Shown piece by piece: positions 1 through 64,000 of a stretch of DNA of 64,000 nucleotides. Positions within the stretch are counted from its first letter, which is position 1. Each line of letters opens with the position of its first letter. A program made the translations under genes and the position numbers. Below the pieces are notes generated by a model. It was not told the DNA's origin. It was given only the letters and a program-made list of their open reading frames with translations, and searched no databases. The DNA is from Janthinobacterium lividum (GTDB lineage Bacteria > Pseudomonadota > Gammaproteobacteria > Burkholderiales > Burkholderiaceae_D): assembly GCF_034424625.1 (NCBI RefSeq), contig NZ_CP139976.1:3534001-3598000 (forward strand). Direction: 5' to 3'.

Positions 1-273
1 ATCGACCTGTTCTACAGCGACGCCCCGCGCCTGCTGGGCCAGCTGGAAGTGGCCGCCGGGGCCAGCGATGCCGCGGCCCTGCAACTGGCGGCGCACACGC
101 TCAAGTCCAGCTGCGCCAACGTGGGCGCACTGGGCTTGTCGGCCACCTGCCGTGAAATCGAACAATACGCGCGCGGCAATGATGTCGGCAGCGCACTGAA
201 CCATATCCGCGGCATCCAGCAAGAACTCGACCGTGTCCTCGCAGCCCTGGCCCTTGAAAAGGAAGCCCTATGA
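1..273 (+). CDS. C-terminal HPt domain of a signalling protein (partial)
   Basis: Only the end of the gene lies in the window; the reading frame is open from base 1 to the TGA at 273. The 90 visible residues form a histidine phosphotransfer domain: the motif AAHTLKSSCANVGA holds the phospho-accepting His (codon at 94-96) with the usual Lys and Gly spacing. In such proteins the HPt relays phosphate between receiver domains, so the missing part is probably a hybrid sensor kinase. It overlaps the next gene by 4 bases (ATGA), which suggests one operon and a phosphorelay to the N-terminal receiver of that protein. Confidence 0.85.
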   Translation: MDLFYSDAPRLLGQLEVAAGASDAAALQLAAHTLKSSCANVGALGLSATCREIEQYARGNDVGSALNHIRGIQQELDRVLAALALEKEAL

Positions 274-2810
274 ATACCGCACAACCCCCGCAAGCCCTGG
301 TCCTGGTGGTTGATGACGACACCATGACGCGCATTCTGGTGACGGAAGCGCTGGAACCGGAAGGCTTCCGCATCGAGGAAGCGGCCAGCGGCCTGGAAGC
401 GCTGGCCGCCTTCCAGCGCGGCGTGCCCGACCTGATCCTGCTCGACGTCGCCATGCCCGGCATGAGCGGCTTCGAATGCTGCACCCAGCTGCGCCGGCTG
501 CCCGGCGGCGCGCATGTGCCCATCGTCGTGCTGACCGGCAACGACGACGATGACTCCATCAAGCAGGCGCTGGAAGCGGGCGCCAGCGATTTTATCTCCA
601 AGCCGATGCAATGGCGGCTGCTGGCGCACCGGCTGCGCTACCTGCTGCGGGCCAGCAGCGCATTAACCGAATTGAGCCGCATCCAGGAAAGCCTCAGCCA
701 CGCGCAGGCACTGGCCCGCCTCGGCAACTGGGAATACCGGGGCACCGGCGGCGACGGCTACTGGTCGCCGGAACTGTTGCGCATCCTGGGCCTGGACGCC
801 GATTCCGGCTCCACCAGCTTCGAGCGCCTGCTGCAATGCCTGCCGGAAGACCAGCGGCCCCTGCTGCTCGATGCCTTCATGGAACTGCATGCCAACGGCA
901 CCAGCTACGGCCTGGAACACAAGGTGGTGCAACCGGACGGCGCCGAGTGCATCGTCTTTCACCAGGCCGAGGCGGTGCGCGACGGTGGCGAAGTGCTGCT
1001 GATGCGCGGTACCGTGCAGGACATCACGGAACGCAAGCTGCAGGAATTGCGCATCGAATACCTGGCCAACCACGATGCGCTGACGGACTTGCCCAACCGT
1101 CAGTTGCTGAACGACCGCATCGGCCAGGCCATCGCCCATGCCCGCCGCACCCGCCTGCACCTGGCCACGCTGATGCTGGACCTCGACCGTTTCAAGTTCG
1201 TCAACGACAGCTATGGCCACCCCGTGGGCGATGCGCTGCTGCAGGAAGTTGCCCGCCGCCTGAAGCTGGCCGTGCGCGCGGGCGACACCGTGGCCCGCCA
1301 GGGCGGCGACGAGTTCGTCGTCCTGCTGACGGACCTGCCCGACCTCGAAACGGCCGAACAGATCGTGAAAAAAGTGCTGGCGGCGTTCGCCGAGCCCTTC
1401 CAGCTGGGCGAACATACCCTGCACGTCAGCACCAGTATCGGCGCCAGCGTGTTTCCCTCCGACGGCGACAGCGCCGACTTGCTGCTGAAGACAGCCGATG
1501 CGGCCCTCTACAGCGCCAAGGACAAGGGCCGCAACGGTTACCAGTTCTACAACCACAAGATGGGCGTGCTGGTGGAAGAACGGGCCGAAATCGAACACGC
1601 GCTGCACCAGGCGCTGGCGCTGGGCGAGCTGGAATTGCACTACCAGCCCAAGGTCGATCTCACCAGCGGCAAGATTTATGGCATGGAAGCGCTGCTGCGC
1701 TGGCGCCGGCCTGGCATCGGGCTGGTGCCGCCGGACCGCTTCATTCCCCTGGCCGAGGAAACGGGCATGATCGTGCCCATCGGGGAATGGGTGCTGCGCA
1801 CGGCCTGCGCGCAACTGGGCGTCTGGCATGCCTACGGCTTTACGCACCTGACCATGGCCGTCAACGTGTCGGCGCGCCAGTTCCGCCAGGTCGACATGCC
1901 GCAACTGGTGCGCGAAGTGCTGGCGGAAAGCGGCGTGCCGGCCCACTGCCTGGAACTGGAACTGACGGAAAGCGTGCTGATGCAAAACCGCGACCTCGTG
2001 GTGAAGGCGCTGGAACAGTTGAAAGAAATCGGCATCACCTTGTCGCTGGACGACTTCGGCACCGGCTACTCCAGCCTGTCCTATCTCAAGCAATTCCCCA
2101 TCGACGTGGTGAAAATCGATCAATCGTTCATCCGCGACGTGACCGACAGCGTGGACGGCGCGTCGCTGACCCGCTCCATCATCGCCATGGCCAAGTCGCT
2201 GCACATGACCACGGTGGCCGAAGGCGTGGAAACGGAGGGACAATTGGGATTTCTCAATACCAACCATTGCGACGCCATGCAAGGCTATTACTTCAGCCGC
2301 CCGCTGCCCGGCGCCGAGATGGATCAGATGTTGCATGCAGGCACTCATTTGCCGCCAGACAGCTGCCATGCCGACGCGCCGCAGCGCGTGCTGCTGCTGG
2401 TCGATGACGAGGAGCATATCCTGTCCGCCCTGCGCCGCTCGCTGCGCAAGGAAGGCTACCAGATACTCAGTACCACCAAGCCGCAGGAAGCGCTGGAACT
2501 GGTGGCCGCCCATGCGGTGGGCGTGATCCTCACGGATGCGCGCATGCCGGGCATGTCCGGCAACGAACTCTTGCGCCGCATCAAGGGTATCTATCCGGAG
2601 ATCGTGCGCGTGATGTTGTCGGGCTACCCTGAATTGCATTCGGTCACGGCGGCCATCAATGAAGGCTCGGTATACAAGTTCATCACCAAGCCCTGGGACG
2701 AGACCCTGCTGAAGGAGCACTTGCAGGAAGCCTTCCAGCGCTTTGAATCGGGCGTGCAGCGCCCGCCAGTGGGGCCGCATGGCATCGAGATCAGCAACCG
2801 CGCCGCCTAG
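270..2810 (+). CDS. REC-PAS-GGDEF-EAL-REC bifunctional c-di-GMP protein
   Basis: The 846-residue protein makes and/or breaks down cyclic di-GMP under phosphorelay control. An N-terminal receiver (about 10-125, phospho-Asp in LILLDVAMPG) is followed by a PAS-like domain (about 145-260), a GGDEF domain with intact GGDEF at 345-349, an EAL domain with EAL at 473-475 (MEALLRW) and the DDFGTGYSS loop, and a second receiver at the C-terminus (about 705-825, VILTDARMPG) of the type found in RpfG-like regulators. Both catalytic signatures look intact, so the net direction cannot be told from sequence. No membrane segment is seen. Translation is coupled to the preceding HPt gene by an ATGA overlap. 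Confidence 0.93.
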   Translation: MNTAQPPQALVLVVDDDTMTRILVTEALEPEGFRIEEAASGLEALAAFQRGVPDLILLDVAMPGMSGFECCTQLRRLPGGAHVPIVVLTGNDDDDSIKQALEAGASDFISKPMQWRLLAHRLRYLLRASSALTELSRIQESLSHAQALARLGNWEYRGTGGDGYWSPELLRILGLDADSGSTSFERLLQCLPEDQRPLLLDAFMELHANGTSYGLEHKVVQPDGAECIVFHQAEAVRDGGEVLLMRGTVQDITERKLQELRIEYLANHDALTDLPNRQLLNDRIGQAIAHARRTRLHLATLMLDLDRFKFVNDSYGHPVGDALLQEVARRLKLAVRAGDTVARQGGDEFVVLLTDLPDLETAEQIVKKVLAAFAEPFQLGEHTLHVSTSIGASVFPSDGDSADLLLKTADAALYSAKDKGRNGYQFYNHKMGVLVEERAEIEHALHQALALGELELHYQPKVDLTSGKIYGMEALLRWRRPGIGLVPPDRFIPLAEETGMIVPIGEWVLRTACAQLGVWHAYGFTHLTMAVNVSARQFRQVDMPQLVREVLAESGVPAHCLELELTESVLMQNRDLVVKALEQLKEIGITLSLDDFGTGYSSLSYLKQFPIDVVKIDQSFIRDVTDSVDGASLTRSIIAMAKSLHMTTVAEGVETEGQLGFLNTNHCDAMQGYYFSRPLPGAEMDQMLHAGTHLPPDSCHADAPQRVLLLVDDEEHILSALRRSLRKEGYQILSTTKPQEALELVAAHAVGVILTDARMPGMSGNELLRRIKGIYPEIVRVMLSGYPELHSVTAAINEGSVYKFITKPWDETLLKEHLQEAFQRFESGVQRPPVGPHGIEISNRAA

Positions 2811-2830
2811 GCGCGCCACCAGGAGCCATC

Positions 2831-3205
2831 ATGCAGGAACACCTGTTCTTCGAAGGCTTGCGGGCCCTGGCCGAAGCCGCCTTTCCCAAGCATTGCGCCT
2901 GCTGCGGGCGCGTCTTCGCCACGGCGGACGAGTTCATTGGGCAGACGCAGGCGATGCGCCAGAATGTCTCCGGACTGAAACAAAGTTTCGATGACAACAA
3001 CATCGCCATCGTCGAGGTCTACCGCAATTGCCTGTGCGGCTCGACCCTGATGGATTTCTTTTCAGACCGGCGTGACACGTCCGAAGCATCTCTGCAGCGG
3101 CGCCAGTTGTTTGAACAGCTATTGCCACTATTGCAAGAAAAAGGCATGGAACGGGCCGCCGCGCGCACCTATCTGCTGCGGGTCGTGCGCGGCCAGCTGC
3201 TGTGA
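2831..3205 (+). CDS. small cysteine-containing hypothetical protein
   Basis: This 124-residue protein is not recognised. Near residues 22-28 it has HCACCGRVF and around 66-70 NCLCGST; the CxxC and CxC spacing could form a zinc or iron site, though only four to five Cys are present. The rest is predicted helical, without signal peptide or membrane segment. It starts 20 bases after the c-di-GMP gene behind an AGGAG ribosome site, so it is probably the last gene of that operon and may be an accessory to the signalling pair. Function is open. Confidence 0.7.
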   Translation: MQEHLFFEGLRALAEAAFPKHCACCGRVFATADEFIGQTQAMRQNVSGLKQSFDDNNIAIVEVYRNCLCGSTLMDFFSDRRDTSEASLQRRQLFEQLLPLLQEKGMERAAARTYLLRVVRGQLL

Positions 3206-3218
3206 GGGGCAACTGATC

Positions 3219-4724
3219 TTACCAGTAGCCAAGCACCTTCCACCAGGTCGTGCCGACGACGGCAAAGATCAGCAGTTCCACCACGCACATGATGAAGCCG
3301 ACCCGCCACCAGTTGCCCATCGTCACGAAGCCGCTGCCGAAGATGATGGGCGAGGTGCCCGTCGCATAGTGGGTCAGGGTCATCATGATGGCCGAGCCGG
3401 CCGTCATCATCAGCATGAAAGGCACGTGGTACCCGGCGGGGATCAGGTGCAGGCCCACCGTCAGGAAGGCCAGCAGCATGGCGCTGATGTGGGCCGTCGT
3501 GCTGGCGAAGAAGTAATGCGAGAACACAAACACCAGCACCAGGACGGCGGCAATCGGCAGCCAGTCCATGCCGCTGGCGACGATGGCGGCCTTCATGCCC
3601 GCCGAGAACCAGGCGATCACGCCTGTCTTGTTCAGCTGCTCGGCCATCATGACGAGCGCGCCGAACCACACGAGGGTGTCCCAGGCGCTCTTTTCCGACA
3701 GCACGTCGTCCCAGTCGATGGTGCCGGTAATGATCAGTACAAACAGGCCGACAAAGGCGACCACCGTCGCATCGAGCGAAAACGCGGGACCGAACAGCAT
3801 GGCGGGCACGTTTGCCCACAGCAGCAGCAACAAGGCGAAGGTACCCAGCATGACTTTTTCCGACGGCGACAGCGGGCCCATGCTTTTCAGTTCCGCCTTG
3901 GCGTAGGTGACGGCGTCGGGTGTGGCTTTCAGTTCCGGCGGCGACAGCCAATAAATAATCAGCGGCATGACCAGCAGGCAGACCAGGCCCGGCAGCAGCA
4001 TGCACAGGGCCCAGGTGGTCCACGTCAGGTGAAAACTCTGGCCGCTGGCCTTTGCCACGAAGTCGACCACCAGCGGGTTCGGCGCCGTGGCCGTCAGGAA
4101 CATGGCCGAGGTGATCGGATTGGCGTGGTAGTTGACGAGGGCCAGATAGGTGCCTACTTTCTTTTCCGTGCCCTTGGCCGGGTCCGAATCGAAGGCATTG
4201 GCGATCGATTTCATGACGGGGTGGACGATGCCGCCGCCGCGCGCCGTGTTACTCGGCGTAAATGGCGCCAGCACCAGTTCGCAGATCGCCAGGCCGTAGC
4301 CGATGCCCATGGTGCGCTTGCCCAGCAGGGAAATGAACAGCAGGCCGATGCGGCTGCCCAGCCCCGTCTTTTTCAGGCCGCGCGAAATCAGGATCGCCAC
4401 GACGATCAGCCAGATCAATGGATTCGAGAAACTGCTGAGCGCATCCGTGATGGCGCCCTTGGACGAGGTCGACGTCACTTGCGACAAGGAAACGATGACG
4501 ATGGCCATCATCGCCATTACGCCGATCGGCATGACCTTCAGAATGATCGCCAGGATGGTGGTGAGGAAAATCGCCACCAGGCCCCAGGCTTTGGGCGTCA
4601 AGCCATCGGGCGCCGGCAGCAATAGCATGCTCAACAGCAAGGCTGTGCAGATCAGGGCGGGGACGAGGCGGAATGGGACGGCTTCCTTGAAATGCAGGAA
4701 CAGGTCGCGCACTGTTTTATACAT
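3219..4724 (-). CDS. DASS/SLC13-family sodium:anion (dicarboxylate) symporter
   Basis: This inner-membrane carrier of about 501 residues has at least eleven hydrophobic segments and belongs to the divalent anion:sodium symporter family (CitT / 2-oxoglutarate-malate translocator branch). Family features are the SNTA motif in TPSNTARGGGIVHPVMKSI and the second helix-hairpin asparagine-containing stretch TATAPNPLVVDFVAKA. The likely substrate is a di- or tricarboxylate; which one cannot be told. The ATG at 4724 is chosen because a GAAAGG ribosome site lies upstream; the frame stays open for 45 more codons that look non-coding. It stands alone, convergent with the gene ending at 3205. Confidence 0.88.
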   Translation of the reverse strand: MYKTVRDLFLHFKEAVPFRLVPALICTALLLSMLLLPAPDGLTPKAWGLVAIFLTTILAIILKVMPIGVMAMMAIVIVSLSQVTSTSSKGAITDALSSFSNPLIWLIVVAILISRGLKKTGLGSRIGLLFISLLGKRTMGIGYGLAICELVLAPFTPSNTARGGGIVHPVMKSIANAFDSDPAKGTEKKVGTYLALVNYHANPITSAMFLTATAPNPLVVDFVAKASGQSFHLTWTTWALCMLLPGLVCLLVMPLIIYWLSPPELKATPDAVTYAKAELKSMGPLSPSEKVMLGTFALLLLLWANVPAMLFGPAFSLDATVVAFVGLFVLIITGTIDWDDVLSEKSAWDTLVWFGALVMMAEQLNKTGVIAWFSAGMKAAIVASGMDWLPIAAVLVLVFVFSHYFFASTTAHISAMLLAFLTVGLHLIPAGYHVPFMLMMTAGSAIMMTLTHYATGTSPIIFGSGFVTMGNWWRVGFIMCVVELLIFAVVGTTWWKVLGYW

Positions 4725-4963
4725 CTTTATTACCTTTCGCTGTGGGTCAGGCATCCTCGCGGTCGGAATCGTGCACGCAGATTCATGGGCCGGTAGGCAC
4801 AAGAAGCGCGCCCGCAAGATGACAGATGCCCAACAATTCTGTTCGGCAATATCATACACGCAAGGTTGGCGCGGCCCCGCCCCGCCACGCCGCCCGCTTC
4901 AACTAACTTTCAAATCGTTGATCTGGGAGCGGCATGCGCAACAAAAGCGCCTCTCGCCAAGCG
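4725..4963. other. intergenic region between two minus-strand genes
   Basis: About 240 bases separate the low-GC membrane protein gene from the DASS symporter gene. It should hold the symporter promoter. Nothing coding is convincing here, and no clear hairpin was seen. Confidence 0.4.
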
Positions 4964-6502
4964 TCAATGTGCCGGCGCGCCGCAAGCCGTTTTCGCATCG
5001 GCAGTACCGGCACGCGAAACTTTCCCCACGCCTGTCAGAACCTGAAGTTCGACACGGCGGCCTTGCTCAAAACATGCCCGTTGCTTGAGCGAGTCCTTCA
5101 TCTCGCCGCAGCCGCTGATGCCGTCGCGATCCAGGCGTATGTCAATCAGTGCATCCGCCTCGCTGATCGATTTGTCGCGTACCAGTTGATGGAACACGGT
5201 GCATGCTCTTTTGTGCGCCAAAACGAAATTACCCTCTTTTTCGCGAGGCATCGGGTCGGCAAAGCCCACGATAACTACTTTTTTCTCTTCGCCTTTTTTT
5301 GCCCGCGGCATGAATTTATCGACGTACGATTTTGAAATAGCCCACTGCCCTTCTTCGAACGTCTCTTTTCCAGAGCTGAAATAGATCCCGTTTTTCAGCT
5401 CCTGGCAAACTGTCTCTTTCCCCCCTCTTGAAACCTTGACGCCGGCGCTATCCAACTCAATCCGCGTATCTGTTGTATCGGTGGCAGCCGTCCCTTTCAG
5501 TTCGATATAGCTGCGCAGGCCAACCCCATGCCACAGAACCCGGACATTACTGATCGAAAAGCTGTCGCCATCCATTTTGCAACTATGCAGCAACACACCC
5601 TTGGCATCGGCTGCAGCTTGCATCGTGGCGAAATTCGTTTTATTGACGATCAATACGGCATCGGAGCGCAACCCGAGGCCACTCATCACATAATTAAAAC
5701 TATGCTGGCCTGCCAGCAATGGAATATAGGCAAACAGGATTCCCACTGCAATACTGGCAAAAGCGCTCCGGGAGCTGGCGCTGAGGTTGGCCGTGGCGGG
5801 GCCGGGCGGAACGGGTGGAACGGGCGGAATGGGGGGCGGAAGCGGCACGAATGTGGAAAACATCGCCACGCCAAGACTTAAAAACATTCCTGAAAATAGC
5901 AACACCAAGGGTATTGCCAGAAAGCTGAAAACTCCACTGCCAGCGTCAGGCTTGTTTAGGGCGGCAATATATCCCAGCATGGACGTGGAAGCAATCAATG
6001 GCATAACGTAGGCGACGGCGAACCAGCCATCTTCCGTCAATTTGCGAGCCAGGTACCAGTACGCGCCAATGAGAACCACTGCTACGATACTTGACACGAC
6101 AAATTGACATCCACTGGCGGAGCCGGCGCCGTTGTTCAAAGCCTCAAAGAAAACCATAACCAGCAGCAGGGAAAGCAGCCAAAGACCAAGCAGGTATGCG
6201 GCACTCTTTAACTTCCCGGATGGGAGTATTTTTTGTGTAGCCCACGGAACAAAAGGCAAGAACCCCATGATGACCGATAAGGCACCGATACAGGAAAAAG
6301 CCAGCATTACAAAAATAAAGAATAATGTATCGCCAACACTTAACCCGGATGGGAAAAAACCAATCACGAAGAAACAATAAATAAAGACGGCAACCAGGCC
6401 AAAAGTAGAGCTCAGACCGGCACATAAACCACTCATGGTTTTCAGGCGTTCAATCCTGAGCTTTTTAATTTCGGCTATTTGCTTCTCTTCATCCAGTGTC
6501 AT
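4964..6502 (-). CDS. multi-spanning membrane protein with proline-rich hinge and OmpA-like C-terminal domain
   Basis: The 512-residue product has about eight hydrophobic segments between residues 25 and 285, with a proline-rich stretch (LPPPIPPVPPVPPGP, about 221-235) before the last one. It ends in a soluble domain (about 390-500) with an OmpA/MotB-like pattern: VVIVGFADP, then a LAHKRA helix, then ACFEQGRRVELQVL. In that family the fold binds peptidoglycan and carries a conserved Arg in the N/GRRVE motif. A periplasmic wall-binding role is an inference. GC is visibly lower than in flanking genes (many AT-rich codons), which suggests acquired DNA. No family is recognised for the membrane part. 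Confidence 0.7.
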   Translation of the reverse strand: MTLDEEKQIAEIKKLRIERLKTMSGLCAGLSSTFGLVAVFIYCFFVIGFFPSGLSVGDTLFFIFVMLAFSCIGALSVIMGFLPFVPWATQKILPSGKLKSAAYLLGLWLLSLLLVMVFFEALNNGAGSASGCQFVVSSIVAVVLIGAYWYLARKLTEDGWFAVAYVMPLIASTSMLGYIAALNKPDAGSGVFSFLAIPLVLLFSGMFLSLGVAMFSTFVPLPPPIPPVPPVPPGPATANLSASSRSAFASIAVGILFAYIPLLAGQHSFNYVMSGLGLRSDAVLIVNKTNFATMQAAADAKGVLLHSCKMDGDSFSISNVRVLWHGVGLRSYIELKGTAATDTTDTRIELDSAGVKVSRGGKETVCQELKNGIYFSSGKETFEEGQWAISKSYVDKFMPRAKKGEEKKVVIVGFADPMPREKEGNFVLAHKRACTVFHQLVRDKSISEADALIDIRLDRDGISGCGEMKDSLKQRACFEQGRRVELQVLTGVGKVSRAGTADAKTACGAPAH

Positions 6503-6843
6503 AATATTAGGCGGTGTATTGACGTTTAGATATTATAATGCAACCATCTTTCCTGAAGTCAATAAATTTGCAAGATTGGCATGGGCGGCGGAGTTCTGCC
6601 TGGGTGCCAGAAAACTGAGCCAGGTCAAGACTCTGCCTGCCGCCCGCCTGTTTCAATGGGTATTTCAGCCCAACCTTGCCAACCGCACTATAATGTTGGC
6701 ACCGCTTGCGGCAGCAATGGCGGCGATAGACGGTAACAATTTCGTGTGGAGGCCGGTACAATAGCGCCTGGGCCTACACAGGGTTTCACTTTTGCCAGCA
6801 GTTGCCAGCAACTAACCATTTTTTTGACCAGCCAACAAATACT
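6503..6843. other. divergent intergenic region upstream of fpr
   Basis: These 340 bases separate the divergent membrane protein gene and fpr. Besides the minus-strand promoter candidate, a plus-strand TATAAT at 6689-6694 could be the -10 of fpr, but no good -35 stands 17 bases before it. The small open frames in this stretch lack codon bias and ribosome sites. Confidence 0.4.
6532..6562 (-). promoter_or_regulatory. possible sigma70-type promoter of the OmpA-like membrane protein gene
   Basis: On the minus strand a TATAAT hexamer (plus coordinates 6532-6537) is preceded by TTGACT (6557-6562) with a 19-base spacer. Transcription would start about 20 bases before the ATG at 6502. The spacer is longer than the ideal 17, so the assignment is tentative. 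Confidence 0.35.
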
Positions 6844-7617
6844 ATGAGTTCGATGAATGAAGAGCGCGTTTTAAGCGTGCACCACTGGACGGATACCCTG
6901 TTCTCCTTTACCACCACGCGCGACCCGTCGCTGCGTTTCTCGAATGGCCATTTCACCATGATCGGCCTGCGCGTCGATGGCAAGCCGTTACTGCGTGCCT
7001 ATAGTATCGCCAGCGCCAATTATGAAGACCACCTGGAATTTTTCAGCATCAAGGTGCCGGGCGGTCCATTGACGTCGCGCTTGCAGCACTTGCAAGTGGG
7101 CGACACGGTCATCGTCGGCCGCAAGCCGACGGGCACCCTGGTGTCCGACTACCTGCTGCCAGGCAAGCGCCTGTACATGCTGTCGACGGGCACGGGCCTG
7201 GCGCCTTTCCTCAGCATCGTGCGCGATCCGGACATCTACGAGCGCTTCGACCAGCTGATCCTCGTGCACGGCGTGCGCCAGGTCGATGAATTGGCTTACC
7301 ACGACTTGCTGGAAGAGCATCTGCCGAAGCATGAGTTCCTGGGCGAAATGGTCAGCGACAAGCTGCGCTACTACCCTACCGTGACGCGCGAAGACTTCCG
7401 CAACATGGGCCGCATCACCGAACTGATCGAAAACGGCAAGCTGGCCGAAGATCTGGGCGTGCCGGCGCTGAACCCTGCCGAAGACCGCGTGATGATCTGC
7501 GGCAGCTCGGACATGCTGCGCGACCTGAAGGAAATGCTGGAAGCGCGTGGCTTCAAGGAAGGCAATACCTCGACGCCAGGCGACTTCGTTGTCGAGCGCG
7601 CGTTCGCCGAGAAGTAA
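6844..7617 (+). CDS. fpr: ferredoxin/flavodoxin--NADP(+) reductase
   Basis: The 257-residue FAD enzyme transfers electrons between NADPH and ferredoxin or flavodoxin, serving oxidative stress defence and Fe-S or reductive biosynthesis. The start MSSMNEERVLSVHHWTDTLF matches the N-terminus I recall for the Azotobacter-type (subclass I) FPR and was chosen over an upstream in-frame start at 6802. The FAD-binding RAYSIAS motif, the NADP-binding STGTGLAPFLSI and ICGSSDM motifs and the C-terminal VERAFAEK are all present, so the protein appears complete. It is monocistronic, ending at a strong hairpin terminator. Confidence 0.96.
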   Translation: MSSMNEERVLSVHHWTDTLFSFTTTRDPSLRFSNGHFTMIGLRVDGKPLLRAYSIASANYEDHLEFFSIKVPGGPLTSRLQHLQVGDTVIVGRKPTGTLVSDYLLPGKRLYMLSTGTGLAPFLSIVRDPDIYERFDQLILVHGVRQVDELAYHDLLEEHLPKHEFLGEMVSDKLRYYPTVTREDFRNMGRITELIENGKLAEDLGVPALNPAEDRVMICGSSDMLRDLKEMLEARGFKEGNTSTPGDFVVERAFAEK

Positions 7618-7646
7618 TCCGCAAAAGTCATCCGCAATACCCCAGG

Positions 7647-7687
7647 GGCCCGGCCCCGCCGCTTCCTGCGGCGGCGCCGGGCCTTTT
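7647..7687 (+). terminator. rho-independent terminator of fpr
   Basis: A long GC-rich inverted repeat (left arm 7647-7662, right arm 7668-7683, 5-base loop) is followed by TTTT, 30 bases after the fpr stop codon. Confidence 0.85.
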
Positions 7688-7997
7688 CATTGGTGGCGGC
7701 TACCGCAATCCATTCATGAAGCGCTGCAAGGACGTAAAGGCTTCCTGTCATGGCCGGAAACGAACAGCAGCGAGGCCGCACGGTCGGTCTTGACCTTGCT
7801 TGATCTGTCGCAAACGTGGCCTGTAAAACCGCATCGGGATTCGGCCGCATGCCAAAATAAATACGGCCCCTGATGGTGGCGCATCAGTCACGCTCGCTCC
7901 TGACAGAAATTGTCAGTGCTTTTCATTATGCTTTCGGCACCAGCAGGCCAGACAGCCTGTATTACTATTCATATCTCCACCTGCGACAGGACTTTTC
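7688..7997 (+). promoter_or_regulatory. upstream region of the DJ-1/PfpI gene with an inverted repeat
   Basis: This 310-base gap holds no convincing gene. At 7900-7916 it carries a perfect inverted repeat CTGACA-N5-TGTCAG, about 80 bases before the ATG. Its position fits a regulator-binding site for the DJ-1/PfpI gene, but no regulator gene is adjacent. Confidence 0.4.
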
Positions 7998-8582
7998 ATG
8001 ACACGTGCCATCACCATTCTGACCGAGAACTTTGCCGATTGGGAAACCGCCCTGATCAATTCCACGGCGCGCCTGTACTACGGCTTTTACACGCAGTTCG
8101 CCACGCCCGGCGGCTTGCCCGTCACCTCGTCCGGCGGCATGCTGGTCACGCCGCAACTGGCGCTGGAAGATATTGTGCTCGATGAACTCGATTTGCTGAT
8201 GGTATGTGGCGGCAGCCACTGGCAAAGCGGCAAGGCGCCCGACCTCTCCCCCTTGCTGCGCGCGGCCCGCGACAGGAATATCGTGCTGGCCGGCATTTGC
8301 GACGGCACGCGCGTGCTGGCGCAGGCGGGCGTGCTCGACACTGTGCGCCACACCTCCAATTCCGCCGACAACCTGAAGGATACCGGCTATGCGGGCGCCG
8401 CCCTGTACCAGGATGTGCCGTGGGCCGTGGCCGACCAGCGCGTCATCACGGCGCCCGGCACGGCGCCCGTCAGCTTTACGGCCGAGGTCTTGCGCTCCCT
8501 GGGCATAGCTGATGACAACCTGGCGGCTTACCTGGCCATGCACGGCGCCGAGCACGGCAAGGCAGCCCAGCCAATGCGCTAG
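7998..8582 (+). CDS. DJ-1/PfpI family protein (class I glutamine amidotransferase-like)
   Basis: The 194-residue protein has the DJ-1/PfpI fold: N-terminal ITILTENFADWE, then LMVCGG, and the nucleophile elbow AGICDGTRVLA with the reactive Cys at 101. Members act as chaperones, glyoxalases, amidases or isonitrile hydratases; the branch here cannot be fixed, though the DWE glutamate near position 15 occupies the place of the conserved acidic partner of the cysteine. It is cytoplasmic with no signal peptide. It stands alone, and its TAG overlaps the stop codon of the convergent gene by two bases. Confidence 0.85.
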   Translation: MTRAITILTENFADWETALINSTARLYYGFYTQFATPGGLPVTSSGGMLVTPQLALEDIVLDELDLLMVCGGSHWQSGKAPDLSPLLRAARDRNIVLAGICDGTRVLAQAGVLDTVRHTSNSADNLKDTGYAGAALYQDVPWAVADQRVITAPGTAPVSFTAEVLRSLGIADDNLAAYLAMHGAEHGKAAQPMR

Positions 8583-10054
8583 TTGGCATCCAGCACGCGC
8601 AGGCGCGCCACGGCGTGCGTGTTGCCCGGATCCAGTTCCAGCGAACGGCGGTAATGCGTGATGGCCAGCGCCTTGGCGCCGTCCGCCTCGTATGCTTCGG
8701 CCAGGCTGTCGTGGCCATTTGCCCCTTGCGGGTACAGTTGCACGCCGAGCTGGAAGACGGCTACCGCCTGTTTCGGCTGCTGCCGCCGCAGCAGACGGTA
8801 GCCCCAGGCATTCAAGTCATCGTCGGTGGGCGCAGAGAGCCCATGCTGGCGCCGGATGGCCGCCAGTTTCTTGTCCAGTCCATCGAAACCGGCGCTGGCC
8901 GCTTTGTTGCGCAGCAGGTGCGCGGCATACGCGCCGCCGCGCTGCTGGCGCAGGGCGGGAAGATAAAAGCCGGCGACGGTATCGATCAGCTGTTCCGGCT
9001 GGGCGCCGGCCAGGTTGCTCAGGATAACGACGGCCAGGCCATCGTTCGGATACACATAAAAGGCTGAACGGGCGCCGCCGATGCCGGCCACGGCACGGTG
9101 TCCATCGCGACCGATGGTGGGCCAGCCCAGCGCCCACGGCGCCGGCTTGCCGTCATTCAAGCTGGTCGGCTGCCACAGCCGTTCCACGCTGGCGGGCGCC
9201 AGCAGGCGCCCCGACTGCAGCGCGATGAGCCAGTTCGCCAGTTCACCCGCATTGCTGTTGATGCCGGCGCCGGCGCGCATGAACACGGGAAAGTCTTCGA
9301 TCACATTGCGGTAACCGTTACCGCCCCGGTCCAGCACGTAGGAACTGGCCTTGTTGGCGATCACGTCCTTTGCGTCGCCAAAGCCGCTGTGCCGCATGCC
9401 CGCCACGTCAAACTGCCCGCGCTGGACGAAGGCGGTAAAAGGCTGGCCGCCTTGCCGCTCGATCAATTGCGCCAGCAACACGTAATTGGTCTGGTTGTAG
9501 CGGTAGCGCTCGCCAGGCGGAGCTTCCACGGGCAGCGCCTGCACGGCTGTCCACGCCGCATCGGCGTCGTCCGGCTGCGGCCCCACCAGTTTGCCGCTGC
9601 GCTGGTCCAGCACATCGGGCAAACCCGAGGTATGGTTGAGCAATTGCGTCACCGTCACGGCTTGCCAGGCTGAAGGCAAGCCCGTCAGATACTGGCCGAT
9701 AGTCGCGGCCAGGTCGATCTTGCCCTGCTGCACCAGCTGCATGACGGCCACGCCGGCAAACGCTTTCGTTGCCGAATTGATGGAAAACAGGCTGGCGTCC
9801 GTCACCGGCACCTGGTACTGCAGGCTGGACAGTCCGAAATTGCGCGCCAGTACGATCTTGCCACGCTGTATCACGGCCAGTTGCAGCCCCGGAATCTGGC
9901 GCTCCTGCATTTCGCTGCGTACGAAGGCGGCAATCTCCTGTTCCGCGTTGAACACCTTCGGCTGGCTGGCGGCAGTGGCAGTGGCAGCCACGGCGCCAAC
10001 GGGGACGGCGGCAAGCGCCACGAGGAGCAGGACAGACGGGAGGCGTGGGTTCAA
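8579..10054 (-). CDS. exported serine hydrolase, beta-lactamase class C / DD-peptidase-like, with C-terminal repeat region
   Basis: The 491-residue protein starts with a signal peptide (hydrophobic core about 7-24, Ala-rich cleavage region). The serine-lactamase SxxK motif is S94-A-T-K97, and a YNQTNYVLL element fits the YxN motif. Such proteins are peptidases, esterases or true AmpC-like enzymes; nothing here shows beta-lactam resistance. After the catalytic domain a TPR-like stretch (about 415-490, with LLRRQQPKQAVAVFQLG and HYRRSLELDPGNTHAVARL) probably mediates protein contacts. The start codon appears to be TTG at 10054, since no ATG precedes the signal sequence. Confidence 0.87.
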   Translation of the reverse strand: MNPRLPSVLLLVALAAVPVGAVAATATAASQPKVFNAEQEIAAFVRSEMQERQIPGLQLAVIQRGKIVLARNFGLSSLQYQVPVTDASLFSINSATKAFAGVAVMQLVQQGKIDLAATIGQYLTGLPSAWQAVTVTQLLNHTSGLPDVLDQRSGKLVGPQPDDADAAWTAVQALPVEAPPGERYRYNQTNYVLLAQLIERQGGQPFTAFVQRGQFDVAGMRHSGFGDAKDVIANKASSYVLDRGGNGYRNVIEDFPVFMRAGAGINSNAGELANWLIALQSGRLLAPASVERLWQPTSLNDGKPAPWALGWPTIGRDGHRAVAGIGGARSAFYVYPNDGLAVVILSNLAGAQPEQLIDTVAGFYLPALRQQRGGAYAAHLLRNKAASAGFDGLDKKLAAIRRQHGLSAPTDDDLNAWGYRLLRRQQPKQAVAVFQLGVQLYPQGANGHDSLAEAYEADGAKALAITHYRRSLELDPGNTHAVARLRVLDAN

Positions 10055-10139
10055 GATGTGGCTTTCGGCAGGAGAAAACGGAACCGCAGCATCCCATACC
10101 TATTTATCAACGTCAACGACAATCTTGCCGTTCAGAAAG

Positions 10140-10469
10140 TTACTCTTCCAGCCACACGTCTTCATACCCTTCCCGGTCGAGAATGAACTTGGCGCCACTG
10201 GGCAAGGCCAGGTAATCGACCACCTGCGGCAGCAGTTCGTGCAGGTGGTCCGCATGCAGAGGCTGGTAAAAGCCGCTGGCATCGTCGTGCTCACCGCAAT
10301 GGATGAACCAGCTGATGGTGCCGTTTTCCGGCAGCGCGATGCGCGTGCCGTAGATGGGCGACTGCGCCAGGCTGGCGATGGCCAGGGCCACCATGGGCTC
10401 GGGCGCCTGGGCCGGCAAACCGAATTTGTCGCAGATGCGCCGTTGTGTTTCGCTGATCAGTTCAGTCAT
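10140..10469 (-). CDS. Imm33-like (DUF2185-type) protein
   Basis: The 109-residue protein resembles the Imm33 family of predicted immunity proteins: SWFIHCGEHDD, then FYQPLHADHLHELLP, then FILDREGYEDVWLEE follow the family pattern GWYIWxGE...PLHxxHL...YEDVWF as I recall it. In that family members are thought to neutralise secreted or contact-delivered toxins. No toxin gene is visible here. It starts 6 bases after the stop of the companion gene at 10476-10856, so the two form an operon. Confidence 0.7.
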   Translation of the reverse strand: MTELISETQRRICDKFGLPAQAPEPMVALAIASLAQSPIYGTRIALPENGTISWFIHCGEHDDASGFYQPLHADHLHELLPQVVDYLALPSGAKFILDREGYEDVWLEE

Positions 10470-10475
10470 GGTGTT

Positions 10476-10856
10476 TCAGGATCCGATGTAGTGGTAATGC
10501 AGGCGCAGCGCGCCGTCGTGGCCGGACATTTCCAGGTGCAAGGTCGCTTCGCCCGGCTTGCCGTCGGCCAGCAACATGCATTCCAGGCCCAGTGGTCCGG
10601 CGTCGGTGGCATACACATCGACGGCGGGACGGCCACCCTTGCCCGGCACGAAGGCTTGCGCCAGCGGCGCCAGGGACAATGTCTGGCTAGCAGCAAAATA
10701 ACTGTCGAGCATCTCGATGATCTCGTCGGCCACGCCCGGCGACAAGCCCCAGTCGCGCTGCAGTGCAACAGGATCGCGCGTGTCCAGCGTCTGCACGAAG
10801 GCGGCGGCCTGCGCGTATGCCAGCTGTCGCAGGCTGTCTGTGATGGCCATTTCCAT
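10476..10856 (-). CDS. hypothetical protein paired with the Imm33-like gene
   Basis: This 126-residue cytoplasmic protein is not recognised. It has an N-terminal helical half and a C-terminal half rich in alternating beta-like stretches (ATLHLEMSGHDGALRLHYHYIGS). There is no signal peptide or membrane segment. Two start codons are possible (10856 and 10850). The tight spacing to the Imm33-like gene suggests joint function, perhaps a second immunity-type protein, but this is inference only. Confidence 0.6.
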   Translation of the reverse strand: MEMAITDSLRQLAYAQAAAFVQTLDTRDPVALQRDWGLSPGVADEIIEMLDSYFAASQTLSLAPLAQAFVPGKGGRPAVDVYATDAGPLGLECMLLADGKPGEATLHLEMSGHDGALRLHYHYIGS

Positions 10857-11159
10857 AGAGTACGTCGTGCCTTATCCATTCAACAGGCGCCATTATAGTG
10901 CGTCGCCGCGGGAATGCTCGATCCGTTTGCCATCAATAATTGAGTACCGTGCCGATTATTTAAAGTGCCGCGCTTATTATTTATCGCACTGCAATAACAT
11001 AAATGGCTCGCGTGATATTTGGTGAGTATTTGAAAAATATAACCGCGGATACGATTGATTTTCAAGTTGACGCTTATTTATTCAGGCGCTAATATCGAAT
11101 GGCCATATACCATGGCATACAGCGCAAGCAGTACTTAACCATCACAAGAGGATAGTACA
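10857..11159 (+). other. AT-rich upstream region of the RiPP locus
   Basis: Some 300 bases of visibly lower GC lie between the divergent hypothetical gene and the first precursor peptide gene. It contains the sigma70-type promoter annotated separately and a good ribosome site (AAGAGGA at 11146-11152). No other gene is seen. Confidence 0.5.
11067..11095 (+). promoter_or_regulatory. sigma70-type promoter of the RiPP precursor genes
   Basis: TTGACG (11067-11072) and TAATAT (11090-11095) are separated by exactly 17 bases. Transcription would begin near 11102, about 58 bases before the first precursor ATG. Confidence 0.6.
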
Positions 11160-11348
11160 ATGCAAAACCAAACCAAATTGTTCGCATTCAAACTGGCTGA
11201 AAAACAGGTACAAAAACAGGAAGCGCCCGCCACCGCCTGGAAGGTGCGCGACGGCGTCGCCGTGGCCGGCTGCACCGCCGTTGGCACCCATGATCAATAT
11301 CGCGACTCTTCGCGCCTCAAGCCCAACGACAGCGGCCAGTATTGCTGA
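11160..11348 (+). CDS. RiPP precursor peptide 1 (graspetide-like)
   Basis: The 62-residue peptide has a lysine-rich N-terminal leader with TKLFAFKLAEK (5-15), a spacer, the block WKVRDGVAVAGCTAV (27-41) and a short Ser/Asp/Lys-containing tail ending in Gln-Tyr-Cys. It shares both blocks exactly with the second peptide at 11537-11722, while spacer and tail vary, as expected for a leader/core precursor. The two Cys (38 and 62) are conserved in both peptides. It is preceded by AAGAGGA at 8-base spacing and followed by a terminator, then by an MvdD-like ATP-grasp gene, which in known clusters joins Asp/Glu side chains to Ser/Thr/Lys. Function as inhibitor or antibacterial is unknown. Confidence 0.8.
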   Translation: MQNQTKLFAFKLAEKQVQKQEAPATAWKVRDGVAVAGCTAVGTHDQYRDSSRLKPNDSGQYC

Positions 11349-11363
11349 TACCCGGCACGCCAT

Positions 11364-11387
11364 AACCCCCGCCCGGCGTGGGGGTTT
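11364..11387 (+). terminator. hairpin terminator after precursor peptide 1
   Basis: AACCCCC (11364-11370) pairs with GGGGGTT (11380-11386) around a 9-base loop and runs into TTT. It lies 15 bases after the stop of precursor 1. Confidence 0.6.
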
Positions 11388-11536
11388 CATATATTCCCCC
11401 ATATTCAAATTGGCGCCGTGCGGCGCGGCTATTCCGCGCGCAATGCATATACAAACACCTTTCAATTAAAGTTTCCATTTTTTAAAATAAGTATTTATCG
11501 GTAAAAATCGGAACACGACCATTAATAGAGGATCTC

Positions 11537-11722
11537 ATGCACAAAGAAACCAAACTGTTCGCATTCAAACTGGCGGAAAAAAAGGAAGAAGAAAAGCCAG
11601 CGCATCCTGCGCTCTGGAAAGTACGCGATGGCGTCGCCGTGGCCGGCTGCACGGCTGTCGACAGCGAGGAGCAATACCGCTATTCGCGTATCGGTTCAAG
11701 TGACGGCGGCGAGTTCTGCTGA
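11537..11722 (+). CDS. RiPP precursor peptide 2 (graspetide-like)
   Basis: The 61-residue peptide is a paralogue of precursor 1: residues 5-15 and 27-41 are identical, QYR at 46-48 is kept, and both end in an aromatic residue plus Cys. Spacer (KEEEKPAHPAL) and tail (a Ser/Asp/Glu-rich stretch ending GGEFC) differ. Tail acidic and hydroxyl residues are the natural candidates for ATP-grasp lactone or lactam formation. It has its own ribosome site AGAGGA (11527-11532) and is followed by a strong terminator before the enzyme genes. Confidence 0.8.
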   Translation: MHKETKLFAFKLAEKKEEEKPAHPALWKVRDGVAVAGCTAVDSEEQYRYSRIGSSDGGEFC

Positions 11723-11737
11723 TACGTTCGCCAGCTG

Positions 11738-11763
11738 AAAGCCTTGCCACGGCAAGGCTTTTT
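11738..11763 (+). terminator. terminator or attenuator between precursor 2 and the biosynthetic genes
   Basis: AAAGCCTTGC (11738-11747) pairs with GCAAGGCTTT (11752-11761) around a CACG tetraloop, followed by TTT. It sits in the 68-base gap before the ATP-grasp start and would give high precursor and low enzyme transcript levels by partial read-through. Confidence 0.7.
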
Positions 11764-11790
11764 CACCTTCCTTTACCGCAAGCCCACGAC

Positions 11791-12804
11791 ATGCACAAAA
11801 AGGTTTTGATTATCAGCCATAGCGGCGATCTGCACGTCGACCTGGTCGAAGCCATCCTCGCCGCCCGCGGCCATGCCCCCTTCCGTATCGACCTCGACGC
11901 CTTTCCCCGCGATTATCAGCTGTGCCAGCGCCTGCACGACGGCCGCGCCAGCGCGCGCATGCGCCACTTGCCCGATGGCGACTGGCTAGACCTGCAGCAG
12001 GTGGGCGCCGTCTGGCTGCGCAAGGCGGCCGACTACGCCTACGCCAGCGCCGACCTGACGCCGCAGGAGCGCGCCTACGCGCAGCTGGAAACGGAGCAAG
12101 CCATCTTCAGCGTGCTGTACGGGCTCGATTGCTACTGGCTCAGCCATCCGCTAGCCCTGCGCGGTGCCCAATGGAAAGGTGAACAGCTTGCGCGTGCCGC
12201 GCGCATGGGCTTTCGCGTGCCCGCCACCGTGATCACCAACGTGCCCGACGACGTGCGCGCTTTCTGCGCTGCCATCAAAGGGCCTATCATTTTCAAGAGC
12301 ATGTCGACGCCCAGCCTGGCCGCCGAAGCGGTCGAGGACGTTGACAGGGTCAGCGCCGGCATCGGCACCACCATCGTCGACGATGCCATGCTCGATAGCC
12401 TGGACGCCGTCAGCGAACTGAGCTGCCAGTTCCAGGAATATATCGCCAAGCAATACGAACTGCGGATCACAGTGATCGGCAAACAACTGTTTGCCGCGCG
12501 CCTGTATTCCCAGGACGATGCGCGCACGGCCATCGACTCGCGCGACATGTCGGCCCCCATCCGCTATGAAGCATGCACCTTGCCAGCGGAAATACAGCAG
12601 CGCTGCCTCGCTTTCGTGCACAGCTATGGCCTCGAATATGGCGCGCTCGATCTCATCGTCACGCCCGGGGGCGAGTATGTTTTCCTGGAAAACAATCCTG
12701 TTGGTCAATTCTTGTATGTACAACAACTGGTACCAGCCTTGCCCATGCTGGAAAGCGTGGCCGCAGCCCTGATCGAAGGAGCCGTATGCCGCAGCCAGAC
12801 TTGA
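11791..12804 (+). CDS. MvdD-like ATP-grasp peptide ligase (graspetide synthetase)
   Basis: The 337-residue cytoplasmic enzyme belongs to the ATP-grasp ligases that macrocyclise ribosomal peptides. Family features are the N-terminal VWLRKA strand, the ligand-binding stretch YELRITVIGKQLFAARL, SQDD...TAIDSRD, and the metal/ATP site EYGALDLIVTPGGEY-VFLENNP-GQFLYVQ near the C-terminus. It would recognise the LFAFKLAE leader and join acidic core side chains to Ser, Thr or Lys. The ribosome site before its ATG is weak compared with those of the precursors. Its end overlaps the protease gene by 19 bases. Confidence 0.88.
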   Translation: MHKKVLIISHSGDLHVDLVEAILAARGHAPFRIDLDAFPRDYQLCQRLHDGRASARMRHLPDGDWLDLQQVGAVWLRKAADYAYASADLTPQERAYAQLETEQAIFSVLYGLDCYWLSHPLALRGAQWKGEQLARAARMGFRVPATVITNVPDDVRAFCAAIKGPIIFKSMSTPSLAAEAVEDVDRVSAGIGTTIVDDAMLDSLDAVSELSCQFQEYIAKQYELRITVIGKQLFAARLYSQDDARTAIDSRDMSAPIRYEACTLPAEIQQRCLAFVHSYGLEYGALDLIVTPGGEYVFLENNPVGQFLYVQQLVPALPMLESVAAALIEGAVCRSQT

Positions 12805-13652
12805 ACCAGATCCCCGTCCGGCTGCGCGAACTGGAACAGGCGCGCGACAGCCGCGCCATCGTCCTGGCCGCCTCGCATCTGGACATGGAGCTGCTGCCCG
12901 CCCTGTACGAGCTGTGCCAGGGCATCGGCCCCGTGGCGCGCCTCGACGTGGTGCTGCACGGCCGCGGCGGCATCGTCAACGCGGCGCGCCGCATCGCCAT
13001 CCTGCTGCGCCAGCATGCGCGCCACCTGAGCTTTATCGTGCCCTTCCACTGCCAGTCGGCCGCCACCCTGCTGGCCCTGGGCGCCGATGAAATCATCGCG
13101 GGCGACCTGGCCCTGTTCACGCCCATCGATCCGCAGCTCGATGGCGCCGACGGCGGCTCGATGTCCAGCCTCGATATCAAGGTATTCGGCGACATGGCGC
13201 AGCAGTGGTTTGGCGTCGATGCCAGCGAGGCGCGCCAGCAATCGCTGTCCCTGCTGTGCGGCAGCATCTTCCCCCCTTCCCTGACGGCCTTCTACCGCAC
13301 CACCCTGGAGCTGGCACAGATCGGCGAAGAATTACTGGCCTGGCAATTGCCCGATGCCACGCAAGAGGCGCGGCGGGCCATCATCGCGCAACTGGTGACG
13401 GGTTATCACTCGCATAACTATGCCTTGACGCGCGAAGAGCTTGCCCAGCTGGGCCTGAACATGGCGCGCGATATCCACGCCGAAAGGCTGGGCTGGGCCA
13501 TTTCGACGCAATTGCAGGCAAGCATAGGCGGCGCCTTGCGCAGCGCGCCCGACGAGCCATGGAACGATGCCCTGCTGGCGTCACGCGACGGCGTGCAGCT
13601 GCGGCGCCAGCGTCCGGGCGGCTTCGCGCCCATGTGGAGCGCACAATGCTGA
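12786..13652 (+). CDS. SDH-type (Clp-fold) serine protease in the RiPP cluster
   Basis: The 288-residue protein matches the serine dehydrogenase proteinase (SDH_sah) family, related to Clp/SppA: VVLHGRGGIVNAARRIA supplies the oxyanion-hole region and VPFHCQSAATLLALGADEI carries the nucleophilic Ser before ALGADEI. There is no signal peptide, so it acts in the cytoplasm or at the inner face of the membrane. In this context it is the only protease candidate for removing the leader, because the exporter lacks a C39 domain. The ATG at 12786 is chosen for its GGAG ribosome site and the overlap with the ligase gene; it overlaps the next gene by 7 bases. Confidence 0.82.
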   Translation: MPQPDLNQIPVRLRELEQARDSRAIVLAASHLDMELLPALYELCQGIGPVARLDVVLHGRGGIVNAARRIAILLRQHARHLSFIVPFHCQSAATLLALGADEIIAGDLALFTPIDPQLDGADGGSMSSLDIKVFGDMAQQWFGVDASEARQQSLSLLCGSIFPPSLTAFYRTTLELAQIGEELLAWQLPDATQEARRAIIAQLVTGYHSHNYALTREELAQLGLNMARDIHAERLGWAISTQLQASIGGALRSAPDEPWNDALLASRDGVQLRRQRPGGFAPMWSAQC

Positions 13653-14167
13653 CGTCCGTGCTGGCCGCGTTACTGGCCGACATCGCGCGCTACTGTATCG
13701 CCCTGCTGCTGCTGGCGGCCAGCGTGGGCAAGCTGCGCAGCTACGGAGACTTTCGCGGCAACCTGGCCACCTCGTTCGGCGTACCGCCCGCCGCAGCCCA
13801 ATTCGCTGCGCCAGCCCTGGTGATGACAGAATTGCTGCTGGCCGGCTGGCTGCTGGCCGGCGGTACCCACACACCGATGCTGCTGTCGCTATCGCTGCTC
13901 AGCACGCTCACCGCCATATTGACTTACCGCTACTTCACGCACAGCGTGGTGCGCTGCAGCTGCTTTGGCGAAGCGGCACGGCCCGTGTCGCAGTACGACC
14001 TGCTGCGCAACATGCTGGCGGTCGGCATCAACGGCGCCTACTTTGCGCTGGCGCAGGAAACGGCCTTGCCCGTCGCCACCTCCATATTGGCCGCCGGCCT
14101 GGCAGCCATCATGTGCGTGGCCACGATTTCCCTGCACGAGATCGCCACTTTGGCAAAGGCAGACTGA
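13646..14167 (+). CDS. MauE/DoxX-like membrane protein with CxC motif
   Basis: The 173-residue protein has four to five hydrophobic segments and the MauE-type signature: an N-terminal LLLAASVGKLRS helix end and VRCSCFGEA, where MauE proteins carry a redox Cys pair before Phe-Gly. MauE is needed for disulfide formation in methylamine dehydrogenase; the family fits a quinone- or thiol-linked oxidant in the membrane. Lying between the protease and a thioredoxin-like gene, it probably handles the thiols of the precursor peptides. Coupled to its neighbours by 7- and 1-base overlaps. Confidence 0.82.
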   Translation: MLTSVLAALLADIARYCIALLLLAASVGKLRSYGDFRGNLATSFGVPPAAAQFAAPALVMTELLLAGWLLAGGTHTPMLLSLSLLSTLTAILTYRYFTHSVVRCSCFGEAARPVSQYDLLRNMLAVGINGAYFALAQETALPVATSILAAGLAAIMCVATISLHEIATLAKAD

Positions 14168-14721
14168 TGGATTCCACGACTTTGCAACTGGTGCTGGCGG
14201 CGCTGGCGTTTGCCCTCGCCGGCAATATCTGGCTCAGCCTGGCCGTGCTGCGCGCCAGCCGCCGCGAACGCATCGCGCCCACGGCGCTGGAGCCGGGCCA
14301 GCCCCTGCCTGCCGTGCAAGCCCGTCCGCTGGCTGGCGGCGCGCATTTCCAGCCGGGCGCCGGCGGCCAGGCGGCCGTGCTGCTGTTCCTGGCCAGCCGC
14401 TGTCCGAAATGCGGGGAAAAGCTGGCCGGCATCGAACAGTTGCTGCCGCTGGCGCGGGAGGCAGGCCTGGCCCTGTGGCTGATCAGCGAAGAGCCGGTCC
14501 GCCGCCTGCGCGCCTTTTTGCCCGGCAACACCTTGCGGGCGGCCACGGCACGGCTGACGCTGCGCGACTACCGGCGCGTGAATCCGCTAATGAGCTCGCC
14601 TTCCTATGTATTCGTCAATCACCAGGGCAGCGTGGAAGCGGCCGGCCTGATCGGCGATGAAGACTGGCTGGCCCTCGTCGAGCAACTGGCTGACGAGACG
14701 ACACAGGAGCGCGCCGCATGA
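14167..14721 (+). CDS. membrane-anchored thioredoxin-like (MauD/TlpA-type) protein with CPKC
   Basis: The 184-residue protein has one N-terminal membrane helix (about 7-27) and a thioredoxin-like domain with the redox motif RCPKCGEKL (Cys about residues 81 and 84). The cis-Pro region appears as SSPSYVFVN. Domain architecture matches MauD-like disulfide oxidoreductases and, with the preceding MauE-like gene, forms a recurring pair. A role in oxidising or isomerising the two conserved Cys of the peptides outside the cytoplasm is inferred. Starts in a TGATG overlap. Confidence 0.83.
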   Translation: MDSTTLQLVLAALAFALAGNIWLSLAVLRASRRERIAPTALEPGQPLPAVQARPLAGGAHFQPGAGGQAAVLLFLASRCPKCGEKLAGIEQLLPLAREAGLALWLISEEPVRRLRAFLPGNTLRAATARLTLRDYRRVNPLMSSPSYVFVNHQGSVEAAGLIGDEDWLALVEQLADETTQERAA

Positions 14722-16490
14722 GTCATCTGAATGTTGGCCCGCATCTTGAACGCCTGCGCCTGCTGTATCCCGTGCGCTGGCGCGTCGCCGCCGGCCTGGT
14801 GTGCATGGCCCTTACCGTGGGCGCGCAGCTGGCCTTTCCGCAAGCCATCGCGTATTTCATCGACAACGTGGCGGAATTGACCCGGCGCGGCGTCACGCCG
14901 GGCATGGTCGCCACCATGTTGGCCTTCAGCCTGCTGTATGCGCTGATCACGACCGCGCGCTTCTATTTGCTGCAATCGAGCGGCCACATGATCGTCATGG
15001 GCGTGCGCCGGCGCCTGTTTGACGTGGTGATCAATCAGCCCATCGCCTTCTTCGACAAGCACCATGGCGGCGAACTGAACAGCCGGCTGACATCCGACGT
15101 GTCGGCCCTGCATGAAAGCTTGACCATCGGCGCGGCCAATGCCCTGCGCTCGCTATGCGTCTTTCTGGGCGGCATCGCCATGCTGCTGCATCTGTCACCC
15201 ATGCTGAGCCTGCCGCTGGCCCTGTTCATTCCCATCAGCCTGTATCTCGGCAAGTTATCAGGCAGCAATTACCGGCAGCGTTCGCGGGCCATTTCCGCCA
15301 CCCTGGCCGCCAGCGGCAAGGTGGCGCAGGAATACTTTGCCCATGCCCGGCTGGTGCAGGCATTCAACCAGCAGGGCGGCGCCATGGCCCGCTATGCGCA
15401 AGCCATGCGGCAACTGCTGGAGGTGTCCCTGGCCGGCACGCGGCTGCTGGCCGTGTTCCAGGGCGCGCAAGGGCTGCTGGCTTTTGTTGCCCTGCTGACC
15501 ACCCTGTGCTTCGGCGCCCACCTGATCGGCCAGGGCCGCTTGAGCGTGGGAGAGCTGACGGCTTTTGTCATCTATGCCAGCATGGTGACGGACACGGCCG
15601 GCTCCATCAGCGAATTCTGGAACACGTGGATGCGCACCATGGGCTCAACCGACCGCATCTTCGAGATCCTGCGCAGCCACCGCGCCGTGCCCGAGGCGAC
15701 GCCGCAACCGCCGCTGGCCGGCCACATCGCGCTGCGCGACGCGCGCTTTTCGTATCCCGAGCGCACGCAGGTCACGGCCCTCGACGGCGTCAGCCTGTCG
15801 ATACGCGCGGGCGAAAAGATCGCCCTGGTGGGCGCCTCGGGCGCGGGCAAGTCCACCATCGCCAGCCTGGTGCTGGGCCACTACCAGCTTGACGCGGGCA
15901 GCCTGCAGTTCGACGGCATCGATGCAGGCATGCTGGGCGTAACGCAACTGCGGCGCCAGATGGCCGTGGTGGAACAGGAACCTGCCCTGTTTTCCGGCAG
16001 CATCGCGGACAATATCGCCTTTGCCGTGCCGGACCGCCAGGTGACGCGCGAAGAGATGCTGGCGGCAGCGCGCCTGGCGCATGCCCACGATTTTATTCAA
16101 GCTTTTCCTGACGGCTACGAGACCCTGGTGGGAGAACGGGGCGTGCAATTGTCCGGCGGACAGAAGCAGCGCATCGCGATCGCCCGCGCCATCCTGCGCG
16201 CGCCGAAAATCCTCATCCTGGACGAAGCCACCAGCGCGCTCGACGCCGCCAGTGAACAGCAGGTGCAGCTCGCCCTCGATACCCTGATGCATGGGCGCAC
16301 CACCATCATCATCGCCCACCGCTTCTCCACCATCGTGAAAGCGGACCGCATCATCGTCATGGACAAGGGCCGGATTTGCCAGCAAGGCACGCACGCCGAG
16401 CTGCTGCGCGCGGGCGGCCAGTATGCGCGGCTGATGCAGCAACAGTTGTCGCAATTCCAGCAGTTGCATGCTAGTGCGGCAACGCTGTAA
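14718..16490 (+). CDS. ABC exporter (fused permease-ATPase) of the RiPP cluster
   Basis: The 590-residue half-transporter has six membrane helices (about 20-310) and an ATPase domain with Walker A GASGAGKST (372-380), the signature LSGGQKQR (from 478), Walker B ILILDEATSALD and the H-loop IIIAHRFSTI. It is of the MsbA/lipid- and peptide-exporter class. There is no N-terminal C39 peptidase domain, so it would export but not cleave the peptide. ATGA overlap with the thioredoxin-like gene makes it the last gene of the cluster. Confidence 0.92.
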   Translation: MSHLNVGPHLERLRLLYPVRWRVAAGLVCMALTVGAQLAFPQAIAYFIDNVAELTRRGVTPGMVATMLAFSLLYALITTARFYLLQSSGHMIVMGVRRRLFDVVINQPIAFFDKHHGGELNSRLTSDVSALHESLTIGAANALRSLCVFLGGIAMLLHLSPMLSLPLALFIPISLYLGKLSGSNYRQRSRAISATLAASGKVAQEYFAHARLVQAFNQQGGAMARYAQAMRQLLEVSLAGTRLLAVFQGAQGLLAFVALLTTLCFGAHLIGQGRLSVGELTAFVIYASMVTDTAGSISEFWNTWMRTMGSTDRIFEILRSHRAVPEATPQPPLAGHIALRDARFSYPERTQVTALDGVSLSIRAGEKIALVGASGAGKSTIASLVLGHYQLDAGSLQFDGIDAGMLGVTQLRRQMAVVEQEPALFSGSIADNIAFAVPDRQVTREEMLAAARLAHAHDFIQAFPDGYETLVGERGVQLSGGQKQRIAIARAILRAPKILILDEATSALDAASEQQVQLALDTLMHGRTTIIIAHRFSTIVKADRIIVMDKGRICQQGTHAELLRAGGQYARLMQQQLSQFQQLHASAATL

Positions 16491-16621
16491 GGCGGCAGCA
16501 TGCGCTGCCACTGTCCGACTTGCCTGAAAATACATTGCCGGGCCAGCCAAGTGCCGCGGGTCGCCAGATAAGCATGCGCACCCCGTTGTCTGGATCGGCA
16601 TTCTGGGCGATAATTACGCCC

Positions 16622-16870
16622 ATGAACGATACCACCACCTTACCCCCATTGCCCGATCGCCTGTCGATCGACCCTAGCAGCCCTTACCACGTTGCAGCCG
16701 TGTTCGAGAACGACGTCGGCATCCGCTTCAACGACAAGGAGCGTCTTGACGTGGAAGAATATTGCATCAGCGAACGCTGGATCAAGGTCGCTTCCACCAA
16801 GTCCCTCGACCGCCGCGGCCGTCCGCTGCAGATCAAGCTGAAGGGCAAAGTCGAAGCTTTTTACCGCTAA
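16622..16870 (+). CDS. DUF3297 family protein
   Basis: The 82-residue protein matches DUF3297 along its length: LPDRLSIDPSSPYHVAAVF, then GIRFNDKERLDVEEYC, then KIKLKGKVEAFYR-like end. Function of the family is unknown; it is widespread in proteobacteria. The ATG at 16622 fits the family N-terminus. It has its own terminator and is not part of the flanking clusters. Confidence 0.9.
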   Translation: MNDTTTLPPLPDRLSIDPSSPYHVAAVFENDVGIRFNDKERLDVEEYCISERWIKVASTKSLDRRGRPLQIKLKGKVEAFYR

Positions 16871-16892
16871 GCAACGCACGCAGCTGTCATCG

Positions 16893-16917
16893 AGGCCGAT
16901 TTTCATCGGCCTTTTTT
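16893..16917 (+). terminator. rho-independent terminator of the DUF3297 gene
   Basis: AGGCCGAT (16893-16900) pairs with ATCGGCCT (16905-16912) around TTTC and is followed by a run of T. It lies just beyond the stop of the convergent DUF2063 gene. Confidence 0.88.
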
Positions 16918-16920
16918 GCG

Positions 16921-17814
16921 TCAGCCGCTTTCTGCGCATACATCGATGGTGACCAGACCGGCCGCGGCCGCCAGCGGCAGCCACAGCATGGCGTCGGCCA
17001 GTACCTCGTCCGGCGCCCTGCCGCTAGCCCGCGCCGCCTGCCCCGCGCACTGTGCCAGCGGCGCGCCGCCGGCCAACGCTTGCAGCCAATAAAACTGCCA
17101 GGGCTGCAAATCCTGCATGGCAAGCCGGTAATGCATGCGCGAAATGGCGACAAAGGCGGACCTGGCACCAGGCTGGGCCGGCACGGCGTCGTCCGGCGCG
17201 GCCTGCGCCTGTTGCCAGTAGTCGGACAAGGGGAACGACAGGGCCAGCAGCCGCGTGCACGGCGCCAGGCGCCAGGCCGGTGCATTTCCCAATAGCGAAT
17301 CCAATCCGCACGGCCACATGGGCGGCGCCAGCTTTTCCAGGCCGGACGCCCTGCCCGCTTCGCTGCGCGCCCGTTCCAGCTGCGCCAGTTCGACGGGAAA
17401 GCGCAAGGCGGCGCCCTGCGCGCCGGCGGCATGCTGGCTGGCGGCGAGAAAATCGGCAAAGCCGGCGCCCAGGTCGTACAGGGTCGCGGATGCGGACGGG
17501 TGGCGCCAGACATAGGCGCGGGCAAAGAAGGCGAACAGCTCGTCACCCATGACCTTGCGCAACACGGGATAGTCGGCTTGCAGGCATTCGAGCAGGCGCT
17601 GCACATAGCCGTCCGCATGGATGTGCAGCGGCGCCGGCCCGCCCCTGGCCCGTTTCAATACTTGCTCCTGCGTCAAGCCATGGCGCTCGCTGGCCAGCTG
17701 GACGCCGCGCGCCGCGCCGCCCGGCGCCGTCATCGCCGTTAGGAACCATGCCTGCAATTGCGCCAGCGGTGCGCGGGCCTCGCCAGATTCGCCTGCTGCG
17801 GTGCTACGGGGCAT
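16921..17814 (-). CDS. DUF2063 family MNIO partner protein (HvfC/BufC-like)
   Basis: The 297-residue protein begins with the DUF2063 pattern [12 protein letters not shown] and contains [25 protein letters not shown], typical of this family. DUF2063 proteins accompany DUF692 enzymes and help deliver the peptide substrate. The ATG at 17814 overlaps the DUF692 gene by 11 bases and gives a family-like N-terminus; the frame is open further upstream but that part reads as shadow. It is the third gene of a minus-strand operon with the DUF692 and ferritin-like genes. Confidence 0.85.
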
Positions 17815-18733
17815 GGGCCGCCTCCAGGTGAAAGCCCAGCGGCGCAGAGACGGCGGCGGCAGCCGTGACTGGTGCCACATCCGCGAATTCTCCCCGCTCG
17901 GCCGCGCGCGCCTTGTCGAGCTCGGCCAGCAGCTGCGGGTACGGGGGAATCTCCGCATCCCATTCCAGCAGGGCCGACACGCCGCCCGTCAGCCGCTGCG
18001 CCAGCGCGTACAGGCGCCACACGGCGGCCGGCACGGGGGCGTCATGGGTATCGATCAGCACGGCGCCGCACACGGTGGGGCCGGCCAGGTGGATCTGCAC
18101 GATGTGCGCGTGCGGCAACTGGCGGATGTAGTGGGCCGCGTCATAGCCGTGGTTATGCGCGCTGACGTGGACATTGTTGACGTCGAGCAAGAGTCCGCAG
18201 CCCGTGTCTTCGGCCAGGCGGCCCAGGAATTCCCATTCCGGCATGCTGGACTGGGCAAATTCCACGTAGCTGCTGGGGTTTTCCAGGACCAGCGGACGGC
18301 CCAGGAATTCCTGCACCTGCCGCACGCGTCCCGCCACGTGGCGCAGGCTGGCCTCGTCCAGCGGCAGCGGCAGCAAGTCGTGGCTGTTGAGCGAGGCGGC
18401 GCCCGTCCAGCACAGGTGGTCGGAAATCCACGCGGGCCGGATCTCGCCGGCCAGCTGGCGCAGCTTGCGCAGATAGCCGAGATTGAGCGGATCGCTGCTA
18501 CCGATCGACAGCGAGACGCCATGCATGACGATGGGCACTTGCGCCGCCACCTGCTCCAACACATGGCGCGCATAGCCGTGGTTGTCGATGAAGTTCTCGC
18601 TGATGATCTCGAACCAGTCCACCTGCGGACCGTGACGCAGGATGTGCGCATAGTGCGGCGGGCGCAGCCCCACGCCCAGGCCCAGGTTCGGCAAGCCCAA
18701 GCGTGGCGCCACCGTGTGCATGGCGCGCCGCAT
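17804..18733 (-). CDS. DUF692 multinuclear iron oxidative enzyme (MNIO; HvfB/BufB/MbnB-like)
   Basis: The 309-residue TIM-barrel enzyme keeps the family metal and structural motifs in order: [58 protein letters not shown] and [17 protein letters not shown] enzymes use two or three iron ions to modify Cys (or Asp/Asn) of ribosomal peptides, as in methanobactin (MbnB), 3-thiaglutamate (TglH) and bufferins. The start at 18733 is set by a TGATG junction with the ferritin-like gene. With DUF2063 beside it, the upstream cysteine-rich protein is the obvious substrate candidate. Confidence 0.93.
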
Positions 18734-20757
18734 CAGGTCGACGGCGGCAAGGCCAGGCGCAGGTCGGTAGGCGCCGGCGGCGCCCCCACCGGCGTGCCGC
18801 GCGCCGCCATCACCTTGCCGTAGGCTTCCCAGGCCTTGTCGTAGACATTGTCGCCCAGCGCAAAGCTCATGGTCTGGCCCAGCGGAATGCTGCGGTGCTC
18901 GGGCGCGGGTCCGAAATCGTACAAAGTCATGGTGGCAGGCTCGGGCGGTTCCTTGCCCGTCGTGTTCGGATACAGCTGCGAGGCCGAAATCGGCACGGCG
19001 CAGCCGCCGAATCCCCCGCATTTGTTGTCGCTGGGCGCGCTGTAGACTTTATCGGCCTGCGGCGGAGGCGGCGGCACATAGCACGGCGTGCCCGGCGACG
19101 CGGCAAGCTTGACCGAGTGGCCGCAGGACGAACCGCCCGTGTCGGCCTGGGCAAAGCCGCAGCCGCCCTGGGCATGGCAGCCGTTGGAGCCGCGGCAGGT
19201 ATGGTAGACGGCCAGCGCGGCGCAGGTGGACGAGGCCTCGCCTGCCAGGTGCATGCCCTGGCAGGCGTGGTACAGCACGCTTTTCTCGGCCAGCGGCACG
19301 CCCGTCGCCAGGTTCGGCGCCTGGCCCAGCACGGCCCAGCAGATGGCCATGCGGTCGCCCGCGCCCACCATCGACGGATACGGAAAGTCCAGTTGCTGGT
19401 TCTGCCAGTACTTGTCCAGCACGGAAGTGATGCCGTAGATGGCGCCCGTGGCCACCGTGCTCAGCATCTCCAGGGTGCCGCTGGCGTCCTTCAGGCGGTT
19501 CAGGGCACCCGCCACGGCCGCCGGCGCCGGGATATTCTGCGGCGCGCTGGCCGGGTTGTAGCGTTCGTTGGTCAGCATGGCCGCGCTCCACTGCTGGCCC
19601 TGCTTGTGCCAGCTGGCCCAGGTAGTCACGGGCAGCATCGCCTTGACCTGGCCGAAACGCTCGTAGTGGTCGAACGGGGCGCTGTCGTGGCGCGCCTGCG
19701 CGTCGCGCGATTCGGCATCCTTGCCATTATTCGCGTAGGACGGATAATCGCACTTCAAGGCATCCAGGTCTTCGCGGTAGTCGGGCTGCACGGCCTTCAG
19801 GCGCAGTGCCGCATCGCGGCGGTAGCGCTGGATGGCCGCTTCGCTGCCCTCGCCCTGGTCCGTGATGGCCGCCATCATGTCGATGGCCTTGTTGAACGAG
19901 CCCGTCTGGCCGCCATCCTGGTCCTGCGGGCCGAAGCAGGTATCGAATTTGGGAAATTCCGCCCGCGCATGGCCCTGGACCTGGCTATTGAACATGTCCT
20001 GCTGCACCGAACCGTTGACGAACAGCTTTTGCCACAGGGTCTGGCCATCCGCGTATTCGATGCTGATGTAGCGCGCATAGCATTCATACATGTAGCCGAT
20101 GGTGCCGAACAGGGGCAAGTCGTGCACGTGCTTGCCCGGCGTCCAGCCCGGCAGCGGCACTTCCGGGAAGTATTTGGTGTGGTTGTGCTTGTCGAACTCG
20201 GCCAGCTGGGCGCGTGCCTGCTCCTCGGGTTGCTCGATGGCGAGGAACAGGTCGCACTGGTTGCTGTTCAGCTCTTCCAGGTTGACGCGCACGTGGCGGT
20301 AGCCGGACGTGTCCTGCAAGTCGACGATGTGCGGGATCACCGTGCAGCTCTTGCCGTAGCAAGTCCAGCCATGGTCCTGCGATTGCAGCTCCGAACCCGT
20401 GAAGCATGGCGCCGTGCCGATGGCCGTGGCCAGGTTGGCCGCCATCTGCAGGTGCAGCATTTCCTGGATGAAGACGCTGAAGATGATGTTGAAGGCCTTT
20501 TGCTCCTTCAGCTCGGGCCGGGCCGTGGTGCCCATGCCCGGCCACTGGCGGCCCTCATAGTAGGTGACGCCTTTCGAGTTGATCTGGTGCGTGCCGTGGA
20601 TCGAGTACATGGTGGCCATGTACAGGGGAATGGTGAACAGCTCGACGCTGACGGCCGCCTGGGCGATGGCGCGCACGGCGGCCGTGTCGGTGTCCAGCAT
20701 GTCGAGCGGGCGCCTGATGATGGGGGCCTGGGTGCTTCCTAAAACGGGCATTTTCAT
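18733..20757 (-). CDS. large ferritin-like protein with cysteine-rich C-terminus, candidate MNIO substrate
   Basis: The 674-residue protein opens with a ferritin-like domain of the VioB-associated type (about 25-260; [19 protein letters not shown] and [14 protein letters not shown] give ExxH-like metal ligands). A middle region of unknown fold follows. From about residue 505 the sequence turns Cys-rich: nine of 17 Cys lie there, including [25 protein letters not shown] and [11 protein letters not shown], resembling cysteine repeats of MNIO substrates. The end ([12 protein letters not shown] and onward) is plain. There is no signal peptide. A GGAG ribosome site precedes the ATG at 20757. Role: possibly an iron or copper protein modified post-translationally. 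Confidence 0.82.
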
Positions 20758-20987
20758 TCTGTATCTCCACAGGAAGGATGCGTTTCGGATATCGGGCCGG
20801 TCCGCGCCATCTGCGTACGCTGTTCACGGCAAGGAAATCATACGCCTGAGAAAGATACTTTTGCGGCAAGATTTATGCGCTGGCCTTGGGGTAAGGCAGT
20901 CAGCCCTGGGCCATGAAAATAGGCGTTTTCAGCGGTCATTCGATGACAATTGAATAGAATCGGCAAAACGCGCGCGTGTATAAGCGG

Positions 20988-21009
20988 CGCGCCGGCAAAC
21001 GCCGGCGCG
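20988..21009 (-). terminator. possible terminator hairpin after the lipoprotein gene
   Basis: CGCGCCGGC (20988-20996) pairs perfectly with GCCGGCGCG (21001-21009) around a 4-base loop, 18 bases beyond the stop of the minus-strand lipoprotein gene. There is no T-run, so it may act only as a transcript-end stabiliser. Confidence 0.4.
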
Positions 21010-21027
21010 TGGCTTGCATGGTGATAG

Positions 21028-21675
21028 TCAGGCGCCGGGCGGCGGCTGGAAGGCGCAAAAGCCGGGCCACTGGTCGCGGCTGTCGCATACTTTCAGGCAG
21101 CCTTTGTCATCCTTGAAGGTGGCGACGACCTTGATGGGGAAGCCATATTTTGGCGTGGTGGCCAGGAAGGCGGACGGGCAGCTTTGCTCGTTGCTGAAGC
21201 GGAAAGTGATTTCTTCGCGGCGGCCCTTGCGCTCAAAGCCCAGCATGAAGGTTTCATTGCTGTTCCATTGCGCCTTGCCCGGCACGCGGAAGCGGTAGCG
21301 CGGGCTGCCCTGCTGCTGGCCGTCAAGTTTCTGGCCGAAGACGCGGCTGCTGGCCGTGGCCGTTTCGACCTTGGCGATCGGATAGGGCACGGCAAACATG
21401 TAGGTGCCGGCAAAACCCTGGTCGAAGCCGAGGCCCTTCTGGTAAAACGGTACGACGATATGCGGCGCGCCCGTGTATTCCACGGTATTGCGGGCCGTCA
21501 CGCGCGACGTCAGCTTGTCATCGGGCTCTTTGCCGAAGACCACGTCCAGTTCCAGCAAGGCTTGTTGCTTGTCAATATCTTGCGCCAGATAATCCTTGGG
21601 GAACATTTCGCCGTGCACGCAGCCGGCCAGCAGGGAGGCGGCGAGGCAGCCAGCGAGGAGTTTGGGTATTGTCAT
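21028..21675 (-). CDS. hypothetical lipoprotein
   Basis: The 215-residue product begins with a lipoprotein signal (LAASLLAGC, lipobox Cys at about 19), so it is anchored in a membrane facing the periplasm. The mature part is mostly beta-like with KVVATFKDDKGCLKVCDS and a Pro-rich end; no family was recognised. It overlaps the upstream gene by ATGA, and the pair is likely co-expressed and functionally linked. Confidence 0.75.
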   Translation of the reverse strand: MTIPKLLAGCLAASLLAGCVHGEMFPKDYLAQDIDKQQALLELDVVFGKEPDDKLTSRVTARNTVEYTGAPHIVVPFYQKGLGFDQGFAGTYMFAVPYPIAKVETATASSRVFGQKLDGQQQGSPRYRFRVPGKAQWNSNETFMLGFERKGRREEITFRFSNEQSCPSAFLATTPKYGFPIKVVATFKDDKGCLKVCDSRDQWPGFCAFQPPPGA

Positions 21676-22553
21676 GGCTGTTTTCCTTCCGGCGGCGCGG
21701 AAATGAGGCCCAGCCCCGTCACCTGCAAGCCGTTCTTGCCCTGTTTCCATTGAAATTGCTGGCCGAACCAGGCCAGTTCCAGCTCGCGCCGGATGCGGTT
21801 CGAATCCGTGCGGCCCTGGCGCGCCTTGATGGCGGCGCCCGCCTGCGCGGAAGCGGCTTCCGACAAGGGCTTCAGCCACCGTTGATAGGTGTCGGCCGGC
21901 AAGGCCAGGACACCGGCCACGCCGTCGTCGCGCGTGGCGACGATAATCCCTACCTTCGTCAGCGCATTCGTCAGATAGGCGCCACGCCGCCCGTCGGGCG
22001 AGACGGAGACCAGCATGGCGGGCGCGTAATCGCCAGTGACGATGCCCGGCACGTCAAACCACAGCAGCTCGCCCGTGTCCGTATCGAGCGCGCGGCCGTC
22101 GCGCGCAAACAGCAGTATTTCGCTGCGGCCCGGCTGCGGCACGCCCCATTCGGGGTCGCGCTCCGTGCGCACCATGTCGTCGCGCTGCATGGGACTGACG
22201 GGGCGCATCAGCGGTTCGCCGTTCTGCACGCCGATCAATATCGTGCCCTGGCCCGTATAGCCCTTGGTAAAGGCCAGCAGCATGGGCTGGCCTTCGCGCC
22301 TGGCCTTGAGGGGACGCACTTCCACCACTTCGCGCGCGCCGCCGGGCCAATAGCTGTGCTTACGGAAAGACAAGTTGACGAGCGGATCGTGGCGGTCGCG
22401 CGTGACGACAAAGTCGCCGTATTGCTGCATCACCGGCACGTATGGTGTTTGCGCCTGCGCGGCAGGCAGGACGGCGGCAGGCAGGACGGCGGCAAGCAAG
22501 CTGGCGGCGGCCGCCAGGCGGCATAAAGGTAGCAACAGAGGTAGGAACGGCAT
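21672..22553 (-). CDS. secreted hypothetical protein
   Basis: The roughly 293-residue protein has a long signal peptide containing an 18-base tandem DNA repeat (AAVLP repeated) and a cleavage region ending AQA. The mature part looks beta-rich and of unknown function (VVTRDRHDPLVNLSFRKHSYW, RPVSPMQRDDM, GLGLISAPPEGKQP). Two starts are possible: ATG 22553 (AGGA at 5-base spacing) and ATG 22595 (GAGGA at 7 bases); the choice here is for the shorter signal peptide. It is the first gene of a two-gene operon with the lipoprotein. Confidence 0.7.
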   Translation of the reverse strand: MPFLPLLLPLCRLAAAASLLAAVLPAAVLPAAQAQTPYVPVMQQYGDFVVTRDRHDPLVNLSFRKHSYWPGGAREVVEVRPLKARREGQPMLLAFTKGYTGQGTILIGVQNGEPLMRPVSPMQRDDMVRTERDPEWGVPQPGRSEILLFARDGRALDTDTGELLWFDVPGIVTGDYAPAMLVSVSPDGRRGAYLTNALTKVGIIVATRDDGVAGVLALPADTYQRWLKPLSEAASAQAGAAIKARQGRTDSNRIRRELELAWFGQQFQWKQGKNGLQVTGLGLISAPPEGKQP

Positions 22554-22634
22554 GGCATCCTGCAAAGGTCGCACTGGGCGAAGGAACAGCATCATAGACG
22601 ATTCCTCGCCAGCAACACTGTCCGATAGGAAACA

Positions 22635-23453
22635 TCAACGGCGCTGGATTTCGATCAGTTCGATCTCGAACAGCTTGGGCCACAGCTTGCCCGTGACAAA
22701 CAAGCGCTTGCCGCGCGCATCCCAGGCGATGCCGTTGAGTACGGCGTCGGGATTGGCCGTACCCCGCTGCGCGGGCGGCAGCAAGCCCGTCAGGTCGATC
22801 CAGCCGACCACCTTGCCGCTGGCCGGGTCGATGCGGGCGATCACGTCCGCGCCCCACACATTCGCGTACAGCTCGCCGTCGACCATTTCCAGTTCGTTCA
22901 GGCGCTCGATGGGGCGGCCTTCCGCCTTCACCTCGAAACGGCGGACCTCAGCCAGGGTTTTCGGGTTCAGCACGCGGATGGCGGAGCTGCCGTCGCTCAT
23001 GTAGACAAATTGACTGTCGCTGGCCAGGCCCCAGCCTTCGCCCTGGTAGCTGAATGTGCGTTTCAGCTTGAACGTTTTCTGGTCAAACACATAACCGGTC
23101 TGCGACATCCACGTCAGGCCAAGGATGTCATCGCCCACGTCCGTGATGCCTTCGCCGAATACTTTTTTATCGAGCATGCTTTTCTGCAGCACCTTGCCAG
23201 TCGTCAATTCCACCTTGCGCAAGGAAGACTGGCCGTTCTGGCCCGTGCTTTCATACAGATGACCATCCTTGAACAGCAAGCCCTGGGTAAACGCCCGGGG
23301 GTCGTGCGGATAGGTATTCTTGACGAAATAGCCATACACGGGAATGGCGGCCTGGGCATAACCCATCTCGCTCATCAGGCCGACGGTGCATAACAATCCC
23401 AGCAGCAGCGAGCCTGCCGTGCGTTTCAGACTTGTTTTACCGATATTCTTCAT
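22635..23453 (-). CDS. glutaminyl-peptide cyclotransferase (plant/bacterial type)
   Basis: The 272-residue exported protein converts N-terminal Gln of peptides to pyroglutamate. It has a signal peptide (about 1-36, ending GYAQA) and the five-bladed propeller pattern of the plant-type enzyme: YPHDPRAFTQGLLFKDGHLYESTG, LTWMSQTGYVFD, GEGWGLA, LNELEMVDGELYANVW and LNGIAWDA. These stretches are characteristic, and length fits. It acts in the periplasm. No operon partner is seen. Confidence 0.93.
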   Translation of the reverse strand: MKNIGKTSLKRTAGSLLLGLLCTVGLMSEMGYAQAAIPVYGYFVKNTYPHDPRAFTQGLLFKDGHLYESTGQNGQSSLRKVELTTGKVLQKSMLDKKVFGEGITDVGDDILGLTWMSQTGYVFDQKTFKLKRTFSYQGEGWGLASDSQFVYMSDGSSAIRVLNPKTLAEVRRFEVKAEGRPIERLNELEMVDGELYANVWGADVIARIDPASGKVVGWIDLTGLLPPAQRGTANPDAVLNGIAWDARGKRLFVTGKLWPKLFEIELIEIQRR

Positions 23454-23478
23454 ATTCTTGGCGGTGGTTGGCGAGCGC

Positions 23479-24387
23479 CTATTGTAATCGCCCGGGCTGC
23501 GCCATGCGCGCCCTGACGAGCTCCAGCCAGGCGCGGGCAGCGAAAGACAGCCGACCGCCGCGGCGCCAGGCCAGCATCAGATTCCATTCCACGGGCGGAC
23601 CGTCCAAGGGAATCACGGCAAACTGCGCTGGCTCGAGCGTGTCGCAATACATCTTCGGCAACAGGCAGATGCCCACGCCCAGGCGGACCAGCGAGGCGAT
23701 GAAATCCCACTGGCCGCTGCGGCCCGTGATGCGCGGCGCAAAACCGGCCCGCTGGCAGGCATCGAGCACGATGTCGTTCAGGGCGAAGGCGGCGCCATAG
23801 AAAATGAAGGGGCTGTCGGCCAGCTCGGCCAGGGCCACGGAAGAGCGTCCCTGCCACGGCGAACCGGGCGCGGCCAGCAGGCACAGCGGCGAGCGCACGA
23901 GGGGCAAGGCCTCGAAATCCTGCCAGGTAGCCGCATTGCCCGGGTAATCGAGCATGGTGCCCAGCTCCACCATGCCGGTGCGCAAGTCGCGCTCGATGGC
24001 TTGCGTGCCGCTTTCATACATTTTCAGCTCGATGCCCGGATAGCGCTGGTGGTACTCGGCCAGCCACGGCGCCAGGGTGGAATGCGTTTGCGGCGACACG
24101 CCCACCCGCAACTCGCCCCGCTCCAGCTCTTGCAGGTCGCGCAATTCCACCTTCAGTTCCGCGTGCAGGGCCAGCAATGTATGCGCGCGCGCCAGCACCA
24201 CCTTGCCCGCGTCCGTCAGGGTAAAACGTTTACCGGCACGGTCCAGCAAGGCCAGGTCCAGCGACTGTTCCAGCTGTTGGACCATCTTGCTGACGGTGGG
24301 CTGCGTCACGTGCAGCCTGGCGGCCGCCCGCGTAAAACTGTTCTGTTCCACCACTTCGACGAAGTAGCGCAGGGAGCGGATATCCAT
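23479..24387 (-). CDS. LysR-family regulator divergent from lrgA/lrgB-type genes
   Basis: The 302-residue protein starts MDIRSLRYFVEVVEQNSFTR and has the winged helix (RAAARLHVTQPTVSKMVQQLE) and an effector-binding domain typical of LysR regulators. Orientation, diverging from a CidA/LrgA family gene, matches CidR-like regulators that respond to carbon overflow or acetate, but the ligand is not shown. The ATG at 24387 was taken over an upstream one at 24399 because it fits the family N-terminus. Confidence 0.9.
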   Translation of the reverse strand: MDIRSLRYFVEVVEQNSFTRAAARLHVTQPTVSKMVQQLEQSLDLALLDRAGKRFTLTDAGKVVLARAHTLLALHAELKVELRDLQELERGELRVGVSPQTHSTLAPWLAEYHQRYPGIELKMYESGTQAIERDLRTGMVELGTMLDYPGNAATWQDFEALPLVRSPLCLLAAPGSPWQGRSSVALAELADSPFIFYGAAFALNDIVLDACQRAGFAPRITGRSGQWDFIASLVRLGVGICLLPKMYCDTLEPAQFAVIPLDGPPVEWNLMLAWRRGGRLSFAARAWLELVRARMAQPGRLQ

Positions 24388-24405
24388 GATGCATTCCAAT
24401 ATCGA

Positions 24406-24416
24406 ATGATAATCAT
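24406..24416. promoter_or_regulatory. candidate LysR-type operator (ATGAT-A-ATCAT)
   Basis: A perfect 11-base palindrome lies 19 bases before the lysR start and about 75 bases before the lrgA-type start. Such a symmetric T/A-rich site in a divergent intergenic region is the usual place for LysR autoregulation and target control. Confidence 0.45.
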
Positions 24417-24489
24417 AAGTTTAAGTCATTTTATCTTTTGATGTGGCGTCCCTACAATGAAACCTTCCCCTGCCGTTTGAAAGCCTGCC

Positions 24490-24945
24490 GTGAAAGCCGC
24501 CCCCTATCCCGCCGCCCTGCCCTCCATCCCCGCCTGGCGCCAGCCCGCGCAGACCGTGTGGCAAGTGGGTGTGCTGATCGCCGCCTGGTGGCTGGCCGAC
24601 GAGGCCGCTTCCGCACTGCACTTGCCGTTTTCCGGCGGCGTGGTGGGCCTGTTCGTGCTGGTGGCCCTGCTGCTGGCGGGTTGGGTGCGGCCTGCCGCCA
24701 TCGAACTGGGCGCAAACTGGCTGCTGGCCAACATGCTGCTGTTCTTCATTCCGCTGGTTGTGTCCGTGGTGCAATTTACGCAGCTGTTGAAGTCGCAGGG
24801 CTTGATGCTGTTCTTAAACATCGGCCTGGGCTTTGCCAGCGTGATGCTGGCCACGGCCTTCACCGTGGAATGGGTGTGCCGCTATGAACGCAAGTTGCGC
24901 CTGCAAACACTGCTGCGCCAGCGCGCCGCCAGGGCGCAAGCATGA
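24490..24945 (+). CDS. CidA/LrgA family holin-like membrane protein
   Basis: The 151-residue inner-membrane protein has four hydrophobic segments and CidA/LrgA features (FSGGVVGLFVLVALLLAGW, LLANMLLFFIPLVVSVVQ). The family forms oligomeric pores or pyruvate/acetate-related transport units with an LrgB/CidB partner, encoded here directly downstream with a 4-base overlap. The start is GTG at 24490. Control by the divergent LysR gene is likely. Confidence 0.9.
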   Translation: MKAAPYPAALPSIPAWRQPAQTVWQVGVLIAAWWLADEAASALHLPFSGGVVGLFVLVALLLAGWVRPAAIELGANWLLANMLLFFIPLVVSVVQFTQLLKSQGLMLFLNIGLGFASVMLATAFTVEWVCRYERKLRLQTLLRQRAARAQA

Positions 24946-25631
24946 GCACCTTGCTCCTGTCCCTGCTGTTCTTGCTGCTGACCCTGGTGCTGTTCTACGC
25001 CAACCAGGCCCTGCACCGCCGCCATCCGCATTTCCTGCTGACTCCCGCCATCTGCACCTCGGCAATACTCATCGTCATCGTGCAGGCGACCTCGACGCCG
25101 TTCGCCACGTATTTCGGCGAAACGCGCTGGCTGCCGTGGCTGCTGGGCCCGGCCACCATCGCGTTTGCGCTGCCCATCTTTCAGGAGCGCAAACTGATCC
25201 GCAAGCACTGGCTGGCCTTGAGCCTGGGCAGCTGCGCCGGCATCTTGGCATCGGTTGCCGCCACCCTGCTGCTGGACAGTGTTTTGGGCGTGCATGGCGA
25301 CATGGCGCGCAGCCTGCTGGCGCGCTCCGTGTCGACGCCGTTCGCGTTGGAGGCGTCGCGCCACATGGGCGGCTCGGCCCAGCTGACAGGTATCTTCGTG
25401 GTGATGACGGGTTTGTTCGGCTTGATGCTGGGCAAACCGCTCTTAAAACTGCTGCCCTTGCGCATGCGCATCGCCCGTGGCGCCCCGTATGGCGCGGCCG
25501 CGCACGGTTTTGGATTATCCGTGGCGCGCCGCGTGGGCACTGAAGAAGGCGCCGTGGCCAGCCTGACGATGATTTTCTCGGGCGTCGTGACGGTACTGCT
25601 GGCGCCCCTGCTGGGGCATCTGCTAGGCTAG
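24942..25631 (+). CDS. LrgB/CidB family membrane protein
   Basis: The 229-residue protein has about six membrane helices and the LrgB pattern: RSLLARSVSTPFALEASRHMGG, PYGAAAHGFGLSVARRVGTEEGAVASL. It is the partner of the LrgA-type protein just upstream (ATGA overlap). Together they affect murein hydrolase activity or small organic acid movement. Its stop overlaps the convergent tetR stop by 4 bases. Confidence 0.92.
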   Translation: MSTLLLSLLFLLLTLVLFYANQALHRRHPHFLLTPAICTSAILIVIVQATSTPFATYFGETRWLPWLLGPATIAFALPIFQERKLIRKHWLALSLGSCAGILASVAATLLLDSVLGVHGDMARSLLARSVSTPFALEASRHMGGSAQLTGIFVVMTGLFGLMLGKPLLKLLPLRMRIARGAPYGAAAHGFGLSVARRVGTEEGAVASLTMIFSGVVTVLLAPLLGHLLG

Positions 25632-26314
25632 CGGCCCGCTTGCAGCGCCTGCATGCCATGCACGATCAGGTCGATTCCTGCCAGGAAATCCTCGCGGTCA
25701 TCGTGCGCGCGCAGCTGCCCCGCCACCTTGCGGGCAAATGGAAACGCCTGCGCGTCGAGGCGTGACCAGGCGCCCGCCATGGTGTCGAGGAAATGCGCGC
25801 GCTCCAGGCCTTTTTCTCGGGCGATGGCGGCATTGGCCGCATTCTGCCCGCTCACGCCCAGCAGATAATTGAGCAGGGTGCATGCCGCCAGCCATTGCCT
25901 GTCCTGCGGCACGCCCAGCGCATCCACTTGCCGCCCCAGGCGTTCCAGGATGCGCACGGTAGGCAGCTGGCCCGGCGCGCGCGACAGGGCCGAACCCAGC
26001 CACGGATGCGCATCCATCGCCTCGAACATGGCCAGCGCCACGGCGCGGATGCCCGCCTGTGGCGTCTCGCACTGCAGGACGGCAGCCATGGCGCGGGCGA
26101 CGATGGCGTCGCTGGCGGCCGTGAACAAATCATCCTTGTCGGCAACATGCCAGTAAATGGCGCCCGCCCCAGTCGCCAGGCGCGTGGCCAGGGCGCGGAA
26201 GGTCAGGCCGCCCTCGCCCGCAGTATCGAGCAGGGCAATGGCGGCATCGATGATGGTGTCGCGCGTCAGCGAGTCGGCGCGTCGTGGTGGGGTCATTACG
26301 GTATTGGAGGACAT
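25628..26314 (-). CDS. TetR/AcrR-family regulator
   Basis: The 228-residue protein has the TetR N-terminal helix-turn-helix (LTRDTIIDAAIALLDTAGEG then FRALATRLATGAGAIYWHV-ADKDDLF) and a C-terminal ligand-binding domain. It is transcribed divergently from the TetX-like monooxygenase gene, with an inverted repeat between them, so it probably represses that gene and itself. The inducer is unknown. Confidence 0.9.
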   Translation of the reverse strand: MSSNTVMTPPRRADSLTRDTIIDAAIALLDTAGEGGLTFRALATRLATGAGAIYWHVADKDDLFTAASDAIVARAMAAVLQCETPQAGIRAVALAMFEAMDAHPWLGSALSRAPGQLPTVRILERLGRQVDALGVPQDRQWLAACTLLNYLLGVSGQNAANAAIAREKGLERAHFLDTMAGAWSRLDAQAFPFARKVAGQLRAHDDREDFLAGIDLIVHGMQALQAGR

Positions 26315-26356
26315 CGCCTATCTTGACACACATGCCGCCGTGCCGCAAAATTCTTG

Positions 26357-26371
26357 TGGAATGACGTTCCA
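26357..26371. promoter_or_regulatory. inverted repeat in the tetR/monooxygenase intergenic region
   Basis: TGGAA-N5-TTCCA lies 33 bases before the monooxygenase start and 43 bases from the tetR start. A second, AT-rich symmetry (AGTTT...AAACT) adjoins it. This is the natural place for the TetR operator. Confidence 0.45.
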
Positions 26372-26403
26372 GTTTCGTTTTAAAACTAAATTCAAGGATC
26401 ACC

Positions 26404-27591
26404 ATGCATATCGCCATCATCGGCGCAGGGCTGGGCGGGCTGATGCTCGCCCGCGTGCTGCACGTCCACGGCATCGCCGCCGCCATCTATGAAGCGGACG
26501 CTTCGCCGCAGGCGCGCCGCCAGGGCGGCATGCTCGACATCCACGAGGACACGGGCCAGCAAGCGCTGCGGGCGGCCGGCCTGCATGAGGTCTTCCGCAC
26601 CCTCATCCATACAGGCGGCGAAGCGAGCCGCGTGCTCGACCAGCACGGGACGGTCTTGCTCGACGAAGGGGACGATGGCACGGGTGGCCGTCCCGAAGTG
26701 CCGCGCGGCGAGCTGCGCCGCATCCTGCTCGAGTCCCTGCCCGCCGGCACGGTGCGCTGGGGACATAAGCTGACAGGCGTGGCGACACTGGATGGTGGCC
26801 GGCACAGGCTGCGTTTTGCGAATGGCGCCACGGCCACCGCCGACCTGCTGGTCGGTGCGGACGGCGCCTGGTCGAAGGTGCGGCCTCTGCTCTCCAGCGC
26901 GCAGCCCGCGTATAGCGGCATTGCCTTTATTGAAACGTATCTACTCGACAGCGACCGCCGCCACCCGGCCAGCGCGCACGCCGTGGGAGCCGGCGCCCTG
27001 TTCGCGCTGGCGCCCGGCAAGGGCATCCAGGCCCACCGCGAAGCCGATGGCGTGCTGCATGCCTACGTGGCCCTGAGCAAACCGGAAGCCTGGCTGGCTG
27101 ACATCGATTTTGCCGATCCCGCCGCCGCCCGGGCCCGCATCGCCGCGCAATTTTCCGGCTGGGCGCCGGCGCTGACGGCCCTGATCACGGACGCCGACAC
27201 GCCGCCCGTGCCCCGTCCCGTGCACTTGCTGCCCGTCGATCACCGCTGGCAGCGCGTGGCGGGCGCGACCTTGCTGGGCGACGCAGCCCATCTGATGGCG
27301 CCGGCCGGCGAAGGGGCGAATCTCGCCATGTTCGATGGCGCCGAACTGGCGCAGGTGCTTGCCGCGCAGCCGGACGACATGGAAACGGCCCTGCTGGCTT
27401 ATGAAACGGCGCTGTTTGCGCGCAGCAGCGCGGCGGCGGCCGAGTCCGAGCGCATACTGCGCCTGTGCTTTGCCGATGACGCGCCGCACAGCCTGGTGCG
27501 GTTCTTTGCCGGCATGCAAGACAGCGGCCCGGCGCGCGAAGTGCAGGCGGCGGCGCCTGAGCCCCACGCCAGCGGCGTTTATCGGGGATAA
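26404..27591 (+). CDS. TetX-like FAD-dependent monooxygenase
   Basis: The 395-residue flavoprotein has the FAD-binding IAIIGAGLGGLMLARVLHVHG, the second FAD motif GATLLGDAAHLMAPAGEGAN and the RQGGMLDIHEDTGQQAL stretch seen in TetX-type monooxygenases. These hydroxylate aromatic or polycyclic compounds with NADPH and oxygen. Whether it acts on tetracycline cannot be read from sequence. It is under likely control of the divergent TetR gene; the selenium genes follow 34 bases later on the same strand. Confidence 0.88.
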   Translation: MHIAIIGAGLGGLMLARVLHVHGIAAAIYEADASPQARRQGGMLDIHEDTGQQALRAAGLHEVFRTLIHTGGEASRVLDQHGTVLLDEGDDGTGGRPEVPRGELRRILLESLPAGTVRWGHKLTGVATLDGGRHRLRFANGATATADLLVGADGAWSKVRPLLSSAQPAYSGIAFIETYLLDSDRRHPASAHAVGAGALFALAPGKGIQAHREADGVLHAYVALSKPEAWLADIDFADPAAARARIAAQFSGWAPALTALITDADTPPVPRPVHLLPVDHRWQRVAGATLLGDAAHLMAPAGEGANLAMFDGAELAQVLAAQPDDMETALLAYETALFARSSAAAAESERILRLCFADDAPHSLVRFFAGMQDSGPAREVQAAAPEPHASGVYRG

Positions 27592-27625
27592 TACGTCTTT
27601 CCCCATTCCAAGCAGCCGCGCCACG

Positions 27626-28717
27626 ATGAAATACCCTGCAGTTCAGCCTTTCAGCGACATCCTGCCCAGCTTGAGCGAGTTCGACGCCATCATCGACGTG
27701 CGCAGCCCGTCCGAGTTCGCGGAAGACCATTTGCCGGGCGCCATCAACCTGCCCGTGCTGGACGACGAGCAGCGCGTGCGCGTCGGCACTTTATACAAGC
27801 AGACGAGCGCCTTCGAGGCGAAGAAGCTGGGCGCGGCGCTGGTGGCGAAAAATATCGCGCGGCATATCGAAGACGGTTTCCTCGGCCATCCGCAGCATTG
27901 GAAGCCACTGGTTTACTGCTGGCGCGGCGGCAACCGCAGCGGCGCCATGGCGCACATCCTGGCGCGCATCGGCTGGCCCGTCACGCAGCTCGAAGGGGGC
28001 TACAAAGATTACCGCCGCCACGTGAACGCCGAGCTGGCCACCCTGCCCGAACGTTTCGACTTCATCAACGTGCTGTGCGGCCCCACGGGCAGCGGCAAGA
28101 GCCGTTTGCTGCAAGTGCTGGACAGGCAAGGCGCGCAAGTGATCGATCTGGAAGACCTGGCCGCGCACCGCGGCTCCGTGCTGGGTGGCTTGCCAGAGGA
28201 AGACCAGCCATCGCAAAAAGCGTTTGAAAGCGCGCTGTGGCAGCAGTTGCGCCATTTCGACCCGACGCTGCCCGTCTTCATCGAGTCGGAAAGCAAGAAG
28301 GTAGGCCGTTTGCGCGTGCCCGATGCGCTGATGGACAAGATGCGCGCGGCCGATTGCACGGACGTTCGCCTGGACCTTGGGGAGCGCGTGCAATTGCTGA
28401 TGCAGGACTATGCGCATTTCGTCGGCGACCCGGCGCGCCTGAACGTGCAGCTGGCCCTGTTGACACAGCTGCATGGCAAGGAAAAAATTGCCCATTGGCA
28501 GCAGCTGGCCACGGCTGGCCGCATGGCCGAGCTGGTGGAAGAACTGCTGGTGCAGCATTACGACCCCGTCTACCGGCAATCGATCGCCCGCAACTTCAGC
28601 CGCTACGCCCAGGCAACGCCGCTGGTCTTGCCCGATATTTCAGAACATGCCTTTGAGCAAGCCGCGCGCGCATTATGTGCTATCGTCGGCGAACACCGTA
28701 CCACCAGCGCCGCGTAA
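27626..28717 (+). CDS. mnmH: tRNA 2-selenouridine synthase
   Basis: The 363-residue enzyme replaces sulfur by selenium in 2-thiouridine at the wobble base of some tRNAs, through a geranylated intermediate, using selenophosphate. The rhodanese domain has the catalytic Cys98 in LVYCWRGGNRSG, and a P-loop domain follows with CGPTGSGKS (150-158). The sequence is full length. selD, which makes its donor, is the next gene. The ATG at 27626 gives the family N-terminus. Confidence 0.95.
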   Translation: MKYPAVQPFSDILPSLSEFDAIIDVRSPSEFAEDHLPGAINLPVLDDEQRVRVGTLYKQTSAFEAKKLGAALVAKNIARHIEDGFLGHPQHWKPLVYCWRGGNRSGAMAHILARIGWPVTQLEGGYKDYRRHVNAELATLPERFDFINVLCGPTGSGKSRLLQVLDRQGAQVIDLEDLAAHRGSVLGGLPEEDQPSQKAFESALWQQLRHFDPTLPVFIESESKKVGRLRVPDALMDKMRAADCTDVRLDLGERVQLLMQDYAHFVGDPARLNVQLALLTQLHGKEKIAHWQQLATAGRMAELVEELLVQHYDPVYRQSIARNFSRYAQATPLVLPDISEHAFEQAARALCAIVGEHRTTSAA

Positions 28718-28762
28718 GCGCTGGCGCAGCTTTTAATGACCTTTTCCAGCAGGATGACGACC

Positions 28763-29827
28763 ATGTCCGATACCGCAGCACCATCCAAACCACCCATTCG
28801 ATTGACCGAATTTGCCCATGGCGGCGGCTGCGGCTGCAAAATTGCGCCGGGCGTGCTGGCCGACATTTTAAAGGGCAGCGGCGGCTTTCCCCTGCCGAAG
28901 GAATTGCTGGTCGGTATAGAAACCTCGGATGACGCGGCCGTCTACCAGCTCAACGACGAGCAGGCTCTGATCGCCACGACGGATTTCTTCATGCCCATCG
29001 TCGACGACCCGTTCGACTTCGGCCGCATAGCCGCCACCAATGCCATTTCCGACGTGTACGCCATGGGCGGCACGCCCATCATGGCGCTGGCCCTGGTCGG
29101 CATGCCGATCAACAAGCTGCCCGTGGAAACCATCGGCCTCATATTGAAAGGCGGCGAAACCATCTGCGCCCAGGCCGGCATCCCCATCGCGGGCGGCCAC
29201 ACCATCGATTCCGTCGAGCCGATCTATGGCTTGGTCGTGCTAGGCCTCGTGCACCCGTCGCAGGTGAAACGCAACGCGGGCGCGCGCGCCGGCGATAAAC
29301 TGGTACTGGGCAAGCCGATCGGCGTGGGCATCTTGTCGGCCGCGCTGAAGAAGAATGCACTCGATGCGGGCGGTTACGCCTCGCTGATAGCCAACACCAC
29401 CAAATTGAATACCCCGGGCAAGAAGCTGGCCCTGCTGGACGGCGTGCATGCGCTGACGGATGTGACGGGCTTCGGCTTGCTGGGCCATACGCTGGAACTG
29501 GCGCGCGGCGCCAAGTTGCAGGCGAGCATCGCCATGGCTTCCGTGCCGCTGCTGCCGCAAGTGCAGCAACTGGCGCAAAATGGCAACATCACGGGCGCAT
29601 CAAGCCGCAACTGGCAGGGCTACGGCGCGCAAGTGGCGCTGGACGACAGCCTGAGCGCCATCGACAAGGCGATTTTGACGGACCCGCAAACGGCCGGCCC
29701 CCTGCTGGTGGCCTGTGCGCCAGAAGCCGTCGAACAAGTGCTGGCGATTTTCCGCGCCGAAGGCTTTGCCGACGCCGTCGTCATCGGCGAGATGCAGGAA
29801 GGTACGACCGGGGTTTCCGTAATCTAA
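28763..29827 (+). CDS. selD: selenide, water dikinase (selenophosphate synthetase)
   Basis: The 354-residue enzyme makes selenophosphate from selenide and ATP. The N-terminal catalytic loop GGGCGCK places Cys23 and Lys26 at the E. coli Cys17/Lys20 positions; the Cys is encoded by TGC, so it is not a selenoprotein. ATP-binding and structural motifs (TSDDAAVY, ATTDFFMPIVDDPFDFG, ANAISDVYAMGG-type) are intact. The ATG at 28763 is chosen for its AGGA ribosome site. Its TAA overlaps a possible upstream start of the next gene by one base. Confidence 0.95.
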   Translation: MSDTAAPSKPPIRLTEFAHGGGCGCKIAPGVLADILKGSGGFPLPKELLVGIETSDDAAVYQLNDEQALIATTDFFMPIVDDPFDFGRIAATNAISDVYAMGGTPIMALALVGMPINKLPVETIGLILKGGETICAQAGIPIAGGHTIDSVEPIYGLVVLGLVHPSQVKRNAGARAGDKLVLGKPIGVGILSAALKKNALDAGGYASLIANTTKLNTPGKKLALLDGVHALTDVTGFGLLGHTLELARGAKLQASIAMASVPLLPQVQQLAQNGNITGASSRNWQGYGAQVALDDSLSAIDKAILTDPQTAGPLLVACAPEAVEQVLAIFRAEGFADAVVIGEMQEGTTGVSVI

Positions 29828-29853
29828 TGAATATTTTTTGCAAAGGCAGTCCC

Positions 29854-30744
29854 ATGACCACATTCTCCAACTCATTTTCCAACTCATTTTCCAAATTTCC
29901 CGCCATCCTTGCCACCGTCGCCGCCACCCTGGCCATCCACAGCGGCCTGGCGCAGGCGCAGCAAGTGTTGCGCGTGTCCGCCATTCCCGATGAAGCGCCG
30001 ACGGAATTGCAGCGCAAGTTCAAGCCGCTGGGCAGCTATCTGGAGAAAAAGCTGGGCATGAAGGTGGAATTCACGCCTGTCACCGATTACGCGGCCTCTG
30101 TGGAAGGCTTGATCAATAACAAGCTCGACATGGTCTGGTTCGGCGGTTTTACCTTCGTGCAAGCGAACGTGCGCAGCGGCGGCAAGATCGTCCCGCTGGT
30201 GCAGCGCGAAGAAGACACGAAGTTCCGCTCCGTGTTTGTGACCACCAGCAAGGACATCAACCAGTTGTCCGACCTGAAAGGCAAGAATTTCACGTTCGGC
30301 TCGGAATCGTCGACATCCGGTCACTTGATGCCACGCTACTACTTGCTGGCCGCCAAGATCAACCCGGACACGGACATGAAGCGCATCGCATTTTCCGGCG
30401 CGCATGATGCCACCGTGGCGGCAGTGGCCGGCGGCAAGGTCGACGCGGGCACCTTGAACATTTCCGTGTGGGAAAAGCTCGTCGAAGCGAAAAAAGTCGA
30501 CCCAAGCAAGGTGCGCGTGTTCTACACGACACCGGGCTACTACGACTACAACTGGAGCGTGCGCGCCGACATGAACCCCGTCGTGCGCAAAAAGCTGACG
30601 GACGCCTTCCTGGCGCTGGACCCAGCGACGGCCGAAGGCAAGGAAATCCTCGAACTGCAGCGCGCCACCAAGTTCATCCCGACCAAGGCCGAGAACTACA
30701 AGGATATCGAAGCGGCTGCGCGCGATGCGAAGTTGTTGAAGTAA
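29854..30744 (+). CDS. PhnD-like periplasmic binding protein, probable selenium oxyanion uptake
   Basis: The roughly 296-residue exported protein belongs to the phosphonate/PhnD-type substrate-binding family: RVSAIPDEAPTELQRKF, DMVWFGGFTFVQA, FGSESSTSGHLMPRY and the VTPGYYDYNW-like end. A recognised subfamily sits next to selD and is thought to bind selenate or selenite; its gene order here supports that. The signal peptide follows two near-repeats of SNSF. The ATG at 29854 has an AAGG ribosome site; an in-frame start at 29827 is less likely. Confidence 0.85.
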   Translation: MTTFSNSFSNSFSKFPAILATVAATLAIHSGLAQAQQVLRVSAIPDEAPTELQRKFKPLGSYLEKKLGMKVEFTPVTDYAASVEGLINNKLDMVWFGGFTFVQANVRSGGKIVPLVQREEDTKFRSVFVTTSKDINQLSDLKGKNFTFGSESSTSGHLMPRYYLLAAKINPDTDMKRIAFSGAHDATVAAVAGGKVDAGTLNISVWEKLVEAKKVDPSKVRVFYTTPGYYDYNWSVRADMNPVVRKKLTDAFLALDPATAEGKEILELQRATKFIPTKAENYKDIEAAARDAKLLK

Positions 30745-30765
30745 CTTGCATCGACGCGTTTTACC

Positions 30766-30859
30766 GTAGGTCGGATTAGCGGCGAAGCCGCGTAATCCGA
30801 CACAGGCAATAATGCCAACAATGTTGTCGGATTACGGCCTGCGGCCTAATCCGACCTAC
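30766..30859. repeat. REP/BIME-type palindromic element
   Basis: The 94-base element is a large inverted repeat: GTAGGTCGGATTA at the left end, TAATCCGACCTAC at the right. Each half also folds on its own (GCGGC-gaa-GCCGC and GGCC-tgc-GGCC), the arrangement of two head-to-head REP units. It separates the binding protein gene from the ATPase gene of the same transporter, a place where such elements in other operons lower downstream expression by stabilising the upstream message. Confidence 0.85.
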
Positions 30860-30872
30860 TGATTTCTCAAGC

Positions 30873-31685
30873 ATGACATTCCAACTTCACAAGGTCAGCG
30901 TCCACCACGCGGGCGCGGCCGGCAATGCGCTGGCCCTGCGCGACCTGGACCTGGACGTCGCCCAGGGTGAACAGATCGCCCTGATCGGCCCGTCTGGCGC
31001 CGGCAAGACCAGCCTGCTGCACACGCTGGCGTGCGCGCTGCGCCCGGAATCGGGCACCTTGGACATCCTCGGTACTTCTCCCTGGCAAATCGGCAGCGCC
31101 GAGCGCCATGCCTTGCGCGCGCGCCTGTTCCTGGCGCCGCAAACGCCGCCCTTGCCGCCGCGCCAGCGGGTCGTCAACGCCGTGCTGGCGGGACGCTTGC
31201 CGCAATGGAGCTTGTGGACGGCCATCCGTTCGCTGCTCGCGCCCGTCGACCCGCGCGCCGCGTGGGTAGCGCTGGGCAAGTTCAACCTGCAGGATAAACT
31301 GTATGCGCGTGTCGACCGCCTGTCCGGCGGCGAACGCCAGCGCTGCGGCATGGCGCGCGCGCTCGTGTCGGATGCGCAAGTGTTCCTCGTCGACGAACCC
31401 TTGTCCGCGCTCGACCCCACACTCGCCTTGCAGACAATTAATGTGCTGCAAGCCGAAGCGCAGGCGCGCAACGCCACGCTGATCTGCAGCCTGCACCAGG
31501 TGGAAATCGCCCGCGCCTGCTTTACGCGCATCGTCGCCCTGCGCGATGGCAAGATCGTCTTCGACTTGCCTGGCGCCCAGGTCAGCGACGCCATGATCGC
31601 CGAGCTGTACCGCAACAAGGCCGATCCCGCGCCGCAGTTCGAGGCCGTGGAAACGAATCTGGATGCCGCGAGGCCCCTTTGCTGA
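30873..31685 (+). CDS. PhnC-like ABC transporter ATPase
   Basis: The 270-residue ATPase has Walker A GPSGAGKTSLL, Q-loop FLAPQTPPL, signature LSGGERQRCGM, Walker B VFLVDEPLSALD and the H-loop CSLHQVE. Branch is that of phosphonate-type importers. It should energise the two permeases just downstream and take substrate from the binding protein upstream. The start is ATG at 30873, 14 bases after the REP element, so its translation may be affected by that fold. Confidence 0.92.
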   Translation: MTFQLHKVSVHHAGAAGNALALRDLDLDVAQGEQIALIGPSGAGKTSLLHTLACALRPESGTLDILGTSPWQIGSAERHALRARLFLAPQTPPLPPRQRVVNAVLAGRLPQWSLWTAIRSLLAPVDPRAAWVALGKFNLQDKLYARVDRLSGGERQRCGMARALVSDAQVFLVDEPLSALDPTLALQTINVLQAEAQARNATLICSLHQVEIARACFTRIVALRDGKIVFDLPGAQVSDAMIAELYRNKADPAPQFEAVETNLDAARPLC

Positions 31686-31696
31686 AGAGCACCGCC

Positions 31697-32509
31697 ATGC
31701 CCCGCGACCCCGCCTGGCGCGGCCGCCTGACCGGCGCCGCCATCGTGCTGCTCGTGCTGTGGCCGATGCTGGTGCAGGCCGAGTTCAAGCCATGGATCTT
31801 ATGGGATGCGCAAAGCCTGGCAGCCACCTGGCAATTCATCGCCAGCTTCGTGCCGCCGGCCCACTCGCTGGAATTCCTGCAACTGGTGGCGGTGTCCAGC
31901 TGGGAAACCATTGCCATGGCCACGGCCGGCATGGCGCTGGCCATGCTGGGCGCCATCCCGCTGACCCTGCTGGTGACGGAGCGCCTGTCGATTTCGCGCA
32001 TCGGCAGTGGTACCGTTTCACCGCTGTCCGCCGCCTTGCGCCATGGCGTGCGCGCGCTGCTGGTGCTGCTGCGCAGCGTGCCGGAACTGGTCTGGGCCTT
32101 GTTGCTGGTGCGCATAGTCGGCCTGGGACCGACGGCGGGCGTGATCGCCATTGCCCTCACCTATTGCGGCATGCTGGGCAAGGTGTACGCGGAAATCCTT
32201 GAATCGTCGGATGCGTCCGCCTGCAACGCCCTGCTCCACAATGGCAGCGGCAGATTGAAGGCCTTGCTGTACGGCGCCTTGCCCGAGTCGGCCGCCGAAC
32301 TGGTGTCGTACACGATTTACCGCTGGGAATGCGCGATCCGCGGCTCCGTCGTCATGGGATTTGTCGGCGCAGGCGGCCTGGGCCAGCGCATGGATGAATC
32401 GATGAAGATGATGGCGGGCAGCGAGCTGGCCACCATGCTGATGGTCTTCGTGCTGCTGGTGGCCGGCGCCGACGCCGTGTCCGCCATGCTGCGCCGGAGG
32501 CTGGCATGA
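31697..32509 (+). CDS. PhnE-like ABC transporter permease 1
   Basis: The roughly 270-residue permease has about five membrane helices and the EAA-type loop (YTIYRWECAIRGSVVMGFVGAGGLGQRM) found in PhnE proteins. LLRSVPELVWALLLVRIVGLGP is repeated almost exactly in the second permease, so the two arose by duplication and form a heterodimeric pore. The start is uncertain: ATG at 31697, or an overlapping TTG at 31679. Confidence 0.88.
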   Translation: MPRDPAWRGRLTGAAIVLLVLWPMLVQAEFKPWILWDAQSLAATWQFIASFVPPAHSLEFLQLVAVSSWETIAMATAGMALAMLGAIPLTLLVTERLSISRIGSGTVSPLSAALRHGVRALLVLLRSVPELVWALLLVRIVGLGPTAGVIAIALTYCGMLGKVYAEILESSDASACNALLHNGSGRLKALLYGALPESAAELVSYTIYRWECAIRGSVVMGFVGAGGLGQRMDESMKMMAGSELATMLMVFVLLVAGADAVSAMLRRRLA

Positions 32510-33309
32510 AGCATCAGCATTTCGCCTCGATGCCCGCGCCTGCTCCCGTGCGCTGGTCGACCTGGGCCTTGCTGGCCGGTTTGTTGCTGCTGGTCATCGC
32601 CAGCTTCGCCACCCTGCCCTTGAAATGGGGCGAGTTTTTCAGTGCCGACGCCGTGCGCACGAGCGCCGACTTCCTGCACGGCTTCGCCCCGCCCGAGCTG
32701 GCCAGCCCCTTCCTGATGAAAGTCGGTGTGGCCACGTTCGAGACCCTGGCCATGTCGGCCATCGGCACGGTCATCGCGGCAGTGTTGGGGGCATTGCTGG
32801 CCCTGCCCGCCAGCGGGCGTTTTGGTCACTTGGCGCGCAACGCGACGCGTGGCGTGTTGAATGTGCTGCGCTCCATTCCCGAACTGGTATGGGCCTCGAT
32901 CCTGCTGATCGCCGCCGGCCTGGGCCCGTTCGCCGGTACCCTGGCGCTGGCCCTGCACACGGTGGGCGTGCTGGGGCGATTGTTTGCCGATGCCTTCGAG
33001 AATTGCCCGCCCCTGCCGGCGGCCACCTTGCGCATCAATGGCGCGCGCCCCGCCGTGGCCTTCCTGTACGCGACCTTGCCGCAATGCAGCCCGCAAATGA
33101 TGTCCTACACTTTGTACCGTTGGGAAAACAATATCCGCGCCGCCGCCATCCTCGGCGTCGTCGGTGCGGGCGGCCTGGGGCAAATGCTGAAATACCATCT
33201 GTCGCTGTTCCAGATGCAGAACGCCGCCACCGTCATCGTCGCCATGCTGATGATGGTGGCCGCCGTTGATGGCCTCAGCTACCTGCTGCGCCGCGCCATG
33301 ACCCGTTAA
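32506..33309 (+). CDS. PhnE-like ABC transporter permease 2
   Basis: The 267-residue partner permease carries LRSIPELVWASILLIAAGLGP and YTLYRWENNIRAAAILGVVGAGGLG, close to permease 1. It overlaps permease 1 by ATGA. Together with the ATPase and binding protein it completes an importer that, by context, brings in the selenium compound for SelD and MnmH. Confidence 0.9.
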   Translation: MKHQHFASMPAPAPVRWSTWALLAGLLLLVIASFATLPLKWGEFFSADAVRTSADFLHGFAPPELASPFLMKVGVATFETLAMSAIGTVIAAVLGALLALPASGRFGHLARNATRGVLNVLRSIPELVWASILLIAAGLGPFAGTLALALHTVGVLGRLFADAFENCPPLPAATLRINGARPAVAFLYATLPQCSPQMMSYTLYRWENNIRAAAILGVVGAGGLGQMLKYHLSLFQMQNAATVIVAMLMMVAAVDGLSYLLRRAMTR

Positions 33310-33334
33310 ATTTTACTTTTCACAAGGAACGCCC

Positions 33335-33700
33335 ATGTCAGGCTGGTGGACCATTATCTCGACAGAAACGCCGGAGCAGATGGCCGATATGACGAAAGTC
33401 AACAAGGACGCATTTCTCGCCACCTGGGAAGCAGGCCTGTTCGGCGCCGACTGGATTGCGCAATTGTGCGCACAAGGCAAGGCGACTCAGCTGGCCTTCA
33501 ACGGCTTTCCCAACCGCTACACAGCCCTGGCAGACGACATCGTCCCCCTGCTGCAGGCGGGCATCGCCGAAGCGCAGGATGGCGAATTTCCACAGGACCG
33601 CCTGACGGGCTGGCCCGGCTGCATTACCGTGCACCGGGAACGCGTCGCCGCCTGCGTGCCCGGGCAACTGCTGAGCATCGAAGTGTGGGATCAAGCGTAA
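33335..33700 (+). CDS. hypothetical protein downstream of the selenium transporter
   Basis: This 121-residue protein (SGWWTIISTETPEQMADM, then ATQLAFNGFPNRYTALADDI) is not recognised. It has no membrane or signal segment and two Cys in GCITVHRERVAACVPG. It follows permease 2 by 25 bases with a good ribosome site (AAGGA), so it may belong to the operon, but no selenium role is shown. Confidence 0.65.
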   Translation: MSGWWTIISTETPEQMADMTKVNKDAFLATWEAGLFGADWIAQLCAQGKATQLAFNGFPNRYTALADDIVPLLQAGIAEAQDGEFPQDRLTGWPGCITVHRERVAACVPGQLLSIEVWDQA

Positions 33701-33707
33701 ACAACTG

Positions 33708-33732
33708 GTGTGCGCACACGCTTTTTAAAAAG
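33708..33732. terminator. tandem palindromes, possible terminator
   Basis: A perfect palindrome GTGTGCGCACAC (33708-33719) is followed at once by CTTTTTAAAAAG (33721-33732). The first, plus T-run, could act as a weak terminator after the hypothetical gene; either could instead be a protein-binding site. Confidence 0.35.
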
Positions 33733-33795
33733 AGCTTTGCCCCACCGGGCCTTCAGGATAATCTTGAAGACTGTTCACTAATTTCCAGAGCCGCC

Positions 33796-34218
33796 ATGAA
33801 AATCCTCGCCCCCGTATGTCTTGCCGTTGCCTTGTTGACGTCCCTGCCTGCCATGGCGCAGGAAGCGCAGGAAGTGGCGGCCGCTAAAATTGCTGCGGAA
33901 AGTTGGCTCAAGCGCATGGATGCGGGCGACGAGGCTGGCACCTGGGACGCCAGCGCCGCATCGCTGCGCAGCGAAATGTCGAAATCAAGCTGGAAGATGG
34001 TCATCACGGCCGTGCACTGGCCGCTGGGCGAGTTCAAGTCACGCAAGCTCAAGTCTGCCGCGCTGCAAAAGGCGACGGCTGGCAAACCAGGGCCGGACAA
34101 AGTCGTTATCGATTATGTGAGCCAGTACGAAAACAAGGCCAACGTGCAGGAAACCATCACGACGGTACTCGAAAAAGGTTCTAGCTGGAAAGTTTCCGGA
34201 TATAACATCAACGGCTAG
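33796..34218 (+). CDS. exported DUF4019 family protein
   Basis: The 140-residue protein has a signal peptide (cleavage after AMAQ region, about residue 21) and a DUF4019-type domain: AAAKIAAESWLKRMDAGD, a Trp-containing first half and VHWPLGEFKSRKL. Function of the family is unknown; it is periplasmic. The short upstream region carries nothing distinctive. Confidence 0.78.
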   Translation: MKILAPVCLAVALLTSLPAMAQEAQEVAAAKIAAESWLKRMDAGDEAGTWDASAASLRSEMSKSSWKMVITAVHWPLGEFKSRKLKSAALQKATAGKPGPDKVVIDYVSQYENKANVQETITTVLEKGSSWKVSGYNING

Positions 34219-34307
34219 CCCGCACCTTGCGGTTCTCGTTTTCCACCACGCAGGCGGACGATATCCATATCCAGCATATGGCCACCTAAAATGAAGGCAT
34301 TGCAAGA

Positions 34308-34802
34308 TTGAACAACATTGTCATCCACCCCACCATCGCCAGCGACTGGCCAGCCCTGAAAGCCGCACGCCTGGCCGCCCTGCTCGACGCCCCCACGGCC
34401 TTTGGCGCCAGCCACGCCAGCGCCGCCGCTTTTTCCGATGCCGACTGGCAGCAGCGTGCCGTCAGCACGCCGCAGCGCACGTTTTTCCTCGCCTTCGATG
34501 GAGAACAGCCCATCGGCCTCGCCGCGCAAGTCGTGGCCGGCAATGGCGAGTGCCATCTGATCGCCATGTGGGTACATCCGGTATATCGGGGCATGGCCGT
34601 GGCGCAGGGCCTGGTCGAGGCCGTGAAACGATGCGCCGTCGGCAACGGCCACACGCGGCTGGTGCTCGACGTGGCGCCGGAGAACACCCGCGCGGCCGCG
34701 TTTTACCAGAAACAGGGGTTTGTCTTTCTACCGGAATGGGAAGCGCTGGAAAGCCACCCGCATATCCAGGTGCAGAAGATGGAGTGGCTGGCGGCTGCAT
34801 GA
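34308..34802 (+). CDS. GNAT family N-acetyltransferase
   Basis: The 164-residue enzyme has the acetyl-CoA-binding fold: CHLIAMWVHPVYRGMAVAQGLVEAV holds the V-x-P-x-x-R-G loop, and DVAPENTRAAAFYQKQGFVF the family C-terminal motif. Substrate is unknown. No ATG gives a full first beta strand; the TTG at 34308 does, and is adopted. A short ATG-initiated open frame (34291) overlaps the start in another frame. Confidence 0.82.
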   Translation: MNNIVIHPTIASDWPALKAARLAALLDAPTAFGASHASAAAFSDADWQQRAVSTPQRTFFLAFDGEQPIGLAAQVVAGNGECHLIAMWVHPVYRGMAVAQGLVEAVKRCAVGNGHTRLVLDVAPENTRAAAFYQKQGFVFLPEWEALESHPHIQVQKMEWLAAA

Positions 34803-34835
34803 ACTCAAGCAATTGGAACAGCCCGAGGATGAACT

Positions 34836-35063
34836 GTGCTTGACTGGGTTTTTGATGCCATCGCCTGGATAGTTCGCCTGTTGCTCTATAACCTGTTAGG
34901 AACAGTCATCGAAAAGCTGTTCTATTGGCCGGGCTGGGCAATGCTACGGCTGCTCACGCTGGGCCACTACCCTCCAGCGAGGGGGACGCCTCACAATCAC
35001 TTTGCCATCGCGCTGTTTGCTGCGACAGTCATTGCTTCCGGCTTGTTGATGGCATTGACGTAA
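34836..35063 (+). CDS. small membrane protein
   Basis: The 75-residue product has two hydrophobic segments (DAIAWIVRLLLYNLLGTVI and FAIALFAATVIASGLLMAL) with a central Pro/Arg loop. The start is GTG at 34836 behind GAGGA. Function unknown; it follows the GNAT gene by 33 bases. Codon use is a little more AT-rich than the neighbours. Confidence 0.55.
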   Translation: MLDWVFDAIAWIVRLLLYNLLGTVIEKLFYWPGWAMLRLLTLGHYPPARGTPHNHFAIALFAATVIASGLLMALT

Positions 35064-35202
35064 ATACTATTGCGCGTATGGGGGAAATTCAGCGATTTCA
35101 TACACTCCGTTCATCCAAATTTGCATTCTGTCTTAAACATCTGCCCTTACCTCTGTTTTTTTTCTACACTCACGTTTTCATTGATGAGTAGAAAGATAGG
35201 GT

Positions 35203-35940
35203 ATGCGTGCAATCAAACAAGCTGGTCTTCTGCTGTGTTTATACGGCGCCGCAGTGCAGGCTTACGCTGATACGGATCAAACCGTGGAGCAAGCGGGCCA
35301 GGAGGCGGCGTCCGTCAATGTCAAAGGCATCCGGGATCCGGACTGGAAGCCCTACAGTGCCATGCTCAAGGGCGTCAAGCGCTTCGAGGAAAAGCACGGC
35401 CTGGCGCCTGGCGCCGAATTGCGCTTCATCCTGGAACCGCGCCGTGCCGATGTCGACATGCAGGCCATCGCGCTGCGGCTGGAAAGCGACGAGGCCGGCA
35501 TGGCGATACCGCTGGGGGAGCGCAATATCTTCAGCTTGCCCGTCGAGCCGGGTCCGCTGTATGAGAAGGCCGAGCTGACCGTGAACCGCAAGGCGGGGTC
35601 GGTCAGGTGGATCCCATACGTCAGGAGCGCATCAACCAGCGACACGCTGCGCCGCCTGGGCGACTTGCGTCTGGCGTGCGAAGTGCATTGGGCCATCGAC
35701 AAGGAAACCTTGCCTTTCGCCATGCGCACGGCGATGGGCGCATTGGGTGGCCCCTGCAATTTCGTGTCGCAAAAGGGAACCTACAGCTTTTCCGAGCCGC
35801 GGCGCATCACGGCGGCAACGATCAGTTTCAATGGCAAGAGCGCGCCCGTGCCATTCAGCGGCTCGTCGTTTACGCCGCCGCTGCGGGAGCAGGACTGGAG
35901 CGATGACAGCGTGCTCGAGCTGACATTCGACAACGATTAG
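35203..35940 (+). CDS. secreted hypothetical protein
   Basis: The 245-residue protein has a signal peptide (about 1-22, AAVQAYA) and a beta-rich mature region of unknown fold (AELRFILEPRRADVDMQAIALRLESDE; two Cys, in RLACEVHW and GGPCNF). No family was recognised. It ends 12 bases before the convergent regA gene. Confidence 0.7.
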   Translation: MRAIKQAGLLLCLYGAAVQAYADTDQTVEQAGQEAASVNVKGIRDPDWKPYSAMLKGVKRFEEKHGLAPGAELRFILEPRRADVDMQAIALRLESDEAGMAIPLGERNIFSLPVEPGPLYEKAELTVNRKAGSVRWIPYVRSASTSDTLRRLGDLRLACEVHWAIDKETLPFAMRTAMGALGGPCNFVSQKGTYSFSEPRRITAATISFNGKSAPVPFSGSSFTPPLREQDWSDDSVLELTFDND

Positions 35941-35952
35941 ACGGCGCTGGGG

Positions 35953-36489
35953 CTATTTGACCCGCTGCTTTTCCAGCTTGCGCGCCAGGGTGCGCCGGTG
36001 CATGCCCAGCCGTCTGGCCGTTTCCGAGATATTGAAATCCGTCTCGGCCAGCATTTCGTGGATGCGTTCCCATTCCAGGGTCTTGATGTTGGTGGCGCGG
36101 TTCGTCAGTTCGATATCGGCGTTGCCGGCCACGTGGCCGAAGGCCGCCTCGATGTCGTCCGTGTTCGACGGTTTCGCCAGGTACTGGCAGGCGCCCAGCT
36201 TGATGGCTTCGACGGCCGTGCCGATGCTGGCGTAACCCGTCAGCACGACGATGAGCATGTCCGGGTCGTGCTGGTGCAGCATCTGCACGCAGGCCAGACC
36301 CGAGGTATTGCCATTCAACTTCAGATCGACGACGGCGTAGTCGGGGCAATGCTGCTCGAGCAAGGCGCTCGCTTCGTCGAAATTGGTGGCCAGGATGACC
36401 TGGTAGCCGCGCCGCTCGAATGAGCGGCCCAGGGTGCGGGCAAACGCGGCATCGTCTTCCACGATCAGTAACAGACGGTCATCCTGCAT
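35953..36489 (-). CDS. regA: redox response regulator RegA/PrrA-type
   Basis: The 178-residue regulator has a receiver domain (phospho-Asp55 in VVDLKLNG) joined to a Fis-type helix-turn-helix (NISETARRLGMHRRTLARKLEKQ), the compact RegA/PrrA/ActR plan. In other proteobacteria RegA controls terminal oxidases, carbon and nitrogen fixation in response to redox state. It overlaps regB by 11 bases and ends a seven-gene minus-strand operon that starts with cyoA, so it probably regulates that oxidase. Confidence 0.93.
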   Translation of the reverse strand: MQDDRLLLIVEDDAAFARTLGRSFERRGYQVILATNFDEASALLEQHCPDYAVVDLKLNGNTSGLACVQMLHQHDPDMLIVVLTGYASIGTAVEAIKLGACQYLAKPSNTDDIEAAFGHVAGNADIELTNRATNIKTLEWERIHEMLAETDFNISETARRLGMHRRTLARKLEKQRVK

Positions 36490-37828
36490 GGTGGTCGCTT
36501 TCTCTTTCCAGTTTGATGGCCGCCAGCGGCAAGGCCAGGTGCACCACCGCCCCGCCCTGCACCCGGTTGCGCGCCGTCACCGTGCCGCCCAGGGTACGCG
36601 CGACATTGACCACCAGGAACAGCCCGAGGCCGCCGCCCGGCTTGCCCTTGCTGCTTTGGTACGGTTTGCCCAGGTGCGTCAGCATCGACGGTTCGAAGCC
36701 GGGGCCCGCATCGGTAATGACCAGGTGCAAGGCGTCCGCTTCGCGCGTCGCTTCGAAGCGCAGCCATTCGGGCGACGCTTCCAGCGCATTGTCGAGCACA
36801 TTGCAGATGGTTTGTTTCAGGGTCGAATCGAAGACGACGGGCACGTCGTGCTCGATGCGGTTATCGTACTCGAAATCCTGGATCGGGCGGCTGGTGCGCC
36901 ACTCGTCGACCAGGTCGTTGAGGAAGGTGTTGATCGTCGTCTTGACGGACGATTCGCCGCGCGCCTCGCCCGCCGACAGCAAGATGCCGCTGACGATGCT
37001 CTTGCAGCGCTGCAACTGCGCCTGCATTTCCGTGATTTCTTCCAGCAATTCGCTGTTCTTGCTCAGCTCCGGCATGCGGCGCCAGTCGCCGAGGATGACG
37101 GACAGGGTCGCCAACGGCGTGCCCAGCTCGTGCGCGGCGCCCGAGGCCAGCAGGCCCATGCGGATGATGTGCTCCTCTTCCGCCGCGCGCTGGCGCAGGT
37201 CGGCCACCTTGGCGTCGCCGGCGCGCTGGTTGCGGTTGATGCGCGTGATGAACACCACCAGCAAGGCGGCGTTCAAAATGAAGCAGATCAGCAAGCCTTG
37301 CACGTACAGGCTGGAAAAGCCCCGCTCGGGGTCGATCGGCAGGATCAAGGGGCCGGGCAGCAAGGCCAGGCCGGCCAGGCACAGGCTGGTAATGGCTACC
37401 ATGATCCACGTCGACCACACTTCCAGCAGGACGGCGCTGAGGATGACTTGCAGTAAGTACAGGAAGGCGAACGGGTTGCTGATGCCGCCGCTCAGGTAGA
37501 GCTGGGCCGTGAGCACGGTGACGTCGACCAGCAGAGCGAGGAACAGGGCCGTGTTGGAGACGGGCTGGCGTTCGTGCCAGCGCAGCAGGCTGGCCAGGTT
37601 GAAAGCGATGAGGCAGGACAGCACTTCGAGCATGTAGGGCACGGGCAAGGCGATGCCCAGCCCGACGCCCACGCCGAAGATCGTGCTGATCTGGCCGATC
37701 ACGGCCAGCCAGCGCAGCTGGATCAGCAGCTTCATGTTCTGGTGGCCGGCCGGATGTTCCATCTCGGCCGCCACCGCACCGCGCTCTAAGACTTCGCGGT
37801 TGGGCAGGATCTCAATCCTGCCCGGCAT
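36479..37828 (-). CDS. regB: redox sensor histidine kinase RegB/PrrB-type
   Basis: The 449-residue kinase has about six membrane helices with the quinone-site motif GGISNPF (114-120), the H-box HELGTPLATLS, a Cys in QAQLQRCKSIV at the place of the redox-active RegB cysteine, and ATPase boxes NVLDNALEASPEW and GGGLGLFLV. RegB is inactivated by oxidised quinone and cysteine oxidation. Start ATG 37828 is preferred to a TTG at 37852. It overlaps surf1 by 17 bases. Confidence 0.92.
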   Translation of the reverse strand: MPGRIEILPNREVLERGAVAAEMEHPAGHQNMKLLIQLRWLAVIGQISTIFGVGVGLGIALPVPYMLEVLSCLIAFNLASLLRWHERQPVSNTALFLALLVDVTVLTAQLYLSGGISNPFAFLYLLQVILSAVLLEVWSTWIMVAITSLCLAGLALLPGPLILPIDPERGFSSLYVQGLLICFILNAALLVVFITRINRNQRAGDAKVADLRQRAAEEEHIIRMGLLASGAAHELGTPLATLSVILGDWRRMPELSKNSELLEEITEMQAQLQRCKSIVSGILLSAGEARGESSVKTTINTFLNDLVDEWRTSRPIQDFEYDNRIEHDVPVVFDSTLKQTICNVLDNALEASPEWLRFEATREADALHLVITDAGPGFEPSMLTHLGKPYQSSKGKPGGGLGLFLVVNVARTLGGTVTARNRVQGGAVVHLALPLAAIKLERESDHHAG

Positions 37829-38660
37829 GGTAGCTTTCTTGCGATTGATCAAGGTGCTGTTGGGACAAGCCAGCCTTGCGCGCGCGGCGGCGCTTGTCTT
37901 CGCGCACGAGCCACCAGGTGATGCCGGCCACCATCAGGGCCAGCGCAAACCACGTCAAGGCATAAACCAAATGGTTGTTGTGGAAGGAAATCACGGTCAG
38001 GCCGCCGACAGGGGCGTCGCTGGCCGTTTCCGATTTTTCCTTCGCATCGACAAAATATGGCGCCACATTGGTCAGCATGTGCGAGGCGCCGATGGCGGCC
38101 ACGTCGCGCGAATACCAGTGCTGCGTGGCAGGACTGTTTTCGCGCAGGAAACCGCCGCCCGTCTCGCTGACGCGCAGCAAGCCGTCGACGTGCACGATGC
38201 CGGCCGGCGTGCTGGCGGCGATGCCTTCGCGTTTCGGCACGAAGCCGCGGTTGACCAGCACGGTGCTGCCGTCGGCCAGGCGCAATGGCGTGATCAGCCA
38301 ATAACCGCTGCCCAGTGCCGTCGTTGCCTGCACCAGGGTATTGAAAATGGGGAGATACGTTCCGGAGAGTCGCACATGGCGGTATTCATCCGTTTGCTGC
38401 GTGACACTGGCCCAGGCTGCGGGTCCAGGTGCGTCCGTTGCGGGCGCATGTACGCGTTGTTCGACGCGCTCGATCAGGTCAAGCTTCCAGAAGAGGCGCT
38501 TGACTTGCCAGGTGCCCAGGGCACAGAAACCGGCAAACAAGATCCCCGCCAGCAAGGCCAGTGCATACCGCACGACCATGCCGCGTGGGCCTGGCGCGGC
38601 ATCTTGCGATGCGGCGCCAGGGGCGCGCCCGGTGTTGCTTGGGCGCGTATTACTCATCAT
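37812..38660 (-). CDS. SURF1-family oxidase assembly protein
   Basis: The 282-residue inner-membrane protein has an N-terminal and a C-terminal helix flanking a periplasmic domain, with GTWQVKRLFWKLDLIERVEQRV and the VLVNRGFVP motif of SURF1. It helps insert haem a/o into haem-copper oxidases. It is placed directly after cyoD (4-base overlap), so it probably assists the bo-type oxidase encoded upstream. Confidence 0.93.
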   Translation of the reverse strand: MMSNTRPSNTGRAPGAASQDAAPGPRGMVVRYALALLAGILFAGFCALGTWQVKRLFWKLDLIERVEQRVHAPATDAPGPAAWASVTQQTDEYRHVRLSGTYLPIFNTLVQATTALGSGYWLITPLRLADGSTVLVNRGFVPKREGIAASTPAGIVHVDGLLRVSETGGGFLRENSPATQHWYSRDVAAIGASHMLTNVAPYFVDAKEKSETASDAPVGGLTVISFHNNHLVYALTWFALALMVAGITWWLVREDKRRRARKAGLSQQHLDQSQESYHAGQD

Positions 38661-39043
38661 GGAGCCGTTTTCGTATGCATGTACTCAGGCATCAGATCCG
38701 GCATCATGTTGTGGTTCATGTGGTACATGACCCACAGGGAACCGGCCATGGCAATGCCCACGATCATGATGGTGAAGATCAGCGCCATCATGTTCCAGCC
38801 GCCTTCGGACTTGGTGTTCATGTGCAGGAAGTACACCATGTGCACGACCACTTGAACAGCCGCGAACGCCAGCAGGACCAGGCCCATGGTGCCCGAGTTG
38901 GTGATGGCTTTCGTCATCACCAGCCAGAAAGGAATGGCCGTCAGGATCACCGACAGGATGAAGCCGATGGCATAGCTTTTCAGGCTGCCATGATCGTGAT
39001 TGTCATGGTGGTGGCTATCGCCGTGTGTGTGGTGGTCGCTCAT
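38657..39043 (-). CDS. cyoD: cytochrome o ubiquinol oxidase subunit IV
   Basis: The 128-residue subunit has a His-rich N-terminus ([18 protein letters not shown]) and three membrane helices including VHMVYFLHMNTKSEGGWN, typical of CyoD. Its start overlaps cyoC by ATGA. The His-rich tail could bind metal; this is often seen in the family. Confidence 0.94.
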   Translation of the reverse strand: MSDHHTHGDSHHHDNHDHGSLKSYAIGFILSVILTAIPFWLVMTKAITNSGTMGLVLLAFAAVQVVVHMVYFLHMNTKSEGGWNMMALIFTIMIVGIAMAGSLWVMYHMNHNMMPDLMPEYMHTKTAP

Positions 39044-39678
39044 GGCAGCACTCCCATCAGGTAGACAAAGGTGAAGACGCCGATCCAGATGACGTCCAGG
39101 AAGTGCCAGAACAGCGACAGACACATCATGCGACGGCCATTTTCCGGGGTCAGACCATGCTTGTTCAACTGGAACATCAAGGTCACGAGCCAGATCACGC
39201 CGAACGTCACGTGCAAGCCGTGGGTACCGACCAGTGCAAAGAACGACGACAGGAACGCGCTGCGCTGCGGACCGGCGCCTTCGTGGATCAGATGAATGAA
39301 TTCATACATTTCCAGCGACAGGAAGGCCAGGCCGAACAGGCCCGTGATGCCCAGCCAGACCAGGGTGCTGCGCAATTGCTTGCGCTGCATGGCCAGCATG
39401 GCGAAACCGTAGGTGATCGACGACAGCAGCAGCATGGCCGTGTTGACGGCCACCAGCGGCAGGTCGAACAGCGCGGCGCCCGTCGGGCCGTCCGCGTAGC
39501 TGCGGCCGACCACGGCGTACGTGGCGAACAGACAGGCGAAGATCAGGCAATCGCTCATCAGGTAGAGCCAGAAACCCAGCAGGCTGCCGTTTTCCGGGTG
39601 GTGCTCGCGCACAAAGTAGCTGCGCGTGCTTGGTGCGGCGCCAGCGGCGCCGGTGTTATGGGCGATGGTATCAGACAT
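39040..39678 (-). CDS. cyoC: cytochrome o ubiquinol oxidase subunit III
   Basis: The 212-residue subunit has five membrane helices and conserved stretches [20 protein letters not shown] and [19 protein letters not shown]. It completes the oxidase core with CyoB and CyoA. It overlaps cyoB by 8 bases. Confidence 0.95.
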
Positions 39679-41674
39679 GGCTGCTCAGCAATTTAGTATA
39701 AGCGTCTTCGGTACGGACCACTTCTTCCGCAGGAATGTAGTAATCGCGCTTGTAGTTAAAGGTATGGACGATGATGGTGACCATCATGATCACGAAGCCA
39801 ATGCTGGCGACGAGCCACATTTGCCAGATCAGGCCAAAACCGACCAGTGCGGACAGTGCGGCGATCACGAAACCAGCCCAGGTGTTCTTCGGCATGTGGA
39901 TCTTCGTGAAACCGGACGTCGGACGCTGGTAACCGTGTTTCTTCATGTCAGTCCATGCATCGAGTTCGTGCACTTGTGGCGTGAAGGCGAAATTATAGTC
40001 TGGCGGTGGCGACGACGTCGACCATTCCAGCGTACGGCCGCCCCATGGGTCGCCGGTCACGTCGCGCAGGGCGTGACGGTTGCGGTAGCTGACGTAGAAC
40101 TGGATCAGCATGGAAGCGATACCCAGTGCGATCGAGACGGCGCCAAACCAGGCGATGATGGTCCAGATCTGCAGCGATGGATCTTCAAAGTGGTTGACAC
40201 GACGGGTCACGCCCATCAGGCCCAGCACGTACAGCGGCATGAAGGCCAGGTAGAAGCCGACGAACCAGAACCAGAACGAGCACTTGCCCCAGAACGCGTC
40301 GAGCTTGTAGCCGAAGGCTTTCGGGTACCAGTAGTTGATCGCAGCGAATACACCGAAGACCACGCCGCCGATAATCACGTTATGGAAGTGGGCAATCAGG
40401 AACAGGCTGTTGTGCAATACGAAGTCAGCTGGTGGTACGGCCAGCAGCACGCCGGTCATGCCGCCGATGGTGAAGGTGACCATGAAGCCGATCGTCCACA
40501 GCATCGGCAGTTCGAAACGGATACGGCCGCGGTACATGGTAAACAGCCAGTTGAAGATCTTCGCGCCCGTCGGGATCGAGATGATCATCGTCGTGATGCC
40601 GAAGAAGGAGTTGACGCTGGCGCCCGAACCCATGGTGAAGAAGTGATGCAGCCATACCAGGTACGACAGGATCATGATGACGCAGGTGGCGTACACCATC
40701 GAAGCGTAGCCGAACAGGCGCTTGCTGCTGAAGGTGGCGACGACTTCCGAGAACACGCCGAACAACGGCAGGATCAGGATATAGACTTCCGGGTGACCCC
40801 AGATCCAGATCAGGTTGACGTACATCATGGCGTTGCCGCCCAGTTCCGTCGTGAAGAAGTTAAAGCCTGCAACGCGGTCCAGCGACAGCATGGCCAGCAC
40901 AGCCGTCAGCACCGGGAAAGCGGCGACGATCAGGATGTTGGTGCACAGTGCGGTCCAGGTGAAGACAGGCATTTTCATCCAGGTCATGCCTGGCGCGCGC
41001 ATCTTGACGATGGTGGCGATCAGGTTGACACCGGACAATAGCGTCCCGACCCCGGCAATCTGCAAGGACCAGATGTAATAGTCTACCCCCACGTCCGGAC
41101 TGCCGACGATGCCCGACAGCGGCGGATAGGCCAGCCAGCCCGTGCGGGCGAATTCGCCGACGAACAGCGAAGCCATGACCAGGGCGGCGCCCATGGTGGT
41201 CATCCAGAAGCTGAAGTTGTTAAGGAATGGGAAAGCCACGTCGCGCGCGCCGATTTGCAGCGGCACCACGTAGTTCATCAGACCCGTCACGAAAGGCATC
41301 GCGACGAAGAAGATCATGATCACGCCGTGGGCGGTGAAGATCTGGTCGTAGTGATGCGGTGGCAGGAAGCCAGCATTATCGCCAAAGGCGACAGCCTGCT
41401 GGGTGCGCATCATGAGCGCGTCGGCAAAGCCGCGCAGCAGCATGACGAGGCCCAGGATCATGTACATGATACCGATTTTTTTATGGTCGATACTGGTGAT
41501 CCAGTCGCGCCACAGGGTACCCCAGACGCGGAAATACGTCAGTGCCGCAACGAGTGCGATACCGCCCAGGGCAACCATGGCAAAGGTCACCAGCAGGATA
41601 GGTTCGTGAAATGGAATTGCATCCCAAGTCAGACGGCCGAATATAAGCTTCGTCAGATCAATATGGTCTAGCAT
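39671..41674 (-). CDS. cyoB: cytochrome o ubiquinol oxidase subunit I
   Basis: The 667-residue catalytic subunit of the haem-copper quinol oxidase has 15 membrane helices, the haem/copper ligand region [18 protein letters not shown] with the covalently linked His-Tyr, the HH pair in [12 protein letters not shown] and [16 protein letters not shown]. It oxidises ubiquinol and pumps protons. Start ATG 41674 fits the family N-terminus; the ORF is open further upstream. Confidence 0.97.
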
Positions 41675-41758
41675 TGTTACTCTCAGAGAAAAAAGGGAGG
41701 CGCCAGGCAAGCGGCGCCAGTATCTGCAGCGCAATGCGCTGCGGGATTCATGCAGTCG

Positions 41759-42742
41759 TTACTTGGCTTGAACGCCCTTTTCAACTACTGCATCGCTAGC
41801 GACTACTGCCGTTACGGCCGCTACCGGGCTATTTGCCATCGTCAATTTGTATGGCTCGACCGGCGTCACGCACAGGGCGTCGGAAACGATGGTGCGGTTC
41901 AGGATTGCCTTGTACAGATCGCTAGGTACGGCGCTGTAGCGGCGGACCGGGTCGCGTTCGCTAGGCTGGGCCAGCGACAGGTAGTCGTCGCGGTTCAGCG
42001 CGCCGCCACCGGCACGTGCCGATGCCACCCATTTATCGAAGTCCGCATCATTGACGCCGTGGAACTTGAAGCGCATGCCCGAGAAACCGGCACCGCTGTA
42101 GTTGGCGGAGAAGCCCTTGTAGACGCCAGGCTTGTTGATGACGGCATTCAACTGCGTTTCCATGCCTGGCATGGCGTAGATCTGACCTGCCAGTGCGGGG
42201 ATGAAGAACGAGTTCATGACGGACGACGCGGTGATCTTGAAGCGGATCGGACGATCGACGGGCGCGTACAGTTCATTCACGGAAGCGATGCCTTGCTCCG
42301 GATAGATGAACAGCCATTTCCAGTCCAGCGCCACCACTTCGACGATCATCGGCTTGTGGCTGGCAGGAATCGGACGGTTGGCGTCGATACGGCTCAGCGG
42401 ACGATAAGGATCGAGGGTGTGGGTGCTGATCCAGGTCAGCAGGCCCAGCACGATGATGATCAGCAGGGGCGCGCCCCAGATGATCAGCTCGAGGCGAGTC
42501 GAGTGGTCCCAGTCCGGCTCGTATTTGGCCGCGGTGTTGTTTTTTCTATAGCGCCATGCGAAAAGCAGGGTCAGGGCGATTACCGGAACGATAATCAACA
42601 GCATCAGCAATGTCGAGATGACAATCAAATTGCCTTGCTGAACTGCGATGTCACCAGACGCATTCAGTACCACCGTATTGCAACCAGCCAACAATGCGAG
42701 AGGTAAAAGAAGCAGTCCGCGACGAACTTTTAATGAAAACAT
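41759..42742 (-). CDS. cyoA: cytochrome o ubiquinol oxidase subunit II
   Basis: The 327-residue lipoprotein (lipobox LLAGC) has two membrane helices and a periplasmic cupredoxin domain without copper ligands, as usual for quinol oxidases (EVVALDWKWLFIYPEQGIA, FFIPALAGQIYAMPGM). It is the first gene of the operon. Start ATG 42742 is chosen; an upstream ATG at 42790 is possible but less natural for the lipoprotein signal. Confidence 0.94.
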   Translation of the reverse strand: MFSLKVRRGLLLLPLALLAGCNTVVLNASGDIAVQQGNLIVISTLLMLLIIVPVIALTLLFAWRYRKNNTAAKYEPDWDHSTRLELIIWGAPLLIIIVLGLLTWISTHTLDPYRPLSRIDANRPIPASHKPMIVEVVALDWKWLFIYPEQGIASVNELYAPVDRPIRFKITASSVMNSFFIPALAGQIYAMPGMETQLNAVINKPGVYKGFSANYSGAGFSGMRFKFHGVNDADFDKWVASARAGGGALNRDDYLSLAQPSERDPVRRYSAVPSDLYKAILNRTIVSDALCVTPVEPYKLTMANSPVAAVTAVVASDAVVEKGVQAK

Positions 42743-42959
42743 ACAGGAAAGTCCAGTACAGGGGATGAAGATATGGTACTGTATTCTCACTGGAGCGCGT
42801 TGGCAATTGGACGTTTTGTCCTACCCCTTGCTCGGACTTTCACTGCGTAGACGCGGAGTTTTCCTACGGCTACCTGATGAATAGTCCTACTCCGGGCGTG
42901 AGACACCCGGAGTAAGTTACGCGTTGGCCGAACTCGAAACTATATTGGAGACGATCATC

Positions 42960-44306
42960 ATGTCCAGCACGCGCATACACAGCGGGGATGTACCCGCCGA
43001 CTTTTCCCCCCACTCCCTGCGCGACGCACGCGGGGCCGGCACGGTCGAATCGCATATCGACCCTGGTGAGATCGCCGTCGGCGTGATCATCGGCCGCGCT
43101 TCCGAATACTTTGACTTCTTTGTCTACGCCATCGCCTCGGTGCTGGTGTTTCCGCGCGTCTTCTTCCCATTTGAAGAACGCCTGGAAGGTACCTTATATG
43201 CGTTCCTGATTTTCTCGTTCGCCTTCATCGCCCGCCCCTTCGGCACCGTGATCTTCATGGAGATCCAGCGCCGCATGGGACGCAGCGCCAAGCTGACGAT
43301 CGCCCTCTTCCTGCTGGGCGTGTCGACGGCCGGCATCGCCTTCCTGCCAACCTATTCGCACCTGGGCTTTGCCGCCATCATCTGGCTGTCCGTGCTGCGC
43401 ATCGGCCAGGGCGTGGCGCTGGGCGGTTCATGGGATGGCCTGCCATCGCTGCTGGCCCTGAACGCGCCGGAAAACAAGCGCGGCTGGTACGCCATGCTGG
43501 GCCAGCTGGGTGCGCCCGCCGGCTTCCTGATCGCCGCCGGCCTGTTCTGGTTCATGCTGACCACCCTGACGGATGAAGACTTCCTCGACTGGGGCTGGCG
43601 CTATCCGTTCTATGTGGCATTCGCCATCAACGTGGTGGCCCTGTTTGCCCGCTTGCGCCTGGTGTCGACGAATGAATATGCGCGCCTGCTGGACGAACGC
43701 GAACTGCAGCCCGTGAGCGTGTTTGAAATGAGCCGCGGCCAGGGACGCAACGTGCTGATCGGCGCCCTCGCCGCGCTGGCCAGCTACGCCCTGTTCCACC
43801 TGGTGACCGTGTTCCCGCTGTCGTGGATTTCCGTCTACCAGACGCGTTCCGCTTCGGACTTCCTGCAAGTGCAAATGATGGGCGCCGTGCTGGCTGCCAT
43901 CGGCGTGGTGATTTCCGGCTTGCTGGCCGATAAGGTGGGCCGCCGCACCACCCTGGGCGTGCTGGCCGTGCTGATCGCCATCTTCAGCGCCTTCGTGCCG
44001 ACCCTGATGGGTGGCGGCAACTTCGGCCAGGATGTCTTCATCCTCGTCGGCTTCAGCCTGCTGGGCTTGTCCTACGGCCAGGCAGCCGGCGCCGTGACGG
44101 CCAACTTCCCTGCCCGCTTCCGCTACACGGGCGCGGCATTGACGTCCGACCTGGCCTGGCTGGTCGGCGCCGGCTTCGCCCCGCTGGTGGCGCTGGGCCT
44201 GTCGGCCAACTTCGGCCTCGCCTATGTCAGCTTCTACCTGCTGTCAGGCGCCGTCGCCTCGCTGGCCGCCCTGAGCCTGAACCGGGCGCTGGAAATCCGC
44301 GACTGA
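42960..44306 (+). CDS. MFS transporter, metabolite:H+ symporter type
   Basis: The 448-residue inner-membrane carrier has twelve predicted helices and the MHS-family N-terminus (VIIGRASEYFDFFVYAIASVLVFP) with SWDGLPSLLALNAPENKRGWY in the cytoplasmic loop. Substrate is unknown, probably an organic acid or betaine. The ATG at 42960 is chosen, 54 bases after the stop-rich upstream region. It ends at a shared terminator. Confidence 0.9.
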   Translation: MSSTRIHSGDVPADFSPHSLRDARGAGTVESHIDPGEIAVGVIIGRASEYFDFFVYAIASVLVFPRVFFPFEERLEGTLYAFLIFSFAFIARPFGTVIFMEIQRRMGRSAKLTIALFLLGVSTAGIAFLPTYSHLGFAAIIWLSVLRIGQGVALGGSWDGLPSLLALNAPENKRGWYAMLGQLGAPAGFLIAAGLFWFMLTTLTDEDFLDWGWRYPFYVAFAINVVALFARLRLVSTNEYARLLDERELQPVSVFEMSRGQGRNVLIGALAALASYALFHLVTVFPLSWISVYQTRSASDFLQVQMMGAVLAAIGVVISGLLADKVGRRTTLGVLAVLIAIFSAFVPTLMGGGNFGQDVFILVGFSLLGLSYGQAAGAVTANFPARFRYTGAALTSDLAWLVGAGFAPLVALGLSANFGLAYVSFYLLSGAVASLAALSLNRALEIRD

Positions 44307-44363
44307 CATATATATAGAGGCAAACCGGGTGGCAGCGCGCTGCCACCCAGCCCCCTCAAAAAA

Positions 44364-44390
44364 AACGCCGGCTCCGTCCGGCGTTTTTTC
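44364..44390. terminator. bidirectional terminator between the MFS and hsp20 genes
   Basis: AACGCCGG (44364-44371) pairs with CCGGCGTT (44378-44385) around a 6-base loop. It has an A-run on the left and a T-run on the right, so it can end transcripts from both convergent genes. Confidence 0.9.
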
Positions 44391-44405
44391 ATGCCCCGGC
44401 CCGTG

Positions 44406-44858
44406 TCACTGTATCGCCAGCAGCCGCCCGCCCGTGCCTTCCTTCTTCGGCAAGTCGAGCAGCAACACGCCATTTTCATAGCGGGCCTGCGCACCGGCCT
44501 CGTCCACTTCATGCTGCAGCACGAAGCTACGGTATTGCTGGCCGTACTCGCGTTCACTGCGCACGACCTTGCCTCCGCCGTCGCGCGTCACCCTTTCGTT
44601 CTTGAGTTCGGCGCTGATGGAGACGCGGTTGCCGTCGATGGAGACCTTGATATCGTCCTTGTTGACGCCTGGAATGTCTGCCTGCACCAGATAAGCTTGC
44701 TCGGTTTCGGCAATGTCGACACGCATGCGTCCATTGCCCACGTCGCGCGCGCGCAAGGCGGGCAACAAAAAGTCGCGCATCATGTCTTCCATGTCGCTGA
44801 ACGGGTCAAAACGCCCCAAGGGGTTGAGCGCATCGCGCTGTATCAAATGATTGGCCAT
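44406..44858 (-). CDS. Hsp20/alpha-crystallin small heat-shock protein
   Basis: The 150-residue chaperone has the alpha-crystallin domain (RMRVDIAETEQAYLVQADIPGVNKDDIKVSI, ARYENGVLLLDLPKKEG). It binds unfolding proteins. A strong AGGAGG ribosome site precedes the ATG at 44858. The upstream 280 bases hold no clear sigma32 consensus that I could fix. Confidence 0.94.
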   Translation of the reverse strand: MANHLIQRDALNPLGRFDPFSDMEDMMRDFLLPALRARDVGNGRMRVDIAETEQAYLVQADIPGVNKDDIKVSIDGNRVSISAELKNERVTRDGGGKVVRSEREYGQQYRSFVLQHEVDEAGAQARYENGVLLLDLPKKEGTGGRLLAIQ

Positions 44859-45139
44859 GATGTCCTCCTGCATGGGCTCTGGCTTGCACACGGCGGCCGT
44901 CCGCAAGAACGCCACCACCTCCTGCATCTTAGGATGGCAACAGCCAATCTCGTTGATCTGCCTCAATCGTGGCCAACTTGATTTTTCCTTGACTTTCATC
45001 CGTGCGCTACCACGCTTTACACAGTCTTGTAAGTCGGAAATTGTCCCCAAGGCTGTTATGCTAGCGCACGCTATGCTTGACCACCAGAAAGCTTGCATTT
45101 CAATTAAAATTGATTTTTTCGCGACAGCCTTATACGGAC

Positions 45140-48100
45140 ATGATGAATACCAAGACCCCGATCGATTCCTTCAGCTTTCGCCGCATCCTCGCCCGCAATG
45201 TCACCTTGCCGCTGGTCATCGGGGTCATCACGGCCCTCGTGTTTGTCGGCCTCATCGCTTACCTGCTCTCGGCCCTGCGCTCGGTCGAGCATTCCGAACG
45301 GGTGATCGGCAATGCAAATGAAGTCATGAAGTTGTCGGTCGACCTGGAAACGGGCATGCGCGGCTACCTGCTGACGGGCGACGAAACGTTTTTGGCGCCA
45401 TATAAATCGGGCAAGGCGAAGATCGCCGTCGAAATGACCACCCTGCTGGAACTGGTATCCGACAGTCCCATCCAGGTGGACCGCTTGCGCCGCATCCGCG
45501 CGCTGCAAGGCCAGTGGCTCGATTACGCCGAAGGCGTGATCGCCCAGCGCCGCAGCAACCAGGAATTCCTCGCGCGCGTGCGCCAGGGTGAAGGCAAGCT
45601 GGAATTTGACGAAATCCGCCGCGAATTCCTCACTTTCCTGTCCATGGAACAGCGGCTGCGCCAGGAAAGGGCCGATACGGCCGAAAGCCGCACCATGCTG
45701 GCCGTGGTCGTATTCCTCGTCCTCAGCCTGGGATTGTCGGGCCTGCTGGCCTATCTGGGACGGCGCGAACTGCTGCGCCTGTCCGATATCTACAACGATG
45801 CGCTCGAACAGCGCGGCAAGGACAACGACGTGCTGCAGGAGCAAGCCTGGCTGCGCACGGGCCAGACGGAACTGGCGGCGCACACGAGCGGCCAGCTGGG
45901 CCTGCCGCAACTGGGACGTCACGTGCTCGATTTCCTGGCCCACCGCCTCGACGTGGCCGTCGCCACCCTGTACGTCGTCGACGAGGATGGCAGCCTGCGC
46001 CGCACGGCCGTGTACGGTTTCAACGACCAGGGCGTGAAGGACAAGCAAGTCTTCAAGCTGGGCGAAGGCCTGGTGGGCGAGACGGCGCGCGAAAAACGCC
46101 TCAAGCATATACGGCAGGTGCCCGACGATTACCTGACCGTGACGTCAAGCCTGGGCCGCGGCACGCCGCTGGAACTGGTCTTGACGCCAGTCAACAATGA
46201 AGGCGCCGTCAACGGCGTCATCGAATTGGGCTTTACGCATCCCGTCAGTCCCCGCGCCAAGGAATGGCTGAACCTGATTGCGGCGAATGTCGGCACCTCG
46301 CTGGAAGCGGCCCTGTACCGCCAGCGCCTGCAAAATGTGCTGGAAGAAACGCAGCAACTGAATGAAGAACTGGAAGTGCAGCAGGAAGAACTGCGCACGG
46401 CCAATGAAGAGCTGGGCGAGCAGTCGCGCGTGCTGGAACAGTCGCAAGCCCACCTGGAAGAGCAAAAGGCGGCGCTGGAGCAGTCGAACGAGCAGCTGGC
46501 CGTGCAGGCGCTGTCGCTGGACCAGAAAAACATGGCCATCGGCGAAGCGCATGCCCAGCTGGAAGCCCGTGCGGAAGAGTTGCAGCGGGCCAGCCGCTAC
46601 AAGTCCGAATTCCTGGCGAACATGTCGCATGAGCTGCGCACGCCGCTGAACAGCTCGCTCATCCTGTCGAAACTGCTGTCGGACAATACCAGCGGCAACC
46701 TGACGCCGGAGCAAGTGACCTTCGCGCAAACCATTTATTCGGCCGGCAACGACTTACTCACCCTTATCAACGATATCCTCGACATTTCCAAGGTCGAGGC
46801 GGGCAAGCTGGAACTGACGCCGGAAGCAGTGCCCTTCGACGAACTGCTCAGCAGCATGAGGATGCTGTTCGGTGCCCAGGCGCAGCAAAAGAAACTGGTA
46901 TTTGACATCAAGGTGGCGCCTGACGCCCCGCCGTCATTCGTCAGCGACCGCCAGCGCCTCGAGCAAATCCTGAAAAACCTGCTGTCGAACGCCATCAAGT
47001 TCACCGATGCGGGCACGGTATCGCTGCACGTGAACACCGGTGCCGCCGGCCAGGTGCGCTTCCAGGTGCAGGATACGGGCATCGGCATCGCCGACGACCA
47101 GCAGCACAAGATTTTCGACGCCTTCCACCAGGCCGACGGCACCACCAGCCGCCGCTATGGCGGCACGGGCCTGGGCCTGTCGATTTCGCGCGACCTGGCC
47201 GCCTTGCTCGGCGGCAGCATCGAACTGGCCAGCACACCTGGCCAGGGCAGCACGTTCACCCTCGTGCTGCCGGCCGCCATGCCGGAACGCGCAGTGGAAG
47301 CGGCGGCAGTACCCACGGCCGCGCCGCAAGCACCCGCCGCGGCCGCCGCGCCCAAGGCGACGCCCGCCGCCAAGCCCGTGCCGCTGCCCACCTTCCAGGA
47401 TGACAGGAATAGCGTGCCGGCTGTCAAGACCGGCCAGCGTTCCGTGCTGGTGATCGAGGATGAACCGTCGTTTGCCGGCATCCTGTTCGACCTCGCGCAT
47501 GAAATGCAATACCGCTGCCTGGTGGCGCACGGCGCCGACGAAGGCTTGCGCCTGGCGGAAGAATTCCTGCCCGACGCCATCCTGCTCGACATGGGCCTGC
47601 CGGACCGCCCGGGCTTGCTGGTCTTGCAGCAGCTCAAGGAAAACCCGCTGACGCGCCACATTCCCGTGCACATCGTCTCCGGCAATGACCAGATCCAGGA
47701 AGCCATGCAGCTGGGCGCCATCGGTTACGCCACCAAGCCGCGCACGCGCGAGCAGTTGAAGGAAGTGTTCCGCAAGCTCGAATCGAAGTTTACGCAGCAG
47801 ATGAAACGCATCCTGCTGGTCGAGGACGACGAACGCCAGCGTGAAAGCGTGGTGCACCTGATTAGCGACGACGACGTGGAAATCACGGCAGTGGCCCTGG
47901 GCGAGCAGGCGCTGGAATTGCTGAAAACGCAGATTTTCGACTGCATGATCATCGACTTGAAGCTGCCCGATATCCAGGGCAACGAATTGCTCGAACGCAT
48001 GGAACATGAAGAGCTGTGCTCGTTCCCGCCCGTCATCGTCTACACGGGCCGCAACCTGAGCCGCGAAGAAGAAGCGGACCTGATGAAGTATTCGCGTTCC

Positions 48101-48619
48101 ATCATCATCAAGGGCGCCCGCTCGCCCGAGCGCCTGCTCGACGAAGTCACCCTCTTCCTGCACAAGGTGGAGTCCGAACTGTCGAGCGAGCGCCAGGGCA
48201 TGCTGCAGCAGGTGCGCAGCCGCGAACGCGTGTTTGAAGGGCGCAAGATTTTGCTGGTGGACGACGACGTGCGCAATATCTTTGCCCTGACGAATGCGCT
48301 GGAACAGAAAGGCGTGGTGGTGGAAATCGGCCGCAACGGCTTCGAAGCCATCAGCAAGCTCAACAGCGTAGACGATATCGACCTCGTGTTGATGGATGTC
48401 ATGATGCCGGGCATGGATGGCCTGGAAGCGACGCGCTTGATACGCGCCGACGGCCGCTACAACAAGCTGCCCATCATCGCAATCACGGCCAAGGCCATGA
48501 AGAATGACCAGGAAGAATGCCTGCAGGCGGGCGCCTCCGATTACCTGGCCAAGCCGATCGACCTGGACCGCCTGTATTCGCTGCTGCGCGTATGGATGCC
48601 GAAGATGGAACGCATGTGA
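45140..48619 (+). CDS. CHASE3-GAF hybrid histidine kinase with three receiver domains
   Basis: The 1159-residue inner-membrane protein has two helices (about 20-40 and 185-205) around a CHASE3 sensor domain (SVEHSERVIGNANEVMKLSVDLETGMRGYLLTG pattern, split here), a GAF domain (about 255-390), a long coiled coil (about 400-480), HisKA with His497 in ANMSHELRTPLN, an ATPase domain and three receivers (about 770-885, 892-1010, 1035-1150). An Ala/Pro linker lies before the first receiver. ATG 45140 is chosen over a TTG at 45077. It heads an operon of signalling genes. Confidence 0.93.
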   Translation: MMNTKTPIDSFSFRRILARNVTLPLVIGVITALVFVGLIAYLLSALRSVEHSERVIGNANEVMKLSVDLETGMRGYLLTGDETFLAPYKSGKAKIAVEMTTLLELVSDSPIQVDRLRRIRALQGQWLDYAEGVIAQRRSNQEFLARVRQGEGKLEFDEIRREFLTFLSMEQRLRQERADTAESRTMLAVVVFLVLSLGLSGLLAYLGRRELLRLSDIYNDALEQRGKDNDVLQEQAWLRTGQTELAAHTSGQLGLPQLGRHVLDFLAHRLDVAVATLYVVDEDGSLRRTAVYGFNDQGVKDKQVFKLGEGLVGETAREKRLKHIRQVPDDYLTVTSSLGRGTPLELVLTPVNNEGAVNGVIELGFTHPVSPRAKEWLNLIAANVGTSLEAALYRQRLQNVLEETQQLNEELEVQQEELRTANEELGEQSRVLEQSQAHLEEQKAALEQSNEQLAVQALSLDQKNMAIGEAHAQLEARAEELQRASRYKSEFLANMSHELRTPLNSSLILSKLLSDNTSGNLTPEQVTFAQTIYSAGNDLLTLINDILDISKVEAGKLELTPEAVPFDELLSSMRMLFGAQAQQKKLVFDIKVAPDAPPSFVSDRQRLEQILKNLLSNAIKFTDAGTVSLHVNTGAAGQVRFQVQDTGIGIADDQQHKIFDAFHQADGTTSRRYGGTGLGLSISRDLAALLGGSIELASTPGQGSTFTLVLPAAMPERAVEAAAVPTAAPQAPAAAAAPKATPAAKPVPLPTFQDDRNSVPAVKTGQRSVLVIEDEPSFAGILFDLAHEMQYRCLVAHGADEGLRLAEEFLPDAILLDMGLPDRPGLLVLQQLKENPLTRHIPVHIVSGNDQIQEAMQLGAIGYATKPRTREQLKEVFRKLESKFTQQMKRILLVEDDERQRESVVHLISDDDVEITAVALGEQALELLKTQIFDCMIIDLKLPDIQGNELLERMEHEELCSFPPVIVYTGRNLSREEEADLMKYSRSIIIKGARSPERLLDEVTLFLHKVESELSSERQGMLQQVRSRERVFEGRKILLVDDDVRNIFALTNALEQKGVVVEIGRNGFEAISKLNSVDDIDLVLMDVMMPGMDGLEATRLIRADGRYNKLPIIAITAKAMKNDQEECLQAGASDYLAKPIDLDRLYSLLRVWMPKMERM

Positions 48620-48674
48620 TGCAACATCGCCTGCGCCACCGGCCTCTGCTGCGCCATCGATTGGAGCGTCACTG

Positions 48675-49553
48675 ATGTCGCTGCGTTACACGGATGCGCA
48701 ACTGCAGGCGCTGATGGAAGCGATCTATCAGCGCTACAGCTATGATTTTCGCGACTACTCGCTGCCCTCGCAGCGGCGCCGCCTGAATCAGGCGCTCGAA
48801 CGCTTCCATTGCGCCGACTTGACTGCCTTGCAACAGCTGGTGCTCGGCGATGCGACCGCCTTTGGCAAGCTGCTGCAGATTTTGACTGTACCAGTCACGC
48901 AAATGTTCCGCGACCCGGCGTTTTTTCTCGCCTTGCGCGAACAGGTGGTGCCCGTGCTGAAAACCTACCCGTCGCCGACGATCTGGGTGGCCGGCTGCTG
49001 CACGGGCGAAGAAGCGCTGTCGCTGGCCATCGTGCTGCACGAGGAAGGCTTGCTTGAACGCAGCACGATTTACGCCACCGATATCAATCCGCAAGCGCTG
49101 GCCACGGCCGCGCGCGGCGTGTATCCGCTGCACCGGCTCGATGAATATGGCGCCAACTACCTGGCCGCGGGCGGCCTGGGCCAGCTGGCCGACTATTACA
49201 CGGTCGAACATGTCACTGCGCGTTTCCAGCAGCGCCTGCTCGACAGGATCAACTTTGCCGACCACAGCCTGTCCACGGACAGCGTTTTTATTGAAACGCA
49301 ATTGATTTGCTGCCGTAACGTGCTGATTTACTTCAACAAAACCTTGCAGGAACGGGCCCTGGGCCTGTTCCACGATTCGCTGTGCCACCGGGGTTTCCTG
49401 GGCCTGGGCAGCAAGGAAAGCACGCATTTCACCCGCTTTGCCGCCGACTTCGAGCCATTGCCGGGTCCCGAAAAGCTCTACCGCAAGCGTGCGCCGTCGC
49501 ACGCTGCTTCCCACTACGCTGGACGGCAAAGCCATGCCAGGAATGAAACATGA
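48675..49553 (+). CDS. CheR-type protein methyltransferase
   Basis: The 292-residue protein has a CheR N-terminal domain (YGFDFRDYS-like, RYSYDFRDYSLPSQRRRLNQ) and the SAM-binding VAGCCTGEEALSLAIVL, YATDINPQALATAARG and LICCRNVLIYFN motifs. CheR enzymes methylate glutamates on sensors; here no receptor or CheB is nearby, only kinases. Start ATG 48675. It overlaps the next gene by ATGA, so it is likely part of the signalling operon. Confidence 0.9.
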   Translation: MSLRYTDAQLQALMEAIYQRYSYDFRDYSLPSQRRRLNQALERFHCADLTALQQLVLGDATAFGKLLQILTVPVTQMFRDPAFFLALREQVVPVLKTYPSPTIWVAGCCTGEEALSLAIVLHEEGLLERSTIYATDINPQALATAARGVYPLHRLDEYGANYLAAGGLGQLADYYTVEHVTARFQQRLLDRINFADHSLSTDSVFIETQLICCRNVLIYFNKTLQERALGLFHDSLCHRGFLGLGSKESTHFTRFAADFEPLPGPEKLYRKRAPSHAASHYAGRQSHARNET

Positions 49554-50740
49554 TGAATGAAACAAGCACCAAACTGCTGATCGTCGACGATTTGCCGGAA
49601 AACTTGCGCGCGCTCAATGCGCTGATCCGCGAGAGCGACCGCAGCGTCTACCAGGCCTCCTCAGGCGAAGAAGCGCTGGCCCTGCTACTGGAGCACGATT
49701 TCGCGCTGGCCATCCTCGACGTGCAGATGCCGGAAATGGATGGTTTTGAACTGGCGCAATTGATGCGCGGCACGGAAAAGACGCGCCACATCCCCATCGT
49801 CTTCGTCACGGCCGCTGGCAAGGAAATGAATTTCGCCTTCCAGGGCTATGAAAGCGGCGCCGTCGATTTCCTGCACAAGCCGCTCGACATCAATGCCGTG
49901 CAAAGCAAGGTCAATGTGTTCGTTGCCCTGCACCAGCAGCGCAGCGAAACGCGGCGCCAGGTACAGGCGCTCGAGCACAGCCGCCTGCAGCAGGAAGCGC
50001 TGCTGAAGGAATTGCGCGCCACGCAAGCGGAACTGCAGCGCTCGCTGCGCCTGCGCGACGAATTCATGTCCATGGTGGCGCACGAACTGCGCACCCCATT
50101 AAATACGTTATTCCTCGAGACGCAGATGCGCACCGTCAACCTGGAACGGGGCAACCTGGCCGCCTTTGAACCGGAAAAGCTGGGCAAGATGGTGGCGCGC
50201 GACGGGCGGCAAATCCGCAGCATGGTGCGCCTGATCGACGACATGCTCGACGTCTCGCGCATCACCAGCGGCAAGCTGTCGATCCGCCGCGAAGCCGTCG
50301 ACCTGACCAGCCTCGTGCGCCGGGTGGCTGACGACCTGGCACCGTATGCGGCCACGACGGGCAGCGTGCTGGAAGTGCTGGCCTTCGAACCCATCCAGGG
50401 TTTCTGGGATGCCTTCCGCGTCGAGCAAATTGTTGTCAACCTGATCAGCAATGCCGTGCGCTACGGCCAGGGCCAGCCTGTGGAAATCAGCCTGGCGCAC
50501 ACGCAGAACAGCGCCGTCATCGAAGTGCGCGACCATGGCATCGGCATCAACGCGCGCGACCAGGAACGCATTTTCGACGCCTTCGAACGCGTCATCCACC
50601 AGGACCGCACTGGCGGCCTGGGCCTGGGCCTGTTCATCACCAAGCAACTGGTCGATGCGCATGGCGGCGCCATCACCTTGCAAAGCCAGCCCGGCAATGG
50701 CGCCCTGTTCAGCGTCACCCTGCCGCTGGCCGGCAGCTGA
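49550..50740 (+). CDS. receiver-histidine kinase (REC-HisKA-HATPase)
   Basis: The 396-residue cytoplasmic protein has an N-terminal receiver (ILDVQMPEMDG) followed by HisKA (MSMVAHELRTPLNTLFLE) and ATPase (LISNAVRYGQG, GGLGLGLFITKQLV) domains. It lacks a sensor domain and probably receives phosphate from a neighbouring kinase. It overlaps the CheR gene by 4 bases and precedes the large hybrid kinase by 7 bases. Confidence 0.92.
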   Translation: MMNETSTKLLIVDDLPENLRALNALIRESDRSVYQASSGEEALALLLEHDFALAILDVQMPEMDGFELAQLMRGTEKTRHIPIVFVTAAGKEMNFAFQGYESGAVDFLHKPLDINAVQSKVNVFVALHQQRSETRRQVQALEHSRLQQEALLKELRATQAELQRSLRLRDEFMSMVAHELRTPLNTLFLETQMRTVNLERGNLAAFEPEKLGKMVARDGRQIRSMVRLIDDMLDVSRITSGKLSIRREAVDLTSLVRRVADDLAPYAATTGSVLEVLAFEPIQGFWDAFRVEQIVVNLISNAVRYGQGQPVEISLAHTQNSAVIEVRDHGIGINARDQERIFDAFERVIHQDRTGGLGLGLFITKQLVDAHGGAITLQSQPGNGALFSVTLPLAGS

Positions 50741-50747
50741 GGCCCGC

Positions 50748-53633
50748 ATGACCACCTCCCCTGCCACCAGCAGCCAGGCCGGCGCCAGCGGCGTCGCCTT
50801 TTTGCTGCAACTGGAGCGCCGGCTGCGCCTGCTGCAAGACACGGGCGAGATCCTTTCCCTGTCGGCGCAGCTGCTGGGGCAACGCCTGGGCGCCCAGCAA
50901 GTAGCCTGTTTCGATATCGACCAGGCCCTGCAGTGCCCCACCCTCCAGCATGCGTGGAGCGATGGCCTGGCGCCGGGCGCCGCCGGCGAGTATTTCCTCG
51001 GCGATTACGCGGCAGGCCTGGCCGAGGCGCTCGGCGCGGGCCAGGCGCTGGCCGTGAGCGATGTGGCAAGCGACCCGCGCACGGCCATGCCGGCCGCACT
51101 GGCCACGTTTGCGCGGCTGGGCATCCGTGCCTTCCTCAACATTCCCATTGCCAAGGATGGCCAGCTGGCGGCCCTGTTCGTCGTGCACAGCCGCACGGCG
51201 CGCCTGTGGCATGCGGACGAAATCGAACTGGCCGTGCAAGTGTCGGAACGGGTCTGGTCGACCATTTTGCGGGCCCAGGCGGAAGCGCGGCTGCGCACCC
51301 TCAGTGCCAGCATGGAAACGCAAGTGGCCGAACGCACGCGCGAGTTCGGCCGCACCTGGAACGTCAGCCCCGATTTGCTGGGCGTGCTCAACCTCGACGG
51401 CTATTTCGAACATTCGAACCCAGCCTGGCAAGCCACCCTGGGCTGGTCGGCAGAGGAAATCCGCACGACGAAGTTCCTGGAACTGATCCATCCCGAGGAC
51501 TTGCCGCGCACGCATGCGGCCTGGGAGGCGGCCAACCAGGGCCAGCCTGCCTTGCGCTTCGAAAACCGCTACCGCCACAAGCTGGGCGGCTGGCACTGGC
51601 TGTCGTGGGTGGCCGTGCCCGAAGGCGACAAGGTGTATTGCAGCGCGCGCGACATCACGGTGGAAAAGAAGCTGGAAGCGGACCTGGCCGCGCGCAACAG
51701 CGAGCGCGAACGGCTGTGGCGCAGCGCGCAAGACCTGATGGTGGCCATCGATGCCGAAGGCTGCTTCGCCGCCGTCAACCCGGCCGCCGGCGCCATCCTG
51801 GGCTGGCTGCCCGAGGAAATGCTGGGCCGCAGCATCTTCGATTTCGTGCTGCCCGAGGACGCCGCCGCCACGCGCCAGGCCTTGCTGCAGGTCGGCAAGG
51901 AATCCATGCCCAGCTTTGAAAACCGCTACCGGCACCGCGATGGCGGCCACCGCTGGCTGTCGTGGGTGGCGGCGCCCGAAGGCGACCTGGTGTTTGCCAC
52001 CGGGCGCCATGTCACCCTGGAAAAAGAGGCACAAAACACCTTGCACAGCATGCAGGAATCGTTGCGCCACAGCGAAATGGCCCTGCTGCAATCGCAAAAA
52101 CTCGAAGCGCTGGGCAAGCTGACGGGCGGCGTGGCCCATGATTTCAATAACGTCCTGCAAATTATCTCCGGCAATCTGCAACTGCTGCAGCTGGGCCTGG
52201 ACGACGACCCGCTGGCCGCCAAGCGCATCGCCAGCGCCTCTGCCGCCGTGGAACGGGGTGCCAAGCTGTCGGCCCAGTTGCTGGCCTTTGCGCGGCGCCA
52301 GCCATTGAAACCGCTGGTGACGGACCTGGCGCAACTGCTGCGCGCAACGGAAGAGCTGCTGCGGCGCGCCACCGGTGAAACCATCGAAACGCGCTTGCTG
52401 CTGGCCGACAATTGCTGGCGCGCCCTGGTCGACCCGCACCAGCTGGAAAACGTTATCCTCAACCTGGCCATCAATGCGCGCGACGCCATGGATGGCCAGG
52501 GCCAGCTGACCATCGAACTGAGCAACTGCGTGCTGGGCAACGACTACGCGGCCCGCCATGCGGACGTGACGCCCGGCGACTACGTGCAGCTGGCCGTCTC
52601 GGACACGGGAACGGGCATTCCCGCGGAACTGCTGGACAAGATTTTCGAACCGTTCTTTACCACCAAGCGCGAAGGCGAAGGCACGGGACTGGGCCTGTCC
52701 ATGGCCTACGGTTTCCTGCGCCAGAGCGGCGGCCACCTGACGGTGGACAGTTTACCGGGCCATGGCAGCACCTTCCGCATCTATCTGCCGCGTTCGCTTG
52801 AAGCGGAAACGGAACTGCCGCTGCAACTGGGCGGCCCCGTGCTGGGCGGCAAGGAAACCATCCTTGTCGTGGAAGACGACGTGCAGGTGCAGACGACGGT
52901 GGTGGACATGCTGCGCGGCCTCGGCTATGTCGTGCTGCGCGCCAGCGATGGCGAAAGCGCGCTGGCCATCATCGGCAGCGGCGTCCCCATCGACCTGCTG
53001 TTTACGGACGTGGTGATGCCGGGCAAGGTGGCCAGCACGGCGCTGGCGCGCCAGGCCCGCGCGCTGCTGCCGCAGCTGGCCGTGCTGTTTACCTCGGGCT
53101 ACACGCAGGACGCCATGATGCAGGGAGGCCGGCTGGAACCGGGCGTCGAATTGTTGAGTAAGCCCTACCGGCGCGAAGACCTGGCGCGGCGCATCCGCCA
53201 CTTGCTGGCCAATGGCCGCCACGTGACGGCCCTGCACCAGTACCGCGCGCAGCTGGCGCCGCAGTCTCCCACGCCCGCGCAATCGGAGGCGCGACATATC
53301 CTATTGGTGGAAGACAATGCGGACGCGCGCGCCATGACGGGCGAGCTGCTGGACATGCTGGGACACACGGTGCTGGCCGTGGGCACGGCCGAGGAAGCCT
53401 TGCCCCTGCTGGGCACGCCGGGACTGGAGCTGTTGCTGACCGATATCAGCCTGCCGCAGATGTCGGGCGTCGAGCTGGCCGAGGTTGCGGCGCGCGACCA
53501 TCCGCAGCTGGAAGTGGTGTTTTCCACCGGCCATGCGCCAGCCAATTCCGGCGTGCTTGACCCGCAGGCGCGCTTCCTGGTGAAACCATTTACCATGGAA
53601 CAATTGCAGCAAGCCTTGCTGCCGCCGGACTAA
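50748..53633 (+). CDS. GAF-PAS-PAS hybrid histidine kinase with two receiver domains
   Basis: The 961-residue cytoplasmic kinase has an N-terminal GAF domain (about 20-180), two PAS domains (about 205-310 and 325-430), a HisKA with [12 protein letters not shown] (His464), an ATPase domain ([32 protein letters not shown]) and two receivers (about 704-825, 850-960). It follows the REC-kinase gene by 7 bases. A close paralogue of its whole C-terminal half lies convergently on the other strand, only 4 bases away. Confidence 0.92.
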
Positions 53634-53637
53634 CCAT

Positions 53638-56600
53638 CTAGTAAACGTCGAGCCGGCGCGCCTTCAGTGCGCCGGCCAGCTCTTCCAGGCCAAACGGCTT
53701 GCGCAGGAAGCGCGCGCTGGCGTCCTGCATCAGGCTGGCGCCCCAGTCGTGGCCGGAAGCAAACACCACGTCCAGCTGCGGCCAGTGCGCGCGCGCATGG
53801 CGCGCCAGTTCCAGGCCGGACATGGTGGGCAGGCTGATGTCCGTCACCAGCACGTCCAGGCCCGGCAAGGCCAGCAGGGGCAAGGCTTCCTCCGCGCTGG
53901 ACACGCCGTGCACGGTGTGGCCCAGCATATTGAGCATTTCCGTCGTCATTTCGCGTGCATCGTCATTATCTTCCACCAGCAGGATGCGCCGCCCGGACGG
54001 GTCGGGCGCGCCCACCAGGCGGCGGTCGGCCAGCAAATGGCGGATGCGCCGCGCCAGGTCTTCGCGCTGGTAGGGCTTGCTCAACAGCTCCACGCCCGGG
54101 TCCAGCCGCCCGCCCTGCATGATGGCATTGTGCGTGTAACCCGAGGTAAACAGGATGGCCAGCTCCGGCAGCAGCAATTTGGCCTGCTGCGCCAGCTCCT
54201 TGCTGCTGACGGGGCCCGGCATCACCACATCTGTAAACAACAGGTCGATGGCCACGCCTGTGCCCAGCAGGGCCAGCGCCGAGGCGCCATCGTCCGCATG
54301 CAGCACGTCGTAGCCGAGGCCGCGCAGCATGTCGACCACGGTATGCTGCACAGGAGCATCGTCTTCCACCACGAGGATGGTCTCGCTGCCGCCCAGCACG
54401 GGGCCCGTCAGGCCTGGTGGCGGCTCGGCCAGCGTTTCCAGCGAACGGGGCAGGTAAATCTTGAACGTCGTGCCGGCGCCCGGCGCGCTGTGCACCTTGA
54501 TGTGGCCCGCGCTCTGGCGGATGAAGCCGTAAGCCATGGACAGGCCCAGGCCCGTGCCCTCGCCTTCACGCTTGGTCGTGAAGAAAGGCTCGAATATCTG
54601 GTCGATCACGTCGCGCGCCATGCCATGGCCCGTGTCGGTGATGGTCAGCAGCACGTATTGCCCCTCCAGCACGTCCGCATGCCGGCTGGCGTAGGCGGCA
54701 TCCAGCGTGACATTGCTCAAGGTAAAAGTCAGGCGCCCGCCCTTCTGCATCGCGTCGCGCGCGTTGATGGCCATGTTCAGCAGCACGTTTTCCATCTGGT
54801 TCGGGTCGACCAGGGTATGCCACAAGCCTTCGCTGATGAAGGTTTCCTCGGCAATCGCTTCGCCCAGCGCGCGCCGGATCAGCTCATGCATGCGGCGCAG
54901 CAAGCGCCCCAGGTCCGTCACCAGCGGCCGCAACGGTTGACGCCGCGCAAAGGCCAGCAGTTGCGACGACAGCTTGGCGCCCCGCTCGACGGCCGATGCG
55001 GCCGAAGCGAGGCGCCTGGCCGCCTACGGATTGTCGGCCACCGTCAGTTTCAGCAACTGCAGATTACCCGAGATAATTTGCAGCACGTTGTTGAAATCGT
55101 GTGCCACGCCGCCCGTCAGCTTGCCGATCGATTCCAGCTTTTGCGCCTGCAATAAGGCTTGCTCGCTGCGCACCAGCGCCAGCCGCGCTTCCTTTTCATC
55201 GGTGACGTCGCGGCCGATGGCGTGGATCAGCTTTTGCGCCGGCACGGCCGTCCAGGAAATCCAGCGGTAGCCGCCATCGCGGCGCCGGTAGCGATTTTCC
55301 ATGCGCAAGGTGGGCGCGCCATGGGCCAGGCGCGACAAGTCCTTCAAGGCGGCCATGCGGTCGTCGGGATGCACGAGGCTGATGAAATCCATGCCCAGCG
55401 ACTCGATTTCCGGCCGGTCCAGGATCTGGCTCCAGGCGGGATTGACGGCGATGATCATGCCGGCCAGGTCCGCCACCAGCATGATGTCGGTCGACAGCCG
55501 CCACATGCGGTCGCGGTCGGCAGTGCGGTTGGCCATTTCCACTTCCAGCGAGGAATTCAGGTAAGCCATCTTTTCCAGCACGTTCTTCTGTTCCTGCACG
55601 TCCGTATTCGTGCCCACCCAGCGCAGCACCGTGCCCGCCTCGTCGAACAGCGGCAAGGCGCGCGCCAGGAACCAGCGGTAGGCGCCGTCGCTGGCGCGGC
55701 GCATGCGGAACTCGTGTTCATAGGCGCTGGCGGTAGCGACGGCCCGGTCCCAGCTCTGCTGGGTGGACAGCATGTCGTCCGGATGCACGCAGTGGCGAAA
55801 ACCGCTGGTGACCAGCGACTTCAGCGATTGCCCCGTGTATTCGCAGACCTGCTCGTTGACCCAGTAGGTGGCGCCGCTGCCATGCGCCAGCCAGGCCTGG
55901 TTCGGCATGGTGGACGCGAGCGAACGGAACTGCGCTTCGCTGTCGAGCAAGGCGTTGCGCGCCTGCCAGTGCTCGTCGATATCCTCGCACGAGCCATACC
56001 ACTTCACGGGCTGGCCCCGCTCGTCGAGCCGGCAGTAGGCGCGCGAATGCACCCAGCGGTACTGGCCGTCCTGCCGGCGCACGCGCATTTCCTGGTCGAA
56101 AGGTTGACCACTGCCCACCGCTTCGCTCCAGGCCGCCAGGGAATGGGGCACGTCCTCGGGGTGGATGGCGTCCAGCCAGCTGGTGCCCAGGCCATTGCCG
56201 CCCGTCCATTCGCGCCAGCGCTGCGCCACATAATCGAGCTTGCCGTCGACGTCTGCCGTCCACAGCACTTGCGTGTTCAGTTCGATGGCGTAATGGAAGT
56301 GTTCGCGGCTGTCGTGCAGCGCCTGTTCCAGCTGGCCCCGTTCGATGACATGCGCGGCCACGCGCGCGGCCAGCGCCAGCAATTCGATCTCGGGTTGCGT
56401 GGGATGGCATGGCGCCTGGAAAAACAGGCCCAGCACGCCCAGGATATGCCCCTTGGCGCCAAACACGGGGGCGACCCAGCAGGCACGGTAGCCGTGCAGC
56501 ATGGCTTCCTTGCGGCCCGCGCTCCAGTGCACGTCGCGCGTGATGTCGCCGCAATACACGGGTGCGCCGGAAAAGGCGGCCGTGCCGAACGGGGATGGCT

Positions 56601-56838
56601 GGTCGCCGCCGTGGCGCAAGGCCAGGCACAGGTCTTGTGGCAGGCTGGGCGCGGACAAGCCGCAAAAGCGGTCGGCTTCGTCGATGAGCACCAGGCAGGC
56701 ATGCGCGCCGCCGTCGGCCAGGTCTTGCAGCGCCTGCAACAAATGCTCCAATGCATGGGCCAGGTTGGCGCCTGCCGCGATGCTGCCCAGCGCAGTATGC
56801 TCGGCGTCCAGCAAGGAAAGAATGTTGTTTGCGTGCAC
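53638..56838 (-). pseudogene. GAF-PAS hybrid histidine kinase interrupted by an in-frame amber codon
   Basis: Read through the TAG at 55024-55026 (codon 605), the frame gives a 1066-residue GAF-PAS-PAS-PAS-HisKA-HATPase-REC-REC kinase. The upstream part (604 residues) ends just after [20 protein letters not shown], before the ATPase; the downstream part (ATPase plus two receivers) continues without any shift. Aligned to the paralogue at 50748, the stop falls at a Leu ([10 protein letters not shown] versus ADNP-stop-AARRL). So it is a single nonsense mutation, a suppressible codon or a sequencing error. The apparent start is GTG at 56838 with no clear ribosome site. Confidence 0.8.
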
Positions 56839-56978
56839 CGTGTCGATAAGGGGAAAACTGATGCCCGAAATATACCATGGGGCACCCCTCTTGCAGGAGG
56901 AAAACAGCGCACCGCTTGATCTCTGCGCCCACGCGGCCCTATGCTAAAGTGTTGCTCTCTTCTCAAGCGAATCCCAGC

Positions 56979-57893
56979 ATGCCTACCTCCTTGCCGTCCT
57001 CCCTGATCGCCACCGCCCTGCTCGCCTCCGCCCACGGCGCCGTCGCCGCCCCCATGAGCCTGGACGACTACCTGGCCCTGAACGGCCCCCCGCCTACGGC
57101 GCAGATCGCCTATGGCCCCGCGCCATCGCAGTACGCGCAACTGTTCCGGCCCGACGGCAGCGGACCGTTTCCCGTCGTCGTGCTCGTGCATGGCGGCTGC
57201 TGGACGGTGGCCTTCGGCGGCATCAAGCAGATGCGCAACGTGGCCGGCGCCCTCGTGGCGCAAGGCATCGCCGTATGGAATGTGGAGTACCGGCGGGTGG
57301 ACGAGCCGGGCGGCGGCTATCCGGGCACCTACGAAGACATGCACGCGGCGCTCGACAGCCTGCAGCAGCACGCGCCCCTGTACCAGCTGGACGTGAACCG
57401 CATCGTTGCCATGGGCCACTCGGCCGGCGGCCAGCTGGTGCAGTGGATCGCCGGACGGGAAAAGCTGCCAAAGACCAGCCCCCTGTACCGCGACAAGTTC
57501 CTGCCAGTGAAAAACATCGTCAGCCTGGGCGGCCTGGCCGACCTGCGCCATGAAAAGGAATTGATCAAGACCAGCTGCGAGCGCGACATCGCCCAGCTGG
57601 CAGGTAGCGCCAGCACCGAGCGCCCCGACATCTACAGCGACACCAACGCGGCCGACCTGATGCCCAACGGCAGCCGCACCGTCCTGATCACAGGCGAGCT
57701 CGATACCATCTCCCCACCCCGCGTCGCGCACGACTATGCGGCCAAGGCCCGGCTGGCCGGCGACCATGCGGAAGTGCTGATCTTGCCGGGGGCCAGCCAT
57801 TATGACGAGATTGCGGCGACGTCGAATGCTTGGGGGATGATTTTGCCGGTGATCAAACAGATGCTGGGGATGGAGAGCGACAAGAGCCAATAA
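56979..57893 (+). CDS. exported alpha/beta hydrolase (esterase-like)
   Basis: The 304-residue enzyme has a signal peptide (about 1-23, HGAVAA) and the catalytic layout of the BD-FAE/carboxylesterase group: VVLVHGGCW oxyanion region, nucleophile GHSAGGQLVQW, Asp in TGELDTISPP and His in PGASHYDEI. Substrate unknown; periplasmic. It is followed 12 bases later by the Coq7-family gene on the same strand. Confidence 0.88.
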   Translation: MPTSLPSSLIATALLASAHGAVAAPMSLDDYLALNGPPPTAQIAYGPAPSQYAQLFRPDGSGPFPVVVLVHGGCWTVAFGGIKQMRNVAGALVAQGIAVWNVEYRRVDEPGGGYPGTYEDMHAALDSLQQHAPLYQLDVNRIVAMGHSAGGQLVQWIAGREKLPKTSPLYRDKFLPVKNIVSLGGLADLRHEKELIKTSCERDIAQLAGSASTERPDIYSDTNAADLMPNGSRTVLITGELDTISPPRVAHDYAAKARLAGDHAEVLILPGASHYDEIAATSNAWGMILPVIKQMLGMESDKSQ

Positions 57894-57905
57894 GGCAAGC
57901 GATCA

Positions 57906-58427
57906 ATGGATGCGAATACACAGTTTTCAGACCGGGTAATGAAGGTGAACCATGTGGGAGAGCAAGGTGCCATCGGCATTTATACGGGCCAGATCTTCAT
58001 GGCACGTTGGACGGCAAGCCATATCGTGCAGGAACTGCGCGCCTTCAAGACGCATGAGCGGGAGCACAGGACAATATTTCACGACGTTCTCAAGCGCCGT
58101 GGCTTGCCGCGCTGCCGCAGCTATTACCTGTGTGCGGCCGGAGGCTATGCGCTGGGCATCGTCACGGGACTGTGCGGAGCGCGCGCGATCTCGCTGACCA
58201 CCGTCGCCGTCGAACGGGTGGTCCTCCAACATCTGCGGCACCAACTCACCATGTTGAGCGAGGACGATGACGCGGTACACGCCATTGCAGCGATACTCAG
58301 GGACGAGCAGGAACATCACGACCAGACATCGATCTACACGCAAGGCAGCGGGATGTTCGGACGCATGCTGAGCGCTGTGGTGTCCGGCGCCACGGAATCG
58401 GTGATCTGGCTGGGGATGCGCCTTTAA
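57906..58427 (+). CDS. Coq7/DMQ hydroxylase-like di-iron protein
   Basis: The 173-residue protein has the Coq7 four-helix carboxylate-di-iron pattern: MKVNHVGEQGAIGIYTGQ, EREHRTIF, TVAVERVVLQHLRHQ and RDEQEHHDQT supply Glu and ExxH ligands in the right order. Coq7 hydroxylates demethoxyubiquinone in ubiquinone synthesis. The protein is a little shorter than typical, and here it sits next to a hydrolase, not ubi genes, so it may be a second copy or a divergent homologue. Confidence 0.82.
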   Translation: MDANTQFSDRVMKVNHVGEQGAIGIYTGQIFMARWTASHIVQELRAFKTHEREHRTIFHDVLKRRGLPRCRSYYLCAAGGYALGIVTGLCGARAISLTTVAVERVVLQHLRHQLTMLSEDDDAVHAIAAILRDEQEHHDQTSIYTQGSGMFGRMLSAVVSGATESVIWLGMRL

Positions 58428-58675
58428 GCATCACGAAACACGACGATCTGCACCAGTATCAATACTTATGATATCGAGGGCCACAAGATCGCGTTGTATT
58501 TACAGGTCTGCGTACCTGGTGGATTGGCGAGGGAACGCATGCTCAATGAAGGCCGCGAACCTGCCGGCTGAGATTATCCGTTTCTCATTTCAACTGATAC
58601 TATTGGCCCGGGCGGCAAGCGGCCAGAAGCGGACAGTCGGCAATTGACCAATTAAGCTTTACTCAGAAAGTCAGC
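58428..58675 (+). other. intergenic region without a gene
   Basis: This stretch of about 250 bases is AT-richer than its surroundings and holds no convincing open frame. It presumably contains the promoter of the following orphan gene. Confidence 0.4.
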
Positions 58676-59098
58676 ATGTCTCACCGTGATCCTTTTGATG
58701 TTATTTCATCCACCGTTGATCTGGATGATCCGGTAGAGCACGGTGATGCTCAACGCTTTATGGTTAACGCCCTGGCTCGGGTGATCGAATATCTACCCGT
58801 TACCGCGCAGTCTTCTGTTTTGGCTGCTAAACGATATCTTGAGGGCGCGGCAACGGATAGCGAGGCCTTAGCTGTCCGGGTGAGGCTTTGGGAGACCATC
58901 CGAGGACGCGATATGTCGGATGACCCTGAGGTGTTGCGTATCAGAACCACGATTTGTGCGCTGCACGGCATGGACGCTGAAGCACCTTACGACAAGTTGG
59001 AGTACTTTCTGTTTTTTTGGGAGCGCAGCGGCTTAAGCATGGTCGAGCTAGCTGGAGCTATGTTCGACACATACGGCGTTGTTTATCACGACGCTTAA
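58676..59098 (+). CDS. orphan low-GC hypothetical protein
   Basis: The 140-residue cytoplasmic protein is not recognised. It is mainly helical and acidic (VEHGDAQRFMVNALARVIEYLP, then LRIRTTICALHGMDAEAPYDKLEYFLFFWERSG). Base composition is clearly lower in GC than the flanking genes and codon use is mixed, which suggests transfer. Size and acidity resemble small immunity-type proteins, but no toxin is next to it. Confidence 0.6.
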   Translation: MSHRDPFDVISSTVDLDDPVEHGDAQRFMVNALARVIEYLPVTAQSSVLAAKRYLEGAATDSEALAVRVRLWETIRGRDMSDDPEVLRIRTTICALHGMDAEAPYDKLEYFLFFWERSGLSMVELAGAMFDTYGVVYHDA

Positions 59099-59356
59099 TC
59101 TGCTGCGGTGGCATATGTCGAATGCGTCATATCTATGTCTGCTTCGGGGCGAAAGCAGACCTTCCTCAACCGCAAACTGCCAGCAACAGCAAGAACACGC
59201 CCGCGCCTCAAATAAAGGCTCCCGGGGCCCAGCGAGCCTGAAAAATGGCCAGGGCAAGGCGCGCGGGCGAAGACAGTACGCATGTACGGCGAGCCCAAGC
59301 AACGCAGCCATGGACATTTTCTCAGGCCCGCGGCTCTGGCCCGCCGTTCTTAAATA
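59099..59356. other. intergenic region with hairpin
   Basis: About 260 bases with no credible gene. A hairpin GTCTGCTT (59137-59144) / AAGCAGAC (59153-59160) with an 8-base loop lies 40 bases after the orphan gene; it lacks a T-run and looks like a small palindromic repeat unit. Confidence 0.4.
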
Positions 59357-59887
59357 TTACTGAACACGCGCCAGGTACTGGGCCAGCTGGGCGAAGGTAG
59401 CCTTAAACCCCTCCTTCATCGACTCAAACCCCTGCTTGAAAGTCTCATGCTGCTCATCCGTGGCCTTGTGCGGCGTGGACCGCAAGGTCATCGTCGTCTT
59501 GCCGTTTTCCTCGGTGAGGGTCATGGTATTGAACGATTCCAAAGGCCACGTCGCGCTGACCGGATGCTGCACGGCATTGCCCTGCTTGTCGGCAAACGAC
59601 AGGATGGAGACGATGCGTTCCGGCGCTTCAATGGACTGGTAAGTGAACTTGCCCCACATCTCATAGCCATTGTCGGCGCGCATGCCGTAGTGGAAGACTC
59701 CGCCCGGTTTGAGATCCAGCGCCAGCACGCTCAATTCGAAGCCGACGGGACCCCACCATTGGGCCAGGCGCTCCGGCTCCACCCACGACTGGAATACCAG
59801 TTCGCGCGGCGCGTCGAAAGTTTGCGTGATGACAAAGTCGCTGCTGTCGCGGTGCTGTCCGTCCTGCTTCTGTTCTGCGGTGGTCAT
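59357..59887 (-). CDS. SRPBCC (AHSA1-like) domain protein
   Basis: The 176-residue protein has the START/SRPBCC pattern: ITQTFDAPRELVFQSWVEPERLAQWWGPVGFE and the late HETFKQGFESMKEGF element. These bind small hydrophobic ligands or help Hsp90; ligand unknown. The ATG at 59887 is chosen for its AGGAGAG ribosome site. It diverges from the MarR gene. Confidence 0.9.
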   Translation of the reverse strand: MTTAEQKQDGQHRDSSDFVITQTFDAPRELVFQSWVEPERLAQWWGPVGFELSVLALDLKPGGVFHYGMRADNGYEMWGKFTYQSIEAPERIVSILSFADKQGNAVQHPVSATWPLESFNTMTLTEENGKTTMTLRSTPHKATDEQHETFKQGFESMKEGFKATFAQLAQYLARVQ

Positions 59888-59985
59888 GGCGCTCTCCTGA
59901 GGATGATGGTCTGGCACTAATGTACCAGCGGCGCCGATAAACGGGAAGGCCTGTACGCCTGCCAAACGCGCATGCTAGAATATTA

Positions 59986-59999
59986 GTTAGAAACCTAAC
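59986..59999. promoter_or_regulatory. candidate MarR operator
   Basis: The inverted repeat GTTAG-AAAC-CTAAC lies 18 bases before the MarR ATG in an AT-rich stretch (59978-60006). Spacing and TTAG-type sequence resemble MarR/EmrR sites, so autorepression of marR and the efflux operon is likely. Confidence 0.55.
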
Positions 60000-60017
60000 C
60001 ATTAGACGACTTACCTT

Positions 60018-60452
60018 ATGACTTCTATCGAAGAGCGATTTTCCGCCGCCCTCCACAAGACGGCGCGCGGCTGGCGCCATGCCATCGACCGGCGCCTGAA
60101 AGACCTGGACCTGGGGCAAGCGAGCTGGATGTGCATCGCCATGATCGCCAAGTCGCCGCAGCCGCCGTCGCAAAGCGAGCTGGCCCATCAATTAGGCGTG
60201 GAAAACCCCACCATGGTGTCGATGCTGGACCGGCTCGTGAAATCGGGCTTCGCGCAGCGCCAGCCATCGGAAACGGACCGCCGCGTGAAACTCGTCGTGC
60301 TGACCGAGGCGGGCCTGCAGGTGTATGACACCGTGCGCAAGGAAGCGGATGGCTTCCGCAAGGAACTGCTGCAGGGAATTGATCCCGATCAACTGCGGGC
60401 CGCCACCGAACTGCTGGAAGCGTTACAGGCGGCCACGGAGAAATCCGCATGA
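60018..60452 (+). CDS. MarR-family repressor of the efflux operon
   Basis: The 144-residue regulator has the MarR winged helix (SQSELAHQLGVENPTMVSMLDRLVKSGFAQRQPSETDRR region, wing and recognition helix) in a dimer-forming helical frame. Ligands are usually phenolic compounds or antibiotics. It overlaps the MFS pump gene by ATGA and is preceded by its presumed operator, so it should repress the whole operon. Confidence 0.92.
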   Translation: MTSIEERFSAALHKTARGWRHAIDRRLKDLDLGQASWMCIAMIAKSPQPPSQSELAHQLGVENPTMVSMLDRLVKSGFAQRQPSETDRRVKLVVLTEAGLQVYDTVRKEADGFRKELLQGIDPDQLRAATELLEALQAATEKSA

Positions 60453-62023
60453 GTTCGGCCACAGCCAGCACCACACCGGCGCTGCCCGCTTCACAAGACC
60501 CCACCCTGAACCGGCGCATGATCACGATTTCGATCATGCTCGCCACCATCATCCAGGCGCTTGACGGCACCATCGCCAACGTCGCCCTGCCCCACATGCA
60601 AGGCAGCCTGTCCGCCTCGCAAGACCAGATCACCTGGGTACTCACCTCCTTCATCGTTGCCGCCGCCATCGCCACGCCCCTGACGGGCTGGCTGTGCGAC
60701 CGTTTCGGCCAGAAGAACACCTTTCTCGTTTCCGTGGCCGGCTTCACGCTCGCTTCCGTGCTGTGCGGCTTGTCCGCCACCCTGTCCGAGATCGTCGCCG
60801 CCCGTCTGCTGCAAGGCGTATTCGGCGCGGCGCTGGTGCCGCTGTCGCAGGCGGTGCTGCTCGACATCAATCCGCGCGAGAAACACGGCTCGGCCATGGC
60901 CATCTGGGGCATGGGCGTGATGATCGGCCCCATCCTTGGACCGACCTTGGGCGGCTGGCTGACGGACAGCTACAGCTGGCGCTGGGTCTTTTTCATCAAT
61001 ATCCCCATCGGCGCCATGGCCTTCTATGGCATCTGGCGCTACATCCGCAAGGACCCGCCGAACCGCCGCATGAACTTTGACATGTTCGGTTTTGCCACCT
61101 TGAGCCTGTCGATCGGCGCGCTGCAGATGCTGCTGGACCGGGGCGAGCAGAACGACTGGTTTTCTTCCACGGAAACGTGGATCGAAGCCATCGTGCTGGC
61201 CATGAGCTTGTGCTACTTTATCGCCCATACGGCCTTGCGCCCGGCCGGCAAGTCCTTCCTCGACTATCGATTGCTGAAAAACTCGAACTATGTGAGCGGC
61301 TTGCTGTTCATCTTCATCGTCGGCATGGTGCTGTTCGCCACCCGCGCGCTGACGCCGTCGATGCTGCAAGGCTTGATGAACTACCCGGCGGCGATTGCCG
61401 GCCTGGTGACGGCGCCCAGCGGGCTGGGCACGATGCTGGCCATGCTGATCGTCGGCAAGCTGACGGGCAGGATCGACACGCGCATCCTGCTGGGCGTGGG
61501 CTTTTCGATCACCGCGTTCTCGCTGTGGCAGATGGCCAATTTCACCCTGGACCTGGTGCCGAAGACCGTCGTGTGGAACGGCATCATCCAGGGCATCGGC
61601 CTGGGCCTCGTCTTCGTGCCGCTGAGCGCGGCCACGTTTGCCACCCTGTCGCCGCAGATGCGGGCGGAAGGCACGGCCATTTACAGCCTGGTGCGCAATA
61701 TCGGCAGCAGCATCGGCATCGCCCTCGTGCAGACCTTGTTGGTGCGCAATACGCAGATCGCCCATGCGTCCTTGACGGAACACATCAATATCGCCAACCC
61801 GGCCCTGCATGACCCCGCCATTGCCAGCGTCTACAACTTGGGTACGGCTTCCGGCATGGCGGCCTTGAATGGCGAAATCACGCGGCAGGCGTCGATGATC
61901 GCCTACCTCGACGACTTCTGGCTGATGATGTGGCTGACCATCCTCGTGCTGCCGCTCTTGCTCCTGATCAAACCCCCGAAGAAGAATGCGCCCGTCGTGG
62001 TCGACCACGCGGCCATGGAATAA
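60449..62023 (+). CDS. DHA2-type MFS multidrug pump (EmrB-like)
   Basis: The 524-residue inner-membrane pump has fourteen predicted helices and DHA2 motifs: LDGTIANVALPHMQGSL (motif D-like), GWLCDRFGQKN (motif A) and GPTLGGWLTDSYSWRW (motif C). It exports drugs or other hydrophobic compounds with protons. The next genes encode an outer-membrane factor and an HlyD-type adaptor, completing a tripartite system. Confidence 0.93.
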   Translation: MSSATASTTPALPASQDPTLNRRMITISIMLATIIQALDGTIANVALPHMQGSLSASQDQITWVLTSFIVAAAIATPLTGWLCDRFGQKNTFLVSVAGFTLASVLCGLSATLSEIVAARLLQGVFGAALVPLSQAVLLDINPREKHGSAMAIWGMGVMIGPILGPTLGGWLTDSYSWRWVFFINIPIGAMAFYGIWRYIRKDPPNRRMNFDMFGFATLSLSIGALQMLLDRGEQNDWFSSTETWIEAIVLAMSLCYFIAHTALRPAGKSFLDYRLLKNSNYVSGLLFIFIVGMVLFATRALTPSMLQGLMNYPAAIAGLVTAPSGLGTMLAMLIVGKLTGRIDTRILLGVGFSITAFSLWQMANFTLDLVPKTVVWNGIIQGIGLGLVFVPLSAATFATLSPQMRAEGTAIYSLVRNIGSSIGIALVQTLLVRNTQIAHASLTEHINIANPALHDPAIASVYNLGTASGMAALNGEITRQASMIAYLDDFWLMMWLTILVLPLLLLIKPPKKNAPVVVDHAAME

Positions 62024-62028
62024 CCCTC

Positions 62029-63489
62029 ATGCACACATCTATGAAACTCTCCCTGCGCATATTGGCGCTCAGTTTGGCCCTGGCCGGCTGCGCCAGCATC
62101 CCGCCCGACACGCAACAGTTGCCGCAGCAAGACCTGGCCACGATACAGCTGGCGGCCGACATCCACCTGGCCAGCGAAGGCTGGCCAGCCGCGCAATGGT
62201 GGCGCCAGTTCCAGGACGAGCAGCTGGACCAGTTGATTGAAAGCGCCCTGTCCAGCAGCCCGAACCTGGACGTGGCGAATGCCCGCATCGGCTCGGCCCT
62301 GTCCGCGTTTGACGCGCAGCATGCGCAGCGCGGCCCCAGGATCGACCTGGGCGCAAATGCCAGCCGCCAGCGCTATTCCGCCAACGGCCTGATGCCAGCC
62401 CCCATCGGCGGCAATTACTACAATGAGGTGACCGTGGGCATGCAAGCCCATTACGACCTCGACTGGTGGGGCAAGCACAAGGCGCAGATCGCGGCCAGCC
62501 TGGGCGAAGTCAACGCCCGCCGTGCCGAATACGCGATGGCGGAACAGATGCTGGCCGCCGAGATCGCCCGCCACTACTTCAGCATGCAAAATGGCTGGGC
62601 CCGCATGGATAACCTGCATGCGCTGGTCAAATTGCAGCAGCAACTGGTGCTGGACAAGGAAAAGCGCATCGCCAACGGCCTCGGTGTCAGCGACGACCAT
62701 TTGTCCGCGCAAACGCGTCTGAGCTTGCTGCAGCAGCAGATCGCGCTGCTGGAAACGCAGGTCGTCACGGAACGGGAAGCCTTGCGCGCGCTGTTGGGAA
62801 CATCCTTGGGTGCGGATGCCTCGGCCCTGACCAGCCTGCAGCCGAAAGAAGCACAGGCGCTGCCGCACGCCCTGCCCGGCAAGCTGGGCATGGAATTGCT
62901 GGCGCGCCGGCCCGACTTGCAGGCGGCGCGCTGGCGGGTGCAGGCAGCCATGAACAATATCGAAGCGGCGCAGGCATCGTTCTACCCCGATATCGACCTG
63001 AGCGCCTCGTTTGGCCTGGATGCGATAACACTGGGCAAGTTGCTGCAGTCCGGCAGCCGCACCCTGTTCATCGGCCCGGCGCTGTCCTTGCCGCTGTTCG
63101 ACAGCGGCCGCTTGCAGGCGCAGCTCGGCGGCGCACGCAGCCAGCGCAATGAACTGATCGCCGACTACAACCAGAGCGTCTTCAATGTCGTGCGCGACGT
63201 GGCGCAGGCCGGCGCCAGGGTGCAGGGCGTGGAAAACCAGCTGCGCCTGCAGCAGGAAAACCTGCGCGCCAGCGAAGCGCAGTTGCGCAATGCGAATGCC
63301 CGCCTGAAACAAGGTCTGGCCGACCGCGCCACCCAGCTGAATGCGGAAATGACCGTGCGCGGCCAGGTCGACCTGGGCATGCAGCTGCAAAACCAGCGCC
63401 AGAACGCGGAAATCAACTTGACCGTGGCCCTGGGCGGCGGCTACCGGGGCAGCAGCGACTTTTCCGCCAACGCCACGGCCAAACAATAA
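62029..63489 (+). CDS. TolC/NodT-type outer-membrane efflux lipoprotein
   Basis: The roughly 486-residue protein has a lipoprotein signal (ALAGC) and two OEP repeats (LDQLIESALSSSPNLDVANARIGSA, and later DLQAARWRVQAAMNNIEAAQASFYPDIDLSASFG), as in NodT/OprM factors. It forms the exit duct of the EmrAB-like pump. ATG 62029 or 62041 may start it; the first is annotated. Confidence 0.92.
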   Translation: MHTSMKLSLRILALSLALAGCASIPPDTQQLPQQDLATIQLAADIHLASEGWPAAQWWRQFQDEQLDQLIESALSSSPNLDVANARIGSALSAFDAQHAQRGPRIDLGANASRQRYSANGLMPAPIGGNYYNEVTVGMQAHYDLDWWGKHKAQIAASLGEVNARRAEYAMAEQMLAAEIARHYFSMQNGWARMDNLHALVKLQQQLVLDKEKRIANGLGVSDDHLSAQTRLSLLQQQIALLETQVVTEREALRALLGTSLGADASALTSLQPKEAQALPHALPGKLGMELLARRPDLQAARWRVQAAMNNIEAAQASFYPDIDLSASFGLDAITLGKLLQSGSRTLFIGPALSLPLFDSGRLQAQLGGARSQRNELIADYNQSVFNVVRDVAQAGARVQGVENQLRLQQENLRASEAQLRNANARLKQGLADRATQLNAEMTVRGQVDLGMQLQNQRQNAEINLTVALGGGYRGSSDFSANATAKQ

Positions 63490-63510
63490 CCATCGATTAC
63501 GGAATACATC

Positions 63511-64000
63511 ATGAGCAGCGATACCACAGCAACGACCACTCCAACCGAACAGCCCGGCAAGCGCAAGGCCGTCCTCATCGCCATCACGGCCGCCTTTCTC
63601 GCGGCTGGCGCGGCCTGGGGCGCGTATTACCAGCTGGTGCTGGCCAAGGAAGAAGTCACGGACAACGCCTATGTAGGCGGCAACCTCGTCACCCTGTCCG
63701 CGCAAGTGACGGGCAATGTCGACGCCATCCGCGCCGACGAGACGCAAATGGTGAAAGCGGGCGCGCCCCTGATCACCCTGAACGCCATCGATGCGGAGCT
63801 GGCCCTGAGCCAGGCCGAGGCACGGCTGGGCAATGTCGTGCGCCAGGAGCGCGAGCGCTATGCCAATGTGGCGCAATACGACGCCGTCATCGGGCAGCGC
63901 CGCCTGGCGCTGGCCACGGCGCAGGGCAACCTGGCGCGCCGCGCGCCGCTGGCGGCGGACCAGACGATTTCCGGCGAAGACCTGGCCCATGCGAAACAGG
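63511..64000 (+). CDS. HlyD/EmrA-type membrane fusion protein (partial, runs off the window)
   Basis: 163 residues are visible. A cytoplasmic N-terminus is followed by one membrane helix (about 22-42) and the start of the lipoyl-like domain (DNAYVGGNLVTLSAQVTGNV, then VKAGAPLITLNAIDAELAL), as in EmrA. It bridges pump and outer-membrane factor. It follows the NodT gene by 21 bases and is open at the window end. Confidence 0.92.
   Translation, partial: MSSDTTATTTPTEQPGKRKAVLIAITAAFLAAGAAWGAYYQLVLAKEEVTDNAYVGGNLVTLSAQVTGNVDAIRADETQMVKAGAPLITLNAIDAELALSQAEARLGNVVRQERERYANVAQYDAVIGQRRLALATAQGNLARRAPLAADQTISGEDLAHAKQ

Follow-up and report, generated by a model that had tools for sequence, protein, structure and literature searches.

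Among the described peptide systems, the graspetides, and the microviridins in particular, come closest to the locus considered here. About half of the graspetide precursors carry a leader motif of the form Phhx(1,2)h, which is thus not universal in the class, according to the relevant section of PMC8939145. A related group, the graspimiditides, is exemplified by fuscimiditide, whose ligase ThfB is reported in the passage on its loop variants to tolerate loops of 0–72 residues (PMC12291112), a precedent for the variable loop described below. The other point of reference is provided by the Streptomyces families that decRiPPter brought to light, some of which encode homologues of MauE or MauD, a pair best known from the maturation of methylamine dehydrogenase; the separate ATP-grasp families of the same survey are described, in the part of the source devoted to them, as having no direct similarity to graspetide ligases (PMC7794033).

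The locus lies in a 64,000-nucleotide stretch of the Janthinobacterium lividum genome, hereafter called the window. A first-pass annotation had proposed seven genes between positions 11160 and 16490, and all seven reading frames are found there (Table 1). It had also described all biosynthetic genes as overlapping, which holds for the five downstream genes (by 19, 7, 1 and 4 bases) and fails for the two precursor genes. A hairpin comparable to the one ahead of the ligase gene is present in 26 of the 33 precursor–ligase gaps scanned (that of the window among them), where dinucleotide shuffles would lead one to expect 1.3; it is likely an attenuator, by which the precursor transcript would exceed the enzyme transcript. 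A promoter and terminator scan returned 3 and 5 sites, versus 1.8 and 4.7 in shuffles; its requirements for the T run are stricter, and this hairpin is not among its terminators. As judged from comparative sequence analysis, the locus is a conserved system, a chance or artefactual origin being ruled out by its conservation, pN/pS values and gene co-occurrence. Its assignment to the adjoining MNIO operon was also rejected, with an MNIO homologue found, in the limited flanks fetched, in only 5 of 48 loci, all from Janthinobacterium.

Table 1. Features of the locus in window coordinates.
Feature	Position	Strand	Remarks
Precursor peptide 1 gene	11160-11348	+	62 aa; leader motif KLFAFKLA 11175-11198; predicted core 11271-11345 CTAVGTHDQYRDSSRLKPNDSGQYC
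Precursor peptide 2 gene	11537-11722	+	61 aa; leader motif 11552-11575; predicted core 11648-11719 CTAVDSEEQYRYSRIGSSDGGEFC
Hairpin followed by T run	11738-11763	+	between precursor 2 and ligase genes
ATP-grasp peptide ligase, MvdD type	11791-12804	+	337 aa; PF21068
SDH-type ClpP-fold serine protease	12786-13652	+	288 aa; PF01972
MauE-family membrane protein, CxC motif	13646-14167	+	173 aa; PF07291
Thioredoxin-fold protein, CPKC motif, MauD/TlpA-like	14167-14721	+	184 aa; hydrophobic N-terminal stretch
ABC exporter, membrane and ATPase domains, without C39 peptidase	14718-16490	+	590 aa; PF00664 and PF00005

In a genome scan, the ligase and SDH genes lie side by side in 37 of 48 loci, and they are adjacent in every SDH-bearing locus (37/37). 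These loci belong to Oxalobacteraceae, Lysobacteraceae, other gamma- and alphaproteobacteria, Myxococcota and Bacteroidota, and none is actinobacterial. The other 11 (L034, L037–L045 and L048, from cyanobacteria, Elusimicrobia and Chloroflexota, at 29–40% identity) were left out of the counts; neither an SDH match nor a precursor like those of the window was found in them, the region upstream of L034 being unseen since that contig starts inside the ligase gene. Their ligases fall outside the SDH-linked group of the ligase tree (which holds two repeated rows), where the window ligase clusters with the other SDH-linked ligases at 98/94. The neighbourhood search proposed at first pass bears out this linkage within the host family, where 21 of 245 genomes contain a ligase (E≤1e-30), exactly these 21 also contain a close SDH homologue (E<1e-90), the two genes are adjacent in each, and four other genomes have distant SDH matches only. 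Across 369 genomes of the class, a close ligase was found in the host only, eight others yielding matches of 27–35% identity. All 53 records from a plasmid collection stayed below 60% identity, and the one inspected holds a tgmA/tgmB cluster from Streptomyces that includes a methyltransferase.

The remaining genes accompany the ligase somewhat less strictly. The exporter is present in 33 of the 37 SDH-bearing loci (it was not found in the DNA fetched for L023, L025, L026 and L046) and the MauE and CxxC pair in 32, with the two proteins naturally fused in two genomes (L012 and L023). For four of the five clusters without the pair, the same genome encodes one beside a second SDH gene, 44–58% identical to the first; in the fifth genome, that of L027, no pair was found anywhere. 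Pairwise distances of the ligase correlate with those of SDH, MauE, CxxC protein and exporter (r of 0.94, 0.95, 0.94 and 0.91, respectively, uncorrected for shared descent).

The two precursors of the window are 59% identical to each other and match no family in Pfam, NCBIfam or PHROGs. That they are real genes, as first proposed, is supported by 75 homologues near the ligase, located upstream of it in 35 of the 37 loci; in the other two, the contig itself starts within the ligase gene. For the seven Janthinobacterium copies of precursor 2 compared, pN/pS amounts to 0.00 over the leader pieces and to 0.05 over the core. The number of different precursors per locus may reach nine. A search of the host genome returned four matches besides the two known copies, but with E values of 0.09–0.8 none of these is convincing. 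Database searches gave 57 matches with precursor 2 alone and 661 with a profile built from 27 precursors. All 76 distinct precursors share the motif Cys1-Ser/Thr2 ... Asp(-6)-x-Gly(-4)-x-x-Cys(-1), arranged around a hypervariable loop and preceded by a leader residue Gly(-1). The cores span 17–34 residues and contain two cysteines in 72 cases and three in 4; in 4 of the 76 precursors a single Ala follows the final Cys.

The alignment of all precursors, another check suggested at first pass, leaves one hydroxyl residue, one Asp and two Cys as the invariant residues among the alignable columns, the pattern predicted by a crosslink plus a disulfide. No other anchored column (first ten and last twelve) exceeds 37% Asp/Glu or 45% Ser/Thr/Lys, and in 8 of 67 distinct cores residue 2 is the only standard donor, since these have no other Ser, Thr or Lys. 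A second set of 158 database proteins (143 cores, 22 of them also in the first set) keeps Asp(-6) in 158, Ser/Thr2 in 156 and Gly(-4) in 154. Six of these proteins depart from the pattern: Gly(-4) is missing from four, position 2 is Cys rather than Ser/Thr in two, one protein showing both changes, and Ala replaces Gly(-1) in one. No precursor without two cysteines was found in either set (76 distinct and 158 database proteins). Between paralogues, identity is 0.66 in the leader versus 0.31 in the core interior, with the leader being the more conserved part in 106 of 107 pairs. The leader mostly conserves F-x-F-[KQ]-[LV]-A, a stretch that lacks the Pro found in Phhx(1,2)h.

The protein assignments made at first pass withstand profile and structure searches. 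The MvdD-like ATP-grasp ligase, the only ligase match in the host genome at E≤0.001, scores 62.6 bits against PF21068 (cut-off 27) and matches PDB chains 5ig8, 7mgv and 5ig9 (E 5e-40 to 6e-37, 5ig8 at 5e-40), its matches to NCBIfam TIGR04187, TIGR04184 and TIGR04185 all lying below curated cut-offs. The protease reaches 66.8 bits against PF01972 (cut-off 31.3) and 78.9 bits, below the cut-off of 250, against NF047768; NCBIfam names the family ‘SDH family Clp fold serine proteinase’. Its structure model (pLDDT 91.6) adopts a ClpP/1510-N fold, and S91, D115, H210 and G61-G62 are invariant among 29 aligned sequences, the first three, likely catalytic, being also common to four distant SDH proteins. 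In PHROGs the protease matches phrog_11747 (E 3.9e-26, function unknown), phrog_21683 (E 6.8e-10) and, at E 0.005, a family of head maturation proteases. The name SDH as used in PMC9239112 denotes, in the part of that paper concerned, a ClpP that is unrelated.

The proposed redox pair consists of a MauE homologue (PF07291, 73.5 bits, cut-off 27), in which C104, C106, K29 and E62 are invariant across 31 aligned sequences (two fusions excluded), and a protein whose CxxC cysteines, C79 and C82, are invariant in 33. The latter is sub-threshold for AhpC-TSA by sequence (20.9 versus a cut-off of 26); a fused homologue, for which the VIA-align fold rows cover residues 167–308 and thus not the MauE part, models as a thioredoxin fold of the ResA/TlpA type, with ResA, DsbE and TlpA types as nearest folds. 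As for the ABC exporter, PF00664 and PF00005 are the only profiles to reach cut-offs in its 590 residues, and the profile search found no C39 peptidase domain that would make it a PCAT.

Given the observed gene content, co-occurrence, invariant residues, variable loop and fold assignments, it is probable that the cluster encodes a graspetide-type RiPP pathway, each chemical step of which we infer. The ligase would bind the leader through the K.FAFKLA motif and is predicted to join the side chain of Ser/Thr2 to Asp(-6), giving one macrolactone. The SDH protease, in the cytoplasm, is the predicted leader peptidase and would cut between Gly(-1) and Cys1, after which the ABC exporter would carry the core to the periplasm. 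There, MauE and the membrane-anchored CxxC protein would link Cys1 to the C-terminal Cys. In the resulting peptide, two nested clasps, with the ester inside the disulfide, would hold a sequence-variable loop. In precursor 2 the linked residues would be Thr39 and Asp56 and the cut would fall between Gly37 and Cys38; with ester and disulfide in place, the calculated monoisotopic masses are 2780.203 for core 1 and 2638.070 for core 2. By analogy, the product would most likely serve protease inhibition or another interbacterial role.

Some of these steps can be read differently. It is rather unlikely that SDH is a self-protection protein and that leader removal falls to a C39 peptidase encoded elsewhere and acting in trans, even though the AG|C junction resembles double-glycine sites, two C39 genes elsewhere in the host genome could cut such an AG site in trans, and co-occurring proteins of this kind may serve self-resistance, as a passage of PMC13097080 has it. 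The adjacency of SDH and ligase (37/37 loci, 21/21 genomes) is more constant than the presence of the exporter (33/37) or of the redox pair (32/37), and the likely catalytic Ser, Asp and His are invariant, for which an inert decoy would have no need. The opposite direction for the redox pair, with MauE and the CxxC protein reducing Cys1 and Cys(-1) to keep them as thiols, for instance for metal binding or the correction of mispairing, is unlikely too, if somewhat less so. The studied proteins of the ResA, DsbE and TlpA types, the nearest folds of the CxxC protein, mostly reduce disulfides, so that the pair could act in this direction; against it, a terminal Cys pair of an exported peptide would tend to oxidise in the periplasm unless kept reduced, and the decRiPPter authors, citing earlier work, mention the speculation that MauE aids disulfide formation (PMC7794033). 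Finally, the ligase might use acids of the variable loop, join a Cys as a thioester or add an external group to Asp(-6). Only 1 of 67 distinct cores has no further Asp/Glu, the loops holding 0–5 extra ones that could serve as alternative acceptors, and the Cys at position 2 in 2 of 158 database precursors would suit a thioester; this is nevertheless improbable, as Ser/Thr2 and Asp(-6) form the only invariant hydroxyl/carboxylate pair (76/76) and the ligase belongs to the MvdC/MvdD branch.

A different question, compatible with a crosslinked and disulfide-closed peptide, bears on novelty: the system may be the already catalogued graspetide group 9, a serious possibility though short of an even chance. 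According to the passage on that group in PMC13097080, a serine proteinase occurs in over half of group 9 clusters, and the NCBIfam family name given above would fit such an entry. On the other side, the core motifs of groups 8, 9 and 11 are placed in cluster 2, tied to an actinobacterial branch, in PMC8939145, and no SDH-linked locus here is actinobacterial; moreover, a term search found neither MauE nor Janthinobacterium in the main texts of PMC13097080 and PMC8939145. A literature search found no description of this cluster, its reach stopping short of the subscription papers in which a listing is likeliest, and the terms Clp, SDH, S49 and SppA are absent, by term search, from the main text of a RiPP leader peptidase review (PMC10885120). 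The graspetide variant seems new, yet may equal the published group 9. Since the cluster recurs in distantly related bacteria, it is a good candidate for a new peptide family, and we tentatively see a nearly even chance that it represents a RiPP subclass of its own, with a constant two-clasp frame (ester inside Cys–Cys disulfide) around a hypervariable loop, one ligase for up to nine precursors per locus, a ClpP-fold SDH acting as a leader peptidase of a new type, and a dedicated MauE–CxxC disulfide system that can serve several clusters within a genome.

If the proposed pathway is correct, it would yield a graspetide closed by an enzyme-made ester as well as a dedicated disulfide, add a protease type to those removing graspetide leaders, and make the role of MauE–MauD testable on a peptide of ~25 residues. 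The precursors would amount to a natural library: widely differing loops, each set between the same anchor residues, would be accepted by a single ligase. Because constant and variable positions are so sharply separated, the system is an attractive one for loop grafting.

When compared with known systems, the locus resembles the graspetides and microviridins (MvdC, MvdD; MdnB, 5ig8; CdnC, 7mgv) in the MvdD pre-ATP-grasp domain and in the short leader–core precursor beside the ligase, with Ser/Thr and Asp candidates in the core; identity between the window ligase and those from cyanobacteria and Elusimicrobia in the genome scan is 29–32%. Unlike microviridin clusters, it has a single invariant donor–acceptor pair, two invariant cysteines, an SDH protease and a MauE plus CxxC pair, and its leader carries KxFAFKLA without the Pro motif. 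The protease itself differs from other SDH-type ClpP-fold proteases (PF01972), 1510-N, SppA and ClpP in being fixed beside a peptide ligase. With the graspimiditides (fuscimiditide, ThfA/ThfB; group 13), the predicted product would share a stem-loop arrangement with crosslinks around the loop; those peptides, however, have several crosslinks as well as an aspartimide that a methyltransferase introduces, whereas the cluster in the window has no methyltransferase gene and a disulfide is its predicted outer clasp. The decRiPPter Streptomyces families with mauE (three) or mauD (one) are alike in having a MauE/MauD homologue and a Cys-containing precursor, although, in the passages describing them, no ATP-grasp gene is mentioned and the precursors of the mauE families have at least 8 Cys (PMC7794033), against the 2–3 of the window-type cores.

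All seven genes that the first-pass annotation had assigned to the cluster were confirmed at the same positions by reading frames and profiles. Two separate precursor genes lie 5' of a single run of five overlapping genes encoding an ATP-grasp ligase, an SDH-type (ClpP-fold) serine protease, a MauE protein, a CxxC protein and an ABC exporter. Profile scores back these names except that of the CxxC protein, whose putative assignment is based on fold and not on sequence score. The ligase, present in single copy in the host genome, matches the solved graspetide ligases 5ig8 (E 5e-40), 7mgv (E 2e-38) and 5ig9 (E 6e-37), and its closest named relative (94% identical) is from Janthinobacterium sp. 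BJB426. The two genes directly 5' of the cluster are tabulated with the other features noted.

The ligase and the SDH protease travel together. In a host-family sample of 245 genomes, such a ligase (at least 60% identity) occurs in 21, and SDH matches better than E 1e-90 fall in the identical 21, each about 50 bases or less from the ligase; four further genomes have distant SDH matches only (E 7e-19 to 7e-12). Distribution is patchy, since 10 of the 19 same-genus genomes listed (host counted) have the cluster; in a class sample of 369 genomes it was found in none except the host. Three family genomes have a second, distant graspetide-type ATP-grasp in addition to this one. A genome-contig scan returned 48 loci (L handles), with the SDH gene directly after the ligase in 37 and no SDH match at the remaining 11, whose ligases show 29-40% identity. 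The ligase tree, rooted at its midpoint and flagged by the program for long branches (including L047), has a branch supported at 98/94 that separates 36 SDH-linked loci and the window from 21 other rows, two of them repeats. Hosts of SDH-linked loci are Oxalobacteraceae, Lysobacteraceae, Chromatiaceae, Alteromonadaceae, Pseudoalteromonadaceae and Alphaproteobacteria, plus one Myxococcota and one Bacteroidota (MAG).

Features noted in and around the clusters (window, L = locus, G = genome, C = contig)
Feature	Location	Strand	Remark
Beta-lactamase-fold/TPR protein	window 8579-10054	-	directly 5' of cluster
Imm33-like protein	window 10140-10469	-	directly 5' of cluster
DUF2063 partner of MNIO enzyme	window 16921-17958	-	
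MNIO enzyme	window 17804-19021	-	PF05114
Ferritin-like protein	window 18733-20757	-	PF12902, Cys-rich C-terminal part; possibly MNIO substrate fused to ferritin-like domain
Second ATP-grasp	G144:C12:1078-2016		30-33% identity
Second ATP-grasp	G235:C1:2102172-2103134		30-33% identity
Second ATP-grasp	G155:C1:232488-233450		30-33% identity
Nine differing precursors in a row	L007 and L008, 5900-7950		5' of single ligase
MauE-CxxC thioredoxin-fold fusion	L012:9898-10824		single frame; predicted structure pLDDT 93.9
MauE-CxxC thioredoxin-fold fusion	L023:9883-10869		single frame
C39 peptidase match	G000:C2:391479-391862		host genome elsewhere, frame ~725 codons
C39 peptidase match	G000:C1:3360380-3360748		host genome elsewhere, frame ~725 codons

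An iterated profile search placed 75 precursors at 35 of the 37 SDH-bearing loci; at the other two (L025, L046) the DNA starts inside the ligase gene. Each locus has one to four, except L007 and L008, whose rows of nine are a natural peptide library. Together with the window's two (one pair being alike) they make 76 distinct precursors with 67 distinct cores. The leader mostly ends in W-[KQ]-x-R-[DE]-G-V-A-x-A-G, and the core consists of Cys, Ser/Thr, a loop without fixed sequence and a terminal D-x-G-x-[mostly Y, W or F]-C, followed in four precursors by one extra Ala. The split was set on [AS]GC[ST], contained in 77/77 rows; Asp(-6), Gly(-4) and Cys(-1), counted from the core end, are invariant and lie outside this criterion, though the rows are all profile-search matches. 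Other anchored core columns reach at most 37% Asp/Glu and 45% Ser/Thr/Lys. Residue 2 is the sole Ser, Thr or Lys in 8/67 cores, and Asp(-6) the sole acidic residue in 1/67.

Same-locus paralogues diverge mainly in the core, with identity 0.31 there and 0.66 in the leader, which is the more similar part in 106/107 pairs. The core of precursor 2 is kept across seven Janthinobacterium strains (pN/pS 0.05). A second set of 158 proteins came from a 5.8-billion-protein database (all 57 matches of one search and, from another, the 120 listed out of 661). Among these listed matches, 152 have the full pattern, Asp(-6) occurs in 158, Gly(-4) in 154 and Ser/Thr2 in 156, Ala replaces the last leader Gly once, and 22 of the 143 cores are common to the first set. 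The two without Ser/Thr2 (P0242, P0177) have cores that start Cys-Cys, so that the donor atom would change if the crosslink is kept. Between last precursor and ligase, a hairpin of at least 8 pairs, with up to one mismatch, precedes T-rich sequence in 26 of 33 scanned gaps, three overlong gaps having been skipped; shuffles expect 1.3. Such a hairpin would yield more precursor than enzyme.

Within the fetched DNA, MauE and CxxC genes accompany 32 of the 37 SDH-bearing loci (upstream on the opposite strand in L036), and an exporter gene 33. CxC is invariant in 31 aligned MauE sequences and CxxC in 33 of the partner; Rugamonas rivuli (L012) and Pyxidicoccus (L023) encode both as one protein. Every core in both precursor sets has at least two Cys, and oxidation by the pair is the simplest reading; it may instead act by reduction, which we consider less likely. 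Five clusters lack the pair. For L009, L010, L026 and L046 the same genome has it next to another SDH gene that shares 44-58% identity with the first one (in clusters L016 for L009 and L019 for L010), and thus a single pair may serve two clusters; for L027 no pair was found in its genome.

Comparison with published sources makes the cluster a known graspetide kind in an apparently new form, which may already carry a graspetide group number. Term searches for SDH, Clp, MauE and thioredoxin in the main text of Makarova 2022 (PMC8939145), and for Clp, SDH, S49 and SppA in a review covering the proteases that remove RiPP leaders (PMC10885120), gave no match. According to PMC8939145, a single ester is possible in just two of its new precursor clusters (281 and 1028). 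A 2026 survey (PMC13097080) records a serine proteinase in more than half of group 9, and decRiPPter (PMC7794033) lists three candidate Streptomyces families that contain mauE, their precursors being rich in Cys. Eleven graspetide clusters were tried in PMC9576775; among the modified graspetides compared from it, Lysobacter capsici Gra-8 is the sole one from a family also holding SDH-linked loci, and Gra-8 itself carries three links, with four acceptors conserved.
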